From an uncultured Gammaproteobacteria bacterium (GTDB lineage: Bacteria; Pseudomonadota; Gammaproteobacteria; Pseudomonadales; Ketobacteraceae), in assembly GCA_913063125.1 (NCBI GenBank), contig CAJXZM010000003.1, positions 1 to 64,000 of the forward strand: a stretch of DNA of 64,000 nucleotides. The letters are read 5' to 3'. Numbering within the stretch: the first letter of the stretch is position 1; every line of letters starts with the position of its first letter. Below the pieces are notes generated by a model, which saw nothing but the letters and a program-made list of their open reading frames with translations, did no database searches and was not told the DNA's origin. Made by a program: the position numbers and the translations under genes. This document shows positions 1 through 64,000 of the stretch, one piece after another.

Positions 1-143
1 TGCCACGGAAATAACGCATTAGCGATTAACCGTTACGGCAGTAGATATATTCAGAATCGCGTAGAATACCACCAGAGTCAGGGCATACCTAGTGGATTAG
101 AGGTTCTGTAACAAAGATACACATACAAGAGCAGTCGCGTTAC

Positions 144-173
144 CAAAAGAGCGAGGCAGTATTACTCCTCGCT
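144..173 (-). terminator. Putative intrinsic terminator after scpB
   Basis: On the minus strand a 7-bp stem (AGCGAGG/CCTCGCT, 150-156 with 167-173) is followed by a short T-rich stretch. The loop contains the scpB stop codon, so the hairpin overlaps the end of the gene. Bases 1-143 hold no convincing gene; rluB, which often follows scpB, is not seen here. Confidence 0.5.
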
Positions 174-1160
174 TTCATCAACCGAAATATCACCAACAGG
201 AATCTCTCCACCTTGCTCTAGCTGACGCTCCACTATTTCCGCTAGCATTAAATCTTCCTCAAGTTGCGCTTCAGAGGCAACAGCATCATCCGATGCATCA
301 ACTTTAGCTTCTTGGGCTTTATTGGCTTCAAACTGTCGAACAATATCGGCGAGGGAGTTAACCGCCGGCCTTTCTTCAGGAGCAAGTACTTTTTCTTCAG
401 TAAGCTCCTGTACAGCGTCTTCCACAACCACATCAATGCTGCCGTCACTGACTTCAGCAATACTATTTTCAACAACAGATTCAGCAGGCTCATGTTGAAC
501 TACTTCAATTAAAGCGTTTTCATCACGCTGCTCAGGGGTTACGTCATGCCCAGTAGGTGCTTCGGCTGTGTTTTTATCCGATTCATTAGAACCAACATCT
601 TCTAGCTCTAGCTCTTCGTTAATCTTATCGAAGTCTCTAATTTCAGACAACGGTGGTAACTCCACCAAATTTTTGAGATTAAAGTAGTCCAGAAAGATGC
701 GTGTTGTTGCAAACATGGCTGGACGACCCGGCACATCACGATGCCCTACCACACGCACCCATTCGCGCTCTAACAGTGTTTTCATGATATGAGAACTTAC
801 ACTCACACCACGGATTTCTTCAATTTCACCACGAGTAATCGGCTGTCGATAAGCCACCAACGCGAGGGTTTCAAGCAAAGCGCGAGAATAACGAACGGGT
901 TTGTCTTCCCACATCCGGCTTACCCACTCCCCTACTTCTTCTTTCACTTGAAAACGATAACCCGAGGCAACTTCTTTTAATACCACACCACGATTTACAT
1001 AGTCCTCTTGCAAAGCCGTTAACGCTAGCTTGAATTCCTCCTTTGTAGGGCGCTCTTCATCAAAAAAAAGGCCACTCAAACGGTCGATATTCATTGGTTC
1101 GCTTGAAGAAAATAACGCGCCTTCTACAATTTTTTTTATTTTGTCTTTATCCCAAGGCAT
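162..1160 (-). CDS. scpB: Segregation and condensation protein B
   Basis: ScpB is the winged-helix subunit that works with ScpA and SMC (or acts beside MukBEF-type condensins) in chromosome condensation and segregation. Residues 1-170 read as the typical ScpB core, with two winged-helix domains and the conserved stretch ALVAYRQPITRGEIEEIRG. After about residue 175 the protein becomes a long, acidic, Glu/Asp/Val-rich low-complexity tail, making it 332 residues against roughly 200 for compact ScpB proteins. Such tails occur in some gammaproteobacterial ScpB proteins and are probably disordered. The gene lies 3 bp after scpA on the same strand, so trpS-scpA-scpB look like one transcript. The assignment is secure; the role of the tail is unknown. 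Confidence 0.95.
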   Translation of the reverse strand: MPWDKDKIKKIVEGALFSSSEPMNIDRLSGLFFDEERPTKEEFKLALTALQEDYVNRGVVLKEVASGYRFQVKEEVGEWVSRMWEDKPVRYSRALLETLALVAYRQPITRGEIEEIRGVSVSSHIMKTLLEREWVRVVGHRDVPGRPAMFATTRIFLDYFNLKNLVELPPLSEIRDFDKINEELELEDVGSNESDKNTAEAPTGHDVTPEQRDENALIEVVQHEPAESVVENSIAEVSDGSIDVVVEDAVQELTEEKVLAPEERPAVNSLADIVRQFEANKAQEAKVDASDDAVASEAQLEEDLMLAEIVERQLEQGGEIPVGDISVDESEE

Positions 1161-1163
1161 GCG

Positions 1164-2141
1164 CTAACTCTCTTCTGGCTCTGATTCTGTTTCCGGTTCA
1201 GCTTCTTCTAAGGCCGATGCTCTTGCCTTCACATGAATAGAACCAAAAGGCTCATGCTGAATTATTTCAATTAACTGTTCTTTAATAAGCTCTAAAATGG
1301 CGAGAAATGTCACCACTACACCAAGGCGCCCTTCTTCAGCAGTAAACAACTGCTCGAAAGGAACAAAGCGCTTATCGTCCAAAAACTCCAACACTTCAGA
1401 CATGCGCTCTCGAGTGGATAGTTTTTCTCGTTCCACTTGGTGGCTTTCAAACATGTCAGCGCGTTGCAACACACCCTGTAACGCTAGCAACACATCTTTT
1501 AAATCAACATCGGGAGCAGGAATTTCTTTTCTAAAATCAGGGCGCCCGGCTTCAGCGATAAAAACATCACGACCAACCCTTGGTAATTCATTAATATCCT
1601 CTGCCGCCTGCTTATAACGCTCGTACTCTTGCAAACGGCGTATCAACTCTGCTCGAGGATCGTTTTCATCATCTTCAACTTCAGTCTGTCGAGGTAGCAA
1701 ACTACGAGACTTAATTTCGGCTAGCAACGCAGCCATTACCAAATACTCTGCCGCCAACGCAAAATTTAACGATTTCATCAACTCAACATATTCCATATAT
1801 TGCGCAGTGATCTCAGCAACAGATATATTTAGAATATCAAGGTTTTGACGTTTGATGAGGTACAGCAACAAATCTAGTGGACCTTCAAAGGCTTCTAAAA
1901 AAACCTCTAGTGCATCCGGCGGAATGTAAAGATCTTCTGGCAGCTTTGTTACTGCTTCTCCGTACACCATGGCAAAGGGCATCTCTTCCTGCTTAGGAGA
2001 CTCCCCCGGAGAAGTACCAGAACTACTCTCTGCAACGGCTTCAGAGATACCATCAACAGTAGACGCACCGGGCGACGCCTCAGTTTCAGACTGTGCCATT
2101 GAAGGGGCTTGTAATTGTAGTTCTAACTCATCTGACATCAT
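1164..2141 (-). CDS. scpA: Segregation and condensation protein A
   Basis: ScpA is the kleisin subunit that bridges SMC heads and binds ScpB. The family signature begins around residue 80 (EVFLEAFEGPLDLLLYLIK) and continues through the helical core. The C-terminal winged helix (roughly 255-310) precedes an acidic end. The first 75 residues are a Ser/Glu/Pro-rich extension that is not part of the usual kleisin fold. Two adjacent ATG codons (2141 and 2138) could start translation. The start lies 3 bp after the trpS stop, which suggests translational coupling. The scpB gene follows on the same strand. Confidence 0.95.
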   Translation of the reverse strand: MMSDELELQLQAPSMAQSETEASPGASTVDGISEAVAESSSGTSPGESPKQEEMPFAMVYGEAVTKLPEDLYIPPDALEVFLEAFEGPLDLLLYLIKRQNLDILNISVAEITAQYMEYVELMKSLNFALAAEYLVMAALLAEIKSRSLLPRQTEVEDDENDPRAELIRRLQEYERYKQAAEDINELPRVGRDVFIAEAGRPDFRKEIPAPDVDLKDVLLALQGVLQRADMFESHQVEREKLSTRERMSEVLEFLDDKRFVPFEQLFTAEEGRLGVVVTFLAILELIKEQLIEIIQHEPFGSIHVKARASALEEAEPETESEPEES

Positions 2142-2144
2142 TTA

Positions 2145-3359
2145 TTACCGGTAAGCAAGGCCCATTGACTCTCGCACTTCTTCCAATGTCTGTCGCGCAG
2201 CATCACGCGCTCTTTCATTGCCTTCTGCTACAATACTTTTTACTAAATCAGGGTCTGACGTATATTCAGCAGCACGTAGTCGAATCGGCTCCAACTCAGC
2301 TTGCACCGCTTCAATAAGTGGTTTTTTACAATCAACACAGCCGATGCTTGCACTTCGACAACCTTCTTGTACCCATTTATGGATACCTTCATCGGTATAC
2401 ACCAGATGCCACTGCCAAACGGGACATTTACCCGGGTCGCCGACATCGGTTCGACGCGCCCTAGCCGGGTCCGTTGGCATTCTGCGTATTTTCGCATCCA
2501 CATCATCAGGAGCTTCTCGCATTTTGATGGTGTTGTGATATGACTTAGACATTTTACGTCCATCCAAACCCGGCATTTTTGAAGCTGGCGTTAATAGCGA
2601 CTGAGGTTCCGGAAGGATAACCTTCCCGCTACCCTCAAGAAACCCGTGTAGCCGGTCCTTATCAGCCAAGGCAATGTTTTGCTGCCCGCTGACTAATGCA
2701 TGGGCAGTTTGCAACGCATCATCGTCACCTTGCTCTTGGAACTTCTTTAGCAAGTTACGATAAAGCTTGGCATTTTTTTTGCCCATTTTACTGATAGCTT
2801 GCTCTACTAACTGCTCAAAACCAGGCTCCTTACCGTACAAGAAGTTAAATCGTCGGGCAACTTCACGTGTTAATTCAACATGAGCCACCTGATCTGCACC
2901 AACGGGCACACGACCCGCTCGATACATTAAAATATCCGCACTTTGCAGCAATGGATAACCTAAGAAGCCATAAGTGGCTAAGTCCCTCTCCTTAAGCTGC
3001 TCTTGTTGATCTTTGTATGACGGCACCCGTTCTAACCAGCCTAAAGGGGTCATCATGGAAAGCAACAAATGTAATTCGGCATGTTCAGGTATACGAGACT
3101 GGATAAATAATGTTACTGAACCTGGATTTACGCCGGCGGCTAGCCAATCAATCACCATATCCCACACAGATTCCTCAATAACACGAGGGTCTTCGTAGTG
3201 AGTGGTTAGAGCATGCCAATCGGCAACAAAGAAGTAACACTCAAACTCATGTTGCAACTCAACCCAGTTTTTTAGCACTCCATGGTAATGGCCCAAATGT
3301 AGGCTGCCTGTCGGTCTCATACCGGACAGAACCCGCTGATCAGATATCACGGTACTCAA
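2145..3359 (-). CDS. trpS: Tryptophanyl-tRNA synthetase, predicted 4Fe-4S type
   Basis: This class I aminoacyl-tRNA synthetase charges tRNA(Trp). The HIGH-like motif is seen as HLGH near the N-terminus and the KMSKS motif is intact. I place the start at a TTG (3359) because AGGAG lies just upstream and the protein then begins right before the conserved RVLSGMRPTG segment. The longer reading frame to 3413 would add 18 atypical residues. Residues C312, C334, C341 and C344 form C-x21-C-x6-C-x2-C, nearly the spacing (C-x22-C-x6-C-x2-C) of the iron-sulfur cluster in Thermotoga maritima TrpRS, where it contributes to tRNA recognition. The length, about 404 residues, fits the longer TrpRS class. scpA follows immediately. 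Confidence 0.95.
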   Translation of the reverse strand: MSTVISDQRVLSGMRPTGSLHLGHYHGVLKNWVELQHEFECYFFVADWHALTTHYEDPRVIEESVWDMVIDWLAAGVNPGSVTLFIQSRIPEHAELHLLLSMMTPLGWLERVPSYKDQQEQLKERDLATYGFLGYPLLQSADILMYRAGRVPVGADQVAHVELTREVARRFNFLYGKEPGFEQLVEQAISKMGKKNAKLYRNLLKKFQEQGDDDALQTAHALVSGQQNIALADKDRLHGFLEGSGKVILPEPQSLLTPASKMPGLDGRKMSKSYHNTIKMREAPDDVDAKIRRMPTDPARARRTDVGDPGKCPVWQWHLVYTDEGIHKWVQEGCRSASIGCVDCKKPLIEAVQAELEPIRLRAAEYTSDPDLVKSIVAEGNERARDAARQTLEEVRESMGLAYR

Positions 3360-3491
3360 TGTAAACTCCTGATTAATATAGTATTTTATAATAACGGTAA
3401 CATTATCAAGCAATCATCAGGCTTGCTAGCCATCACGATCGCTTTAGTGGTAAATAAATCTATTAACATTAAAACGGGATTATAACGGTAT

Positions 3492-4115
3492 CTATGGCAT
3501 AAAGGGAGTAGGGTCGCCCTTCCCTTCACGAATCACTTCCGGATTATCACCTGTCATATCAATAACGGTGGTACAATCCATATCCCCCCACCCCCCGTCA
3601 ATCACAAGATCCACTTGTTTACCCATGAATTGCATCATTTCTTCAGGGTCTGTCATTGGATACTCATCACCCGGCATTTGTAAGGTTGCCGTCATCATGG
3701 GTTCATTCAATTCTTCTAATAACGCCAAGACAATCGTGTTATCAGGCACACGCAAACCGATAGTTTTTTTCTTAGGATGCATCAAGCGGCGCGGCACCTC
3801 GAGTGTTCCCCGAAGAATAAACGTATATGGTCCCGGCGTATTATGTTTCAACAATCGATAAGCAATATTATCAACCCGCGCGTAAGCCGCCAATTCTGAC
3901 AAATCCCGACACAGTAGGGTGAAATCATGTTTGCTATCCAAACGGCGAATTTGAATAATACGGTCCAACGCACGCTTATCTCCCATTGCACAGCCTATCG
4001 CATAAGCACCATCCGTGGGGTAAATAGCGACACCACCTTTTCGAATAATATCAGCGGCTTGTTTGATTAGGCGGGGTTGTGGTGACTCAGGGTGAACTCG
4101 AAAAATTTGCGACAT
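3492..4115 (-). CDS. YciO-type Sua5/YrdC family protein
   Basis: This is a YrdC-fold protein of the YciO subgroup, related to L-threonylcarbamoyladenylate synthases that act in tRNA t6A formation; the function of YciO itself is less settled. Conserved family features are GGVAIYPTDGAYAIGC near residue 35, a segment of basic residues around KKKTIGLRVPDN, and a PMTATLQMPGDE-like region. I place the start at the ATG at 4115, which overlaps the stop of the upstream PHP gene by one base (TAATG), giving 207 residues and a normal YciO N-terminus (MSQIF). The extension to 4184 would lie inside the PHP gene. Pairing with rnm is common in gammaproteobacteria. Confidence 0.9.
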   Translation of the reverse strand: MSQIFRVHPESPQPRLIKQAADIIRKGGVAIYPTDGAYAIGCAMGDKRALDRIIQIRRLDSKHDFTLLCRDLSELAAYARVDNIAYRLLKHNTPGPYTFILRGTLEVPRRLMHPKKKTIGLRVPDNTIVLALLEELNEPMMTATLQMPGDEYPMTDPEEMMQFMGKQVDLVIDGGWGDMDCTTVIDMTGDNPEVIREGKGDPTPFMP

Positions 4116-4951
4116 TAGCCAAATAACTCCCAAATAGGTCTGCTGTCGGAGGGTAAGGAGGGAAACCGTCCTAATTGCGCCCAACCGCCGGAAGGCCCGT
4201 GATAGTCACTGCCTGTTGATGAGTATAGACTAAACTCCTTAGCCAACGATGCCGCTGTTTGCGACTCACCCGCATTTTGTGTGCCTGTGCACACCTCTAT
4301 GGCTTGCCCCCCCGCCTCACTAAATGCAGCGACTAGACGTGATAACTTCATTCGCGTTAGCTTGTATTTTCCAGGGTGTGCAATAACAGCTACACCACCG
4401 GCTCCATTAATCGTTTCCACTGTTTCAGCAACCGTTGCCCAATCTGTTTTTACAAAGGCTTTTTTTCCATTGCCTAAATATTTGCTGAACGCTTTTTCCA
4501 TATTTTTACAATGCCCAGCCTCAATCATTGCTTTTGCAAAATGGGGCCTACCTGGGACATGGCCATTAGCATTGGCAATAGCGGCTTCATATATGCCGGG
4601 ATAACCCAGTTTTGCTAGCTTTTCACCCATTTTCACCGATCGATCGACACGAAACGCCTGCTGTTGCTCCAATAACTTCATCAACACACCAGCACCAGGG
4701 TCAACATTTAGCCCCACAATATGAATATCTTGATTTGCCCATCGAGACGAGATTTCAACGCCGGCTAAAACCTCCAAACCGACTTGTAGCCCTTGCTGCT
4801 TGGCTTCTGCAACACCGTCTGTGGTGTCGTGATCGGTTACCGCGAGCACAGAGATCCCTGCTTCTTTAGCGGCATTTACCAGCTCGGTAGGTGTTAATTC
4901 ACCGTCAGATGCGGTGGTATGACTGTGAAGATCGTAGATTTTTGAACTCAT
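4115..4951 (-). CDS. rnm: PHP-domain phosphoesterase / 5'-3' exonuclease RNase AM
   Basis: This PHP-fold protein matches the YciV/TrpH group, known in E. coli as RNase AM, which degrades 5'-phosphorylated RNA ends and 3',5'-bisphosphonucleotides. The metal-binding motifs are present in order: DLHSHTTASDG at the N-terminus, VTDHDTTDGV near residue 40, GVEIS near 65, VIAHPGKY near 190 and GSDYHG near 250. The length of 278 residues is usual. It overlaps the YciO-type gene by one base, so the two are co-translated. Divergent yciB starts 77 bp upstream, leaving a short shared promoter region. Confidence 0.9.
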   Translation of the reverse strand: MSSKIYDLHSHTTASDGELTPTELVNAAKEAGISVLAVTDHDTTDGVAEAKQQGLQVGLEVLAGVEISSRWANQDIHIVGLNVDPGAGVLMKLLEQQQAFRVDRSVKMGEKLAKLGYPGIYEAAIANANGHVPGRPHFAKAMIEAGHCKNMEKAFSKYLGNGKKAFVKTDWATVAETVETINGAGGVAVIAHPGKYKLTRMKLSRLVAAFSEAGGQAIEVCTGTQNAGESQTAASLAKEFSLYSSTGSDYHGPSGGWAQLGRFPSLPSDSRPIWELFG

Positions 4952-5028
4952 AAGGGTTGCTTTTCGTGCTTATCGTTATCAAATATTCTATCATTGGTCA
5001 CCCAAAATGTACGGACATCCTCTGAATT

Positions 5029-5661
5029 ATGAAGCAACTTTTTGATTTCTTCCCGGTAGCCATTTTTGTTGCCGTGTATTTCAATACGAAAGACATCATT
5101 TTATCGACCATGTTTTTGGTTGGCGCAAGTGCTGTTCAGCTAGCGGTTGGTTTGCTGGTTTATAAAAAGGTAGAAAAAATCCACCTTTATACCTTCCTTG
5201 TATTAGCAGTAATGGGAGGACTGACAATCGCATTTAAAGACCCCACCTTCATCATGTGGAAACCAACCGTCATCAACTGGACGTTTGCAATGGCTATTCT
5301 TGGCAGCCAATTCATTGGCGAACGTCCGATTGTTCAACGTCTCATTGAGGGCTTATTAAAACAAGCGCCACACCTCACCATCGATGTACCACAAGATAAG
5401 TGGAAAGGCCTCAACCTAAGCTGGGTCGTCTTTTTTATCTTTTTAGGTGCCGTTAATATTTATGTAGCCAAAAATTATGATGAAAGCACCTGGGTTACCT
5501 TTAAATTAGTGGGAATGACACTATTTAACTTAATCTTCTTTGTTGGTCAGTTTGCTTACCTATCAAAGTTTATGACTGAGGACCCTGAAGACGAGACCAC
5601 CTCCACAGAAACAGAGCAAAACCCAGAAATCACCGCCAACAAATCGCAAAAACAGGACTAG
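5029..5661 (+). CDS. yciB: Inner-membrane septation protein A family
   Basis: YciB/IspZ is a small multi-pass inner-membrane protein linked to cell envelope synthesis and septation; its biochemical role is not settled. The N-terminus MKQLFDFFPVAIFVAVYF is a clear family signature. About five hydrophobic segments follow (roughly residues 5-20, 25-45, 52-68, 80-95, 120-138 and 150-172). The last 35 residues are a hydrophilic, Glu/Thr-rich tail. yciI starts 6 bp after the stop, so the two are an operon. The gene is divergent from rnm. Confidence 0.93.
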   Translation: MKQLFDFFPVAIFVAVYFNTKDIILSTMFLVGASAVQLAVGLLVYKKVEKIHLYTFLVLAVMGGLTIAFKDPTFIMWKPTVINWTFAMAILGSQFIGERPIVQRLIEGLLKQAPHLTIDVPQDKWKGLNLSWVVFFIFLGAVNIYVAKNYDESTWVTFKLVGMTLFNLIFFVGQFAYLSKFMTEDPEDETTSTETEQNPEITANKSQKQD

Positions 5662-5667
5662 ATTGTT

Positions 5668-5967
5668 ATGCTTTATGCCGTCATCTCTGAAGACGTTGAA
5701 AACAGCTTAGAAAAACGTCTTTCCGTACGCCCAGCACACCTTGAAAGATTAGAAACACTGAAACAAGAAGGTAGACTGTTCGTTGCGGGCCCCTTCCCCG
5801 CACTTGACACTGAAAACCCAGGTGAAGCTGGTTTCACTGGCAGCTTGATTATCGCTGAATTTGCAAGCTTAGACGCAGCACAACAATGGGCAGACAAAGA
5901 CCCTTATATCGACGCAGGTGTATACGCCAACGTCACGGTTAAACCTTATAAAAAAGTATTACCTTAA
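5668..5967 (+). CDS. yciI: YciI family protein
   Basis: YciI is a small dimeric protein with a ferredoxin-like fold and a conserved His/Asp pair; its substrate is unknown. The 99-residue length and the motifs RPAHLERL (near residue 22), [16 protein letters not shown] (near 42) and the C-terminal DPYIDAGVY are typical of the E. coli YciI group. It lies 6 bp after yciB, with an AGGA upstream inside the yciB end. The pair is conserved across gammaproteobacteria, although no direct functional link has been shown. Confidence 0.92.
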
Positions 5968-6018
5968 ACATTCTACCATTCTAAATGGACAGAAAATGGA
6001 TAGCAAAAGGATCATTAC

Positions 6019-6684
6019 GTGAAAGTCATTACCTCAATTATTGCACTCATCAGTCTTATGGTGTTTACGTCATTCAGCCACGCTGAAACTCAATATATCA
6101 AAGATGAAATCCGCATTGAAATGCACTCTGGCCCCACGACGGGCTATCGTATTATTCGGTATTTAAAAAGCGGCGACACTTTTAACGTCCTTAACCGTTC
6201 TGATGATGATAAATGGTTAAAAATAAGCATCAAAGGAAAGGAAGGATGGGTACAAGCACATTATGCTACGCCAACCCCCATCGCTAAAGCGCTACTCAAG
6301 AAATCTGAACAAAACACTGCGACATTAACACAAAAAAATACAGACCTTCAGAATCAACTTTCAGAGGTCATAGCCGAACTTAAATCAGTAAAAACACTAC
6401 AAGGCAGCTTAGAGTCCACCGCAAACTCCCTAAAAAACAAGCTTGGTTCTATTGAGAAAACTGCAAACAATGCCATCATTACCGCAAAAAATTATCAGCT
6501 TTTACAGGAACAAACTGAGTTATTGAATGTTAAATTGGAAAAGCTAGAGGAAGAGAACAAAATCCTAGAAAACGACAACCTAGAAGATGGCATTATCTGG
6601 GGTATTCTAGCGGTTATTGCGGGGGTAATTTTAACACTAACAGTACCAAAAATGTCGACTCAAAAACGTAAAGGTGAATGGTAA
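6019..6684 (+). CDS. SH3-domain membrane protein (TIGR04211/YgiM type)
   Basis: A signal peptide (about residues 1-22, ending near SHAET) is followed by a bacterial SH3 domain (roughly 25-90, with motifs MHSGPTTGYRI and GWVQ). Next comes a coiled coil rich in Gln, Leu and Lys (about 95-180), a single transmembrane helix (about 190-210) and a short basic cytoplasmic end. This architecture matches the TIGR04211 SH3 protein that usually sits beside yciB/yciI. Such proteins probably bind peptidoglycan or envelope ligands in the periplasm. The start is GTG with AAAGGA upstream. The SH3-coil-TM order is directly visible; the exact ligand is unknown. Confidence 0.88.
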   Translation: MKVITSIIALISLMVFTSFSHAETQYIKDEIRIEMHSGPTTGYRIIRYLKSGDTFNVLNRSDDDKWLKISIKGKEGWVQAHYATPTPIAKALLKKSEQNTATLTQKNTDLQNQLSEVIAELKSVKTLQGSLESTANSLKNKLGSIEKTANNAIITAKNYQLLQEQTELLNVKLEKLEEENKILENDNLEDGIIWGILAVIAGVILTLTVPKMSTQKRKGEW

Positions 6685-6707
6685 ATCTCAGTATTTAAAC
6701 GTTAACT

Positions 6708-6778
6708 CCTTTCGCATAGGCTTCGCCACGATATATCGTGGTTATGTATAGCTATTACACAGCACCTTAGGCGAAAGG
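6708..6778. terminator. Nested inverted repeat between convergent genes
   Basis: An outer stem CCTTTCGC/GCGAAAGG (6708-6715 with 6771-6778, with further partial pairing inside) encloses a perfect 16-bp palindrome CCACGATATATCGTGG at 6726-6741. It lies between the convergent SH3 and DUF4156-type genes. It may act as a bidirectional terminator or form a branched RNA structure; no long T run is present. Confidence 0.4.
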
Positions 6779-6798
6779 ATTACACTTTTTCTATATTG

Positions 6799-7203
6799 TC
6801 ATTTTTTACAGAAATAAGCATTGGCGTAAATTTCAACTTTAAACAACCCCAAGCGAGTCCTTAACTGCTTTTGGTACTCTCGGTTATCGGTTATTTGAAT
6901 GGTGTTTGCACCCAACTCTTTTGCGTTATCCTCAAGGTCATCACGCGCCCCCTCTCGCAAATAATCATTCGTTGCAATAATCGTTAAAAACGCATCATCA
7001 TCACCGTAAGAGCCATTCACTTTTTCTAATAATTCACATTCCCTAGAAATCAAATACGCAGAATTTTTTTTACTATTGCCTTTCTCTATCCACTTAATCT
7101 CATCTGCCGGGGCTAACAATTGGCACCCTGATAAAGCAAGTACTCCTCCACCCCATACAAAGGTGATCAAGGCATGTTTGGCCAAACTTACAATACGTCC
7201 CAT
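6799..7203 (-). CDS. DUF4156-like lipoprotein
   Basis: A hydrophobic signal region ends in the lipobox LSGC (lipid-attached cysteine at residue 27), so the product is a predicted outer-membrane or periplasmic lipoprotein of about 108 mature residues. The body resembles the DUF4156 family: paired cysteines, the segment ARDDLEDNAKELGANTI and a C-terminal NAYFCKK. This family includes small envelope lipoproteins with no known activity. It is transcribed alone, convergent with the SH3-domain gene. The downstream inverted repeat may terminate both genes. Confidence 0.75.
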   Translation of the reverse strand: MGRIVSLAKHALITFVWGGGVLALSGCQLLAPADEIKWIEKGNSKKNSAYLISRECELLEKVNGSYGDDDAFLTIIATNDYLREGARDDLEDNAKELGANTIQITDNREYQKQLRTRLGLFKVEIYANAYFCKK

Positions 7204-7396
7204 TCTTATTCCTTCATTGTTGCTCTGAACTGTTGCGTTCTACTATACATTTTTTTTCGATCACCTTAACACGGCAAGCATAATCAACCAAAACCTAACC
7301 ATCATAGGCTTAATCATTGCTAACCTTATAATAAGCCCTATACCAAAGACAACGTTCAAACCAAAGGGCATTTGACCCAGCTCAAGGTTACGCCCA

Positions 7397-10300
7397 ATGA
7401 TAAAGCACCTCCCCTACCTGTTGCTGATACCTATGATAATCATCAGCACCCAAACAACCCACGCGGCCAATGTCGACATATACGGAGAAGATACCTACTA
7501 CGGGCTAGGTCATCACCTGGATTATTACATCGACAAAAGTGGCCAGCGTAACATTGATGACATCGTTACCAACGGTCCTGATATACTCTGGCAAAAAAGC
7601 AAGACCGAAACACCCAGCTTTGGATTTGGAACCGACGTTTACTGGTGGAAGCTTAACATTCGATCTGCTCAACCCCGTTATGAAAATTGGTTGCTGGAAG
7701 TCGCTTACTCATTATTAGACGATGTAAACATCTACGTTTTTCAGGAAGAAGAACAAATACAATACGTACACCTTGGCGATAAAAAACCTTTCATGGAAAG
7801 AGAGATCAATCATAGAAACTTCCTATTACCCTTAAAATTACATCAAAATACAAATTACACCCTTTATATCCGCCTCCATACAACCAGTTCTATACAGCTA
7901 CCTCTAAGTCTGTGGGAACACACCTATTTCTGGGAACAGTCTGCAACAATTTCTTTATTACAAGCCTTATTTATGGGCGGCATGCTACTCATATCCCTAT
8001 ACAATTTAGCGTTATACTTCTTTTTACGAGAACGAGTGTACATCTACTATGTATTATTTGTCGTTGGTACGTTAGGAATGCAATCTGGACTCAACGGCAT
8101 GGCATATCAATACATATTCCCTGCGTCCCCTATGCTGCAAGACAAAATCATTAGTTTCTCGATTATATTTTTATGCCTATATGGAACACTTAGCACCAAA
8201 CATTTTTTGAAGTTAAAGGCCAATAAGAACCAGTTTCTTCACAAATTGGACTACATTATCATCTCCAGTATATTGTTATTCATTCCGTTTATTTTTTTAC
8301 CTTATAACGAAATTATCAGACCATTAATACTATGGTCAGTCCTATTGTTTCTCACTTGGTTTTACTATGGGTTGGCTGAACTCAGCAGGGGAAATAAAAC
8401 AGCAAAGCTATTTGTTCTTTCATGGGTAGCACTCTTACTGGGAGGCCTAATTCTCGCGCTGAACAAAGTAGGTGCAATCCCTATGAATATGTTCACTGAA
8501 AGCAGCTGGGAAATCGGCTCCATCATTCAAGCCACGCTGTTATCCATGGCCTTAGCATCGCGAATAAATGAAGAAAGAGAAGCAAAAACAGAAGCAATGC
8601 ATGAAGCCCTTACCGCCAACAAGGAAGCCGTAGATAACCTATTAAAATATCAGTCGCTATTTGAGAATGCAGTTGATGGGATATTTAAATGTTCCTCTGA
8701 CTTTCGCTTTATCAATATTAACCCTGCCTTAGCTAGAATGTTCAACTACACATCTGCCAACGACATGATGAATGACATACCCGACTTACACGCAGTGTTA
8801 CCACATAAGAAAGACGTCAGCGCGGAACTATTTGAAAAACTGGAAAAACATTCAAAAGTAGTTGCCTATGTGTTTGAACTACAAACAAAAGATAAAAACG
8901 TGATTTGGGGAAGCATTTCCATTAGAAAAATACCTTCCACAGTAGAAGGAGAGACATTCTATGAGGGATCAATAAGAAATATCACCGAAAGAAAAGAAAG
9001 AGAAAAAGCAGAAGAAGATAAAAAAGATGCTTACGCTGCAACACAAGCAAAAACTGACTTCTTAGCCAACATGAGTCATGAAATACGCACACCTTTAACT
9101 GCCATCATCGGTTTTGCTGAGTCAATCCGTGATGACGAAATCACCCAGGAGTCTCACGACAGTTTTATTGCCACTATCATTCGCAGTGGCCAACATTTAT
9201 TACACGTCATTAACGAAATACTCGATTTATCGAAGATAGAAGCCAACAAATTAGATGTAGAATCAATTCCCGTCGACCTGTTCAGCCTCGTTTATGAAGT
9301 GCAATCCGTCTTTGAAATGAAAGCACGGACACAAGGCCTGGCCTTTTTTATTCACTATGAGTTCCCTCTTCCTAGAACATTTTCCTCAGATATCACGCGA
9401 TTAAAACAGGTACTACTTAACCTTTGTAGCAATGCACTAAAATTCACCGACACAGGCTGCATTAACATTGAGGTTGTCTGTCACAAGGAGCAAGAAGAAA
9501 TTAGCTTTTGTGTCGTAGATTCAGGCATTGGAATGTCTCCAGAACAACAAATCAAAGTATTTAGCGCTTTCACTCAAGCTGACTCATCCACAACAAGAAC
9601 CCACGGTGGAACCGGATTAGGGTTAAGTATTGCAAAAAAATTGGCAAAATTGATGGGTGGTGACATATTACTAGAAAGCGAAGAAGGCATAGGAAGCCGG
9701 TTTACTGTCAATGTCTCAACGGGGAATTTAGACGATGTGCACTGGGTAACCAATGACATTGACGCGCGATTAACACAAGAAAAAAATGCAGATGACTCAA
9801 TTATTCCTATATTGGAGGGGAACATTTTATACGCTGAAGATAACGAAGATAATCAACGCCTAATTGGAATGCTTGCCAGGCAAACGGGTGCAGAGATCAC
9901 TATTGTGGAAAATGGAAAAGTCGCACTTTCAACGGCCTTAAAAGAAGAGTTTGATTTAATACTAATGGATATTCAAATGCCCGTAATGAATGGTGAAATG
10001 GCAACACGCCTACTTCGGGAAAGTGGTTTTAAAAAACCCATAGTAGCAATCACAGCCAACCTTATGGACCATGAAATCAAATCATACCTTGAAGCGGGGT
10101 GTAACGACTATTTGTCAAAACCGGTGCAACGACATCGTTTTTACGACGTGTTAAAACAATACTTATCGGTAATCTCTGAAGGTAAATCTAAACGAGGTCC
10201 AGCAATAGAAACAGCCTTACCTTCTGTATCAGGGACCATTTTATTGGCAGACGACAACCCAGATAACATCAACCTTTTCTCAATGCAATTAACCCAAACT

Positions 10301-10936
10301 GGCGCAACAGTAGATACCGCCACCAATGGTGAAGAAGCCGCAGAAAAAGCACTCATTAACGGGTACGACTTAATACTTATGGATATTCAAATGCCTAAAT
10401 TGAATGGCATTGAGGCGATTCAATTACTACGCAGTGCCGGATATAGCCGTGCCATATATGCCCTCACTGCCGAAGATGATAAAGTTAAAATTGACAGTTA
10501 CCTAAAAAATGGGTTTGACGGATATCTACCAAAACCTATGGATAAAGGACTATTACACAAGGCAATATCAACGTACTTAACTAAAGCAGAAAAACATTCT
10601 TCTCAACAAGCACATCAAAATAGTTTGCTAGATGACCCTAATTTCGCCCCTATTGTAAAAAAATTCCTATCTGGGCTTTATGATACGGTTAACAAAATGG
10701 AAGTCGCAAATTCCAACAATGATTGGGGACAATTACAAGACCTGGCTCATCAATTAAAAGGCTGCGGAGGCAGCTTTGGGTACCCAGAATTGAGCATTCA
10801 AGCCAAAGCTCTTGAAACGCTGTTAAAACAACATGCTTACGATAAGGTCCAACAAGAACTTTTCCAATTAAGGGATCATGCGGAAGCCCTATATGAAAGT
10901 CAACAAAGCGGTAAAGAAGATCAACGTCCCTTATAA
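7397..10936 (+). CDS. 7TMR-DISM hybrid sensor histidine kinase with two REC domains and HPt
   Basis: This is a complete inner-membrane phosphorelay in one protein of 1179 residues. In order: a signal peptide (1-23), a periplasmic DISM sensor domain (about 35-170), a seven-helix 7TMR-DISM membrane region (about 185-390), a PAS domain (about 415-535), HisKA with phospho-acceptor H561 (SHEIRTP), HATPase_c (about 665-780; DSGIGM and GGTGLGLS boxes), receiver 1 with D858, receiver 2 with D996, and an HPt domain with H1118 (HQLKGCGG). The DISM domain often senses carbohydrates or other small ligands, but the ligand here is unknown. A TATAAT sequence at 7327-7332 is a possible -10 element without a convincing -35. 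A CheY-like gene follows and is the likely phosphate acceptor. Confidence 0.93.
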   Translation: MIKHLPYLLLIPMIIISTQTTHAANVDIYGEDTYYGLGHHLDYYIDKSGQRNIDDIVTNGPDILWQKSKTETPSFGFGTDVYWWKLNIRSAQPRYENWLLEVAYSLLDDVNIYVFQEEEQIQYVHLGDKKPFMEREINHRNFLLPLKLHQNTNYTLYIRLHTTSSIQLPLSLWEHTYFWEQSATISLLQALFMGGMLLISLYNLALYFFLRERVYIYYVLFVVGTLGMQSGLNGMAYQYIFPASPMLQDKIISFSIIFLCLYGTLSTKHFLKLKANKNQFLHKLDYIIISSILLFIPFIFLPYNEIIRPLILWSVLLFLTWFYYGLAELSRGNKTAKLFVLSWVALLLGGLILALNKVGAIPMNMFTESSWEIGSIIQATLLSMALASRINEEREAKTEAMHEALTANKEAVDNLLKYQSLFENAVDGIFKCSSDFRFININPALARMFNYTSANDMMNDIPDLHAVLPHKKDVSAELFEKLEKHSKVVAYVFELQTKDKNVIWGSISIRKIPSTVEGETFYEGSIRNITERKEREKAEEDKKDAYAATQAKTDFLANMSHEIRTPLTAIIGFAESIRDDEITQESHDSFIATIIRSGQHLLHVINEILDLSKIEANKLDVESIPVDLFSLVYEVQSVFEMKARTQGLAFFIHYEFPLPRTFSSDITRLKQVLLNLCSNALKFTDTGCINIEVVCHKEQEEISFCVVDSGIGMSPEQQIKVFSAFTQADSSTTRTHGGTGLGLSIAKKLAKLMGGDILLESEEGIGSRFTVNVSTGNLDDVHWVTNDIDARLTQEKNADDSIIPILEGNILYAEDNEDNQRLIGMLARQTGAEITIVENGKVALSTALKEEFDLILMDIQMPVMNGEMATRLLRESGFKKPIVAITANLMDHEIKSYLEAGCNDYLSKPVQRHRFYDVLKQYLSVISEGKSKRGPAIETALPSVSGTILLADDNPDNINLFSMQLTQTGATVDTATNGEEAAEKALINGYDLILMDIQMPKLNGIEAIQLLRSAGYSRAIYALTAEDDKVKIDSYLKNGFDGYLPKPMDKGLLHKAISTYLTKAEKHSSQQAHQNSLLDDPNFAPIVKKFLSGLYDTVNKMEVANSNNDWGQLQDLAHQLKGCGGSFGYPELSIQAKALETLLKQHAYDKVQQELFQLRDHAEALYESQQSGKEDQRPL

Positions 10937-11086
10937 AAAGAAAGAAAAATCACAACAACATTAGACCTAACTATCGATGTGTCAATTGGAGAAAAACACC
11001 TTTTCCTCCTATAGTAATCTATAGTTAACTACCTGAAGCAGGCATCGAAAGGGCTCGCATTAAAACCTCCAGAGGAACCCAATATT

Positions 11087-11452
11087 ATGGCGCAAGCTCA
11101 AACAGCATTGATTGTTGATGATATGCCTGACATGCGTTCTTTGTTACATGCTACATTACTTAAACTCGGCCTCACCTCAGTAGCAGAGGCCGAAGACGGC
11201 GCGCAGGCGCTCGCCACATACCAACAAGCTAATATTGATATCGTATTTTTGGATATCAATATGCCTGGAGTCTCTGGGCTAGAGTTACTGGTAGAACTCA
11301 AGCGAATAGACCCTAAAGTCTACGTAGTGATGGTTAGCGGTGAAAGTTCGATAAGCAATGTCAGAACCTCAATAGGATTTGGAGCAAAAGGGTTTGTAGT
11401 GAAACCCTATAGTGTTGAAAAAATTGAAGAAGCACTTAAGCGATTTAGTTAA
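11087..11452 (+). CDS. Single-domain CheY-like response regulator
   Basis: This 121-residue protein is a receiver domain only, with no DNA-binding or enzymatic output. The acidic pair is at D11/D12 (VDDMPD), the phospho-acceptor is D56 (FLDINMPG), the conserved Ser is in VSGE, and the Lys is in VVKPYS. It starts 150 bp after the hybrid kinase on the same strand, preceded by a purine-rich AGAGGAA. The natural reading is that HPt residue H1118 of the kinase passes phosphate to D56. The regulator would then act by protein-protein contact, as CheY or Spo0F-type proteins do. The final target is not visible in the window. Confidence 0.9.
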   Translation: MAQAQTALIVDDMPDMRSLLHATLLKLGLTSVAEAEDGAQALATYQQANIDIVFLDINMPGVSGLELLVELKRIDPKVYVVMVSGESSISNVRTSIGFGAKGFVVKPYSVEKIEEALKRFS

Positions 11453-11496
11453 CCCCTCTTTGCCTGAAAAATGTGTAGCTCATCAACATACACTAG

Positions 11497-11541
11497 ACTT
11501 AATGCAGCTACACTTAATGTAGCTGCACTTAATGTACACGT
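11497..11541. repeat. 15-bp tandem repeat containing a perfect hairpin
   Basis: Nearly three copies of a 15-bp unit beginning ACTTAATG lie at 11497-11511, 11512-11526 and 11527-11541. The first two units combine into a perfect 8-bp inverted repeat, GCAGCTAC (11504-11511) with GTAGCTGC (11519-11526). No T run follows, so it is not a classical terminator. Confidence 0.55.
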
Positions 11542-11623
11542 TAAATGGAGGTACTATCCCTCCGTACAACGTATTCAAGCTACTTACTCATACTACAAAG
11601 TTATTACAGTTAGGCCCATTATA

Positions 11624-11890
11624 ATGATCAAATACTGCTTCAACCAATGTAAAACAACCGTACTGATATTACTATCCTTATTCTTAATCGCATGTGGCGG
11701 CGGTGGCGGCTCATCAGGGGGAAATTCAGATACCGTCACTATGATTATCGACACATCTTATACTCTCTCCGCAGGCGACACCGTATTACCTACAAATACC
11801 AGCGCAAGATTCGACATCAAAAAAAAGAGCAATGAAAATATCAGCACTGTCACATTGCTAACAGGCTCAGCGACTATCAAGCGCGGTTAA
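11624..11890 (+). CDS. Small Gly-rich lipoprotein upstream of metallopeptidase
   Basis: An open frame begins at 11471, but I place the start at the ATG at 11624. From there the protein has a basic start, a hydrophobic helix and the lipobox LIAC followed by a run of five glycines, a common linker in outer-membrane lipoproteins. The earlier part reads through tandem repeats and is not signal-like. The mature part is about 68 residues, Thr/Ser-rich, and I do not recognise its family. It ends 43 bp before the secreted metallopeptidase, so the two may be co-transcribed. Function unknown. Confidence 0.6.
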   Translation: MIKYCFNQCKTTVLILLSLFLIACGGGGGSSGGNSDTVTMIIDTSYTLSAGDTVLPTNTSARFDIKKKSNENISTVTLLTGSATIKRG

Positions 11891-11933
11891 TACGCTTACT
11901 ATTTCAAGGTATTCCTACTTAGGTGTTTCTACA

Positions 11934-14675
11934 ATGAAAAGACAGTTACTCCCACTACTCGTGCTCAGCACAATGTTCGGCACTATGATAGCAACACCAC
12001 ATCCAAGCGTTGCCGGCACTGCCCTTTGGTCTATTAATACCAATACTATTGCCAACAAGTCTAGCAACAACGTTGTGGCATCGTTGTCTTTAGATCAAGG
12101 CACATTAGATGCGCTACTTCAAAATACGCCAAAAGAAAATACTTCATCACAAGGCTACACTATCGAAATCCCGTTACCCTCCGGTGACCTGATCGCTCTC
12201 GAGCTCTTTGAATATTCGATGATGGAGCCTGAGCTTGCTGCACAATTCTCTTATATCAAAACCTATAAGGCGGTAGGAAAAAACGACAAATCCATTACGG
12301 GTCGCTTTGATATTACTCCAAAAGGGTTTAGTGGTATTGTTAGCACTCTCGGTGAGACCTATTATTTTGACCCCGTTCAAAGCGATATTACCCAACAACA
12401 TTACCAGTCTTACGCTCGTAGTGCTTATATTGAAGATAACAATAGCTCAACGTTTACTTGCGGCGTGAAACATGACTCAAGCCAGCCGAGTAAGTTGAGA
12501 GAGGCACCAGTAATCAGTGCTGCTAAAATTTCCGGAAGCAAATTACACACTTACCGGTTAGCGATGGCAGCGACCGGCGAATACACGGCGTTTCATGGCG
12601 GAACCGTTAACGCGGGCCAAGCAGCCATTGTCACTGCAATCAATCGAATCAATGAAATCTATGCCCGCGAGATTGCCGTTCAATTCACTTTAATCGCAAA
12701 TAACAGTTCATTGGTTTATACCAATGCGGGGACCGACCCTTACACCAATAACGATGAGCTTATGATGCTAAGTGAAAACCAAACAAACATCGATTCCACT
12801 ATTGGTTCTAACAATTATGACATTGGACACGTGTTTAGTAGCCAAAATGGAAGCTCTGGCCTTGCACAACTGCAAGCACTTTGCGGCCAACATAAAGCCG
12901 AGGGCCTCACAGGAACTAATACACCAAGTGGGGACGCCTTTTGGGTTGACTTTGTCGCTCATGAGATCGGGCACCAAATTGGAGCCAACCATACGTTTAA
13001 TGGCAGCCAGGTATCTTGTCAAGGCGACACCAGAAGCGCAACAGATGCCTATGAACCCGGTAGCGGTTCAACCATCATGGCGTACGCTGGCATATGTGGC
13101 AGTGATAACATTACCAACAATAGTGATGATTATTTCCATACCAACAGCCTTGAAGAAATAGCAACATTTACCAGTGGCGATGGTAGCTCTTGTGGTACCC
13201 ATATAGACCAATCAAACCAAATCCCAACAGCCAATGCAGGTAGCGATTTCACCATCCCTCAGCAAACCCCTTTTGAATTAACCGGAAGCGGAACTGACGG
13301 TGATAATGACACCTTAACGTACAATTGGGAACAACATGACCTTGGTGATACGTCAGCTCCAGGTATTGATAATGGTAACGGCCCCATTTTCCGATCATTC
13401 CCCCCTTCAACCAACCCAGTGAGGACATTACCGCTACTAAGCACGTTAATGAACAATTCATCCCCTCCCACAGGTTCAGTACTGCCCTCTACAAACCGGT
13501 CTCTCAACTTTAGACTAACCGTAAGAGATGGAAATGGTGCAGTGACATCCGATGATACTCAATTAACCGTCACAACAACTTCAGGCCCTTTTGCAGTCAC
13601 ATCACAGACAAGTAATACTAACTGGACAAGTAACACACAAGAAACTGTTACCTGGAATGTCGCCAGCACTACTAGCGCCCCTGTCAGCTGCGCCACTGTT
13701 GATATTCTATTTTCTACCAATAACGGCTTAACGTTTGATACAACCATTGTTGCAGGCACGGTCAATGACGGGTCGCAATCTGTCTCGGCTCCAAACTTGA
13801 CCACGTCAGAAGGCAGAATCAAGGTGAAGTGCTCGGACAACATATTCTTTAATATGAACAGTGGTGCAATTACCACTATCCCCGCCAACAATCCGCCCGT
13901 TGTAAATAACTTCAGTTTCTCCATAACAGGTGGTGAGTCCAACACCAGCGCATTTTCTGCCAATGATGCAGATAATGACACCCTTACCTTTAGCGTTGTC
14001 GCAGGGCCCAGCAAAGGAAGCCTTAGCATTAACGGTGGTAACTACACTTACACAGCAAGTGCCAATGTTTCCGGAAGTGACTCATTTGTAGTGAAAGCAA
14101 ATGACACAAAAGATGATTCCGCCAACGCAACAGCAACCGTTACCATTTTAGCAGCCTCAACCATTGTAAGCAGTGCCGACGGTGACAACTTTCAAGCTAC
14201 GGTAACCAGCTCATCCGCAGAAGTTATCGGTTGGCAAAGTGCGAAAGCTATCACAAGCCAAAGCCCTGACAATAACGGCTTTATCACCAATACGTTAACA
14301 TCTGATGATATAGCCATATCCTTTAGCGACAGCGAGAAAATCACAACGTCAATGTCAGCGACTAGCGGCACAGATAGTTGTATTGCTATTACCGTTAACG
14401 GGCTCGCTATTAACGTCGATAGCCTAACCGCAACCGACGAGCTTAGAACTGAAGTGATTAGCGATACCCGCATTCAACTGCAACGAACGAACGGGTGCGA
14501 TTTGCAAACCAATATCACCGACGGAAGCAATATAGCAAAAGAAGCAGTTACACAATTACCAACGCTCAGTGGTTCTATCGCAACACCGCTAAATGTTACC
14601 GTTACTGAGTCAGGCGGGGTTTTTACCGTTATGTATAACAACGTATCCCTACCTGAAACAGGACTACTATTTTAG
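11934..14675 (+). CDS. Secreted reprolysin-like zinc metallopeptidase
   Basis: This is a metzincin of the reprolysin-like (M12B-related) type found in bacteria. A signal peptide (about 1-28) precedes a propeptide-like region (about 30-190). The zinc site is H343-E-I-G-H347-x5-H353, with a Met-turn at M382 (STIMAYAG). Cysteines around the catalytic domain could form disulfides. Residues 435-560 look like a PKD/Ig-type domain with Asp/Asn-rich loops, and further beta-sandwich, cadherin-like segments follow (about 655-740). The protein is probably exported and degrades host or environmental protein. No PEP-CTERM or GlyGly-type sorting tail is seen. A strong terminator follows. It is preceded by a small lipoprotein gene. 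Confidence 0.88.
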   Translation: MKRQLLPLLVLSTMFGTMIATPHPSVAGTALWSINTNTIANKSSNNVVASLSLDQGTLDALLQNTPKENTSSQGYTIEIPLPSGDLIALELFEYSMMEPELAAQFSYIKTYKAVGKNDKSITGRFDITPKGFSGIVSTLGETYYFDPVQSDITQQHYQSYARSAYIEDNNSSTFTCGVKHDSSQPSKLREAPVISAAKISGSKLHTYRLAMAATGEYTAFHGGTVNAGQAAIVTAINRINEIYAREIAVQFTLIANNSSLVYTNAGTDPYTNNDELMMLSENQTNIDSTIGSNNYDIGHVFSSQNGSSGLAQLQALCGQHKAEGLTGTNTPSGDAFWVDFVAHEIGHQIGANHTFNGSQVSCQGDTRSATDAYEPGSGSTIMAYAGICGSDNITNNSDDYFHTNSLEEIATFTSGDGSSCGTHIDQSNQIPTANAGSDFTIPQQTPFELTGSGTDGDNDTLTYNWEQHDLGDTSAPGIDNGNGPIFRSFPPSTNPVRTLPLLSTLMNNSSPPTGSVLPSTNRSLNFRLTVRDGNGAVTSDDTQLTVTTTSGPFAVTSQTSNTNWTSNTQETVTWNVASTTSAPVSCATVDILFSTNNGLTFDTTIVAGTVNDGSQSVSAPNLTTSEGRIKVKCSDNIFFNMNSGAITTIPANNPPVVNNFSFSITGGESNTSAFSANDADNDTLTFSVVAGPSKGSLSINGGNYTYTASANVSGSDSFVVKANDTKDDSANATATVTILAASTIVSSADGDNFQATVTSSSAEVIGWQSAKAITSQSPDNNGFITNTLTSDDIAISFSDSEKITTSMSATSGTDSCIAITVNGLAINVDSLTATDELRTEVISDTRIQLQRTNGCDLQTNITDGSNIAKEAVTQLPTLSGSIATPLNVTVTESGGVFTVMYNNVSLPETGLLF

Positions 14676-14689
14676 AAGCAATCAATATA

Positions 14690-14742
14690 CAGCCACAAAA
14701 AAGCCCCTGAATTAACATCATTAAGGGGCTTTTTTGTGGCTG
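14690..14742. terminator. Strong bidirectional intrinsic terminator
   Basis: A 19-bp near-perfect stem (14690-14708 with 14724-14742) has A-rich and T-rich sides (AAAAAAGCCCCT/AGGGGCTTTTTT). It sits 14 bp after the metallopeptidase stop and before the convergent lipoprotein gene, so it can serve both strands. Confidence 0.9.
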
Positions 14743-14794
14743 CTAACTTATACGTTATAACTTAACTATAACAATGACAGTTACAATCCGGTAC

Positions 14795-15208
14795 TTATAA
14801 CTCGGCACTTAATAACTCTGCCATCTTCCCGTTGTACTGACGAACATACTTAAAAACCTCAGCAATACTATCTCGATCTTTCTGATCTTTCATTACATCA
14901 GTAACGTGGCGTAAGGTAACGCCATAACGCTCCCGAAGCACCGGCAATAAAGCCTCATCAACTCCTGGTACAGAAACCCCGCGAGTTTGTACACCCAACA
15001 ATTTCTTGTCGCCACGATTAAATGCATCAAGAGCATCTTGTTGAGGCACCGTTAAGGTAACCGCTACACTCGAAACAGGTAATGAAGTTTGCTCTTCCTT
15101 CACGCCATCACCACTGATAATGTCCTGATTTCCAGACTGACACCCTGCTACCGATACACAAAACATAATCGCTGTTGTTAGAAAAAGACTCGTTGACCGT
15201 TTTTTCAT
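14795..15208 (-). CDS. Lipoprotein of unknown function
   Basis: The N-terminus has two basic residues, a hydrophobic helix and the lipobox VAGC (cysteine at residue 23), so this is a predicted lipoprotein of 137 residues. A Ser/Thr/Glu linker leads to a predicted alpha-helical domain with charged residues (about 50-137). It contains VPQQDALDAFNRGDKKLLGVQ and VPGVDEALLPVLRERYGV. I do not recognise the family with confidence. It is transcribed alone and lies 50 bp downstream of the CoA-transferase gene on the same strand. The shared terminator at 14690-14742 lies beyond its stop. Confidence 0.7.
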   Translation of the reverse strand: MKKRSTSLFLTTAIMFCVSVAGCQSGNQDIISGDGVKEEQTSLPVSSVAVTLTVPQQDALDAFNRGDKKLLGVQTRGVSVPGVDEALLPVLRERYGVTLRHVTDVMKDQKDRDSIAEVFKYVRQYNGKMAELLSAEL

Positions 15209-15258
15209 AAACCCACCACGCTGTCACATTAACAAGACCTCTTATGCTAACGTGATTC

Positions 15259-16446
15259 CTACATAGCTGCACCCGCTTTTTTTATGCTTTCAATATCACT
15301 CTCGGAATAACCTGCTTTACGGAGAATCTCATCGGTGTGTTCACCCAATAATGCTCCGATACCATGGTATTCTGGCTGCGTTTCTGAAAAACGAATCGGC
15401 GACGCTATTTGACGCTGCGTCTCAACACTCCCTTCACGAACAGGCACATCTACCAACAACTCGCGAGCGATAATTTGGGGGTGCTCACAAGCCTCCTTAA
15501 AACTTAATACAGGTTCAGTACACGAGTCCAGATCAGCAAAAATTTCACTCCACTGTTGATACGTTTTCTTTTTCATTTCGCCGGCAATATCAGCCTTAAG
15601 TTTTTCTATTACGTCTGGCACTAACACCAACCCTCTACCAGACCACTCAGGGTGACCTAATGCTTGGCAAAATTGCGCAAAGAATTGAGGCTCTAAACCA
15701 CCCACAGAGAAATAACGCCCATCGCTCGTTTCATAACAGTCATAAAAAGAACCGCCGTTAAGCTGCGTTGCTTCTAATTCGGGCTGTATGCCTCCCACTA
15801 GCGCAGGGGGTGCAGTTAACGCATGCATGGCAAATGCAGCGTCCGTCATACTGATATCAATATATTGCCCGCCACCACCTTGCTGACGGTGAATAACGGC
15901 AGCCAAGATTCCCATCACACCATGACATGATCCACCAGCCACATCGGCAACCTGCACACCAATAGGAGCAGGGCCCGTCGATTTTCGGCCGTTATACCCC
16001 ATCACACCAGCAATGGACAAATAATTCATATCATGGCCTGCACGATTTTTGTACGGCCCCGTTTGACCATAACCGGTAATTGAGCAATAGATAATATCAG
16101 GGTTCACCGCCTTTAAAGCCTCATAACCTACTCCTAATCGATCCATCACACCTGGACGAAACTGTTCAACAACAATATCAAATTCTTTCACTAGAGACTT
16201 AACTACGTCCACAGCTTCTGGCTTTTTCAAATCCAGCGAGAGTGATTTTTTGGAACGATTAAGGTAACCATGAGCTGCCGAAACACCATGCTCAAGCGGA
16301 GGCATCATACGAACCATATCCGGGCGTGTTGGAGACTCAACACGAACCACCTCAGCCCCCATATCGGCCAACATCATGGTGCCAAATGGTCCTGGCAGCA
16401 AAGTAGAAAAATCTAACACTTTTAACGAAGTTAACGGTCCAGCCAT
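15259..16446 (-). CDS. CaiB/BaiF family CoA-transferase (alpha-methylacyl-CoA racemase-like)
   Basis: This is a family III CoA-transferase, which moves CoA between carboxylic acids or, in the racemase branch, inverts a 2-methylacyl-CoA. Family motifs include LDFSTLLPGPFGTMMLADMG at the N-terminus, NRSKKSLSLDLKK, the IVVEQFRPGVMDRLG segment, and the catalytic Asp region QYIDISMTDA near residue 185. The length of 395 is usual. It is divergent from an AraC-type gene, which is the most likely regulator, and repeats lie between them. The substrate cannot be read from the sequence; 2-methyl-branched acyl-CoA or a carnitine-type acid are both possible. Confidence 0.88.
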   Translation of the reverse strand: MAGPLTSLKVLDFSTLLPGPFGTMMLADMGAEVVRVESPTRPDMVRMMPPLEHGVSAAHGYLNRSKKSLSLDLKKPEAVDVVKSLVKEFDIVVEQFRPGVMDRLGVGYEALKAVNPDIIYCSITGYGQTGPYKNRAGHDMNYLSIAGVMGYNGRKSTGPAPIGVQVADVAGGSCHGVMGILAAVIHRQQGGGGQYIDISMTDAAFAMHALTAPPALVGGIQPELEATQLNGGSFYDCYETSDGRYFSVGGLEPQFFAQFCQALGHPEWSGRGLVLVPDVIEKLKADIAGEMKKKTYQQWSEIFADLDSCTEPVLSFKEACEHPQIIARELLVDVPVREGSVETQRQIASPIRFSETQPEYHGIGALLGEHTDEILRKAGYSESDIESIKKAGAAM

Positions 16447-16519
16447 GTTTAATCACTCCCCAATTTCGGTTTACAATGCGTAGTCAGCACTAATGAGTCA
16501 AGAGTAATCAAATATACCC

Positions 16520-16657
16520 CTAGTGGCCAATGACCAAACCGCTCATTCTTCGTGACCATTACTGGCAGAAGTAAAAACTAAGGTTACATCCATATCACAA
16601 TTAGAGCTCTATTTAGGTACTATCTAGATGCTACCTAGCCTCTATATTAGCCACTAG
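16520..16657. promoter_or_regulatory. Candidate operator repeats in divergent CoA-transferase/AraC region
   Basis: Two copies of TGACCA lie 22 bp apart (16531-16536 and 16553-16558), about two helical turns, as AraC-family half-sites often are. An 8-bp inverted pair CTAGTGGC (16520-16527) and GCCACTAG (16650-16657) sits near the two ends of the spacer. No footprint or consensus is known to me, so this is suggestive only. Confidence 0.3.
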
Positions 16658-16677
16658 ACTGGACTCACATCGAGCTT

Positions 16678-17718
16678 ATGACCGAAAGCCTCACTATCAA
16701 AAAGAACGCCTCAAATAGCAGCTCTCGTAATACTGTTTGTATGCATTACGTGCTCGCCGCATGCCAACGAGCCGCTGATGCTGGGCTGGATCAGAACACA
16801 TGTCTCGAATATGCGGGCTTGCAGCCTAATTTATTATCACAACCGCAAGCTCGTATATCCGCATTACAGTATGAAAAACTGGTCGGCTATATAGCATTAA
16901 CACTCAATGACGAATTACTGATGCTAGGAGGCAAAGCACGATCACGGGTAGGTTGCTTTAATCTAATGTGTCAACTTGCCATTCATGAACCAACACTACG
17001 TCAAGCAATTCTTCGCAGTTTACAATTTTATAATTTGCTCTGGGGAGATATCTATTTTCGTTTATCATCCGACGACGAACTAGCCTACCTATCCATTCAC
17101 TTCTCTGACCCATCCATTAATGGTGATCACACAACAACCGATTGCAATCTCGTGTTATTACACCGTTTTTTCAGTTGGTTGATTAACCAGCATATCCCTC
17201 TACATCACGTTAGCTACTCTTATCCTAAACCGAGTTATCACAAAGAACATGACCGGCTATATCGATGCTCTATTAACTATTCTGAAGCTAAAGATGCACT
17301 AGCCTTTCCCAAAATGTTATTAGCGACCCCTATAATTCAAACCAAAGAAACATTGTCCCTATTTCTCAAGGGTGCCCCTGGCAACCTAATGGCTATTCCC
17401 AATAACGAGAATAGTCTCACAACACAAATTCGTACGGTATTGGCATCAACGTTATATAGCGATCCTCCTTCACTGGAACAAATTGCTAACGCGTTAAATA
17501 CAACAACACAAACCATTCGTAGAAAACTAAAAAAAGAAAATGCGTCATACCAAGAAATTAAAGATCAGTTGCGCCAAGATAGCGCTATCAATTTTTTATG
17601 CAATAGCACCTTGCCTATTAACGACATTGCTTTGCGCCTAGGGTTTTCGGAACCCAGCACATTTCACAGGGCATTTAAAAAATGGACAGGGGCCACACCC
17701 GGCGATTATCGACGATAG
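16678..17718 (+). CDS. AraC-family regulator with arabinose-binding-type N-domain
   Basis: The first 210 residues read as the Arabinose_bd-type sensor domain seen in pseudomonad AraC proteins such as OruR and related regulators. The last 90 or so (about 255-346) form two helix-turn-helix motifs ending in LGFSEPSTFHRAFKKWTG, the classical AraC/XylS signature. The gene begins with ATG 231 bp from the divergent CoA-transferase gene. It most likely controls that gene and possibly itself through the repeats between them. Regulators of this subgroup often respond to lipid or amino-acid derivatives; the effector here is unknown. A K+ channel gene follows 74 bp downstream and may be separate. Confidence 0.9.
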   Translation: MTESLTIKKNASNSSSRNTVCMHYVLAACQRAADAGLDQNTCLEYAGLQPNLLSQPQARISALQYEKLVGYIALTLNDELLMLGGKARSRVGCFNLMCQLAIHEPTLRQAILRSLQFYNLLWGDIYFRLSSDDELAYLSIHFSDPSINGDHTTTDCNLVLLHRFFSWLINQHIPLHHVSYSYPKPSYHKEHDRLYRCSINYSEAKDALAFPKMLLATPIIQTKETLSLFLKGAPGNLMAIPNNENSLTTQIRTVLASTLYSDPPSLEQIANALNTTTQTIRRKLKKENASYQEIKDQLRQDSAINFLCNSTLPINDIALRLGFSEPSTFHRAFKKWTGATPGDYRR

Positions 17719-17792
17719 CGTTAATCGCAGCCTGAGTCCAAAACACCTATAATCAGGCCTAAAAACCGCTCGATAAAAGCAGGATCGACGTT

Positions 17793-18614
17793 ATGTTTAA
17801 ATTCCCAAAACAACCAATAGATCTCATTTTTGGCTTTGGAGGTATGCATCCAGAGGAAAATAATAGGGCAAAGTATTGGGCCGCCCTATTCGAACCCTTT
17901 ATGCTTTTAATTGCATTTTGGACGTTACTTGAATGGCACTTGAGTAGCAAAGGCTTGCTAAACGAACCCCAATTAATGCTGGCAAATTGGTTAATATGGG
18001 GGGGGTTCTTTATTGAAACACTCATCTTGTCTTTCCTCAGTGACCGACCACTACGCTACGTAATGCGTAATTGGGCGCATTTAGTGATCATTTTCCTCGG
18101 TATCCCGCTATTTTATGAATCCGCTAATCGAGTCGGTATATTGAGAATGATACGACTATTGCTACTTTTTGGAATTATTACCCACAACCTCCACACTTTA
18201 AAAAACCTGTTATCACAGAATCACTTAGGAAAAACATTATTTGTAGGCATCGCGCTCATCCTCGCCAGCGGTATTCTAATTGCCACCATTGACCCCTCAA
18301 TTGAAACGCCAGCAGAAGGCATTTGGTGGGCGTGGGTCACCGTAACTACCGTTGGTTACGGTGATATAGTGCCCAGCAGTAGCGAGGGACGTATTTTTGC
18401 ATCTATTCTTATCCTTTTCGGTATCGGTTTAGTATCTCTTATCACTGCGAATCTATCAGCCTACCTGCTATCGAAAGGAATGAAACAGGAACTACAGTAC
18501 GAAAAAGAAGAACTAAAGAAACTGCGAGAACTTGAGGTTCACGTCCATCGACTAGAAGGTAAAATTGACCAATTATTAGGAAACCTACCCAACCACTCAA
18601 TAGACAAAAAATAA
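17793..18614 (+). CDS. Voltage-gated-type potassium channel
   Basis: This inner-membrane protein has about six hydrophobic helices, including an S4-like arginine-bearing helix (near residues 105-125, RVGILRMIRLLLLF) and a pore loop with the K+ selectivity filter T-V187-G-Y-G190-D191. After S6 the cytoplasmic C-terminus is a strongly charged coiled coil (about 230-270) that probably drives tetramer assembly. It matches the bacterial KvAP/ion-transport-2 type and lacks an RCK domain. It is transcribed from the plus strand after the AraC gene. The physiological trigger is unknown, but a role in membrane potential or osmotic balance is expected. Confidence 0.9.
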   Translation: MFKFPKQPIDLIFGFGGMHPEENNRAKYWAALFEPFMLLIAFWTLLEWHLSSKGLLNEPQLMLANWLIWGGFFIETLILSFLSDRPLRYVMRNWAHLVIIFLGIPLFYESANRVGILRMIRLLLLFGIITHNLHTLKNLLSQNHLGKTLFVGIALILASGILIATIDPSIETPAEGIWWAWVTVTTVGYGDIVPSSSEGRIFASILILFGIGLVSLITANLSAYLLSKGMKQELQYEKEELKKLRELEVHVHRLEGKIDQLLGNLPNHSIDKK

Positions 18615-18822
18615 ACAGCACACAAGAAGTGACGTAACGGTCAGTCTAGAGATACCCCAACACCGTTGTAAGACATTGCCCCTTTCTTCTCAAAAAGCCA
18701 GATTTGGCCTCAATAATGGTATTATTTCACTTGTTTTGAGCCGCACTTGCATTAGAATCCCATCTCAATCACTTATAGAGTGATTAACATACTATTTCAG
18801 AAAACCAAGGGATAGGTTTCTA

Positions 18823-19530
18823 ATGAACGATGCGGCATACATTAACCTTGAGAACGTTCCCGATGGAAGTACTCCAGGCTCTACAATATCTCTAGCGCAA
18901 GTTAACACTGAGAACACATCCTGCTTATCAACTGACTCATGCCTATCCACTGAGGCACTGACCAACTCCTTCAACATTGTTAATCAACGCTTTTTTCAGG
19001 GAGGAATTACTGGTGCGATTATTTGGCAAGTGCCTAAAGGGATGGTCTCAATTAACAAAGGCTCCCCCTGCTACTCGTTAAACGGATCAACCGAAGAACT
19101 TACCTTCGAACAAGCTACATTAGCCATTAAACAAGGCCAAGCAGACAAAGCCTTAGCATTACTCACACCTTTCGCTGATAAAGGCCACCCGGATTCAGAG
19201 CTACTGGTATGCCATATACTAAAGCGACAACACGGGGAATGGCAGGGTTATGCCAAGGCCTATAACGATCATTTCATCACAGAAATGATGGCTCCTGCCG
19301 CCTGCTACTACCCTGATACTCAAACCATTGCAATTCATCCTCATCTTCACCGTCGTGGCGCTCCTATGTTTGTTTTACGTTACTTGATTTATCATGAATG
19401 CTGCCACCAAATCATTGACTCTTCTGAATCAGAACCCCACACCCCTCTTTTTATGGAATACGAGGAAAAAGCCCCATTTAGAGAAAAGGCTCTTTCTTGG
19501 TTATCAAAAGAAGGTTTCCCCACGTTATAG
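18823..19530 (+). CDS. SprT-like HExxH protein with short repeat region
   Basis: The C-terminal half contains a zinc-metalloprotease-like site, H191-E-C-C-H195, with a likely third ligand H206 (PHTPLF). It lies in a context (YLIYHECCHQ) that recalls SprT/M48-like gluzincins. The first 90 residues have no recognised fold; residues 95-145 look like a TPR or Sel1-type helical pair. No signal peptide is seen, so a cytoplasmic protein is likely. It is followed 48 bp later by a secreted protein gene on the same strand. The zinc site is directly visible; the substrate, and whether it is an active protease, are unknown. Confidence 0.65.
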   Translation: MNDAAYINLENVPDGSTPGSTISLAQVNTENTSCLSTDSCLSTEALTNSFNIVNQRFFQGGITGAIIWQVPKGMVSINKGSPCYSLNGSTEELTFEQATLAIKQGQADKALALLTPFADKGHPDSELLVCHILKRQHGEWQGYAKAYNDHFITEMMAPAACYYPDTQTIAIHPHLHRRGAPMFVLRYLIYHECCHQIIDSSESEPHTPLFMEYEEKAPFREKALSWLSKEGFPTL

Positions 19531-19578
19531 GCCGACTACCACCGAAGGTATAGATTAAAAGACTTTTTATACATTAAC

Positions 19579-20697
19579 GTGATGAATTCCATGATGGCAT
19601 ATACATATATTAATAGAGCAGCAATTTGGCTAGCGGTATTTACCGCTGTGTCGATGAGCCCAGCATTTGCCAACCCTGTGAATAGCAACACAAAACAATG
19701 CACAAATTCTCCAACACCCCACTGCATCTTAGAAAAAACATTTGATCTTATACAGTCATTACCCTCAAGCAGTGAAAAAGAAAAACTTCTTATTGAACTA
19801 GGGTTTGAATCCTATTTACTCAATAAAAAAAAACTGTTTAGCAACACTTTGGGGGAACTCAAAAAAACAAACCTGACGTTAAGAAACTCGTTCCCTACAG
19901 CATTACAAAAATTATCCGCTTTGATGAAAAGTAAAAAGATTACACCTGTAATTCCCAATACGTTATTTTCCAGTGCAATCGCAAAGCAGCTTGCTCAAGA
20001 AGAGATATTCCTACTCTCCATAAAAAATAGAACAATGGGTATAGAGCATCTTATTGACACACCCCTTAGCCACAAACCTTTCAATGACAGCCTGCAATGG
20101 AACGCCGCATACATTTACTATTTAACACTAACAAGAGATGTAACCCTTAAAAAATCTACCGAGCTAAAACGATTCCTCATAAAACAACTTGCACAGTCCC
20201 TACCCCAACAACATCAGCAAAAAAATTTAGAAATTTCCTTACTAGAAACATTAGGGGGAGCACTGAAGAAAGGTGAGGAAACCCGATTAATTTCTAACAT
20301 AAACGGGTTCAGTCCACATAACTTAGTTCAACTAGACAAACGTATCATTTTTTATCAAAAATTCACTAATTTCTATAATGCCAAAATTGGATTAAACCAG
20401 GACGAGTGTAACAACCCACTCAAAACCACGAGTGACAGCCTAGCCGTATTTTTTTCCTCAAAAAACCTGCAAATCATGAAACAGCTAGACGCATTAACCA
20501 TCACTGAACCCAACGACTATTTGCTGGCAAGCATCATCGTTCAACATCTAAATAGCTGCACACCGTTAAGCCACGCCTTCCAACAACGTTACCTCCAATC
20601 TCTAGCAAATATACCGCTAGCGAAAGACGTAACAATATCCTCAGTTAAGAGTTTAATCCAGCACCTACGAAGCTTTCGACGGTACACAAGAATATAG
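19579..20697 (+). CDS. Secreted protein of unknown function
   Basis: The frame opens with GTG at 19579 and ATG codons at 19582 and 19591/19594; the exact start is uncertain. An N-terminal hydrophobic segment ending near PAFA-NP is a probable signal peptide (cleavage near residue 32). The mature part (about 340 residues) is Lys/Leu/Gln-rich and predicted alpha-helical. It has four or five cysteines, including a pair near the N-terminus (QCTNSPTPHC). I recognise no family. It may form a short same-strand unit with the HExxH gene upstream. It is read as a real gene because of its length, signal peptide and plausible composition. Confidence 0.6.
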   Translation: MMNSMMAYTYINRAAIWLAVFTAVSMSPAFANPVNSNTKQCTNSPTPHCILEKTFDLIQSLPSSSEKEKLLIELGFESYLLNKKKLFSNTLGELKKTNLTLRNSFPTALQKLSALMKSKKITPVIPNTLFSSAIAKQLAQEEIFLLSIKNRTMGIEHLIDTPLSHKPFNDSLQWNAAYIYYLTLTRDVTLKKSTELKRFLIKQLAQSLPQQHQQKNLEISLLETLGGALKKGEETRLISNINGFSPHNLVQLDKRIIFYQKFTNFYNAKIGLNQDECNNPLKTTSDSLAVFFSSKNLQIMKQLDALTITEPNDYLLASIIVQHLNSCTPLSHAFQQRYLQSLANIPLAKDVTISSVKSLIQHLRSFRRYTRI

Positions 20698-21046
20698 AAA
20701 GTGTGCAACTTATTGCTCACCCAATATATATAAAACAAAGCAACGCTAAGTAGACATTGGAAACTCAAAGATTTCATCAAAAAAGATAAAAAAACTTTCA
20801 ATAAAACAAATAATCGAATGTTTTTAGCAAAATTTGTAAGACATTCGCCCTAACCAATTTTTATTGTGTGAGATATTGCTCAATTTGAGAAACGCGTATT
20901 GATATAGGTTTATCGGACTGTTATTGTACGCGGCATATTAGTAACCAAATGGAATATACCTTTCATTTAAACGCTTCGCTAATGGATGATTACAACGTTA
21001 AAAACACGGGCGTTTTTAACAGCGATGCCGCCACAGGGATAAGATA
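20698..21046. other. Intergenic region before the sigma-like gene
   Basis: This AT-rich stretch of 349 bases shows no convincing gene. It contains the inverted repeat at 20997-21020 and probably the promoter of the sigma-like gene, but no clear -35/-10 pair can be chosen by eye. Confidence 0.5.
20997..21020. promoter_or_regulatory. Perfect 9-bp inverted repeat upstream of sigma-like gene
   Basis: GTTAAAAAC (20997-21005) pairs with GTTTTTAAC (21012-21020) around the 6-base loop ACGGGC. It ends 26 bp before the ATG of the sigma-like gene. It could be an operator or an RNA hairpin in the leader. Confidence 0.5.
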
Positions 21047-21793
21047 ATGACACTGAGTAAAAGCATAAAGAATGGCAACATAAATCAGTACCGAGACCTT
21101 TCCTCATTAAGCACAGATGAGTGGAAATCCCTCGACATTTACGTTTTCATTGCTGCTAATTTCAATCGCTATTGCTCTGGCCTCATTAAGAAAATCGGTA
21201 TTCAACACTTACCTTCGGACACTAGAGACTCTTTGATGGGCTTATTTTGTGACGTAGGTTATCGCCCATTAACACGTGCTCACGAAAAAAACATCGGCGC
21301 CATTGGCGAACGTAGAAATCAAATAATGTTAGGAACATTAAAAATGATTTCTACAACACGCATGGTTGATGCTCTCATCAAAGAATACCCTGCTTATGTC
21401 ACTCTAAACTCAGCAACAGACCCTGTCGACGATGACGACTGGACAGAAGCTCCCGAAGAGCTTCATCACACAAATCGCGAGACCCAAGCCACTGCATTTT
21501 TTGCCGCTGAAAGCAGTACGCCGTTTTGGAATGAAATCGAACAAGAGCAAAGCCATGATGATGCAGAACTGTCCCTCAAAATGGAAGTTGTTCGTTCTTA
21601 CTTAACACCTTTGCAATTCAAACACCTGCGCTACACTATTTGCGATGGGTTAACAACAAATGAGATAGCGGAAAAAACGGGACACAGCGCTACCAATGTT
21701 CGAATCATGCTACTCAATGCCCGAAAGATTATGATGGACCTTGTTCCAAGTCATTTACAAAATGACATTCAACATTGCATGCGTCGCAGATAA
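21047..21793 (+). CDS. Divergent sigma-70 (ECF-like) family protein
   Basis: The C-terminal 60 residues look like sigma region 4: a helix-turn-helix with TTNEIAEKTGHSATNVRIML followed by LNARKIM, close to the usual sigma-70 pattern. Residues 30-125 resemble a worn region 2 (SDTRDSLMGLF and MLGTLKMISTTRMVDALI). Together they suggest a divergent ECF-type RNA polymerase sigma factor of 248 residues. An acidic linker lies near 125-145. The ATG is preceded by AGGGAT. A second unknown gene starts 3 bp after its stop, so the two are co-translated. It could instead be a sigma-like DNA-binding regulator that does not engage core polymerase. Confidence 0.55.
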   Translation: MTLSKSIKNGNINQYRDLSSLSTDEWKSLDIYVFIAANFNRYCSGLIKKIGIQHLPSDTRDSLMGLFCDVGYRPLTRAHEKNIGAIGERRNQIMLGTLKMISTTRMVDALIKEYPAYVTLNSATDPVDDDDWTEAPEELHHTNRETQATAFFAAESSTPFWNEIEQEQSHDDAELSLKMEVVRSYLTPLQFKHLRYTICDGLTTNEIAEKTGHSATNVRIMLLNARKIMMDLVPSHLQNDIQHCMRRR

Positions 21794-21796
21794 AAA

Positions 21797-22687
21797 ATGC
21801 ACATCAATACCTTGGAGGAATTACGCTTTCATTTTGACATTGATCGCCAATTCCTCCCAGAACCACGCCTTTATTTACTTTTTGACAGCGACATCAGCAG
21901 TGAACTCAGTAGCACCTACTTTCTACTAGATGATACCCCTGAATATTACCCTCTTTTTCTAAACACTCACTTAGAAGAACACATACAACACTCTCCCTAT
22001 TTGATTGCAATCACAGAAAAATCATCCAAATTTATGGATTGGTTTTTTACTTACGGTAAACAGTGGGGTTTTTTTTATTTCTCTACGCACTCCCTAGATG
22101 AGGCGCTTAAGCACTGGCACAGTATTATTTTTACTACATCAAATAACGTAAAAAGCAATACGTTACTGCGAATTTACGACCCTAAAATATTACTTTCAAT
22201 CCTCAACGATAAAGACCCCAAAAAAATAACCAATGCACTGGCCCCCTGCGAATCACTCTATTTTCAAAACGAAAAAAATCAATGGATCAAATATAACGCC
22301 AAAGAAGGCCACAACAATTCGACCAAATCAACACGACAACACCCTGACCACGCGATATACATTAACGCTATCAGTAAACGTTGTGAGTTGATTTTATGGG
22401 ATAAATCACCTTATCTTATAGCGAAATTTTCCCCTCAGAGCCTTGATACCGCGATTCATCAAGGTGTTAGCATTGCACTAAATAACAATTTCACCCAACA
22501 ACATAGTATACTTGCATTTTTGCGCTTATGGCTAGAACGAGGCCCTACGTCACTGAATTCACGAGAAATGCAACGTTACCTCCAAACACCTTCTATCTCT
22601 TATACCGACAAAATAGATTACTTAAAAGAAAATACGCCACAGGAAGACTCGTGGAATCAAGCACCTAACCCACCTATCATTATTTGA
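21797..22687 (+). CDS. Unknown protein coupled to sigma-like gene
   Basis: This 296-residue protein starts 3 bp after the sigma-like gene and is probably expressed by translational coupling, since no Shine-Dalgarno sequence stands out. It is rich in aromatic residues, Asn, Lys and His. It has no signal peptide or clear transmembrane segment. I do not recognise the family. The close pairing suggests it works with the sigma-like protein, perhaps as an anti-sigma or a co-regulator, but it has no zinc-finger anti-sigma motif (HxxxCxxC). Its 3' end overlaps the convergent TetR gene by 31 bp. Confidence 0.6.
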   Translation: MHINTLEELRFHFDIDRQFLPEPRLYLLFDSDISSELSSTYFLLDDTPEYYPLFLNTHLEEHIQHSPYLIAITEKSSKFMDWFFTYGKQWGFFYFSTHSLDEALKHWHSIIFTTSNNVKSNTLLRIYDPKILLSILNDKDPKKITNALAPCESLYFQNEKNQWIKYNAKEGHNNSTKSTRQHPDHAIYINAISKRCELILWDKSPYLIAKFSPQSLDTAIHQGVSIALNNNFTQQHSILAFLRLWLERGPTSLNSREMQRYLQTPSISYTDKIDYLKENTPQEDSWNQAPNPPIII

Positions 22688-23268
22688 ATAATCTCATCCC
22701 TCCAGCGACTTACCAATACCTCATCACTCCCCTCCATTGATGCTGCTTTAATGGTTTCAAAAATCATAGAGGTAACAATTCGCGCCGCAATTTCTTGATC
22801 CATATTCGGCCTCAAAAAACCCTTATCAACACCGTTTCGCATATATTCTTGAATGAATTTCGAAAACAATAAAAATGAGGCCGATACATGATTCGCGGTG
22901 TCATTATTCCCTTCCGGCGTCTCATACAACGCTATTCGAGCAATTCGCTGGTCGTCTTGAAAGATGCTAATAAGCCTATCTGAAATTCTAACAATCTGCT
23001 CTTTATACTCCTGCAGGCTATTTGTCTCGGGGGGCTCATCCTGTACCACCGTCGCTAATTTCTGCAAAATACTTGTTACTACCGCATCAAATATCGCCTG
23101 TTTATTTTTGTAATACCTGTAAATTGTTCCATGGCCGATTTTTAATAAATTAGCTATATCAGCGATACTCGCAGAATAGTAGCCTTTCTCGGAAAATATG
23201 GTAATTGCGGCTTGAAGTATCTCCTCCTTGCGACGCGCAACCTTTTCAACACTGGCAACATTAACCAT
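22657..23268 (-). CDS. TetR/AcrR family transcriptional regulator
   Basis: An N-terminal TetR helix-turn-helix (about residues 10-60) contains the standard pattern ILQAAITIFSEKGYYSASI and GHGTIYRYYKNK. The C-terminal ligand-binding half (about 75-200) is predicted all-helical. I use the ATG at 23268; a TTG at 23277 would add three residues. The gene overlaps the end of the convergent sigma-partner gene. The glycosyltransferase-like gene upstream (23351-24304) is on the same strand, so no divergent target is obvious. The ligand is unknown. Confidence 0.88.
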   Translation of the reverse strand: MVNVASVEKVARRKEEILQAAITIFSEKGYYSASIADIANLLKIGHGTIYRYYKNKQAIFDAVVTSILQKLATVVQDEPPETNSLQEYKEQIVRISDRLISIFQDDQRIARIALYETPEGNNDTANHVSASFLLFSKFIQEYMRNGVDKGFLRPNMDQEIAARIVTSMIFETIKAASMEGSDEVLVSRWRDEIIQIMIGGLGA

Positions 23269-23350
23269 AACAACCAAAACCTTAGAGCAGAATGAGCCGT
23301 CATTTTTGATGATGCATTTGTAAATGTCAAAGAAATATCACTTCCACCCT

Positions 23351-24304
23351 TTATCGGTAAAATAAATACTTAAGGCCGCTCCACGCGTTATCCCCTGTAT
23401 ACTCTCCAAAGGGTGGCTCAACAATCGCATCCAAGTACTTACCTGCCTGCAACTCCAACGTGTTTAGCCACAAACGGCCAGAATTCGCAATGTGCGAAGA
23501 CTGATCTTTATGCCGCTGCAAGAAGTTCACTTTTGCCACCAACGCCTCTTTAGAATCAATAAGCGCTACATTTTCCATATCCACTAAACCGAGGTCTGCA
23601 CATTCATCGTGGTCAGCAGGCCAAAGTAATACAAGACAACCCACAGCAAAGGCTTCTAGCGTCTGCAACCTCACCCCACCAAATGGCGAATCGCAAGCAA
23701 AACACATTAGGCTATTATCTAACACACCTAACTTTTCAGCAAAACTGACATCACTGCCCACGATGTGAATTTTTAGCTCTCGCCGAGCATCATAAAGGAT
23801 CCCTTTGTGTTGTTTATATTCCAGTAACTCAGGGTCTCCTAAAAAACACACACGATTGGTTTTCTCAGCAACGCTCTCATCGACAGGTAACGGCTCCATA
23901 AAAGGTGGCAACCACAACACGTCCACCCCTTGTTTTTTAAGCCAACGCTGACGCTTCTGACCAAAAACCACGAAACGAGCCCACGGAAGAGCTTTGCATA
24001 ACTTGACATGTTGATGTAACGCCTCTCCTTCAATTGACGCTAACTCATGCAATATCGGGTCAAACACGATTAATTTAGATAACTTACGTAAGGCAGGGAT
24101 CTGAGAATAAATACGCTTAAATGGCAGCCACACCAACACCCTGTCAAATTGCGTGATTGGCAATCCGTCTATCACTGATGACAACTGTCCCTGACGAGCT
24201 CCATTTAGCCATTCGACATGTAATTCATGGGACGCCTTTAAATGCGATAAAACAGCGCCAGCATGCTGCTTAGACACATCAGAAGCAAGCAACAACATTT
24301 TCAA
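23351..24304 (-). CDS. Glycosyltransferase-like protein (GT-B, CgeB-type)
   Basis: The sequence has two Rossmann-like halves. The C-terminal half contains SPFGGVRLQTLEAFAVGCLVL, the arrangement seen in GT-B glycosyltransferases, where a Glu in the LEA-type motif contacts the nucleotide sugar. The N-terminal half has a typical strand-helix pattern starting MKMLLLASDVS. It resembles CgeB/glyco_trans_1_2 proteins, used in surface or spore glycan assembly. Its donor and acceptor are unknown, and no polysaccharide cluster surrounds it. It is 317 residues, without membrane segments, and lies 80 bp from the DUF748 gene on the same strand. Confidence 0.6.
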   Translation of the reverse strand: MKMLLLASDVSKQHAGAVLSHLKASHELHVEWLNGARQGQLSSVIDGLPITQFDRVLVWLPFKRIYSQIPALRKLSKLIVFDPILHELASIEGEALHQHVKLCKALPWARFVVFGQKRQRWLKKQGVDVLWLPPFMEPLPVDESVAEKTNRVCFLGDPELLEYKQHKGILYDARRELKIHIVGSDVSFAEKLGVLDNSLMCFACDSPFGGVRLQTLEAFAVGCLVLLWPADHDECADLGLVDMENVALIDSKEALVAKVNFLQRHKDQSSHIANSGRLWLNTLELQAGKYLDAIVEPPFGEYTGDNAWSGLKYLFYR

Positions 24305-24384
24305 CGCCTACAACCCTCAACAATCATTAATTAAATAGCCACGTTGAAAGCATAGATGCCCCAGTGCAGACCGCAACAGAAAAT

Positions 24385-26970
24385 CTAGAATTCTAGCTCT
24401 ACCCGAGGAGTGCCCTCACCCACCTTGGCGCGACAAAAAAGTATGCGTTCAGGGGCTATCTCATGATCAGACACTAGCTGTGTTTTAATCTTTGCCAACC
24501 TTGATACCGCCAATGCTTTGAGGTCATCATTCATTTCCATCTCAGCTTTTTGCGCCGGATCATCCTCAACGGTAACAATGGGGCACATTGTAAACGACTT
24601 ATCTGGCAAACTTTTCAATAACACAGCAAGCTTAGGCACATATTGTAGGTCCTCATCCACGATATCACTACTACCTGCAACAAAACGAAAAGGGGCTACC
24701 TTTACCTCCATCACCATATCTCCTACGGCCTCTCCTACCAATAATATAGCGCCATAGGGTTGAATCGCGTACTTTAAATAACTCAACGAACCCTTCTTAA
24801 TGGCTTGCACCAACGCAAGCCTTACAACATATTCGATATTCACGCTGGGGTCATTCAAATCACCCTCTAAAGGCACCGACAGTTCAATATTCCCATCAGA
24901 GTCTTTCAACAAACCAAGAGATATTCCTATAGGCATTGAAAATTGCTTCGACACGCTCGCCACAAGTTCGTCATTTACTGGCGTTAACACCAGTTGTTTT
25001 AACAATACCTCATTGCTAACCTGCATCTGTCCATTAGCAAGCGTCACTGAAGTATCAAGATTAAACTGGCCACTACCAATCGCGTAACCAGTGGCCTTTT
25101 CAACGTAAGATGACACATTAGTCAATTCCGCACCTTTCACGACAAACTCCAATTCTCCTCGAACATTCTCTTGCAATGGTGCCAGTGCGCCATTTAATAC
25201 TACCGTAGAAAACTCACCTCTACGCAACGCCACATCTACAGAAGTTAATTCGCTTACTTGTTTACTGTCTAAAGGCCCGATGATGACCTTATCTATGTGG
25301 AATTTCTCGCTGTAATGGGGAGTAACAGAGTGATCAGAAAATTGAATATTATTCTCACCGTCAAAACGGAACTCTTTTAATGCAAACTGAAAAGCGGGCT
25401 CTTTTTCTGTCGTTTCGCTATCTACAACACGCGCTTCTAAATCAAGAGGTTTACTTTCCTGCTCATTTTTCTGGACCTCGCTGGAAGCACCTTTAGCGAC
25501 ATCTTCTATTTTCTCTGAGCCAGAATCTAATCGGCTTGTAAGCGCTTCAACATAAGCACTAATAATATCTAGCTCTCCGCTTTCTAGAACGGTGATGTTG
25601 GCCGCTAGTCCATTTAAAACAATACTATCGATGGCAATATCATTTTTCTGTTTAAGTTGCACCTTTTCAATGGCAATGTCGCTTAGCGACAACACTGAGG
25701 ACGATCTAAAAGAGGGCGGCTCAATAGGAGGCGATTTGGATGAAGAACGTTCGGATGAAAGTACCGCTAGCTTTTGTAAATTGATCCGCCCTAAACCGAT
25801 GTCATTCAAACCTGCAACAGACACCTCATCCACTGAAAAACGTTGCAATGCAACAGGGTTTATCAATTCTTTATTATCAATAACCACTAGCTCCAACAAC
25901 GCCAACGCCCCTGTTGCTTGAATGCTATTTTCCACATCCTTCACATCCTTCACATCAATACTGACCGCCCCTTGCCATGTTACACCTTGATGTTTTATAC
26001 CCATTTGAAACCCAGGAAATTCCGAATTTAAGGCTCGACTAATAAGTTTTCCATCTGTTTTAACGAGTAGGTCTGCGTCTACGGGTAATTCTAGGCGAAC
26101 CTCCCCTTCCCAACCAATGTGTGAATCCTTTAGCTCAACATCCTTGCGAACTATGCTTCCGATCTCAACATCAAATGTACCCTCCTGAGATAACTCTACA
26201 GATCCATCTTTAGTCATCAGGATACGCAAATCAGTATCAAGTGAAACACTCACATCGTAAGATTCTATATAGCCATTCAGAAATGGCGCTAACGGAGAAA
26301 GGCTTAATGCATCAATTTTTAAATGTGATTTATATTCAGGTATTTCAGCAAAGGGTTGAACATTTCCACTGATGCTCAGTGGTGCACCATTAATTTCCCC
26401 TTCTAACAACAAAGCACTCACATCACCTGGCGCCCAACTGTACAACTCCGATACATCAAATTTTGTAACCTGTACATTTGACACCACATTTTTTACATCA
26501 ACGTTAAGCTCTACATCCCGTAATACAACCTTACGCAAGCCAACACCCCAAGGGGTGGCGCCATCCGCTGAGGGCATATCATCCTCTTCAGGGTTTGAAA
26601 TAGGGATAGGAACAACAATATATAGCCGGTCCTGCTGTTCCCGTATATTTAAACGAACCTTTTCTAACTGTACGGCTTCCAACAAAAAGCGTTTTTCAAA
26701 TAATGGCAAATAAGCGACCTCTATTTGAAGATAAGACAGCTGTAAATCTGGATTCTCCCCCCCTCCAACCTGTAGCCCTTTAATGGCTAAAACCCCGGCA
26801 AACAGATTAAGGTCAACGTCATCAATCACAACCTCCGTGGCACCCGCTTTCTTTAACCCATAAATCGCCCCGAATTTCACTACCAAAGGCAAAGCGGCTA
26901 ACACTACTAAAATAGAGATAACGGCTATACTCAAACGCTTTATTGTGCGGGTTCTTTCAGGTTGACTCAT
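24385..26970 (-). CDS. Giant DUF748/AsmA-like envelope protein
   Basis: The protein has an N-terminal transmembrane helix (about residues 12-32) and then 820 residues of periplasmic beta-rich sequence of the DUF748 type, related to AsmA-like proteins that form long grooves and are linked to lipid transport across the periplasm. Charged and Ser-rich linkers occur near 405-420 and 490-525. The last 60 residues (with ILFCRAKV) resemble the end of an OmpA-like region. The length of 861 is within the DUF748 range. It is transcribed toward the glycosyltransferase gene and is divergent from the GlxA-type regulator. A role in envelope lipid homeostasis is inferred from the family. Confidence 0.82.
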   Translation of the reverse strand: MSQPERTRTIKRLSIAVISILVVLAALPLVVKFGAIYGLKKAGATEVVIDDVDLNLFAGVLAIKGLQVGGGENPDLQLSYLQIEVAYLPLFEKRFLLEAVQLEKVRLNIREQQDRLYIVVPIPISNPEEDDMPSADGATPWGVGLRKVVLRDVELNVDVKNVVSNVQVTKFDVSELYSWAPGDVSALLLEGEINGAPLSISGNVQPFAEIPEYKSHLKIDALSLSPLAPFLNGYIESYDVSVSLDTDLRILMTKDGSVELSQEGTFDVEIGSIVRKDVELKDSHIGWEGEVRLELPVDADLLVKTDGKLISRALNSEFPGFQMGIKHQGVTWQGAVSIDVKDVKDVENSIQATGALALLELVVIDNKELINPVALQRFSVDEVSVAGLNDIGLGRINLQKLAVLSSERSSSKSPPIEPPSFRSSSVLSLSDIAIEKVQLKQKNDIAIDSIVLNGLAANITVLESGELDIISAYVEALTSRLDSGSEKIEDVAKGASSEVQKNEQESKPLDLEARVVDSETTEKEPAFQFALKEFRFDGENNIQFSDHSVTPHYSEKFHIDKVIIGPLDSKQVSELTSVDVALRRGEFSTVVLNGALAPLQENVRGELEFVVKGAELTNVSSYVEKATGYAIGSGQFNLDTSVTLANGQMQVSNEVLLKQLVLTPVNDELVASVSKQFSMPIGISLGLLKDSDGNIELSVPLEGDLNDPSVNIEYVVRLALVQAIKKGSLSYLKYAIQPYGAILLVGEAVGDMVMEVKVAPFRFVAGSSDIVDEDLQYVPKLAVLLKSLPDKSFTMCPIVTVEDDPAQKAEMEMNDDLKALAVSRLAKIKTQLVSDHEIAPERILFCRAKVGEGTPRVELEF

Positions 26971-27252
26971 TCGGCTTCTAACTCACAGTAACGGGTAATC
27001 TCTCAGTATTCGCTAGGATACCTGTTCAATTAGGAAAAAAGAAGGCAGGCCCGACAGACGCTCACTTCAGCGCATCGACCATTGTTTATAACGTAATTCT
27101 TCGTATAGTTTTCAACACAATGCAGGAAATTGAAGGACCATCAAATAGAACAGTGATATCCACCCAATTGTTGTGATCACACTTGACTCCAGCCAAAAAA
27201 AACGGCACTTTTGACATATTAACGGCAAAATTCGCCAGATTTGAGAGGCTTT

Positions 27253-28254
27253 ATGACGTATACAGTGGCTGTTTTCGCCTATGATGGTTGTTTTATATCC
27301 GGCATCGCCGGCCCCCTTGACGTATTTAACATCGCCAATACACACAACAATGTACTAAAGGGCTTAGATGCTTCACCGCTTTTTAGCTGGAAGCTCTACT
27401 CTCAAGATGGAAAGCCAGTAAAAACATCAACCGGTTTATTAATCCCTGTTGACGGCAATATGCATGACGTACACGGCAGTGACATTTGTGTCATTCCCGG
27501 TGTTGACCATATTTACGGTAGCGAAGTAGTACAGTGCGCACGAAAGCTTAACGAAAGCATCGGTGACTGGCTTCGACAGCTTCATCACGAAAACACCACG
27601 CTAGCGGCCAACTGCAGTGGCGCGTTCATTCTTGCCGAAGCAGGCTTGCTCGATAAAAAAGAAGCGACAACTAGCTGGTGGCTCGCACATCACTTTAAAA
27701 ACAACTACCCCCTTGTAAAACTCAAATTGAATAAACTTGTCACTGAAGACGACAATATATTTTGCTCTGGAGCTGTCACGTCATATCTTCATCAATGCAT
27801 CAGTGTTATCGAAAAATTCACCGGACAAGAAATTGCTAACATGTGTGCAAAGACGCTTCTATTACATACCCGAGAAGCATCTCAAGCGCCCTACATTCCA
27901 TTAAGTACACGAGTGGATAAATTGGACGATGTTGTCCACCAAGCCATCGTCTGGATGACCGACAACCTCAACCAAGAGATAAACCTCGATCAACTTGCAT
28001 CACACCTTGCGGTGAGCCCCAGAACGTTCATTCGCCGATTTAATAGTTCTACCGGAAAACCACCAAAACAATATTTGCAAAAACTCCGCATTAACGAAGC
28101 TAAACGCTTATTGGAAAACTCTGATCTTAGCATTGACGATATCACCAATCGAGTTGGCTATGCCGATGTCAGCTCTTTTAGGCGCTTATTTAAACGGGAA
28201 GTTGACCTGTCGCCGACAGAATACCGAAAACACTTTTCTAGCATGGAATATTGA
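27253..28254 (+). CDS. GlxA-family transcriptional regulator (DJ-1/PfpI plus AraC)
   Basis: The N-terminal domain (about residues 1-170) is of the DJ-1/PfpI type, with the nucleophile-elbow-like NCSGAFILAEAGLLD. The C-terminal 100 residues are an AraC-type double helix-turn-helix (NRVGYADVSSFRRLFKR). This is the GlxA arrangement, where the first domain binds a small ligand instead of acting as an amidase. I prefer the ATG at 27253, which has GAGAGG 4 bp upstream, over the TTG at 27241. It is divergent from the DUF748 gene, which may be a target. The effector is unknown. Confidence 0.9.
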   Translation: MTYTVAVFAYDGCFISGIAGPLDVFNIANTHNNVLKGLDASPLFSWKLYSQDGKPVKTSTGLLIPVDGNMHDVHGSDICVIPGVDHIYGSEVVQCARKLNESIGDWLRQLHHENTTLAANCSGAFILAEAGLLDKKEATTSWWLAHHFKNNYPLVKLKLNKLVTEDDNIFCSGAVTSYLHQCISVIEKFTGQEIANMCAKTLLLHTREASQAPYIPLSTRVDKLDDVVHQAIVWMTDNLNQEINLDQLASHLAVSPRTFIRRFNSSTGKPPKQYLQKLRINEAKRLLENSDLSIDDITNRVGYADVSSFRRLFKREVDLSPTEYRKHFSSMEY

Positions 28255-28257
28255 TCA

Positions 28258-30144
28258 CTAGCCATTGTAAGGAGCTATAGCCTCTTTAGGTGGCAATGGC
28301 TTTCCGAAATAATATCCTTGCACCATGTCACAACCTTGGCTGGACAAAAAATCTCGCTGCTCTGGAGTTTCGACTCCTTCTGCGACAATACGCATATCAA
28401 GATTATGACCGAGGGTAATGATTGACGAGGCAATTGCACGATCATCTTTAGATTCCGTTACATCTTTCACAAATGTCCTGTCAATTTTAAGTACATCAAC
28501 CGGCAATGTTTTAAGGTAATTCAACGACGAATACCCCGTTCCAAAATCGTCCATACTGATTGATATACCTTTCTCTCGCAATCTCGACAATATTTCTATT
28601 GATCCATGAACATTTTGCATCACCATACTTTCGGTGATTTCTAACGCCACATTGTGAAATCCAATGCCGGCATCCCGAATTGCAGAAAGGATCATGCCAA
28701 AGATATTCGTTTGTTGAAATTGTTTTGCCGACAGGTTAATGGCTATTTTGATCTCAGGAAATCCCATATCAACCCACACCCTAGCTTGCCGGCACGCAGC
28801 ATTTAACACCCACTCCCCAAGCGGCAAAATCATACCTGTTGATTCAGCCACAGGTATAAATGTATCCGGACCAATAAATCCTTGATCCTTGGTTTCCCAA
28901 CGCAATAACGCCTCAAACCCCGTCAACAATTCAGTGCCCGCACTATCACCTAGGGCTAATACGGGTTGATAATACAATTCAAACTCATCATTTTTTACTG
29001 CATTACGCAACCGTGTCTCTAGTAATAGGCGATGTTTCGCCAGACGTTCAAGAGATGATGTGAAAAAGTGATAATTATTTCGACCTTGATCCTTCGCTTT
29101 ATACATTGCTATATCAGCATTTCTTAACAGCAACTCTTCTGTTTTCCCATCACCGGGGTACACTGAAATGCCAATACTGGTTGTTATATACAACTCCTGC
29201 CCATCCAACACAAACGGAGCACGAAAAACATCGATCACTCGCTCTGCTAAACGAACCACTCCCGCATGTCCCTCAATATCCTCCAATAATACCGTAAACT
29301 CATCCCCCCCCATGCGCCCTACCGTATCATCATCACGCAACACGTCAGACAACCGTTTGGCAACTTGCACTAACAATTCATCCCCGACAATATGACCCAA
29401 ACTGTCATTAATAGTTTTAAATCCATCTAAATCCAGATAAAAAACAGACAATTTCCCATCCGTTCGCAATATTTTTCGTAACGCATGGGAAAGACGATCA
29501 CCAAACAACGTTCTATTAGGTAAGTTCGTTAACGCATCATGATGTGCTTGGAAACGAATAATCCCCTCTTGTTTTTTAGCTTCCGTTATATCTCTAAATC
29601 GCCACACCATACCTGCATCGACATGATGCGTAATGTAACTTTCAATGATTCGTCCATCTTTCAGCAGATACTCTTTTAGCTCAGAGCTGGAAGGAACCTC
29701 AACTTCTCTGAGATGCTCTAACAAAAGAGAGGGTTGTTTCAATTGCACTCGAACAATCTCATAGATGTCGCGACCGGAACTATTATTAATCCACTCTCGA
29801 CTTAGATTCCACATATTGACAAAATTATCGTTAGAAACTACAGGCTTATTGTCATTACCGATAACCAATACACCTTCTTGAGACGCCTCTAACGTTGCAC
29901 TAATGAGTGAAACCGTTTTTTTTAACTCTTTCTCAATACCCTCTAGTTGAGAGATACGCCTTTCAGCCCCTTGATCTGTACACTTGGTCTTGTCGATTTT
30001 CTCCTCAAGCGCATACCGCAAGGACTGTAGTTCAGTTTCTGAAGACTGGTAATCATGACTTAGTGCCAATAGAAAATCTGCAAGTTCATCCGTTTTAATA
30101 TCTGACAAGTAGTGACTGATTTTTTCAGACAAACGATGGTGCAT
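28258..30144 (-). CDS. PAS-GGDEF-EAL c-di-GMP enzyme, both active sites intact
   Basis: The protein of about 628 residues has an N-terminal coiled coil, a PAS domain (about 70-190), a GGDEF domain (about 205-360) and an EAL domain (about 375-625). The cyclase motif GGDEF is intact and an RxxD inhibitory site lies five residues before it. The EAL site keeps its key residues: EALLRW, the Asn in INLS, Glu in ITES, the DDFG pair, Lys in KID and Glu in VAEGVE. So it may both make and degrade c-di-GMP. I place the start at the ATG at 30144, preceded by AGGAAG. The cyclase-FHA gene is divergent from it, 234 bp away. Confidence 0.92.
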   Translation of the reverse strand: MHHRLSEKISHYLSDIKTDELADFLLALSHDYQSSETELQSLRYALEEKIDKTKCTDQGAERRISQLEGIEKELKKTVSLISATLEASQEGVLVIGNDNKPVVSNDNFVNMWNLSREWINNSSGRDIYEIVRVQLKQPSLLLEHLREVEVPSSSELKEYLLKDGRIIESYITHHVDAGMVWRFRDITEAKKQEGIIRFQAHHDALTNLPNRTLFGDRLSHALRKILRTDGKLSVFYLDLDGFKTINDSLGHIVGDELLVQVAKRLSDVLRDDDTVGRMGGDEFTVLLEDIEGHAGVVRLAERVIDVFRAPFVLDGQELYITTSIGISVYPGDGKTEELLLRNADIAMYKAKDQGRNNYHFFTSSLERLAKHRLLLETRLRNAVKNDEFELYYQPVLALGDSAGTELLTGFEALLRWETKDQGFIGPDTFIPVAESTGMILPLGEWVLNAACRQARVWVDMGFPEIKIAINLSAKQFQQTNIFGMILSAIRDAGIGFHNVALEITESMVMQNVHGSIEILSRLREKGISISMDDFGTGYSSLNYLKTLPVDVLKIDRTFVKDVTESKDDRAIASSIITLGHNLDMRIVAEGVETPEQRDFLSSQGCDMVQGYYFGKPLPPKEAIAPYNG

Positions 30145-30377
30145 TAAGGACTTCCTGCGTAAAAATAAGAAAAGTGAATAAGGTGGCACTCAGGGCACAG
30201 GCGAGCGGAACCTTATATAAGAGTAGACGACTAACTCGTTATAAACAGTACGGTAAAACAGCAACTCCTAGTCGATAATGAAATAACCAATATCGCTATT
30301 ATAACGTGATAGCCTATCCCCCACTGTTATTGCTCTTTTGCTTGCGTTCATCGAGGTACAGAGCTAAACCATTAGAT

Positions 30378-31292
30378 ATGGATGACTCAACACAACACAA
30401 TCTTGCAATACTCTTTGCCGACGTAGCAGGTAGTACCCAGCTTTATGACACATTAGGCGATATATGCGCAGAATCCCAAATATCTGATTGTTTATCGACT
30501 ATGATTGCCGTTGTTGGTGACAATAATGGCCATATTGTTAAAAACATTGGTGATGAAATATTGTGTCATTTCCCCAGTGCCAACCTAGCCGCTAGTGCCG
30601 CTTGTACAATACATGAAACACTCGCAGACAAAAGGAGTGACTTAAAAGTTAAAATTGGTATAAATTTTGGCCCTACCATTCTGAAACAAGGTGATGTTTT
30701 TGGTGATACCGTTAATGTCGCTGCCAGAATGGTGGGACTTGCAAAGCAAGAACAAATCATCGTTACAGGTTCCTTTTATGATTCACTAATCAATCCAGAT
30801 AATTTCAACCAGCGTAAACTTGACTCTCTAAAGGTCAAAGGAAAAGATCACCTCGTAGATATACATGAAATATTATGGAAAGGTGACGATACAGAACTAA
30901 CCTGTTTCCTCTCAGCAAAATCAATATTAGAAACAAAACAAGAGTGGTCAGCACAGTTGAAATACCATGGTACAGAGTGCCTCATCAATAGATCTCACCC
31001 AACCGTTTCTCTTGGAAGAGACAACCAGTGTGATGCCGTCATACATAGCCAACAAGCGTCTCGCCAGCATGCAGTCATCATTTCTCGTTGGGGAAAGGCG
31101 GTTTTACAAGATAAAAGTACAAACGGTACATTTGTCACACTTAATACGAACAGCAGCACAGCCTATAGAGAGGCTAGCGATGAGATTTTTGTACATATGG
31201 AGGAGTTTGCGTTACCGGAAACCGGCATCATCAGTTTGGGGGCGCCTGCTAAAGACAATCCGAATGACTTAATTTATTTCAAATATCTATAA
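30378..31292 (+). CDS. Class III nucleotide cyclase fused to FHA domain
   Basis: Residues 10-180 form a class III adenylate/guanylate cyclase catalytic domain. Metal-binding aspartates are D15 (FADVAGST) and D59 (KNIGDE), the transition-state residues N113 and R117 lie in VNVAARM, and the Lys before D59 is the usual purine-selecting residue for ATP. Residues 215-290 form an FHA domain with the standard GR, SRxH and NG motifs (SLGRDNQ, ASRQHA, STNGTF), so it should bind a phosphothreonine protein. An upstream GTG (30306) could add 24 residues. It probably makes cAMP and couples to a Ser/Thr kinase signal. No membrane segment is seen. Confidence 0.85.
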   Translation: MDDSTQHNLAILFADVAGSTQLYDTLGDICAESQISDCLSTMIAVVGDNNGHIVKNIGDEILCHFPSANLAASAACTIHETLADKRSDLKVKIGINFGPTILKQGDVFGDTVNVAARMVGLAKQEQIIVTGSFYDSLINPDNFNQRKLDSLKVKGKDHLVDIHEILWKGDDTELTCFLSAKSILETKQEWSAQLKYHGTECLINRSHPTVSLGRDNQCDAVIHSQQASRQHAVIISRWGKAVLQDKSTNGTFVTLNTNSSTAYREASDEIFVHMEEFALPETGIISLGAPAKDNPNDLIYFKYL

Positions 31293-31320
31293 CAAGAAAG
31301 AAAAAACATCCTACCTTCAC

Positions 31321-33948
31321 CTAAGGGATTTGCTCCATCCAACGATTCACAAACTCGATACACTCATCCAATGGTACGGGGTCACAATAATATCCTCCTT
31401 GAAAATAGTCACACCAATATCGTTCTAAGAATTGTAAATGCTTGCGACTTTCAACCCCCTCCGCCACCACCCTTAAATTTAGTTGATGTGCCATTGTTAT
31501 TATCGCTGACGTCACCGAGGCATCATTTTCATCATCCACGGCATCCTTTACAAACGCTTGATCAATTTTAACAATATCTACCGGAAAACGACGTAAATAA
31601 CGCAGTGAAGAATACCCCATACCAAAGTTATCAATGGCTATAGTAATCCCCTTTTTTCTAAACATACGTAACCGAATAATACTTTCTTTTACGTTTGCGC
31701 TTAAAATATTTTCATTAATTTCAAACTGTATGTTTTTGAAAGAAATACCTTCTTTATCAATTGAAACTGATAATTCCTGGAGCATTGATTCACAATTCCT
31801 GAATTGAAAATCCGTCAAATCAATACTCACCTTTAGTGAGTTATACGTTACATCTAAGAGCTTTTTACAATCAATGCAAAGCTGCTCTAACATCCAACTA
31901 CCAATATCACAAACCAACCCAGCCTCTTCTGCCTGCGGCATAAAGCTGCTAGCCAACATCAATTTTCCATCAGATGTTTGCCAGCGAATAAGCGCCTCTA
32001 CCCCCACAACCGAACCATCAACCGCATCGATCTGGGGCTGATAATACAGAACAAATTCATTCTCTTTAATGGCTTTTCGTAACCGCTGCTCAAGATCAAG
32101 CCGTTCTCGAATCCGGCGATTCATGTCATCCGCAAAAAACTGACAATTATTCCGTCCATTATCTTTGGCATGATACATCGCCATATCAGCATTACGTGTT
32201 AAATCATTTATTTCAACGCCGTCATCAGGATAAATCGCAACGCCAATACTGGTGGTCACCACTACCTGGGTTTCAGCAACATCAACAGGTTGCCCTAGCG
32301 CTTCAATTATATGTTCTGCGACTTTAGATACATCATTGGGACCTGAAACACCCTCTAATATGATGGTAAATTCATCTCCTCCCAACCGTGCAACCGTATC
32401 TTTCCCCCTAACATGCGCTCTAATTCGTTGCGCAACTGCTTTCAGCAATTCATCGCCGTTGGCATGCCCTAAAGAATCATTTATATTTTTAAATCCATCT
32501 AGGTCTAAATAACAGACTGCAAATTTACCTTTCTTTCGTTTTGCATTTTTTAATGCTTGATTGAGGCGATCATAAAAAAGCCGCCGATTTGGCAACCCCG
32601 TTAGTTCATCATAATAGGCAAGCTTCTCAATGGTTTCCTGAGCTGATCGAAGCTCAGTAATATCATAAGCTGTACTCACAAAATGGGTTATTTCATCCTC
32701 GTCGTCTCGAATAGGGGCAACATGTTGAAGTGTCCACAAGAATTCCCCAGATTTGGTTCTATTTTGCAATTCGCCACGCCAAGACTTCCCTTCACTGAGG
32801 TGCCGCTGCATCTCTGTATAATTTATTTGATTAACTTCATAGCTCGCCATTTCTTCAGGCGTAAGCCCAATAATATCCTCTGGTAGGTACCCGGTTAACG
32901 ACGTAAATTGAGGGTTAACGTATTCAACTATGCCATGCTTATCCGTTATGGTTACCGCAGATGCACTGTGCTCGATCGCTTGATAAAGCTGTTGCAGCTT
33001 ACCTTCAGTTTCCACACGCTTCGTTTCTTCATCAATCTGACGTAGTCCAACACTAATGTCTTGGCACATATCTTCTAACAAATCTAGCGTCGGGTTATCG
33101 AAATAGTTTTCAATATTAGAATATAAACTAAAACACCCCACCACCTCACCCTTTAGGCGAATAGGTAGAGCTGCCATTGAATGGTAATTGCGTTGTAACG
33201 CAGCGTCCCTCCATGGAGTAAAGCTTGGATCCGTTGTAATATTGTTAACATAACAAACACGATTATTTTGTACCGACAGCCCAATTGGCCCCTTTGACCT
33301 TTCACTTCCATCTAAGCGAACAGCAATGGTTTTAACGTACTCATCATCACCTGAAGATGCCATCGGAATAATTTGATCTCCATGTTTGATTCCCATCCAC
33401 GCCATGGAAAAGCCACCAATATCAACGGCAATTTTGGAAATTGAAACAAACAAGTCCGTTCGTGTCTTGCTGTTCGCCACGACTTTATTGGTTTCACTCA
33501 ACACAGAATAGATTTGATTCAGTCGGGCCAAACGGTTACCAATAACAACCGCATCAGTTAATACCTTCAAACTAACCGCAATATACGTTTTATCCTCTGC
33601 ACAAAGCTGGTGTGTTCGAGCTTCAACAAGCCTTTCTGAGCTATCATTATCGACATTAACAGCGGTATCCGCATGGTTTTCTATGCAGTTCTGCTCACTT
33701 AGAAATTCAGTCGTTTTAATATGAAAAGACGCACCTAAATCTCCCTTACAGCACTCCCGAAAAAACGACTGAAGTGAACCGGATAGCTTAACCCAAGGAA
33801 CAGAGGACTCATTTGAGAACGCATAACACACTAAAGATCGTGCGGCCTTGTTCACCAGCACGACAGTCTCTTCGACCGGATCGAGAACAACCACACCATC
33901 AACCGAGACATTAACAATTTGCTCCAGCAAACTGCGACTTAACTCCAT
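31321..33948 (-). CDS. PAS-GAF-PAS-GGDEF-EAL protein with degenerate EAL site
   Basis: The 875-residue protein has a PAS-like start (about 1-110), a GAF domain (about 160-310), a PAS domain (about 320-440), GGDEF (about 445-605) and EAL (about 615-870). The GGDEF site is intact, with an RxxD inhibitory site. In the EAL domain, EALIRW remains, but the metal-binding Asn is Asp (D710) and the DDFG pair is D773-N774, with ITES changed to INEN. Loss of a catalytic Asp suggests the phosphodiesterase is weak or dead, leaving a cyclase or a c-di-GMP sensor. The ATG at 33948 has AAGG upstream and is preferred over GTG 33957. No signal peptide is present. Confidence 0.9.
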   Translation of the reverse strand: MELSRSLLEQIVNVSVDGVVVLDPVEETVVLVNKAARSLVCYAFSNESSVPWVKLSGSLQSFFRECCKGDLGASFHIKTTEFLSEQNCIENHADTAVNVDNDSSERLVEARTHQLCAEDKTYIAVSLKVLTDAVVIGNRLARLNQIYSVLSETNKVVANSKTRTDLFVSISKIAVDIGGFSMAWMGIKHGDQIIPMASSGDDEYVKTIAVRLDGSERSKGPIGLSVQNNRVCYVNNITTDPSFTPWRDAALQRNYHSMAALPIRLKGEVVGCFSLYSNIENYFDNPTLDLLEDMCQDISVGLRQIDEETKRVETEGKLQQLYQAIEHSASAVTITDKHGIVEYVNPQFTSLTGYLPEDIIGLTPEEMASYEVNQINYTEMQRHLSEGKSWRGELQNRTKSGEFLWTLQHVAPIRDDEDEITHFVSTAYDITELRSAQETIEKLAYYDELTGLPNRRLFYDRLNQALKNAKRKKGKFAVCYLDLDGFKNINDSLGHANGDELLKAVAQRIRAHVRGKDTVARLGGDEFTIILEGVSGPNDVSKVAEHIIEALGQPVDVAETQVVVTTSIGVAIYPDDGVEINDLTRNADMAMYHAKDNGRNNCQFFADDMNRRIRERLDLEQRLRKAIKENEFVLYYQPQIDAVDGSVVGVEALIRWQTSDGKLMLASSFMPQAEEAGLVCDIGSWMLEQLCIDCKKLLDVTYNSLKVSIDLTDFQFRNCESMLQELSVSIDKEGISFKNIQFEINENILSANVKESIIRLRMFRKKGITIAIDNFGMGYSSLRYLRRFPVDIVKIDQAFVKDAVDDENDASVTSAIITMAHQLNLRVVAEGVESRKHLQFLERYWCDYFQGGYYCDPVPLDECIEFVNRWMEQIP

Positions 33949-34058
33949 TGGCCACACCTTAATGAGGTAGCAATCACTTGATTACACGTTACTTTTTCCA
34001 TCTTGTCAGTTTAGGACAATTTCCCATAATCACCCAAGAATAGCGCTCTTTTTGCGTT

Positions 34059-34493
34059 CTACGCAGCATCATCACCACTGCTATCAGGTCGAATTTCAGC
34101 CAACAGGTTGGCATAACTACGACATATATCGGAATGGGTTAATATTCCGGCTAATTTATCGTTTTTCATCACAACGGCAGAACCGATATGCTTCTCTGAC
34201 ATTACTCTAAGTACAGCGTCCAGAGAATCATGGATATCGGCAAGGTAGATTTGGGATGAACACACATCTTTCACCATTAAATCGGCAGAAGCGCCCGCAG
34301 GTACAAAAGCTGAAGAACCAATTTTTAGATCTTCCGTGGACACTACCCCAATAAGCTGGCCTGCATCAGTAACGGGCAAATGGTGCACATTATTTTCTCG
34401 CATCATGACAGATGCCTGTGACAATGACTGGCTGCCCTCAATAGAGTGAGGAAAAGGACTCATTATTGCCATAATTGTTGGTAATTTTTTCAT
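34059..34493 (-). CDS. Tandem CBS-domain protein
   Basis: The 144-residue protein consists of two CBS domains (about 10-65 and 75-130), which bind adenosyl ligands such as AMP, ATP or S-adenosylmethionine. Typical strands are VTDAGQLIGVVSTEDLK and VMKNDKLAGILTHSDI. AGGGGAA precedes the start. It begins 25 bp after the end of the K+ channel gene, so it is probably its co-expressed regulatory subunit or modulator. CBS domains regulate several ion channels and transporters. Which nucleotide binds is unknown. Confidence 0.9.
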   Translation of the reverse strand: MKKLPTIMAIMSPFPHSIEGSQSLSQASVMMRENNVHHLPVTDAGQLIGVVSTEDLKIGSSAFVPAGASADLMVKDVCSSQIYLADIHDSLDAVLRVMSEKHIGSAVVMKNDKLAGILTHSDICRSYANLLAEIRPDSSGDDAA

Positions 34494-34518
34494 TCGTATT
34501 TCCCCTATCTATTCACCA

Positions 34519-36222
34519 TTATTGGCCCAAATATTGACGAACCCAGTGCTTCCACACATAACCCCCGCCCTCTTCCCCTGATATTACATACCTTAACGCA
34601 TTTTCATTTGCTACCAACCATAACATCCATGACGCGGCTCGTGATAACCCACACATCAAAACTTCATCATCAATTCGTAATGTCGTTTCACCTGCAGGCG
34701 TCATCATAAGTGTGTTATTTCGTTTCAGTAATAACGGCATGCAATCTAACGCTTTCATTCGCTCATGAGGGTGCTTCATTAGGTGTTCTAACGTGACGTC
34801 TTTCCCCATTCGCAACTCTTCGTACACTGCGGGAGCAGACGCCCTATCTAGCACCAAAGACCAACTGTCGAGTTCATTTTTACCCACCATCGCCTCCATA
34901 CATTCTATCAGATCTTTGCTCCACACCTCTTTTTCTGCTGCTAAGTGGTCTAAAAACTCAATTAGCAGTGGCGTCTTCAGTAATGCAAGAATGTGGTTAG
35001 AAATAATATTGCTAGGGTCCATCAACATATCAATGCCGGCTGCACCAAAAACACTATTATTCAAACGATGATTCTGGCGCGCTACCATAATCAAATCAGG
35101 GTTCAGCTCCCTAGCGGTCATTACAATAGATAAATTGTTTGCATCATCCGCTGTTCCAGCAATAACCCCTACAGCCTGTGTAATTCGGGCATCCAATAAT
35201 GTATCCGCTTCCGTGCCTAAACCTTTTACAACATGTTCGGTTATTTCCAATCCTCTTAGTTCTGGTTTTGGCTCGATAATAACTGTAGACATATTTTGTT
35301 GATCGAAACGTTTTTGTAGTGCCTTACCAAACCGCCCGTACCCACAAATCACCCACATGCCTTGCTTTTTTGTGTACGCAGAGGACACCGCCTTATGCTC
35401 AGGACTAATCAGCCAATCGTAAATCAAGTGCCGATAAGGCTGATGTATTGCACCGTCCAAATAATCTGCGAAGATTTCAAAGGGATCCAGAATATGATCC
35501 GTACCAAATGAACCTAAGTTTTTTGCATAATCTCGCGTTTCGACTCGACTAACCACCATTCTTTTGGGTTTTAACAACTTACTCGTGATTGCAATGGATA
35601 AGTTAGCATGATCATCATTTGTTAAACACACAACACCAATACAGTTTTCATGCTCGATGCCTGCATCATTTAACACATCTGGGTCTGATGCATCAGCACA
35701 CAATTTAGGAACATCAAACGGTAAATTGTCTAACTCCAAGGCCTCTATTCGTGCAGGGTCAATATCAATAACCACACAACGCATACCCCTTTTGGTCATT
35801 TTTTCAATCACACTACTACCGGTCAATCCGTAACCACATACAATATAAAAAGGTTCCTTCTCAGATGTTACACGGTAACGAAAGCTGCCTCGTTGCACCA
35901 AACGCAAAAAGCTTTCATCACGTAAAATCGCGACAACGGCTCCAATACTGTAAATCCATGCAATTACCGAAGAATATATTGCAAAAATAGTCCAGAACCG
36001 TTGCATAGTAGTGAAAGCATAAGGCAATTCACCAAAACCAATCGTGGACCCCATAAAGCTAACAAAATAAAATGCATGAAAAAAACTCATGCGGTATTCA
36101 TTACCGTTGGCATCCTCTCCCGGTATCAAGGTATATCCCAGAATTAAAACTGAATAAATACTGATCAACGCAATCAAAGGTGCTCGTAAACGCCGAAATA
36201 TTAAAAAGGCTACATAATTCAT
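34519..36222 (-). CDS. Two-TM potassium channel with two RCK/TrkA domains
   Basis: Two transmembrane helices (about 15-32 and 76-100) flank a pore loop whose filter T60-I-G62-F-G64-E65 is a variant of TVGYGD. Two TrkA-N/RCK nucleotide-binding domains follow, with GYGLTG near residue 125 and GYGRFG near 295 (Rossmann GxGxxG), then a C-terminal TrkA-C-like part. This is a Kch/MthK-like channel gated by NAD or another cytoplasmic ligand. The length of 567 is consistent with a double-RCK channel. It is preceded by the DUF6394 gene (2-base gap) and followed by the CBS gene, so the three look like one operon. Confidence 0.9.
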   Translation of the reverse strand: MNYVAFLIFRRLRAPLIALISIYSVLILGYTLIPGEDANGNEYRMSFFHAFYFVSFMGSTIGFGELPYAFTTMQRFWTIFAIYSSVIAWIYSIGAVVAILRDESFLRLVQRGSFRYRVTSEKEPFYIVCGYGLTGSSVIEKMTKRGMRCVVIDIDPARIEALELDNLPFDVPKLCADASDPDVLNDAGIEHENCIGVVCLTNDDHANLSIAITSKLLKPKRMVVSRVETRDYAKNLGSFGTDHILDPFEIFADYLDGAIHQPYRHLIYDWLISPEHKAVSSAYTKKQGMWVICGYGRFGKALQKRFDQQNMSTVIIEPKPELRGLEITEHVVKGLGTEADTLLDARITQAVGVIAGTADDANNLSIVMTARELNPDLIMVARQNHRLNNSVFGAAGIDMLMDPSNIISNHILALLKTPLLIEFLDHLAAEKEVWSKDLIECMEAMVGKNELDSWSLVLDRASAPAVYEELRMGKDVTLEHLMKHPHERMKALDCMPLLLKRNNTLMMTPAGETTLRIDDEVLMCGLSRAASWMLWLVANENALRYVISGEEGGGYVWKHWVRQYLGQ

Positions 36223-36224
36223 AA

Positions 36225-36608
36225 TTAGCGCCGAATCATCACCGTTTCAATCGACAACAATACCGCTGACAGTAGGTTTGCCAGCAAAGCCCCTCCGGAT
36301 AAAGACACAATGCTCGCTATCGCAGCACCATCCATCCCTGTAGAGGACGCATGAACAGCCCACGCCCAAATTACGGCAGCAATGACTAACTGTAAGTCTG
36401 CCACCAAGCTCGTTGCTAGCAGTATTGCTCCCATATGGGTTCTGTCACCAAACTTCATTACGGTAGCGATAAGGCTTACCACCGTTGCAAAAAATAGCTC
36501 ATAAACATTGTGATGCTCTGGATTTGTCATTTCCCCCAGGAAAAAACCAAAATTCAATGTCAGCGCCAGCACAATAAAAAATGCAAAAACCACTTTTTCA
36601 GTGTTCAT
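36225..36608 (-). CDS. DUF6394-type membrane protein
   Basis: The protein of 127 residues begins with MNTEKVV, for which GGGGTAAG is a good Shine-Dalgarno sequence; the frame extends upstream to 36641 but that part is unlikely. It has about four hydrophobic helices (roughly residues 8-25, 35-50, 60-88 and 95-120). It resembles the DUF6394 family, which I recall as co-occurring with K+ channels. It lies 2 bp before the channel gene, so translation is probably coupled. A role as an accessory subunit is inferred from position only. Confidence 0.75.
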   Translation of the reverse strand: MNTEKVVFAFFIVLALTLNFGFFLGEMTNPEHHNVYELFFATVVSLIATVMKFGDRTHMGAILLATSLVADLQLVIAAVIWAWAVHASSTGMDGAAIASIVSLSGGALLANLLSAVLLSIETVMIRR

Positions 36609-36719
36609 CTTACCCCCATAAATCAACCACTTAATATACAATAGCCTTCATTATAGGCCCATATGAAGGCTATGCAACGAGTGGCTGTCGCCAAAAATAG
36701 TCTAGGCTCATAGAGCGGG

Positions 36720-37625
36720 CTATTTCAACATCCAAGGCGCACATTCTCGGGTATATGACACTGTATGGTCTATAAAGGCTCTCACTTTAGTCGTAAATTG
36801 CTTTTTCTTAGAAAAAGCCAGATAGATAGGTACATCCATTGATTGTTGGGTCAATACTTCTACGAGCAGGCCTTTTTCTAAATATTGATATATTTGAATA
36901 TCAGGTATTTGAGCAATACACACCCCATCAAGAGCTAACCGTCGCAACGAGAAAAGGTCATTCGTTAGAATGCGGCTTTCCATTTTTTTATTAAAAGCTC
37001 CCTTCTTGAAAGACGGCCCCTGCAGGCTAACCCAATCAGGGGTTTTGGATTTAGCAAAGTGGTGTTCAGAAAGATCCGAAATACTACTTGGCATCCCATA
37101 TTTTTTTATATAACCAGGGCTAGTACAATAAATCATTTTAAAACAACCAAGCTCACGTGCAATAAGGGTAGAATCAGCAACTTCCCCCATCATAAAAATA
37201 CAATCAAAGCGTTGTTCAGATAAATCTAGCTGTGTTGTTACTGTAAAATATTCAATGGTTATCTCAGAATATTCACACAAAAAACTATCCAGCATGTTTG
37301 ATAAAAATGGATCATCAATGGGAATTAAGCTTAACACCCTGAGTACACCAAACGGTTCTTTTTGAATACTCTGCATGGCAATTTCGGCCGCGTTGGCCTC
37401 ATCCAACATTCGACTGCAGTAATCATAATATACCGCACCAGCATCCGTAGTATTTTGTTGGTGAGAAGAACGTTGTATCAGCTGCACACGTAAGCGCTTT
37501 TCAAGATCAGCAATCCTTCTGCTCACCGTTGACAGTGGAACTCCGGTTTTTCTGGATGCTATTGACTGACTGCCACCGTCGACAACTTCTACAAATGTCG
37601 CCATTTCATCAAGTGATACTTTCAC
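36720..37625 (-). CDS. LysR-family transcriptional regulator
   Basis: An N-terminal winged helix (about residues 1-65) contains the LysR signature MATFVEVVDGGSQSIASRK followed by VSRRIADLEKRLRVQLIQR. The C-terminal periplasmic-binding-like effector domain runs from about 95 to 295. The length of 301 is usual. The gene is divergent from the CocE/NonD hydrolase gene across a 400-bp spacer, so it most likely controls that gene. The effector is unknown. Confidence 0.9.
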   Translation of the reverse strand: MKVSLDEMATFVEVVDGGSQSIASRKTGVPLSTVSRRIADLEKRLRVQLIQRSSHQQNTTDAGAVYYDYCSRMLDEANAAEIAMQSIQKEPFGVLRVLSLIPIDDPFLSNMLDSFLCEYSEITIEYFTVTTQLDLSEQRFDCIFMMGEVADSTLIARELGCFKMIYCTSPGYIKKYGMPSSISDLSEHHFAKSKTPDWVSLQGPSFKKGAFNKKMESRILTNDLFSLRRLALDGVCIAQIPDIQIYQYLEKGLLVEVLTQQSMDVPIYLAFSKKKQFTTKVRAFIDHTVSYTRECAPWMLK

Positions 37626-38025
37626 ACTGCCTCCCTGAAATAGTTTCTCTCAAAGCTTGAATCAAAACTTGAATCAAAATCTTCAGTTAAAACGTCCGAA
37701 AACCGATAAGAACCTCATAACAACACATAATAATCACATATTTTTTTATAACACAACCGGGCATAAAGATTAGCCCTAAAAAAAACCAACACTATTTATA
37801 CGCCACACATTCCCTTCGGAACATCCCAAAAATACCATTTGGCACACTCTAAATCACAGTAGTTTTCACCGTAATGTTTTCAAAATAATTCATGCCAATA
37901 CCGATGATACCCAATCCCATATATGAGAATAACGTTCTAAACACACCTTGTTGTGATTAATAAATTCATAAGCTATTTATATTCTTTCATATTTACTTGG
38001 ACATAATAATAAAACGGAGATAGCT
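37626..38025. other. AT-rich divergent promoter region
   Basis: No gene is seen in these 400 bases. The region is AT-rich with A and T tracts (37737-37800) and separates LysR from the hydrolase gene. GGAG lies 7 bp before the hydrolase ATG. LysR half-sites (T-N11-A) are likely to be present but cannot be picked out with confidence. Confidence 0.45.
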
Positions 38026-40125
38026 ATGTTTTTTCAAAAAAAACCTTCGGCAATTCAACTCGTTAAAACTGTTTTTTTAACAATCATTCTCGTCTCTACC
38101 ATCTCCGGCTGTTCTGGAAAGTCATCTCAAGGACAAAGCTCTGGGCAAACTGATAAGGCTCAAACCTCTGAAGAGATTGAAGAAAACAATTCTAATGATG
38201 GCGCTGACGACAACTCTGATGACGCCCCTGATAACAGCGTCGATGACAATGCTAACGCTGAAAAAGTCATTTACACTAGAGATGAGGATTACCCAAAAAT
38301 AATCACGTTGCCTGTCGAATATTTTGTCGCAAGTAACGGGAAAAAAATAGCGGTATCTGTATCGCTCCCAGCGACAGACCAAGGCAACATCCCCAACAAC
38401 TCATTTCCCGCCATATTAGTTCAAACTGGTTACAATATGAGTTTAATGTCGCCTGCAGCGATCTTAGGGCAAGGAACATTACTCGGTGGAGCAGACCCTT
38501 ACTTTATTAAACGAGGGTATGCCATGGTCACCGTCGATGTAATTGGCACAGGAATATCAGAAGGTGGTTGGGAGTTATTAGGCCAAGAAGAACAGAATGG
38601 GTATGGGGATACAATAGACTGGATACTTCAACAATCCTGGTCAAATGGAGACATTGCTACGTCTGGCGCATCATATATGGCAATCACTGCCCTTTTTTCA
38701 GCACAACAACGGCCTGATGCGGTTAAAGCTGTTTTTGCCGTGGTGCCGCTGGGTGATGCCCAGCGAGGAATTGTTGGAACGGGGGGATTAATCAATGGTG
38801 TTTTTATGAAGACCTGGATGACGTTGACGCAAATGCTGGGAACGCAAAATCTTCTCGCAAAAATCCTACACCCTCAACACGGCGCTCAAATAGACCAATC
38901 AACAATGGAGCACATTGATCATATCGACAGTTATTACCTCCCGCTTGTTGAGGATGCATTAATCGGTGCTCCCTATATTCGTTACGATGGGATTTTTTGG
39001 CGAACGCGATCTCCTATTGCAAACATCAATAAAATCACCGCACCGACATTTATAACTGGCGCGCTACACGATATATTCCAAAGAGACGCACCATTATTAT
39101 ATGAAGCACTACAACAAAATGTAGATTCTAGGCTCGCGATTTATGACAGCGATCATCTGATGAACATATTGCAAGCATCTAATGGAAACGACACACTTGC
39201 GCCGCTAATGAGCCTAGTACTACAGTGGTTTGATAAACACGTAAAAGGTATTGATTCTCATACTGAAGACATCCCTCATGTTACGCAATTTGTTAAGAAC
39301 TACAAGCCAAAGGGTTCAGACAGTTTTTCAACGACAACTGCATGGCCTCATCCCCTAGCGGCCCCCGAACGATGGTATTTACATGGCGATATGTCCTTGT
39401 CTCAACAAGCCCCCGTCGATGCCGAAGAAACACACATAATGCAAACACCCAGCTTCACTGAAATAGAAATAGGAAAATCAAAAGGTGGGCAATTTCTAAT
39501 GTTCTCTGTAATACCCGTTGATGGCACAAAGTGCTCTATCAGTTATCGACAGTGGACACTAGGAGGTGCAGGCCTAGCCCTCTTTCCGAACGAATGCCTG
39601 TTTGACAACAAAGATCTTGAGTTAAATGCCCTCAATTATGAAACAGAATTGATGCCCGAAGACTATTACATTAATGGACCAATCCAGGCAGACATTTGGA
39701 TTGAAAGCAGTGTTAATGAAGCTGTGATTTCGGTACGTATCGATGAGGTATCTCCAGACGGAGAGACGGTTACCCCTCTTACCAACGGGCTATTAGCAGC
39801 CACATCAAGAGCTGTAGATATGGAACGTTCGCGTTATCTCGATGGTCAAATGATACAGCCCTATCACTACCTTACTGAAGATACTACATCTGCAATTAGC
39901 CCTGGCGAAATAATAAAGATGCAGATTGAGATATTTCCAACAAGCGCAATCATTCGACAAGGTCATCGGTTACGTGTATCTATCAGCCCAAGCAACCAAG
40001 CACAAGGTGTTATGAATTATATTCAGCAAGACAACGCTTTGGGTGGGGTCACAACGATTCACAACAGCCCAGAGTTCCCTTCAAGCATTGTGCTACCGAT
40101 AGTACCAACAAATGAATTAAACTAG
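38026..40125 (+). CDS. CocE/NonD-family S15 hydrolase, lipoprotein
   Basis: This is an alpha/beta-hydrolase of the X-Pro dipeptidyl-peptidase/CocE family, acting on esters or amides. A basic start and hydrophobic helix lead to the lipobox ISGC (C29), so it is probably anchored in the outer membrane or periplasm. A Ser/Asp/Asn-rich acidic linker (about 30-85) follows. The predicted triad is S216 (GASYM), D349 (HDIF) and H377 (DHLMN). The C-terminal region (about 430-690) fits the jelly-roll domain of the family. GGAG precedes the ATG. It is divergent from LysR. The substrate is unknown; a secreted carboxylesterase for a polyester or acylated compound is possible. Confidence 0.85.
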   Translation: MFFQKKPSAIQLVKTVFLTIILVSTISGCSGKSSQGQSSGQTDKAQTSEEIEENNSNDGADDNSDDAPDNSVDDNANAEKVIYTRDEDYPKIITLPVEYFVASNGKKIAVSVSLPATDQGNIPNNSFPAILVQTGYNMSLMSPAAILGQGTLLGGADPYFIKRGYAMVTVDVIGTGISEGGWELLGQEEQNGYGDTIDWILQQSWSNGDIATSGASYMAITALFSAQQRPDAVKAVFAVVPLGDAQRGIVGTGGLINGVFMKTWMTLTQMLGTQNLLAKILHPQHGAQIDQSTMEHIDHIDSYYLPLVEDALIGAPYIRYDGIFWRTRSPIANINKITAPTFITGALHDIFQRDAPLLYEALQQNVDSRLAIYDSDHLMNILQASNGNDTLAPLMSLVLQWFDKHVKGIDSHTEDIPHVTQFVKNYKPKGSDSFSTTTAWPHPLAAPERWYLHGDMSLSQQAPVDAEETHIMQTPSFTEIEIGKSKGGQFLMFSVIPVDGTKCSISYRQWTLGGAGLALFPNECLFDNKDLELNALNYETELMPEDYYINGPIQADIWIESSVNEAVISVRIDEVSPDGETVTPLTNGLLAATSRAVDMERSRYLDGQMIQPYHYLTEDTTSAISPGEIIKMQIEIFPTSAIIRQGHRLRVSISPSNQAQGVMNYIQQDNALGGVTTIHNSPEFPSSIVLPIVPTNELN

Positions 40126-40238
40126 GCTTTATTCGCAGGTAATATTCATTGTAGTCGTAACGTTCGCCTCACTCCCCTATCAGAAAGCATGGTGCGAGCA
40201 TTACTACTACAATACCCTTCCCTGTTCAGAGTTTTTAT

Positions 40239-41465
40239 TTATACCACCTGACCCGCGGCGACACCAGACGCCCACGCCCACTGGAAATTAAACCCGCCAA
40301 GGTGTCCCGTAACATCTAAAACCTCTCCAATAAAAAACAGCCCTGATTCATTCTGGCTTTCAAATGTTTTGGAGGAAATTTTATCTGTACTGACTCCACC
40401 AACGGTTACTTCTGCCGTTCGATAACCTTCCGTGCCGGCAGGCATAATGTCCCAACAAGACAGTTGCTGCGCAATCGCTTCAATTTCCTGGGCGGTGTGT
40501 TGTCGCATCGGCTTATTTTCAATCCTGCCTCCCATCAAACATAATACCAATCGTTTCGACAAATGCTCAGAGAGTACAGTTTTCAATTCAACGTTCGGCT
40601 TAATTTCCTGTTGTTCCTGCAAATACTTCAGCGTATCGATATCAGGCAACCAATTAATGATTATGTTGTTTCCTGGCTTCCAATAAGTGGAAATTTGTAA
40701 TATTGCTGGGCCACTAAGTCCGCGATGAGTAAACAGCATAGCTTCTCGAAAACTTTGATTTCCACAAGATACAACAACGTTTGCACTCACCCCAGAAAGT
40801 CCATCAAAAGCCTTTAGCTGTTCCTTACTCAGAGTGAAAGGTACCAAAGCTGCCTCAGTTTTGATGATGTCATGTCCAAACTGTTCGGCGATTTGATACC
40901 CAAAACCTGTCGCCCCCATCGTTGGAATAGATAATCCACCGGTTGCAATCACAACACTTTTTGCTTCGATTACCCCTGATGAGCTACTAATGATAAAAGG
41001 AGCATTAGGATCAGAAAGGCTTTTGGCTATCGATGCGATTTTACAGTGTGTTTGAATCTCAACATTTGCATCATCACATTCAGCTAGCAACATCGAAAGT
41101 ATATCCTTCGACGAGTTGTCGCAGAATAACTGTCCCAGTTTTTTCTCATGATATGCAATTTCATATCGCTCAACTACATCAATAAAATCCCAGGGGGTGT
41201 ACCTACTTAAAGCAGACTTACAAAAATGTGAATTTTCAGAAATATAGTCATCAGGGTCAGTCACTGTATTAGTAAAATTACAACGCCCGCCGCCAGACAT
41301 AAGGATCTTTTTGCCCACTTTATTAGCATGATCAAGTACAACTACCCGACGGCCTCGTTTACCCGCCGTTAGCGCACACATTAACCCTGCTGCCCCTGCG
41401 CCTATTACAATAACATCTACACTTAACCTTACAGAACCACTTGCTGCCACAACCATCCCCATCAC
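40239..41465 (-). CDS. FAD-dependent oxidoreductase, HI0933/BaiN type
   Basis: The N-terminal Rossmann fold carries the FAD motif GAGAAG (near residue 23), followed by GKKILMSGGGRCNFTN, the typical HI0933/YhiN signature. The second FAD-contact segment ATGGLS (near 175) and the C-terminal GEVLDVTGHLGGFNFQWAWASG are also typical. The family includes BaiN of bile acid metabolism and other flavoproteins with unknown substrates in proteobacteria. The length of 408 fits; the first Met residues are ambiguous, so the start may be some residues downstream. It is transcribed toward the hydrolase gene and is divergent from the giant sensor kinase 155 bp away. Confidence 0.9.
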   Translation of the reverse strand: MMGMVVAASGSVRLSVDVIVIGAGAAGLMCALTAGKRGRRVVVLDHANKVGKKILMSGGGRCNFTNTVTDPDDYISENSHFCKSALSRYTPWDFIDVVERYEIAYHEKKLGQLFCDNSSKDILSMLLAECDDANVEIQTHCKIASIAKSLSDPNAPFIISSSSGVIEAKSVVIATGGLSIPTMGATGFGYQIAEQFGHDIIKTEAALVPFTLSKEQLKAFDGLSGVSANVVVSCGNQSFREAMLFTHRGLSGPAILQISTYWKPGNNIIINWLPDIDTLKYLQEQQEIKPNVELKTVLSEHLSKRLVLCLMGGRIENKPMRQHTAQEIEAIAQQLSCWDIMPAGTEGYRTAEVTVGGVSTDKISSKTFESQNESGLFFIGEVLDVTGHLGGFNFQWAWASGVAAGQVV

Positions 41466-41619
41466 TATTCCATCTTAAATGGCGGATTATAACTCGCTAA
41501 AGCCTCGACACAAAACCTAATGCTGGATAGCCAAGCAATGGATTTTCGTCAAAAGATGACTACACTAATCCATAGGACTAACAGGAAGGTTTATGACCGG
41601 GAAAAGTTTAACTTAGGAT

Positions 41620-44600
41620 ATGACAACGCTAGCCGGTTACACTGTAAATAACATCATCTACTCGGATGAAAATACCTTTGTAGCTCATGCTCTTAGCGTA
41701 GAAAATCAACCCGTTTTAGTGAAATACCAAAATACCGATTACCCGACTGTTGATTTGGATACGCGTTGGGCCCATGAGTTTGATGTATTACGCTCCATTA
41801 CATCTGATTATGTCATCCGCGCTCAAAAAATTTGCAAGCACAACAACAACCCATTACTCGTATTAGAATACTTCCCCTCTGTTCCTTTAAGCGAACTGAT
41901 TAAAAACGGCGCCCTTGATTTTGAACAAAAATTGTACATTGCCAATCAGTTAACATTGGCCGTGAGCGAGATTCACCGCCATAAAATGATACACCGAGGC
42001 CTTACCCCGCACTCTATATTGGTTAACCCTAAAACCTTAGTACTAAAAATATACGATGTTGGATTCGTATCACGTCTCGACAAAGAGACACACCTCAATC
42101 CCATCAGTATATGGGGAGCGCTGGAATACACCCCCCCTGAGTTAACGGGAAGAACAAACCTTGATGTGGACTACCGCTGTGATTTCTATTCACTCGGCAT
42201 TATTCTTTACGAAATTTTTCATGGACAACCACCCTTTCAATCTGAAGACCCACTTGCGCTATTACACGCTCATATCGCGAGCATGCCCACAAACCTTCGT
42301 TCAATTAATTCAGAATTTCCTCAACCATTATCGACCATTATTCAAAAGTTATTGGCTAAAGATCCTACCGATCGCTACCAAAGCGGTCACAGGTTACAAG
42401 CTGACATAGAGCGATGCTTGCAACAATGGCAAGACCATGGGTTTATTGACAATTTCCCTTTAGCTACACACGATATACCGGAGCGTTTTCTACTAGCGCA
42501 AAAACCTTATGGGCGCGAAGCAGAACAAAAAAAACTTCTCGATATTTACCAGCAAGTCAGTAAAGGTAATACCGAACTGGTATTTGTTAGTGGTGATGCC
42601 GGTATTGGGAAATCCGAGTTAACCCACGAGTTACACAAACATACACTTATCAATAACGGATTACTGATTAGAGGAAAGTGCAACCAATTCAATCAAAACC
42701 AACCTTACTCGGTACTTATTCAAGCCTTTACCACGCTAGTCGATGAGTTACTCAACAAAACCAACGAAACCCAGCAACACTGGAGCCACACACTGACTCA
42801 CGCTCTGGGTAATAATGCGGCCGTTATTACGGAAATCATTCCACGACTAGCATTAATTATTGGCGACATCCCAGCATTAGAGCCACTCCCTAACTCAGAA
42901 AGCGAACAGCGCCTACACATAACCTTCACTAATTTCGTAAAAGCACTATCAACACGCGAACAACCCTTAGTGTTACTGTTAGACGATTTGCAATGGGTTG
43001 ACCATCCAACGCTAAACCTATTAACCCAGCTCATCGCAAATAATGAAGGGATGTCACTACTCATCGTCGGAGCCTATAGATCTAATGACGTTGACCAACA
43101 CCATCAATTACCCACCTGGGAGAAATCAATCTCTCACTTTCAACAACATATTCATACGCTGCATTTGGAAACATTACACGTTAGTCATGTCCAACAATTA
43201 CTCATTGATTCCCTACAATGCAGCGCCCTCAAAGCGGCACCCTTAGCCACATTATGTCATGAAAAAACACAAGGGAATCCATTTTTTGTAAAACAATTTT
43301 TATACGGTTTATATGATCACAACGACATTTATTATGATCACCACGAAGGAATCTGGCAGTGGAATATTGAACAAATACAAGAGCGTAACATAACCGATAA
43401 CGTTGTTGTGTTTATGATGGACAAAATGTACAAGCTGGATACCGACACCCAGCACCTCATCTCACTAGCTAGCCTGCTTGGCGATTGTTTTACTCTACGC
43501 TTACTCTCCATTGTTTATGGGCAAAGTGCCGCAGAAACCGCCCGAGCATTATGGCCAGTATTACAAGAGGGTTTAGTACTCCCCCTCAATGAAAATTATA
43601 AATTCAATGAATCTCCAGAAAAGCTAATTCTAACACACTACCGTTTTTTACATGACCGGGTGCAGCAAGCAGCCTATTTTCTGATAAAGAAAGAAGAAAG
43701 ACCCGCATTAATGCTAAAAACTGGGCGACTAATATTAGCCAACATGACGAATATGCCCTATGTCATTCAGGAACAACTCCTATTTACTATTCTTGAACTC
43801 ATTAATAATTCTCGACAATTAATTAGCGACGCTACAGAAAAGTCTCAGCTATTAGCGCTGAACATTCAAGCCGGAATTAATGCAAAAAAAACGTCGGCCT
43901 TTCAAGCATCAGCTGATTTCCTAAAAATTGCAAAAGAACTATTACCAACAGACGCCTGGCAGAGTGCCCCTGAGCAAGCATTAACAGTTTACAAAGAGTT
44001 AACAGAAGCGTGTTATTTAGCCGGTAATTTTGACACTGCCGATGCATTATATCCTACTGCAATTGCGGCAGCGTCAACACCCAGTGCTAAAGTTAGCCTA
44101 ATTATGATACAAGCAACTCAATACCAACAACAAGGCCGCTTTGCCGATGCATTACCAGGATTACTTACCGGGCTAAGCTTATTGAACTGTGATTTTCCAC
44201 ACTCAGAGGAAGCCGCAGAAGAGCAACTCCCTGCTCTATTTGTCGAAACTCATCGCTTACTGAACACTCGCACAAAAGACAGCTTATTGAATGCAGAAGA
44301 GTTGACGCTACCAGAGCACTTATTGGAAATGGACCTCTACAGCGCTCTAACCGTTGTACTCTATCAAATGGGGCGGTTTAACGCATACGGTATTAACTCT
44401 TGTAAAATGCTCATGTTATCGCTTAACCAAGGGCTTTGTGATTTAACGCCTCTTGCCTATCTCACGAATGCTTGGGCCATGTCTAGAATGGGTGAGACAT
44501 ATCGCAACTGTTATCAAATGGCCAAACTGGCTATCACACTGACAGACCAACGCGACAGTCGTTATCACAGAGTACTTATTTATCAAGGTTTTGCAGCATT

Positions 44601-47430
44601 CTTTCAACACTGGGGAGAACCCCTTGAAAATACATTCACCCTGCTAGAAAGATCAGCTGAATGGGGTTATGAAGGTCTCAATTTAACCGCAGCAGGTCAC
44701 GCTGTATTATTGGGAGCAATGAATAAATTCAGTAAGGGTGAAAACCTTAAAAAAATTGAACAAGATACAATACCTGGGCTCGCCTTTTTATGCCGTACTC
44801 ACCAACAATCCACCGAAAACCTTGTTCGAATTGGTGTTCTTCAACCGTTATTCGCCTTACAGGGAGAAACCGATAATAGACTATCATTTACGACAAAAAA
44901 TTGTGACGTTTCTGCTTTACTAAACAATGATTTCTCTACTCCATCTATGGAATTGGCGATATACAGTCATGCGATGATACGCCATTCCTACTTAATGGAC
45001 GACACATGTAGCCAGCAAAAATTTATTCAAAATTTACCATTAATAGATGCTTGCCTACCTCATAGCCCCGCATTAACGGAAAGTACGTTCTATACCGCAT
45101 TATCATTACTTACATCGATAAAGCCAGGGGACGAAGAATTTACAGGAAATTTAGATACAGCAAAAAAATATGCCATTCAATTTAAACAATGGAGCGGATA
45201 CTGTGCTGATAATTTTGATCACCTCTATTTGTTAATAGAAGCTGAGATTGCTAGGGTCAGTGGGAGTTTTGACCAAGCAATGCCTCATTATAATCTTGCA
45301 TTGGATGCTGCCGAAAAAGCAGGATTCATTCAATATGAGGCACTCGCAAAAGAAAGGTATGCCTGTTTTTGGCGAAGTCTAGGACAAATACGTGTAGCCA
45401 GTGCCTTTATCTCTGAGGCCCACAGACTATATTCCCGTTGGGGCGCTATTGCTAAATGTGACCTGATTGTAGAAACATGGCCACAGATAACATTTAGAAA
45501 AATCGAAAGAAGAAATACAACATATGACAAAGCACTATCTAACGCTGCTCGGCATTCCCGAGTCGTAGATCAAACAAACTTATTAGATCTACACTCTCTA
45601 CTAAAAGCCAATCAAGTTTTATCAGAAGAAATAAAACTCAGTTCATTGCTTAAGAAAGTGATGGAAATATTGTTGGAAAATGCAGGGGCACAACGAGGTG
45701 CATTGGTACTCAGCGCCACAGGCGTAATCGAAGATAGTAGCCAACTTGTGGTTGAGGTATCTGGAAATCTCAATATAGGCGGACATATTGACTGTGAACT
45801 AACGGGCAAGACATTGATTGACATCCCTCATCAAACGTCAGACATCCCGCCAGAAATGTTACCCGAGTCAATCATTCATTATGTACAACAAACCCAACGC
45901 ACACTTCTAATTAATACTCCGTCTACGGACCCACGTTTTTCACAAAGTCATTACCTGCAAGTACAACAGCCAAAATCGGTATTATGCCTGCCCATTTCAG
46001 CGCAAGGAAAATTAGTTTCTATTGTTTATTTAGAAAACAACCTAACAATAAATGCATTTACTTTACAACACAAAGAGACCCTTGAAATACTCAGCGCACA
46101 AGTCGCTGTATCCCTTGTGAATGCCAGACTTTACGATATAGTTCTTGCATCATTGGGTTCAGCTGATCGTATTAATACGTTAAAAACCGAAGCACTTGAA
46201 GCAGCCGAAAGCGCCAATCGATTAAAAGACGAGTTTATGTCAACAATAACGCATGAACTCTTAACACCGATCAATGGTATTCGTCTCAGTCTCTCATTAC
46301 TAAAGCCCGGCGTATCTGGTGAATATTGTGATTTCCTTGAAACGGCAAATGACTCCAGTCAGCACTTGCTGAACATTATTGAGTCTACGGTTACCTTTGT
46401 AGAAGCAAGAAGAGGTACCATCCGACTAAAAAGAAAACCCTTTGACCTTCAAAAACCACTAAAAAATGTCTTTAATCTCTTTAATAACACGCCACACAAT
46501 ACCCATAATGATACCTCAAACAGCACTAAAAATAACAATGTCACGTTCCACTTTGAATGGATGCCAAAAACATCTATATGGATTATTGGAGACGAGGACA
46601 AACTATCAACGATCATCCTCCAACTAATGAAGAATGCCAATGCATTTACCAAATCCGGAGATATAACACTACATTGTGCAATTGAAAATACAGAGAGCCC
46701 CCAGGCAGTACTGAATATATCGGTAAAAGACACCGGCATTGGTATTCACGATGAAGTAAAAAACAAAATTTTCGAAGCCTTTAACCAAGTCGATAATACA
46801 ATGAAACGCCAACATGGCGGGATGGGCATTGGGCTAACGTTGGTAAAAGAATTACTTTCTCTCATGGGCGGGTCGCTTCATCTTGATTCAGAACCCCAAA
46901 AAGGGTCAACGTTCACATTACACATACCAGTACAAATAACGGCATCAACTGAACCCTGTGAATTACAACAAGATCCGTACATACATAGCACAACAGCACA
47001 TCAAACTGAACAAATAAATCTTCATCCAGATACTTTTAAACAAAGTAAAATCTTGGTAGTTGAAGACAATACCGTCAATATGATCTTGTTATGCAAAGTA
47101 TTGGAAAAATCAGACTACCAGCCGCTTCGTGCCTTTCATGGTGAAGAGGCATTAACGGTCCTCAATGAAAACCCAGATATCGTTGCTATATTAATGGATT
47201 GTCAAATGCCCATCATGGATGGATATGAAGCAACAAGAAAAATTCGCCAACAAGAAAAATACAAACAACTCCCAGTGATCGCAGTAACTGCAAATGTATC
47301 AGAAGAAGACCAAAAACGTTGCTATGAAGCAGGTATGAGCGAATTTCTCGCTAAACCAATTAAAAGAGCAGCGTTAGAGTCTATTTTACTCAAATGGTTA
47401 AGCGCCACACACCAACAGGCACGCCGTTAA
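41620..47430 (+). CDS. Giant sensor: pseudokinase-AAA-helical-GAF-HisKA-HATPase-REC
   Basis: This 1936-residue soluble protein has, in order, a protein-kinase-like domain (about 1-275), an AAA/STAND-type ATPase (Walker A near 324-331, GDAGIGKS; Walker B LLLDDLQW near 455), a long helical TPR-like middle (about 600-1320), a GAF domain (about 1330-1500), HisKA with H1544 (THELLTP), HATPase (about 1640-1760) and a receiver with phospho-acceptor near D1859 (MDCQMP). Such trifunctional kinases are known but poorly understood. The kinase domain has lost the HRD Asp (H125-R126-G127) although K35 and D146 remain. It shares its layout with the minus-strand protein at 52140-57233. It probably starts an operon with the TonB receptor 30 bp downstream. 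Confidence 0.9.
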   Translation: MTTLAGYTVNNIIYSDENTFVAHALSVENQPVLVKYQNTDYPTVDLDTRWAHEFDVLRSITSDYVIRAQKICKHNNNPLLVLEYFPSVPLSELIKNGALDFEQKLYIANQLTLAVSEIHRHKMIHRGLTPHSILVNPKTLVLKIYDVGFVSRLDKETHLNPISIWGALEYTPPELTGRTNLDVDYRCDFYSLGIILYEIFHGQPPFQSEDPLALLHAHIASMPTNLRSINSEFPQPLSTIIQKLLAKDPTDRYQSGHRLQADIERCLQQWQDHGFIDNFPLATHDIPERFLLAQKPYGREAEQKKLLDIYQQVSKGNTELVFVSGDAGIGKSELTHELHKHTLINNGLLIRGKCNQFNQNQPYSVLIQAFTTLVDELLNKTNETQQHWSHTLTHALGNNAAVITEIIPRLALIIGDIPALEPLPNSESEQRLHITFTNFVKALSTREQPLVLLLDDLQWVDHPTLNLLTQLIANNEGMSLLIVGAYRSNDVDQHHQLPTWEKSISHFQQHIHTLHLETLHVSHVQQLLIDSLQCSALKAAPLATLCHEKTQGNPFFVKQFLYGLYDHNDIYYDHHEGIWQWNIEQIQERNITDNVVVFMMDKMYKLDTDTQHLISLASLLGDCFTLRLLSIVYGQSAAETARALWPVLQEGLVLPLNENYKFNESPEKLILTHYRFLHDRVQQAAYFLIKKEERPALMLKTGRLILANMTNMPYVIQEQLLFTILELINNSRQLISDATEKSQLLALNIQAGINAKKTSAFQASADFLKIAKELLPTDAWQSAPEQALTVYKELTEACYLAGNFDTADALYPTAIAAASTPSAKVSLIMIQATQYQQQGRFADALPGLLTGLSLLNCDFPHSEEAAEEQLPALFVETHRLLNTRTKDSLLNAEELTLPEHLLEMDLYSALTVVLYQMGRFNAYGINSCKMLMLSLNQGLCDLTPLAYLTNAWAMSRMGETYRNCYQMAKLAITLTDQRDSRYHRVLIYQGFAAFFQHWGEPLENTFTLLERSAEWGYEGLNLTAAGHAVLLGAMNKFSKGENLKKIEQDTIPGLAFLCRTHQQSTENLVRIGVLQPLFALQGETDNRLSFTTKNCDVSALLNNDFSTPSMELAIYSHAMIRHSYLMDDTCSQQKFIQNLPLIDACLPHSPALTESTFYTALSLLTSIKPGDEEFTGNLDTAKKYAIQFKQWSGYCADNFDHLYLLIEAEIARVSGSFDQAMPHYNLALDAAEKAGFIQYEALAKERYACFWRSLGQIRVASAFISEAHRLYSRWGAIAKCDLIVETWPQITFRKIERRNTTYDKALSNAARHSRVVDQTNLLDLHSLLKANQVLSEEIKLSSLLKKVMEILLENAGAQRGALVLSATGVIEDSSQLVVEVSGNLNIGGHIDCELTGKTLIDIPHQTSDIPPEMLPESIIHYVQQTQRTLLINTPSTDPRFSQSHYLQVQQPKSVLCLPISAQGKLVSIVYLENNLTINAFTLQHKETLEILSAQVAVSLVNARLYDIVLASLGSADRINTLKTEALEAAESANRLKDEFMSTITHELLTPINGIRLSLSLLKPGVSGEYCDFLETANDSSQHLLNIIESTVTFVEARRGTIRLKRKPFDLQKPLKNVFNLFNNTPHNTHNDTSNSTKNNNVTFHFEWMPKTSIWIIGDEDKLSTIILQLMKNANAFTKSGDITLHCAIENTESPQAVLNISVKDTGIGIHDEVKNKIFEAFNQVDNTMKRQHGGMGIGLTLVKELLSLMGGSLHLDSEPQKGSTFTLHIPVQITASTEPCELQQDPYIHSTTAHQTEQINLHPDTFKQSKILVVEDNTVNMILLCKVLEKSDYQPLRAFHGEEALTVLNENPDIVAILMDCQMPIMDGYEATRKIRQQEKYKQLPVIAVTANVSEEDQKRCYEAGMSEFLAKPIKRAALESILLKWLSATHQQARR

Positions 47431-47460
47431 ATACATGGCATTTTAAAAAGGAATTACAGC

Positions 47461-49896
47461 ATGGTATTCGCACGTTCATTTACTCCCGCTATATTGATCG
47501 TGATCTATTTAATATCCGTTAATACTCATGCAAATGAAGAGCAAAACAGCACTATCGAATCTAAAAAAAAACCCATCGATGAGGTTGTAGTAACTGCCAG
47601 AAAAGCAACTGAGAAACTGCAAGAGGTCCCCATCAGTATTTCCGTAATAGACAAAAAAAAAATACACGACCTGGTGATCAATGACTTACAAGACCTCAGT
47701 GTTTATGTGCCAGGGCTACAACAACAAGTATTACCCCTTGCCAGCCGCCTCATACTACGCGGTGTAACGTCAGGGGATAACAATGCATTTGAACAAGCAG
47801 TTGGCATCTACGTTGATGGTATTTATCGAGGCCGAATGAATCAGCAACATGCGGGCTTGTTTGATATTGAACAGATTGAAGTATTACATGGGCCGCAAGT
47901 CACGTTATATGGCAATAGTTCCATTGGTGGAGCCATTAGCATGACCACAGTAAAACCCCACATTACCCAAGAAGGAAACCCCAGCGTTGATATTAGCTAT
48001 CAACATGAATTTGAATACAATGAAGACTTAGTTAATCTTGGGATTAACATTCCACTATCCGATGCTGTCGCCGTTCGTATTGCCGGCAAATGGCGCGATC
48101 AACAAGATGGCATTTCAAAAAACTTATTTTCAGGGGACAACGAACCAACGTCAAAAGACGAGGCTTTACGAATCAGTGGTCTATGGCTTGCATCTGACCG
48201 ACTTACTATCGACGCACGATATGAGCAAGGGATCTTTGACTTACGGGGAAATGCATTTGATATTTACAAACATGCTGACGGTTCTGGTAATTCATTCCCA
48301 GGTTCAACGTTTACTGGCGTTAATGACGGTGCTTTAGATGCAGGAAATGGTGATCCCTTTAAGTATCAAAAAACCTATTGGCAGCTCGATACCGATGAAA
48401 CGCTCATCAATGCAGAGTATGAATTTGATACTGTAACCTTGACGTCGCTCACCGGTTACAGTCATTATCGATTTGAGCAGTCCATGGATGTCGATATCTC
48501 TCCAACAACCCTCATTAATACGTACCAAGACGAAAACTACCATCAATTTTCGCAAGAGATCCGTATTTCTGGAGAGGTCGAATCGGGCCTTCAGTACTTG
48601 GTAGGGGTGTATTATCAAAAAGATACGTTTAGGAATGATTACTTTGCCGATTTTAATACCCCCTTATTAGTATCCGCGGCGTTTTCTCTTTCTCCGAGTG
48701 ACGCTAAAGGACTAGCCTCCCCTTTCTCCCGTCATATTCTTCTTGAACAAGATACCGCTCAATGGGCTGCGTTTAGTAATGTGAATATTCCAGTCACCGA
48801 TCAACTAACAGCCTCTCTGGGTTACCGTTATCTCACCATTAAAAAAGAAGGGCTTCAAGCGGTACGTGCTGCCGATATAAACCACCAAGATAGTAGTGGA
48901 GATTTAGTTGATATACGCTATCTCTCAGACCCAACATTATTACAGGATGCGGACTACCTTTCTGACCCAACGGGATATAATCTCACTCCCCCCCAATTAG
49001 TACCCGATTATACGGCTGGTTACCTCATTGTATCCGCAGGAAACGGGGTTTATCACGAGTTTGATGGCCTACAACGCAAAGAACACCATTCGATGTTTCA
49101 GGCGGCTCTCAGTTATCAGTGGGATGAAAACCTCATGTCCTACCTCTCCTGGTCAAACGGCGCCAAAGCAGGTGGCTTTGATTTTTTATATGAGAAAGGT
49201 AACCGAGGTGACGTTATTTATGAGGATGAAGAAGCGAGTGTATTCGAAGTAGGTTTTAAAAAGAATTGGCAGATACTTCAATTAAATATGGCGTTATTTT
49301 ACGGTGAGTATGATGATTTACAAGTCTCTGTTTTTGATGGTGGTATTGGTTTCACCGTAGGTAATGCGGCAAGCTCCACCTCTAGAGGGCTCGATACTCA
49401 GCTCATCTGGCAACCCACCGCGCAATTTCGAACTATAGTACAGTTTGAATACTTAGATTTCACTTACGATGATTTTAACACCGCCAGTTGCCACACAACT
49501 GACCGATTAAACACGGGAAAATCCTTATGTGACGCCTCTGGGGATGAGACTCCCTTTGTTCCTAAAACAGAAGGGCTTATCGCATTTGAATATGAAAAGC
49601 CAATAACAGACAATCTAAAAATACAGCATTTATTAAGCTGGCGTTACAAAGGCAGTCATACTACTGCCTCAGATAACGAACCCCAAACTCGACAGTCCGC
49701 CTATGAGCTTGTGGATTATCGGTTTGACCTTAGTCCAGCTGATGATCAATGGCGGATAAGTTTATTGATAAACAACCTGTTTGATAAGGAATATTTGGTC
49801 TTTACTTCAGTGATACCCCTAGCACCAGGGGCAGCCTTTGCGAACATTATTCCAAAAGGTCGGGAGATCGCATTGGCATTTCAATACCATTACTGA
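47461..49896 (+). CDS. TonB-dependent outer-membrane receptor
   Basis: A signal peptide (about 1-25) precedes a TonB box-like region (VDEVVVTARKATEKL near 38-52). The plug domain (about 50-165) contains RGVTSGDN and the IEVLHGPQVTLYGNSSIGG signature. The remainder is a 22-stranded-type barrel ending in the aromatic C-terminus FQYHY. TonB receptors import bulky ligands, usually iron chelates but also cobalamin, sugars, lignin fragments or lipids; the ligand is unknown. AAGGA precedes the ATG, and the start is 30 bp after the sensor kinase stop. Lipoxygenase follows with a 54-bp gap, so all three are likely co-transcribed. The length of 811 fits. Confidence 0.92.
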   Translation: MVFARSFTPAILIVIYLISVNTHANEEQNSTIESKKKPIDEVVVTARKATEKLQEVPISISVIDKKKIHDLVINDLQDLSVYVPGLQQQVLPLASRLILRGVTSGDNNAFEQAVGIYVDGIYRGRMNQQHAGLFDIEQIEVLHGPQVTLYGNSSIGGAISMTTVKPHITQEGNPSVDISYQHEFEYNEDLVNLGINIPLSDAVAVRIAGKWRDQQDGISKNLFSGDNEPTSKDEALRISGLWLASDRLTIDARYEQGIFDLRGNAFDIYKHADGSGNSFPGSTFTGVNDGALDAGNGDPFKYQKTYWQLDTDETLINAEYEFDTVTLTSLTGYSHYRFEQSMDVDISPTTLINTYQDENYHQFSQEIRISGEVESGLQYLVGVYYQKDTFRNDYFADFNTPLLVSAAFSLSPSDAKGLASPFSRHILLEQDTAQWAAFSNVNIPVTDQLTASLGYRYLTIKKEGLQAVRAADINHQDSSGDLVDIRYLSDPTLLQDADYLSDPTGYNLTPPQLVPDYTAGYLIVSAGNGVYHEFDGLQRKEHHSMFQAALSYQWDENLMSYLSWSNGAKAGGFDFLYEKGNRGDVIYEDEEASVFEVGFKKNWQILQLNMALFYGEYDDLQVSVFDGGIGFTVGNAASSTSRGLDTQLIWQPTAQFRTIVQFEYLDFTYDDFNTASCHTTDRLNTGKSLCDASGDETPFVPKTEGLIAFEYEKPITDNLKIQHLLSWRYKGSHTTASDNEPQTRQSAYELVDYRFDLSPADDQWRISLLINNLFDKEYLVFTSVIPLAPGAAFANIIPKGREIALAFQYHY

Positions 49897-49916
49897 TCAA
49901 TACTACTGATCAACAC
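49891..49916 (+). repeat. Tandem 13-bp duplication at the TonB receptor stop
   Basis: TACTGATCAATAC (49891-49903) is followed directly by TACTGATCAACAC (49904-49916), differing at one base. The TonB receptor stop codon TGA lies in the first copy. Most likely a small slippage duplication. Confidence 0.6.
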
Positions 49917-49950
49917 TACTACTGAAAAAAACTTGTTAAAGGATAAAACA

Positions 49951-52083
49951 ATGTCAGCCGACAACACCGTAAATAAATTGCCTACCCTTCCCCAACACGA
50001 CAACACAGAAGAACAGACTCAACGTGAGTTAGGGCTTTCATTAACTCGTACTGCATACAACTATATGTTTTCCTATGTCGAACCCGTGCCACTTTCAGCC
50101 GATTTACCAAAAGGTGAAGAGTTCACATTGGACTATGAAGCAAAAGTACTTGAAACGTTTTTGCCCATGGCAGAGAACTTTAAGAATGTGTTAGTGAAGT
50201 TACTAGAGAAGGAGCTGCAAGATGACATATCTGCCGATACCTTTAAAGACATTGAAACTGCATACCTGAATTTAAAGGAAGAGTTTAGCGTCTGGGATGT
50301 CAAAAAAGACATCGCCAATTTAGAAGAGTTTGTTGGCGATCTCGCCAAAATACCCGACGCAATTAAACATATGGTCAACATTCCTAAAGATATAGAAAAG
50401 ATGGCAACCGGTCTCAAAGTGGTGTTTGACGACTTCATTAAAAATGGACCAACTGCATTTTTAAAGTCCAGCATGAATGACATGCTCAGCACCGATCATG
50501 GGCGAGACTACCTGCAGGCAAATAGTATTGATGATTACGAGGCCCTTTTTGATACGATACCCAAACCGTTGATGCTGACTATGGAAACCAAACCATGGAT
50601 GAAAAAAGACAGCAAACCCTGTGAACAAGACTGGTTCTTTGGTTACTTACAAGTCGCCGGGTTCAATACCACTAACTTACGGGGAATCCAACTCGAACCA
50701 GCAGACAATTCGCACGCAATCAAGTTAGAAAGCTTACTGAAAAAGTTCCCTGTCACCAATGAAATTTTACAACAAGTAACTGGCGACTCGGTTATCACCT
50801 TAGACGAGGCGGCTCGACAACAACGACTTTACGCGGTTGACTATTCTACATTGGAAGGTGCAAAAACCAACAAAGTACACGGTGAGCAACGTTATCTCGG
50901 AGCCCCCATTGCATTGTTTTATTGGAACCAAAACCCACCGGAAGGTTACCCCCCAGGAAATGGTGTATTACAACCCATTGCCATTCAATTGGAACAAATT
51001 TTCGATGAAGAAAAAACACCCATATTCACCCCCAATGACTGTGCAAACGCCAATGATCCAAACGGCTTAAAATGGAATATCGCCAAGTACTTCGTTAACG
51101 TTTCGTGTGCTGTTCAGCATGAAACTGTAGCACACCTTGGGGACTGCCATTTAATTATTGAACCCATCGTGGTTGCCTCACACCGCCAACTATCAGAGAA
51201 CCACCCATTACTCAAGTTACTGATTCCACACTTTCGATTCACTATCAATATCAATGACGACGCCATTCATAGCTTAATCATTCCCGGTGGCGTTGTTGCA
51301 ACAAACGTTGGGCCTGCCATCGAAACAAGCTTGGAACTTATTTCTGCAGCCCACGAAGCATGGCGCTGGGACGATAACAATCCAAGTAATGTATTTCAAT
51401 TAAGAGGTCTTGATAAGATACCTGACTTTCCATTTCGTGACGACACCTTACAGCTTTGGAGCGCCATTCAAGAATACGTCACGGGTTATGTTAAAACCTA
51501 TTATAAAACTGACGACGATGTCATTAATGATAACGAATTACAGGGCTGGATCAACGAAATGGTTTCCCCTCTGTACGCAGGATTCAAGGGTTTGCAGGGG
51601 TTAAAAGAGACCGACAATCCCAAGCGATCTGCACAAATAGATTCCGTTGATTATTTAATTCAAGTTGTCGCCCAAATCATTTATATAGCAGGCCCACAGC
51701 ATGCCTCCGTTAATTATGCGCAATACCCATTAATGTCCTATATGCCCAGTGTTGCAGGTACCATTTACAAAGCACCACCAAGCAAAGAAACTGTTTTAAA
51801 AACAAAAGATGATTGTATCGCCTGGTACCCTCCACTGGATGTGTCTATTTATACTTTTTCATTCGAATATCTGTTGAGTGGCGTACAATATGACACCTTT
51901 GGCCACTACAGTGACAATGCAAGGTCTCCGTATTTTAAAGATACGCGTGTTCATGATATTGTCGCCGAATTACACGGTAATTTATCGATCATCGAAACGG
52001 ATATACGTAAAAAAAATGTGCAAAGACCAATGCCCTACCCTTTCCAGCTTCCTTCTCTAATCCCAAACAGTATTAGTATATAA
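49951..52083 (+). CDS. Bacterial lipoxygenase, predicted active
   Basis: Lipoxygenases add O2 to polyunsaturated fatty acids, giving hydroperoxides (oxylipins). All five iron ligands expected from plant, animal and Pseudomonas aeruginosa LoxA enzymes are visible: H390 and H395 (H-x4-H), H584 and N588 (H-x3-N), and C-terminal I710. Further family segments are DWFFGYLQVAGFNTTNLRG, HPLLKLLIPHFRFT and LISAAHEAW. The first 200 residues are helical, with charged amphipathic stretches, and may contact membranes. No signal peptide is present, unlike LoxA, so it is probably cytoplasmic. I place the start at the ATG at 49951 (AAAGGA upstream); TTG 49933 would add six residues. It ends the sensor kinase-receptor operon and faces the second sensor, 56 bp away. 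Confidence 0.9.
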   Translation: MSADNTVNKLPTLPQHDNTEEQTQRELGLSLTRTAYNYMFSYVEPVPLSADLPKGEEFTLDYEAKVLETFLPMAENFKNVLVKLLEKELQDDISADTFKDIETAYLNLKEEFSVWDVKKDIANLEEFVGDLAKIPDAIKHMVNIPKDIEKMATGLKVVFDDFIKNGPTAFLKSSMNDMLSTDHGRDYLQANSIDDYEALFDTIPKPLMLTMETKPWMKKDSKPCEQDWFFGYLQVAGFNTTNLRGIQLEPADNSHAIKLESLLKKFPVTNEILQQVTGDSVITLDEAARQQRLYAVDYSTLEGAKTNKVHGEQRYLGAPIALFYWNQNPPEGYPPGNGVLQPIAIQLEQIFDEEKTPIFTPNDCANANDPNGLKWNIAKYFVNVSCAVQHETVAHLGDCHLIIEPIVVASHRQLSENHPLLKLLIPHFRFTININDDAIHSLIIPGGVVATNVGPAIETSLELISAAHEAWRWDDNNPSNVFQLRGLDKIPDFPFRDDTLQLWSAIQEYVTGYVKTYYKTDDDVINDNELQGWINEMVSPLYAGFKGLQGLKETDNPKRSAQIDSVDYLIQVVAQIIYIAGPQHASVNYAQYPLMSYMPSVAGTIYKAPPSKETVLKTKDDCIAWYPPLDVSIYTFSFEYLLSGVQYDTFGHYSDNARSPYFKDTRVHDIVAELHGNLSIIETDIRKKNVQRPMPYPFQLPSLIPNSISI

Positions 52084-52139
52084 AAAGCCATGTAGGCAAC
52101 GCTAAAGGATTGTTAGTTCGAAGCATGGATGCTTCAATT

Positions 52140-55100
52140 TCAACCCTTTGCAGCACCTTCTTCAGCGCTCTCATGTACAATCACACAGTTACGCCCATTG
52201 TTTTTTGCGCTATAAAGCGCTTCATCCGCATTTGCCATCAATGTACAAGGGGGCATATTGGGGACTGCAACCAAGGTGCTCACTCCAACACTAATAGTCA
52301 CGTAACTTTCGACACTAGACTGTTTATGAGGCAAGGCTAAGTTGCGAACGGCATCAAGACAGGTTAACGCAACTAACAAGGCCATATCCTGATCTGACTC
52401 TGATAACAACACACAAAATTCTTCTCCGCCATATCGAGCAACAAAATCCATCGCTCGTGGCGCCGATAAACTGAGTGTATGTGCCACAGCCTTAATACAC
52501 TCATCCCCAACCAAATGCCCATAACCGTCGTTATATTGTTTAAAAAAATCAATATCTATCATCAATAACGACAGAGGTTTTCCATTTCGTAAACTTCGTC
52601 GCCATTCGCCTTGCAAACGCTCATCAAAAGAGCGTCGATTGGCGATATTGGTTAAGCCATCCTTCATCGCTATTTGACGTAATTCTTCTGTACGCAACGC
52701 TACTTTCATCTCCATTTTATCGTACAACATTGCATTAATGAGCGAGATAGCCAACTGAGTACTGAGTAACGTTAAGGTTTCTTTGTGACGGGTCGTAAAC
52801 GCTCCTTCCATCAAATTATTTTCCAAATAAATCACCGCAATCATATTACCCTGATACAAAATAGGAAGGCACATGACAGACTTAGGGTCATATTCTTGAA
52901 AATAGGTATTATAGGAAAAATACGGATCTTTAATAGGGCGAGTCAACACCAATGTACTTAGCGTTTTATGCACATGATGAATTAGCGCATCAGGTAATAA
53001 AGGGGCATCGCCTGTACAAACCCATTGCAATGTTTTTCCATAACGTTGGCAATCCAGTTCTTGTGATTTATTGTCAAATTTACCGACCATCTCTACAACC
53101 AACTGCCCTTCATCCAGCACAATAATACCGCATTTTTCTGCACCGGAATTCTCAAGCAACACCTCCATCATTCGACGAAGTAACGATTCCAAACCCAGCT
53201 CTTCTGACAGCAACTGATTCGCTTTCAAAAGAGAATGTAAATCCAGGACATCCGTTTGATGAGTCACTGTGGTCACTGTTTTTAAGGGATTACCATAAGC
53301 CTGTACACGTTCTTCTAATGCAAAAGATACGTACGGCCAATGTAATTCTAACAAATCACATTTAACTTTTGCTCCCCAGCATTGGTACAGATAATACGAC
53401 TCACGAATCAAATGAACGGCAATTTGTTTTTGTCCGTTCTGCAACCAGTATTGCGCATAAAGTTCATTGGCAATAGCCTCACACTGGATAAATCCCATTT
53501 TTTTCGCATCTTCTATCGCTAGAGCGTAACAGTCCATCGCCCGGGACCCATCACCCGCCAATGAGGCAATCTCGGCCTCAATCATTAAGTATTTATGCCG
53601 ATACGTTTCTGGACAGCCATCAGACCATTGCTTAAAACGGCATGCGTATTCTTTGACTAACGCCCTTTTTTCTTCAATGTCGTTATTGCTAATTTTATCG
53701 CCACATTGAGAAGAAGCAACATCCGCCAACGCGATAGATTCAATTAAAATCAACGTCGTAAAAAACAGGCTCTCCGAAAATGAAGGGCTATGAGGAAGAC
53801 AAACTTCAATAATCGAAAGATTTTGAATGAATCGTTGTTGCTGCACTCTAGCCTTCATAATAAAGGCGTGGCGAATCATTGCCTGACTAAACAACGCTAA
53901 TTCCATTGATGGTGTCGTATAATCCCCATCAAAAAAACCCGTCACATCTACACTTTTGGTATCAAAGGATATTGGATGCAGTGTTTTCCCCTGCAATGCA
54001 AGCGAGGGTTGCAATGTAGAAAATTTCACAAAATTCGCCGTTGACGATTGATGTGATCTACGCAAAAAAGCCAAGCCAGAAGACGACTCTATTTCTAACG
54101 TTCTTAACTTCACGCCACAAATAAATTTATTAACGCCTCCGAGTAAAACCGCATGACCTGCTGATGTAAAATTAAGTCCTTCTTGCCCCCATCTGACAGC
54201 TTTTTCTAACAACGGCAAGGTATTTTCAAGCGGCTCGCCCCAATGTTGAAAGAACGCAGCAAACCCTTGGTATATAAGTACCCGGTGATATCGATTCTCT
54301 CGCTGATCGACAAGTGTTAATGACAATCTACCAACATCATAACAGCGGGTGTAAGGTTCCCCCATCATCGACATGGCCCAAGCACTCGTAAGATAAGCTA
54401 ATGGGGTTAGATCACAATGACCATGATCAAACGACAATTTCAACATTTGACAGGAGTTAACAGCATAAGCATTAAACATACGCAATTGATAAAGAACTAC
54501 CGTTAGCACATTGTGCAATTCCATTGCCTGCAAATAATGTGGTTCCATCATCTCAGCCATGCCAAACATCTGCTCTTCAGAATGAGAATTCAACGTTTGC
54601 AAAGTCATCAAAAAGAATTCAGGAAGCAATACTTCTGCTTGCTCCTCTAAAGAGGGGAAATCAAACCCCAACAATGCTAAGCCTTCGACCAAAACAGGTA
54701 ACGCCTCGGTAAAACGTGTTTGCTGTTGGTATTGAGTAGCTTGTATTAACATTAAGCTGACTTTCGCCAATGCATTATTGGCGACACGAATAGCGATTGG
54801 GTATAACGCATCTGCCGCTTCAAACTCTCCCGCCAAGTACAATGACTCTGCCAATGCTTGATATACCAGTAACGCCTGTTCAGGCTCCTCCTGCCATACG
54901 TTTTCTGGCAACATCGCTTTCGCAATGCTAAAAAAACTAATTGCGGCGGGATATGCCGATGCGTTTCTAGCTTTAACTCCGCCACGAATATTTAACTCAA
55001 GTAATTGTACTTGTTCAACAGCATCAGTAATCAAATGATAAGAATCATTAATAAGCCCAAGAATAGTGAACAGATGCTTCTCCTGCACCACTTGTGGCAT

Positions 55101-57233
55101 CTTATCCATACGGGCTAATAATAACCGTCCCGCGTTCAACATGACGCTAGGGCGCTCCTCATGTTTAATCAACGTGTACGCAGCCTGCTGCACTCGGTCA
55201 TGTAAAAATTGATACTGCGTCAAAACCAGACGATCAGGAGCATCGCTAAACTTATAGTTTTCATTTAATGGCAAAATCAAACCTTGTTGCAGAAGCGGCC
55301 ACAGCGCGCGAGACGTTTGAGTAGGGCTTTGCTCACAAACAATGGAAAGTAACCGCAGGGTAAAACTCTCGCCGAGAAGGCTTGCCAACGAAATTAATTG
55401 TTGTGTGCGCTCATCCAATTTACACAACTTTTCCATCATAAATTCAACAACGTTGTCGGTGATCTGTCGTTGCTCTATTTTCCAGACATCCCACACCCAA
55501 GCACCCTTATCATAGTCGTAGGCAACCTCCCCCTCATCATACAACGACGTCAAAAATTGGCTCAGAAAAAAAGGGTTTCCTTCCGTTTTTTCATGACAAA
55601 GGCGTGCTAATGAATCGACATCATCACACTCACAAAGTAATGTGTCACTAATAAGCTCAGCTACCTGAGTTAAATCTAAATTTGACAGTTTAAGGTTATG
55701 AACCTCCCCCTGCACCTCTTTAACCGCATTTAATGTATGAATAAGGGGATGATTGTTATCCACCTCGTTATCTCTATAAGCACCAATGATCAGAAGTGCC
55801 GAGCTTTTCTCAGGCTGAATTTGTTGCTCTAATAATTTAAGCGTTGAGATATCAGCCCATTGCAAATCATCCAAAAATATCACTAACGGGCGACCACTCG
55901 AAGACAACGCACCCACAAAATGCCTAAACACTGTATGAAATCGGTTTTCAGCCTCCCCGGCAGGTAGAGACTGTAACGGCGGCGATGCGCCGATAATTTG
56001 TTCCAACTCAGGAATAAGATCTACAATCACCGGCGCATTGTCTGCAAGCGCTCGTCGCAATATAAACTGCCAATAATGCGATTTCTCTTCACCCTCGCTA
56101 ACCAGCTGACACATCAACGGTTGAAATGCCTGAATCAGCGCCGCATACGGTTTATTACTCGTAAATTGCTCGCATTTTCCTCGAATAAAAAGCGCCCGTT
56201 TTGACACAATGGGCTTATGTAATTCATTGACCAATGCGGATTTTCCAATACCAGAACGCCCACTGACAAGCAACAACTCTGAATGCCCTAAACAAACCCG
56301 CTCATAAGCCGCAAATATATCAGAGAGCTCTTTTTCTCGACCGTAGAGTTTATGAGAAATATGAAAACCTTCAGGCCTGTCACATTCACCCGTAACGAAT
56401 GTGTTGATATAACCTTCGGTTTGCCACTCTTTTAAACATCGAATTAAATCTTCTTGCAATCCAAAACTACTTTGATATCGGCCATCAGGAGATTTCGCTA
56501 ATAGCCTTAACACAATATCCGACAATTGCTCCGGAATAGACAAATCAACCGCATTTAGTGGCTCAGGGGCACGTGCTAGATGGGCATACAATAACGCCAT
56601 AGGGTCGCTATATTCAAAAGGTCGACGCCCTACAAACAGCTCATACAATGTCACTCCTAGCGCATAAAAATCACTGCGATAATCCACCGCTAAATTCGTT
56701 CGCCCACTCTGCTCCGGTGACATATAATCCAGCGTACCCCACACATGCTCAGTAATTCCCAGAGGGTGTTGGCCGGATAATTGTGTTGCCAATTCAAAAT
56801 CACAAATCTTAATTCTGAAAGTATCAATATCCACTAAAATATTTTTCGGAGAGATATCATTATGAATCAGCTGGTGCTTATGAACATCACTCAACGCCTC
56901 GCTCAACTGTATTGCTAGCCGTAATCGTTGAGTTAAATCCAATCGATTCGAATGCATGAGTTGTGCAAGGTTCAAAGGAGAGAAATCTTCTAAAACAAGC
57001 ACCATATTATTATTGATTTTTTCAAGACTTCGCGCTTGCACAACCCACGGTGATTTAATGGATTGCAATACCATAAATTCATGCTGCCAACGAGCATTGA
57101 GGTCTTCAGAGGGGTATTGTGCATTCTGATATTTAAGAATCACGCTATCACCTGATTCAGCAATAGCACGCGCGACAACCGTATTATCCACTGAGTGGAT
57201 AACTTCAGTTATGTCAAAGCCGGCCAATTTCAT
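52140..57233 (-). CDS. Giant sensor: kinase-AAA-helical-GAF-GGEEF diguanylate cyclase
   Basis: This 1697-residue protein has a protein-kinase-like domain (about 1-275; K34, H124-N125-D126, N131, Asp in CDFELA), an AAA ATPase (Walker A GRSGIGKS near 324-331; FLDDLQWAD), a long helical middle (about 600-1310), a GAF domain (about 1330-1490) and a GGDEF domain (about 1525-1685). GGEEF is intact and RxxD lies five residues before it, so it should make c-di-GMP with feedback inhibition. It aligns with the plus-strand sensor through the GAF domain and then carries a different output. The catalytic-loop Asp is kept, so true kinase activity is possible, though the usual Lys is replaced by Ser. It is convergent with the lipoxygenase operon. 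Confidence 0.9.
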   Translation of the reverse strand: MKLAGFDITEVIHSVDNTVVARAIAESGDSVILKYQNAQYPSEDLNARWQHEFMVLQSIKSPWVVQARSLEKINNNMVLVLEDFSPLNLAQLMHSNRLDLTQRLRLAIQLSEALSDVHKHQLIHNDISPKNILVDIDTFRIKICDFELATQLSGQHPLGITEHVWGTLDYMSPEQSGRTNLAVDYRSDFYALGVTLYELFVGRRPFEYSDPMALLYAHLARAPEPLNAVDLSIPEQLSDIVLRLLAKSPDGRYQSSFGLQEDLIRCLKEWQTEGYINTFVTGECDRPEGFHISHKLYGREKELSDIFAAYERVCLGHSELLLVSGRSGIGKSALVNELHKPIVSKRALFIRGKCEQFTSNKPYAALIQAFQPLMCQLVSEGEEKSHYWQFILRRALADNAPVIVDLIPELEQIIGASPPLQSLPAGEAENRFHTVFRHFVGALSSSGRPLVIFLDDLQWADISTLKLLEQQIQPEKSSALLIIGAYRDNEVDNNHPLIHTLNAVKEVQGEVHNLKLSNLDLTQVAELISDTLLCECDDVDSLARLCHEKTEGNPFFLSQFLTSLYDEGEVAYDYDKGAWVWDVWKIEQRQITDNVVEFMMEKLCKLDERTQQLISLASLLGESFTLRLLSIVCEQSPTQTSRALWPLLQQGLILPLNENYKFSDAPDRLVLTQYQFLHDRVQQAAYTLIKHEERPSVMLNAGRLLLARMDKMPQVVQEKHLFTILGLINDSYHLITDAVEQVQLLELNIRGGVKARNASAYPAAISFFSIAKAMLPENVWQEEPEQALLVYQALAESLYLAGEFEAADALYPIAIRVANNALAKVSLMLIQATQYQQQTRFTEALPVLVEGLALLGFDFPSLEEQAEVLLPEFFLMTLQTLNSHSEEQMFGMAEMMEPHYLQAMELHNVLTVVLYQLRMFNAYAVNSCQMLKLSFDHGHCDLTPLAYLTSAWAMSMMGEPYTRCYDVGRLSLTLVDQRENRYHRVLIYQGFAAFFQHWGEPLENTLPLLEKAVRWGQEGLNFTSAGHAVLLGGVNKFICGVKLRTLEIESSSGLAFLRRSHQSSTANFVKFSTLQPSLALQGKTLHPISFDTKSVDVTGFFDGDYTTPSMELALFSQAMIRHAFIMKARVQQQRFIQNLSIIEVCLPHSPSFSESLFFTTLILIESIALADVASSQCGDKISNNDIEEKRALVKEYACRFKQWSDGCPETYRHKYLMIEAEIASLAGDGSRAMDCYALAIEDAKKMGFIQCEAIANELYAQYWLQNGQKQIAVHLIRESYYLYQCWGAKVKCDLLELHWPYVSFALEERVQAYGNPLKTVTTVTHQTDVLDLHSLLKANQLLSEELGLESLLRRMMEVLLENSGAEKCGIIVLDEGQLVVEMVGKFDNKSQELDCQRYGKTLQWVCTGDAPLLPDALIHHVHKTLSTLVLTRPIKDPYFSYNTYFQEYDPKSVMCLPILYQGNMIAVIYLENNLMEGAFTTRHKETLTLLSTQLAISLINAMLYDKMEMKVALRTEELRQIAMKDGLTNIANRRSFDERLQGEWRRSLRNGKPLSLLMIDIDFFKQYNDGYGHLVGDECIKAVAHTLSLSAPRAMDFVARYGGEEFCVLLSESDQDMALLVALTCLDAVRNLALPHKQSSVESYVTISVGVSTLVAVPNMPPCTLMANADEALYSAKNNGRNCVIVHESAEEGAAKG

Positions 57234-57396
57234 CGCCTATACCCAGAGAGAAAACACAGATTAAGTGTAGCAAAACAATGTAGCTATTGCAGATTAAACG
57301 TTGACCAAGTCCCGCTCACAAATATACATTTTTGTATAAAGAAGAATAACTTAACGACCCCTTACCCGCCTCGTTTCTAGGCATTAACTGCCACGC

Positions 57397-57429
57397 ACAA
57401 AAAACCCGACTAGAAGCCGGGTTTTTTGT
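57397..57429. terminator. Strong terminator after fadBA
   Basis: A perfect 12-bp stem (57397-57408 with 57418-57429, ACAAAAAACCCG/CGGGTTTTTTGT) with a 9-base loop and T/A tracts lies 42 bp beyond the fadA stop. It is symmetric enough to work on both strands and also separates the sensor gene's upstream region. Confidence 0.9.
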
Positions 57430-57470
57430 CGTTAAAACTATCTAAACAGACAGTCTATACGCGCCTTAAT

Positions 57471-58661
<1,191 letters not shown>

Positions 58662-58672
58662 CTATCCGTGAC

Positions 58673-60820
58673 TTAGCTGTAAAAGCTTTCGCCGTTTTTC
58701 GCCATTTCACGCAACTTATCAGTTGGCGTATAAAGGCCACCAAGATCTGCGTACTTATCACAGCTCTCAACAAACGCTGCAACACCAACAGAGTCGATGT
58801 AACGTAACGCGCCACCACGGAATGGAGGGAAACCAACACCAAAGATCAAGGACATGTCAGCATCAGCAACAGAATCAACAATCTTCTCTTCCAAACAACG
58901 AACCACTTCCAAACACATAGGAATCATTAGACGATCAATGATTTCTTGGTCTTCAAAGTCTTTCGGCTCACCAACAACAGGCTTGATTAGCTCGTAAGCT
59001 GCTTCATCAACAACTTTCTTCGGCTTACCCTTCTTATCAGTTTCATACTTGTAGAAACCAGCGCCATTCTTCTGGCCATAACGCTTGTTTTCATACATAA
59101 CAGTCGTTACATCTTTGAAGTCGTAGCTCATACGCTCAGGGAAACCTTCTGCCATTACTGCAGCGGCGTGAACACCTGTGTCAATACCAACAACATCCAT
59201 CAAATATGCGGGGCCCATTGGCCAACCAAAACGTTCCATAACTTTATCGGCCTTTTGGAAGTCAACGCCATCGCGCATTAACATGCCAAAACCACCAAAG
59301 TACGGGAACAATACACGGTTAACCAAAAAACCTGGGCAATCGTTAACAACAACCGGGGTTTTACCCATCTTCTTCGCATAAGCAACTGTTGTTGCAATCG
59401 CTTCATCAGAAGACTTTTCACCACGGATAATTTCAACCAATGGCATCATGTGCACAGGGTTAAAGAAGTGCATACCAACAACATTCTCTGGACGCTCAAG
59501 GCCTTCGGCCAATCGCGTAATAGAGATGGTTGATGTGTTAGACGCTAGCACGGTGTTCTTACCGATATGCTTTTCTGTCTCTGCTAATACAGACTTTTTA
59601 ATCTTCTCGTTTTCAACAACCGCTTCAACAACGATATCAACAGCGGCGAAATCACCGTAGTTCAACGTAGGGCGAATGGAAGATAAAATCTTACCCATCT
59701 TCGCCGCTTTCATTTTCTTACGATCAACACGCTTAGAAAGTAGCTTAGTGGCTTCAGACATACCTAAGTCCAATGCAGGCTCAGCGATGTCTTTCATGAT
59801 GATTGGCGTACCTTTGCTAGCAGATTGGTAAGCGATTCCGCCACCCATAATGCCTGCGCCAAGTACAGCAGCCAAGTTTATGTCATTGGCTTTCTTTTCC
59901 CACGTTGAGGCAGTCTTCTTCAATGCTTGGTCGTTTAAAAACAAACCAATCAATGCTTCAGAAGCAGACGTCTTAGCCATTTTAGCGAAACCTTTCGCTT
60001 CAATTTCCAATGCCTGCTCACGCTTCATGCCAGACGCTGCTTGCATCGTCTTCACAGCTTGAATAGGTGCAGGATAATTGCGGCCCGCTTGCTGTGCAAC
60101 CATTCCCATACATGATTGGAACGCCATCATGTTTTCCATTGGAGGAAGCGTTAATGGCTCAAGCTTTTCTTGACGCTTAGCTTTGTAATCAATCTTACCT
60201 TCAATGCACTGCTTTACTAATGCAATAGCAGCATCTTTCAGCATTTCAGGTGCAACAACTGCATCTACTACGCCATCTTTTAATGCTTTTTCAGGTTTAT
60301 GCTGGCCAGCTGCACAAATCCACTCAACAGCGTTATCCACGCCAATAATACGAGGTAAACGCACAGTGCCACCAAAACCAGGATAGATTCCTAATTTTGT
60401 TTCAGGCAATCCAACTTGAGCTGCCGTAGACATAACACGGTAGTCAGTGGATAAACACATTTCTAAACCACCACCCAATGCGATGCCATTAATAGCAGAC
60501 ACTGTAGGGAAGGGTAGATCTTCAATGGCAATAAATGCTTTGTTAGCTTCTAATGCCCAACCAGCAAGCTCTGCTTCTGGCAACTTGAACATGTCAGTGA
60601 ATTCCATGATGTCTGCACCAACGATAAAAACATCTTTACCACTAGTTACGATCATGCCCTTCACAGAGCTATCGGCAGCAACTGCATCAGCAGCAGCTTT
60701 CAACTCATCTAGAGTTATACGATTGAATTTGTTTACAGATTCGCCTTGCAAATCAAAGTTGAGTTCGACGATACCGTCTTCTAACGGTTTAACCGTTATC
60801 GCTTTGCCTTCATATACCAT
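58673..60820 (-). CDS. fadB: Fatty acid oxidation complex alpha subunit
   Basis: FadB carries enoyl-CoA hydratase, isomerase and 3-hydroxyacyl-CoA dehydrogenase activities in one chain. Residues 1-190 form the crotonase domain ([14 protein letters not shown]), and residues 310-495 form the NAD-binding dehydrogenase domain ([14 protein letters not shown], then [14 protein letters not shown]). Two C-terminal helical domains follow. I use the ATG at 60820, which gives 715 residues and an N-terminus like E. coli FadB; GGGAG lies about 9 bp upstream. The longer frame to 60916 adds 32 atypical residues. It forms an operon with fadA and fits an organism that uses fatty acids well. Confidence 0.97.
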
Positions 60821-61127
60821 CAACTGTTTCTCCCATATAGGGTTGACGAAGGAAATAAAAAACCAACCAGTTTTAAAGCACTGGCGGAGAGCCGAGAAAG
60901 TCTGCGACAATCGCATGACTTTAGCAAGTATTTTAGGATTTGGAGCTCGTTTGAAGGCTAAGGTTGTAATTTTCAGTTAGAAACTGGTAAGTCAGAGTTA
61001 ACGGACTAATAAGTCACGCCGAAAACCTTACACAATCACAACGCAGAATATGGTTATGCCATAAATGCATAAACAAAACCCCACGTACTGTTTGATTTAT
61101 CAGGATCAAAAACAGACCCCTTTCTGA
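60821..61127. other. Intergenic region between fadB and FimX-like gene
   Basis: About 307 bases without a gene. It should carry the fadBA promoter and the 3' end of the FimX-like transcript. I see no clear FadR- or PsrA-type operator: a CAAAAC...GTTTG pair at 61075-61095 has too wide a spacing for a PsrA box. Confidence 0.4.
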
Positions 61128-63806
61128 TTATAAATTGATCGCAAAGTCAAACTGCCTTTCAGCAGCCGGTGGCTGCAAGAAATCACCCGACACTAACCCG
61201 ACACCCTTCTGTATCACAGACAATAAGCACTCTGTATTTTCAACAAAGCCTGCTAACACAACAACCTTTCTCGCGGTTACCTGTTGCAACAACAATTTCA
61301 ATTGATCATTCCATTGGTCTGCATTTTCTTCCACCGTATATCGCCTGTCTAACTTCACAAAATCCACTTCAAAATACTCAAGTAGCGATAATGATTGCTG
61401 TGACCCTCCAAAATTAGAAATACTGACTTTTGCCCTCAACTCTCTTAATCGACGAATAGCATCCTGTGACTCAGCAAATGAAGCTAATAACAAGGCTTCT
61501 GGTAATTCAAATACACATTGCGCGGAATCAATGCCGCTGCCTTCAAATGCTTTTTTCAACCAGGGTACAAACGTTCTATCCGCTATCGTTTTTGCAGTCA
61601 ATTTAATAAAGAAAACGCTGATGTAGTTATTCATTCTATTAGCTTGACGCAATTCTTTCAGGGCCGACGCCACCACCCAGCGATCAATATAACTAACCAG
61701 TGCACTTTCATTCATAACACCCAAAAATTCTCTGGGAGTAATGATTTTCCCTCCCTCATTTAACCGAAGTAAGACTTCATAACGCTCATAACTATCCATC
61801 CCTAAACTAACTATTGGCTGATACACCAAACTTAAGCGCTTTGCTTTAATGGCCTGTTTAATCCTTTCAGACCAATCACCAATGTTAGCTTTATCAGTAA
61901 TAACATCAGGAACCTTTACCATTGAATCATTCAGTGTCTTTATATTACCACCCATATTATCTATGGCCGTATCAAACTGTGCACTCTGTTTATCTATTTC
62001 ATCAGGTTTAGTTTGCCAATGTATAGCCTTTACCGCATCACGCCCAGCAGCGTGCAAACTTGCATCTAACGATACATAACGTGAACCATTAAGGGCTCCA
62101 CTGCCAACTAAAACAGTGCCACAACCAATCATCGCACTTAGCATGACGCCATCCGCATATTGAGCAGAGAAATGTGCCATCCAATCGTGTATTTTTTGGC
62201 ATAAGGTTTCATGTCGTTGAGGATCAACCTGTGCAATGAACAATGAAAATTGGTCCACGCCAAAAGCTGACACTCTATCCATCGGGCTAAGTAGACTCAT
62301 TAACCCATGGGCAATTCTCTGCCTCAATATTTCATCGGCTAAACCTAACTCATCAGCAAACTCTATCAATGAGGTCACTTGAACTCTCATCATTACTGGT
62401 GGAGCATCCTCACGGACATCCAACGAGGACAACACTTGTTCACACTGGTTATAAAAACCCGTCACTGTTAACAGTCCGCTATCTGGTTCAACGTTTTTTT
62501 GATAACCCGATATCGCTAGTTGTCGACGATAACGCAACGCACAGGATTGTATTTTTAACAATAATTGTGTGTGTTTTTCAGCATACTTTGATTCAGCATA
62601 TTTAGACTCTACCTGCGCAGAATCAAAATGCTCAGGCCCTGCTAACTCAGCCATAGAAAATTGTCCGGCAGACCCCATCACTATTAATCGTAAAAAGTGC
62701 TCAGAGTAATGAACCTTACTCTCCGTTATAACAAACAGTGGCACAGCTTCCAGCAATGGGTCTTGACGTAATAACGCAAAGCACTTACGCATCAATACCT
62801 CATCCCCATGATCATATAGAACAACAACATCCACTGGCGTTGATTGCTTAAAACCCGCCACCAAATGTTCAATCAATACCGGTAATTGAGTGACTGTCGT
62901 AACCTGCAAATGTGCATTATTTAACGTACGCTCTATTAACAGCGATGATCGATTCTCAACATCACTCATCAATAACAAATTAAAGAATTTGGCCTTGGCA
63001 GTATGCTGTAAATTGTGTAACTCAGATACTAACGACACCAAAGGCACCGGCTCAGTATAAAAGCTATTCACACCAGCAGCTGCAGCGGCCATTCGGGATG
63101 TCATATCATTACTACGCCCAACAGCAATGCAAGGCACTCTCCCGTTACTTATAGCCATCACTGACAACAAATGCTCTTGACGATTGATAAGCTCCCCCTC
63201 AGTGACACCCCGCTTTCTTTCATTGCCATCAAAAACAAGGATAGCAACTGGCTCTCTAAATCTCACGGCATGAACCAAGTCATCCATACAACGAAATGAC
63301 AACACTTGATAACCATGGCCTTTGATATCCACTGCCAAGGCTTGACTTACTTGTGGATTCTCATCAAGAAAATACACACGAGAAGCAGTATTTGTTAAAG
63401 TCGCAACGTCATTTTCTGCCCGCCTTAACATTTCCTCCATTAAGTGCCGACAAAGGGTTTCCAGCATCTGCACACAAGATGACATATATTCGACAACAGA
63501 ACCGTTAATAGCCTCTTGTACTGCCCTCTGACTTCTTCCAAGAGCAATAACGGTACTTTCCATTTCACTTACTAGATCATAAACCTGGGTATAGCAACGC
63601 TCCTCACTGAGCTTCGCTATCTCATGCAACATCCTGCTGAATACGGTAAAGGATTCAGCAGAGAAATGGTTGTTAAGCACATCCTGCCAACGAAATGACA
63701 GGTTGTTAACCTCAGATAGCAAGGTGTGTAAATTTAGATGATCCGACCTATCTATATTCAATTCACTGAGATTCAACGGCTCTACATTCACACTCATGGT
63801 AAACAC
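61128..63806 (-). CDS. FimX-like protein with degenerate GGDEF and EAL domains
   Basis: The 892-residue protein has a helical N-terminus (about 1-140), a degenerate receiver-like domain (about 145-270), a second receiver-like segment (about 275-375), a worn GGDEF domain (about 430-600; the motif reads FGVDQF near 515) and an EAL domain (about 640-890). The EAL motif is E677-V678-L679, the same EVL as in P. aeruginosa FimX, and the DDFG pair is S797-N798. The downstream Glu context is also altered. Both catalytic sites thus look dead, leaving a probable c-di-GMP receptor. FimX controls type IV pilus assembly and twitching; no pilus gene lies in this window. A role in pili here is inferred from the family only. 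Confidence 0.8.
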   Translation of the reverse strand: MFTMSVNVEPLNLSELNIDRSDHLNLHTLLSEVNNLSFRWQDVLNNHFSAESFTVFSRMLHEIAKLSEERCYTQVYDLVSEMESTVIALGRSQRAVQEAINGSVVEYMSSCVQMLETLCRHLMEEMLRRAENDVATLTNTASRVYFLDENPQVSQALAVDIKGHGYQVLSFRCMDDLVHAVRFREPVAILVFDGNERKRGVTEGELINRQEHLLSVMAISNGRVPCIAVGRSNDMTSRMAAAAAGVNSFYTEPVPLVSLVSELHNLQHTAKAKFFNLLLMSDVENRSSLLIERTLNNAHLQVTTVTQLPVLIEHLVAGFKQSTPVDVVVLYDHGDEVLMRKCFALLRQDPLLEAVPLFVITESKVHYSEHFLRLIVMGSAGQFSMAELAGPEHFDSAQVESKYAESKYAEKHTQLLLKIQSCALRYRRQLAISGYQKNVEPDSGLLTVTGFYNQCEQVLSSLDVREDAPPVMMRVQVTSLIEFADELGLADEILRQRIAHGLMSLLSPMDRVSAFGVDQFSLFIAQVDPQRHETLCQKIHDWMAHFSAQYADGVMLSAMIGCGTVLVGSGALNGSRYVSLDASLHAAGRDAVKAIHWQTKPDEIDKQSAQFDTAIDNMGGNIKTLNDSMVKVPDVITDKANIGDWSERIKQAIKAKRLSLVYQPIVSLGMDSYERYEVLLRLNEGGKIITPREFLGVMNESALVSYIDRWVVASALKELRQANRMNNYISVFFIKLTAKTIADRTFVPWLKKAFEGSGIDSAQCVFELPEALLLASFAESQDAIRRLRELRAKVSISNFGGSQQSLSLLEYFEVDFVKLDRRYTVEENADQWNDQLKLLLQQVTARKVVVLAGFVENTECLLSVIQKGVGLVSGDFLQPPAAERQFDFAINL

Positions 63807-64000
63807 CTACTCATTAACAATCTATATATTGCCACTAGAAAGGAACACCACAACGATCATAGAATAGAAATCATGGAACAGCCTTCCTAATACCTTGATA
63901 TAATATGTATCACGATCACGCTAAACAGTTACAGTCATAGTAACAGTATAGCAACCAACAACAATCCACAGGCTATTGTTCAATTATCATGCAGAACATC

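Follow-up and report, generated by a model that had tools for sequence, protein, structure and literature searches.

Large proteins in which a Ser/Thr kinase domain and a GAF domain are followed by a histidine kinase have been described in cyanobacteria as HstK-type dual kinases (cbSTKIII), and the available text of PMC2176072 includes an adjacent, duplicated pair of them, Alr0709/Alr0710. A kinase with six TPR and a GGDEF domain was already reported from Clostridium thermocellum in the portion available of PMC1262709, dual protein kinases being reported there too. Kinase domain, GAF, histidine kinase and receiver are likewise united in one large protein in the fungal hybrid histidine kinases Mak2/Mak3 and Chk1; Mak2/Mak3 relay H2O2 signals, and their peroxide-sensing domain is unproven according to the excerpted text of PMC3644883. 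Control of motility and biofilm by oxidised fatty acids, the kind of outcome considered here, is described for the Pseudomonas aeruginosa diol synthase (PA2077/PA2078), which differs in belonging to a di-haem cytochrome c peroxidase type family and in using monounsaturated substrates (PMC5155153, text available in part). The original prediction for the present locus had cited LoxA oxylipins as signals in P. aeruginosa, a statement that needs correction as to the source of the motility and biofilm effects. That bacterial oxylipins help to form multicellular structures is, in the accessible part of a 2024 review (PMC11011848), a hypothesis as yet without definitive confirmation, and the role of bacterial lipoxygenases is largely open.

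The window analysed here is a stretch of 64,000 nucleotides from an uncultured gammaproteobacterium, in which a lipoxygenase (LOX) gene and the gene of a giant diguanylate cyclase sensor are convergent neighbours. The four genes originally predicted and their domains were borne out by the open-reading-frame listing and Pfam. The features of the locus are as follows.

41526..41566, plus strand: conserved element with TACACT at its end, upstream of a plausible sensor-TonB-LOX operon and its putative promoter or leader
41620..47430, plus strand: giant sensor with histidine-kinase/receiver output, 1936 aa; Pkinase-AAA_16-GAF-HisKA-HATPase-Response_reg (Pfam), with a middle region between AAA_16 and GAF
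47461..49896, plus strand: TonB-dependent outer-membrane receptor, 811 aa; Plug and TonB barrel (Pfam), hydrophobic N-terminus
49951..52083 (ATG) or 49933..52083 (alternative TTG; 716 aa), plus strand: LOX; Lipoxygenase, Pfam E 6e-62
52117..52137, no strand assigned: inverted repeat TTCGAAGCATGGATGCTTCAA between the convergent genes, read from the sequence
52140..57233, minus strand: giant sensor with diguanylate cyclase output, 1697 aa; Pkinase-AAA_16-middle region-GAF-GGDEF (Pfam; GGDEF E 2e-46)

The plus-strand genes are separated by 30 bp and then 36 bp (54 bp up to the LOX ATG), which makes a single putative sensor-TonB-LOX operon plausible. The element at 41526-41566 is 83% identical over 41 bases to the region upstream of the TonB receptor gene in the sister species (G004) and is the sole blastn match between that region and the sequence upstream of the window sensor; with up to three mismatches allowed, the segment 41533-41566 is present at a single place in the own genome. 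From this sequence we infer a promoter role, the terminal TACACT being a possible −10 box, and TACACT is also found upstream of the cyclase sensor in both the window species and G004. The inverted repeat is identical in G004 and may be a putative bidirectional terminator; it was not among the results of the terminator scan.

Like the HstK-type kinases, the 41620-47430 sensor is a single protein with Pkinase, GAF, HisKA and HATPase domains, and its H, N and G boxes and receiver Asp are present. Its Ser/Thr kinase, however, has HRG instead of HRD and DVG instead of DFG and is therefore probably a pseudokinase, not the catalytically complete enzyme of the HstK type. The predicted kinase-AAA-GAF-HK-REC layout thus stands as to its domains but includes a degenerate kinase, which leaves the reading of the protein as a hybrid histidine kinase untouched. 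The minus-strand sensor was correctly said to end in GGEEF: in its output motifs, RAMD-FVA-RYGGEEF, both the RxxD I-site and the active site, a GG(D/E)EF motif as in diguanylate cyclases, are complete. Its own Ser/Thr kinase carries HND and DFE. In contrast to the cyanobacterial pair, the window sensors have different outputs (cyclase versus histidine kinase/receiver), enclose a LOX and include one degenerate kinase. The likeness to the fungal kinases, which are eukaryotic, lies in the architecture and a weak TPR_CHK1 match below the cut-off, not in alignment. We know of no LOX link of Mak2/Mak3/Chk1. Plasmid-borne relatives are 32-34% identical over 87-91% of the query among the best 20 of 219 records.

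The two window sensors are 51% identical across 1517 residues (within the first 1520). Scored 30 columns at a time, residues 1400-1509 are 37-57% identical and those beyond about residue 1500 are 10-30% identical (40% in one case). Residues 1504-1932 of the histidine-kinase sensor are 56% identical to a separate protein of the own genome (G000:C1:36056-37330, in an 806-aa frame), the match crossing one TAA; relatives occur at 47-54% identity in G002, G004 and G009. The histidine-kinase sensor is an accessory, output-swapped duplicate. A tree was calculated for 18 giant sensors (those outside it include G000 C261, C285 and the fourth C75 sensor, G003 C6, C165 and C266, and G004 C45, C78 and C221). 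In it the window and sister cyclase sensors group together, the histidine-kinase sensor comes next (92/92, not starred) and the cyclase sensor of G1074, a bacterium of another family in the same class, lies outside the window/sister group (node 100/100). The simplest history would be a duplication of the cyclase sensor in which the copy exchanged its output. The two window sensors have diverged further from each other (51%) than the window cyclase sensor has from that of the sister species (84%); the duplication thus seems to predate the separation of the species, and the sister species has probably lost its histidine-kinase copy. Giant sensors are numerous in the own genome (G000): contig C75 carries a further four, and other contigs hold fragments. 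One N-terminal fragment (C246, 652 residues) is, at 42.5% over its length, as identical to the window cyclase sensor as the G1074 sensor is, which counts against a special nearness of the latter.

LOX genes are uncommon: the order sample has them in 21 of its 390 genomes, the class sample in six of 369 and the phylum sample in four of 398, each count including the own genome. On plasmids, seven of 72,556 records match the window LOX, at identities of at most 33.0%. The comparison of neighbourhoods covered 22 loci other than the window, with 23 LOX genes between them (L035-L052 and L134-L137), a count that leaves aside fragmentary LOX matches (G025, G155), G071 (L053, with no LOX match) and weak class-level matches (G413, G426, G500, G616). 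Three of the 22 loci, those of G004, G1074 and G670, have a giant kinase-AAA sensor close to the LOX. In the sister species LOX and cyclase sensor (91 and 84% identical to those of the window, respectively) are again convergent neighbours, and the TonB receptor (84%) stays beside the LOX; the histidine-kinase sensor was not found at this locus, where a flavoprotein gene is followed by the conserved upstream element and the TonB receptor gene. In G1074 the LOX (53%) and a cyclase sensor (44%) are also convergent neighbours, and neither TonB receptor nor histidine-kinase sensor was found in the 20 kb around the pair.

The conserved unit is thus the LOX with one convergent cyclase sensor. The four-gene module of the original prediction, expected to recur in related genomes, is reduced to three of its four genes in G004 and two in G1074; it fails as a module, and a two-gene core survives. 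The proposed link of a LOX to a giant kinase-AAA-GAF sensor accordingly holds for the cyclase sensor and not for the histidine-kinase sensor, absent from both of those loci. Lipid import and phosphorelay, put forward as parts of the module, become optional layers, since the TonB receptor is missing near the G1074 pair and the histidine-kinase sensor at both loci. The earlier interpretation is in this sense partly supported. Our preferred reading, which we hold tentatively and at slightly less than an even chance, is that of a two-gene signalling unit in which the LOX product, directly or as a redox state, would tune the convergent cyclase sensor and through it c-di-GMP.

The flanks of the G1074 pair (a ComEC-like competence gene, an ABC transporter, LpxK, a cytidylyltransferase and a JmjC gene, without flavoprotein and thiolase) are unrelated to those of the window, so that the pair either stayed together amid changed surroundings or moved together. 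The LOX and sensor trees agree: in the tree of 23 LOX, those of window, G004 and G1074 are united at 99/98 within a five-member clade, and in the tree of 18 giant sensors the three LOX-linked cyclase sensors and the window duplicate are united at 100/100, the tree path from the window cyclase sensor being 1.28 to the G1074 sensor versus 2.40 to the next entry. Support for the pair outside the genus comes from one genome, G1074. After G004 and G1074, the LOX nearest to that of the window are those of G175 (50%) and G068 (49%). In G175 the contig ends 279 bp past the LOX frame, which leaves the presence of a sensor beyond judgement; near the LOX of G068, of the same clade, no giant sensor was found, so that the LOX does without one there.

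These comparisons bear on whether the genes are chance neighbours, all carried in together, with sensors that answer iron, nitrogen or oxidative stress unrelated to the LOX. The conserved proximity of LOX and sensor can stem from joint transfer, and the slot between the HI0933-like flavoprotein and thiolase genes is variable within the genus: it holds four genes in the window, three in G004, none in G003, and in G002 a receiver protein and a hybrid histidine kinase (Pfam, run on the G002 pair), G001 having the same layout (L120:6322-9726 and L121:7263-10677, compared with window 41466-57470). Iron deprivation induces the neighbouring dual kinases Alr0709 and Alr0710 of Anabaena (PMC2176072, text available in part), and in the window a TonB receptor gene stands between the two sensor genes. 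An iron-deprivation input would suit the TonB receptor but not the G1074 locus. A chance arrangement would leave unexplained that, of the proteins compared, the nearest full-length sensor and the nearest LOX beyond the genus are once more encoded convergently. We regard mere adjacency as a somewhat unlikely explanation.

Under the preferred reading, in which the sensor answers the LOX product, the putative input region would be expected among the middle and GAF parts. The G1074 sensor is 39% identical to the window cyclase sensor at residues 801-1100, 37% at 1101-1330 and 48% in GAF, versus 15-28, 20-31 and 26-37%, respectively, for five other giant sensors. Its kinase, too, is nearer to that of the window sensor (50 versus 32-41%), with little difference in the AAA domain (50 versus 45-51%), and the nearness in middle and GAF parts is therefore suggestive only and may reflect whole-protein kinship and not a shared input. 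One of the five others is the sensor of G670, the middle region of which is unlike that of the window (19 and 23%), which argues against one shared input for all LOX-associated sensors. In G670 the LOX is 26% identical, and the 2041-aa histidine-kinase sensor lies two genes off, past a RoxA-like cytochrome gene. The grouping of giant histidine-kinase sensor, RoxA-like cytochrome and distant LOX in that genome (L134:1-10547) is apparently a separate association.

The window LOX matches PF00305 at 210.5 bits (cut-off 23.6) across the catalytic domain and is the single LOX found in a search of the own genome. Its ATG at 49951, ahead of which stands AAAGGA, is shared with the sister species. The iron ligands, which we presume to correspond to those of soybean LOX-1, are all present (H401, H406, H590, N594 and the C-terminal I716, numbered from the TTG start; the family pattern is three His, Asn or His, and a C-terminal Ile), and H401, H406 and H590 are invariant columns of the LOX alignment. 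The AlphaFold model (mean pLDDT 84) has the LOX fold and the iron ligands of Cyanothece CspLOX2 (5med; Z 45.1, r.m.s.d. 1.6, 549 residues, 32% identity) and P. aeruginosa LoxA (5ir4; Z 43.7, r.m.s.d. 2.5, 572 residues, 28% identity). It differs from both by a helical segment near model residues 81-190, predicted with low confidence (block pLDDT 49-69), and the gene differs in having a giant sensor as neighbour.

LoxA has a secretion signal (available part of PMC11011848), whereas a simple hydrophobicity scan of the first 44 residues of the window LOX found no hydrophobic leader (best 12-residue mean 0.11, compared with 2.68 for the N-terminus of the TonB receptor); none was found by the same kind of scan in the LOX of G004 or G1074 either. 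The window LOX is thus, as judged from its sequence, probably cytosolic. An outward-acting enzyme that modifies host or neighbour lipids, with the sensors controlling its expression, would follow the precedent of LoxA, which is of similar fold and goes to the periplasm and partly outside (PMC11011848, text available in part). We consider this very unlikely in view of the missing leaders and of the polyunsaturated fatty acid synthase genes that the genome itself carries.

These genes are of the pfaABCD type and lie together on contig C77 of the own genome (L146, L148). PfaA (2421 aa) scores 3185 bits against a cut-off of 1010, the PfaB-family gene 225 against 144 and the PfaD-family gene 672 against 449; the PfaC-like frame, of at least 2422 aa, is named from position and domains. 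The last part of PfaA on this contig is a separate 270-aa frame. With these genes the cell can probably make long polyunsaturated fatty acids itself. Such fatty acids are the usual LOX substrate class, and a polyunsaturated LOX substrate is thus probably made inside the cell. Together with the missing secretion signal, the synthase genes make a reaction inside the cell more likely than the host-directed one that the available text of PMC11011848 and PMC5155153 discusses for LoxA.

The TonB receptor and the adjoining metabolic genes raise the question of uptake and catabolism, whereby the receptor would import a lipid or lipid-bound nutrient, the LOX oxidise it and beta-oxidation genes finish the process under regulation by the sensors. 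The receptor lies 36 bp from the LOX in the window and adjoins it in the sister species. Its best solved relatives by sequence, over residues ~36-211 (plug and barrel start; to 250 in one match), are siderophore, colicin, pesticin, haem, metallophore and PQQ receptors. A tblastn search (E 1e-6) found no relative of it at LOX loci other than that of the sister, and such a search misses other types of TonB receptor. Receptors of those types occur in G152, two genes away from the LOX (L042:5997-11089), in G014, between its two LOX genes (L040:1468-11065), and in G002, ~11 kb from the LOX (L038), which with the sister (L035) makes four of the 22 loci outside the window, as found among 33 frames of 580-1100 aa, part of which were run against Pfam. 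A looser tie between LOX and TonB receptors is possible. The thiolase and FadJ-type genes that adjoin the cyclase sensor could be read in the same way, but they are equally placed in G001, G002 and G003, which have no LOX there, and are therefore background. Catabolism of an imported lipid is further opposed by the lack of a TonB receptor within the 20 kb around the G1074 pair and by the missing secretion signal, as a LOX of this kind would miss a periplasmic lipid; we judge it unlikely. The beta-oxidation genes were rejected as part of the unit on their placement in those three genomes, as was the neighbouring EAL gene (61128-63806), relatives of which are equally placed in G001, G002 and G003.

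In the two-gene signalling unit that we prefer, PfaABCD would supply polyunsaturated fatty acids in the cell and, given substrate and oxygen, the LOX would convert some of them to a hydroperoxide or oxylipin. The product, or the resulting redox state, would be read by the middle/GAF part of the cyclase sensor, a giant receptor made up of a Ser/Thr-kinase-like domain, an AAA_16/STAND-type ATPase, a putative repeat-like middle region, GAF and the diguanylate cyclase output. The sensor would then switch c-di-GMP synthesis and with it surface or biofilm behaviour. In the window species the histidine-kinase/receiver duplicate may provide a second output, and the TonB receptor an uptake route for a ligand. 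That the LOX product is the signal, that signalling runs from enzyme to sensor and that c-di-GMP is what changes, we infer from gene content and linkage; the pairing of LOX and sensor genes also in a distantly related bacterium is why an oxidised fat may be an internal signal. Peroxide as the signal is suggested by analogy, as fungal kinases of like architecture relay peroxide (PMC3644883, text available in part).

A bolder and doubtful extension is that home-made omega-3-type fatty acids would be turned by the LOX into an intracellular, second-messenger-like lipid hydroperoxide reporting oxygen and membrane polyunsaturated fatty acid, for which the giant GAF/STAND-type protein would be the dedicated receptor acting on c-di-GMP, with duplication of the receptor in one lineage leading to phosphorelay. 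If true, one lipid signal would feed two bacterial signalling currencies, and an eicosanoid-like system would have arisen from bacterial receptors. A LOX beside a particular c-di-GMP sensor across families, in a genome with a probable capacity for polyunsaturated fatty acids, offers a testable receptor candidate for a bacterial oxylipin and suggests what one clade of the widespread kinase-AAA-GAF giant sensors may bind; the window sensors are, besides, a natural pair with related inputs and different outputs. The gene families are known. In the open-access literature searched, no LOX was described in connection with a diguanylate cyclase or a giant sensor, and the coupling of these two clades did not appear either; one paper that came up is, by title and abstract, on DSF quorum sensing in Xanthomonas citri. 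The original prediction likewise knew of no described system with such an arrangement.

A general tie of LOX to signalling genes is weak. A signalling domain is present in six of 42 immediate neighbours of the 23 LOX (22 loci, the window excluded), compared with four of 173 genes more than two genes away (Fisher one-sided p = 0.0045); the LOX of G232 (L052) is in two frames, the second piece being scored as an ordinary gene. The tie is weak because the six include the sister species and G1074, both MCP cases belong to LOX lineages that are sisters, and of the six small home-made profiles used, five were built partly from same-locus proteins, the MCP profile being derived from two LOX neighbours alone.

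In two further genomes (L050:7499-12941 and L051:6544-11962) the LOX gene lies between a chemotaxis receptor gene and a gene of 712-713 aa, a RoxA-like cytochrome by Pfam in L050, which makes these a further setting in which LOX and sensor genes are neighbours. On contig C75 of the own genome (L123, L147), four kinase-AAA giant sensors of ~1700 aa each are arranged in tandem. A cytochrome P450 gene adjoins the LOX in three genomes (L037:7629-8912, L045:7866-9632 and L046:7398-8672), where P450 and LOX may form a candidate oxylipin-processing pair.
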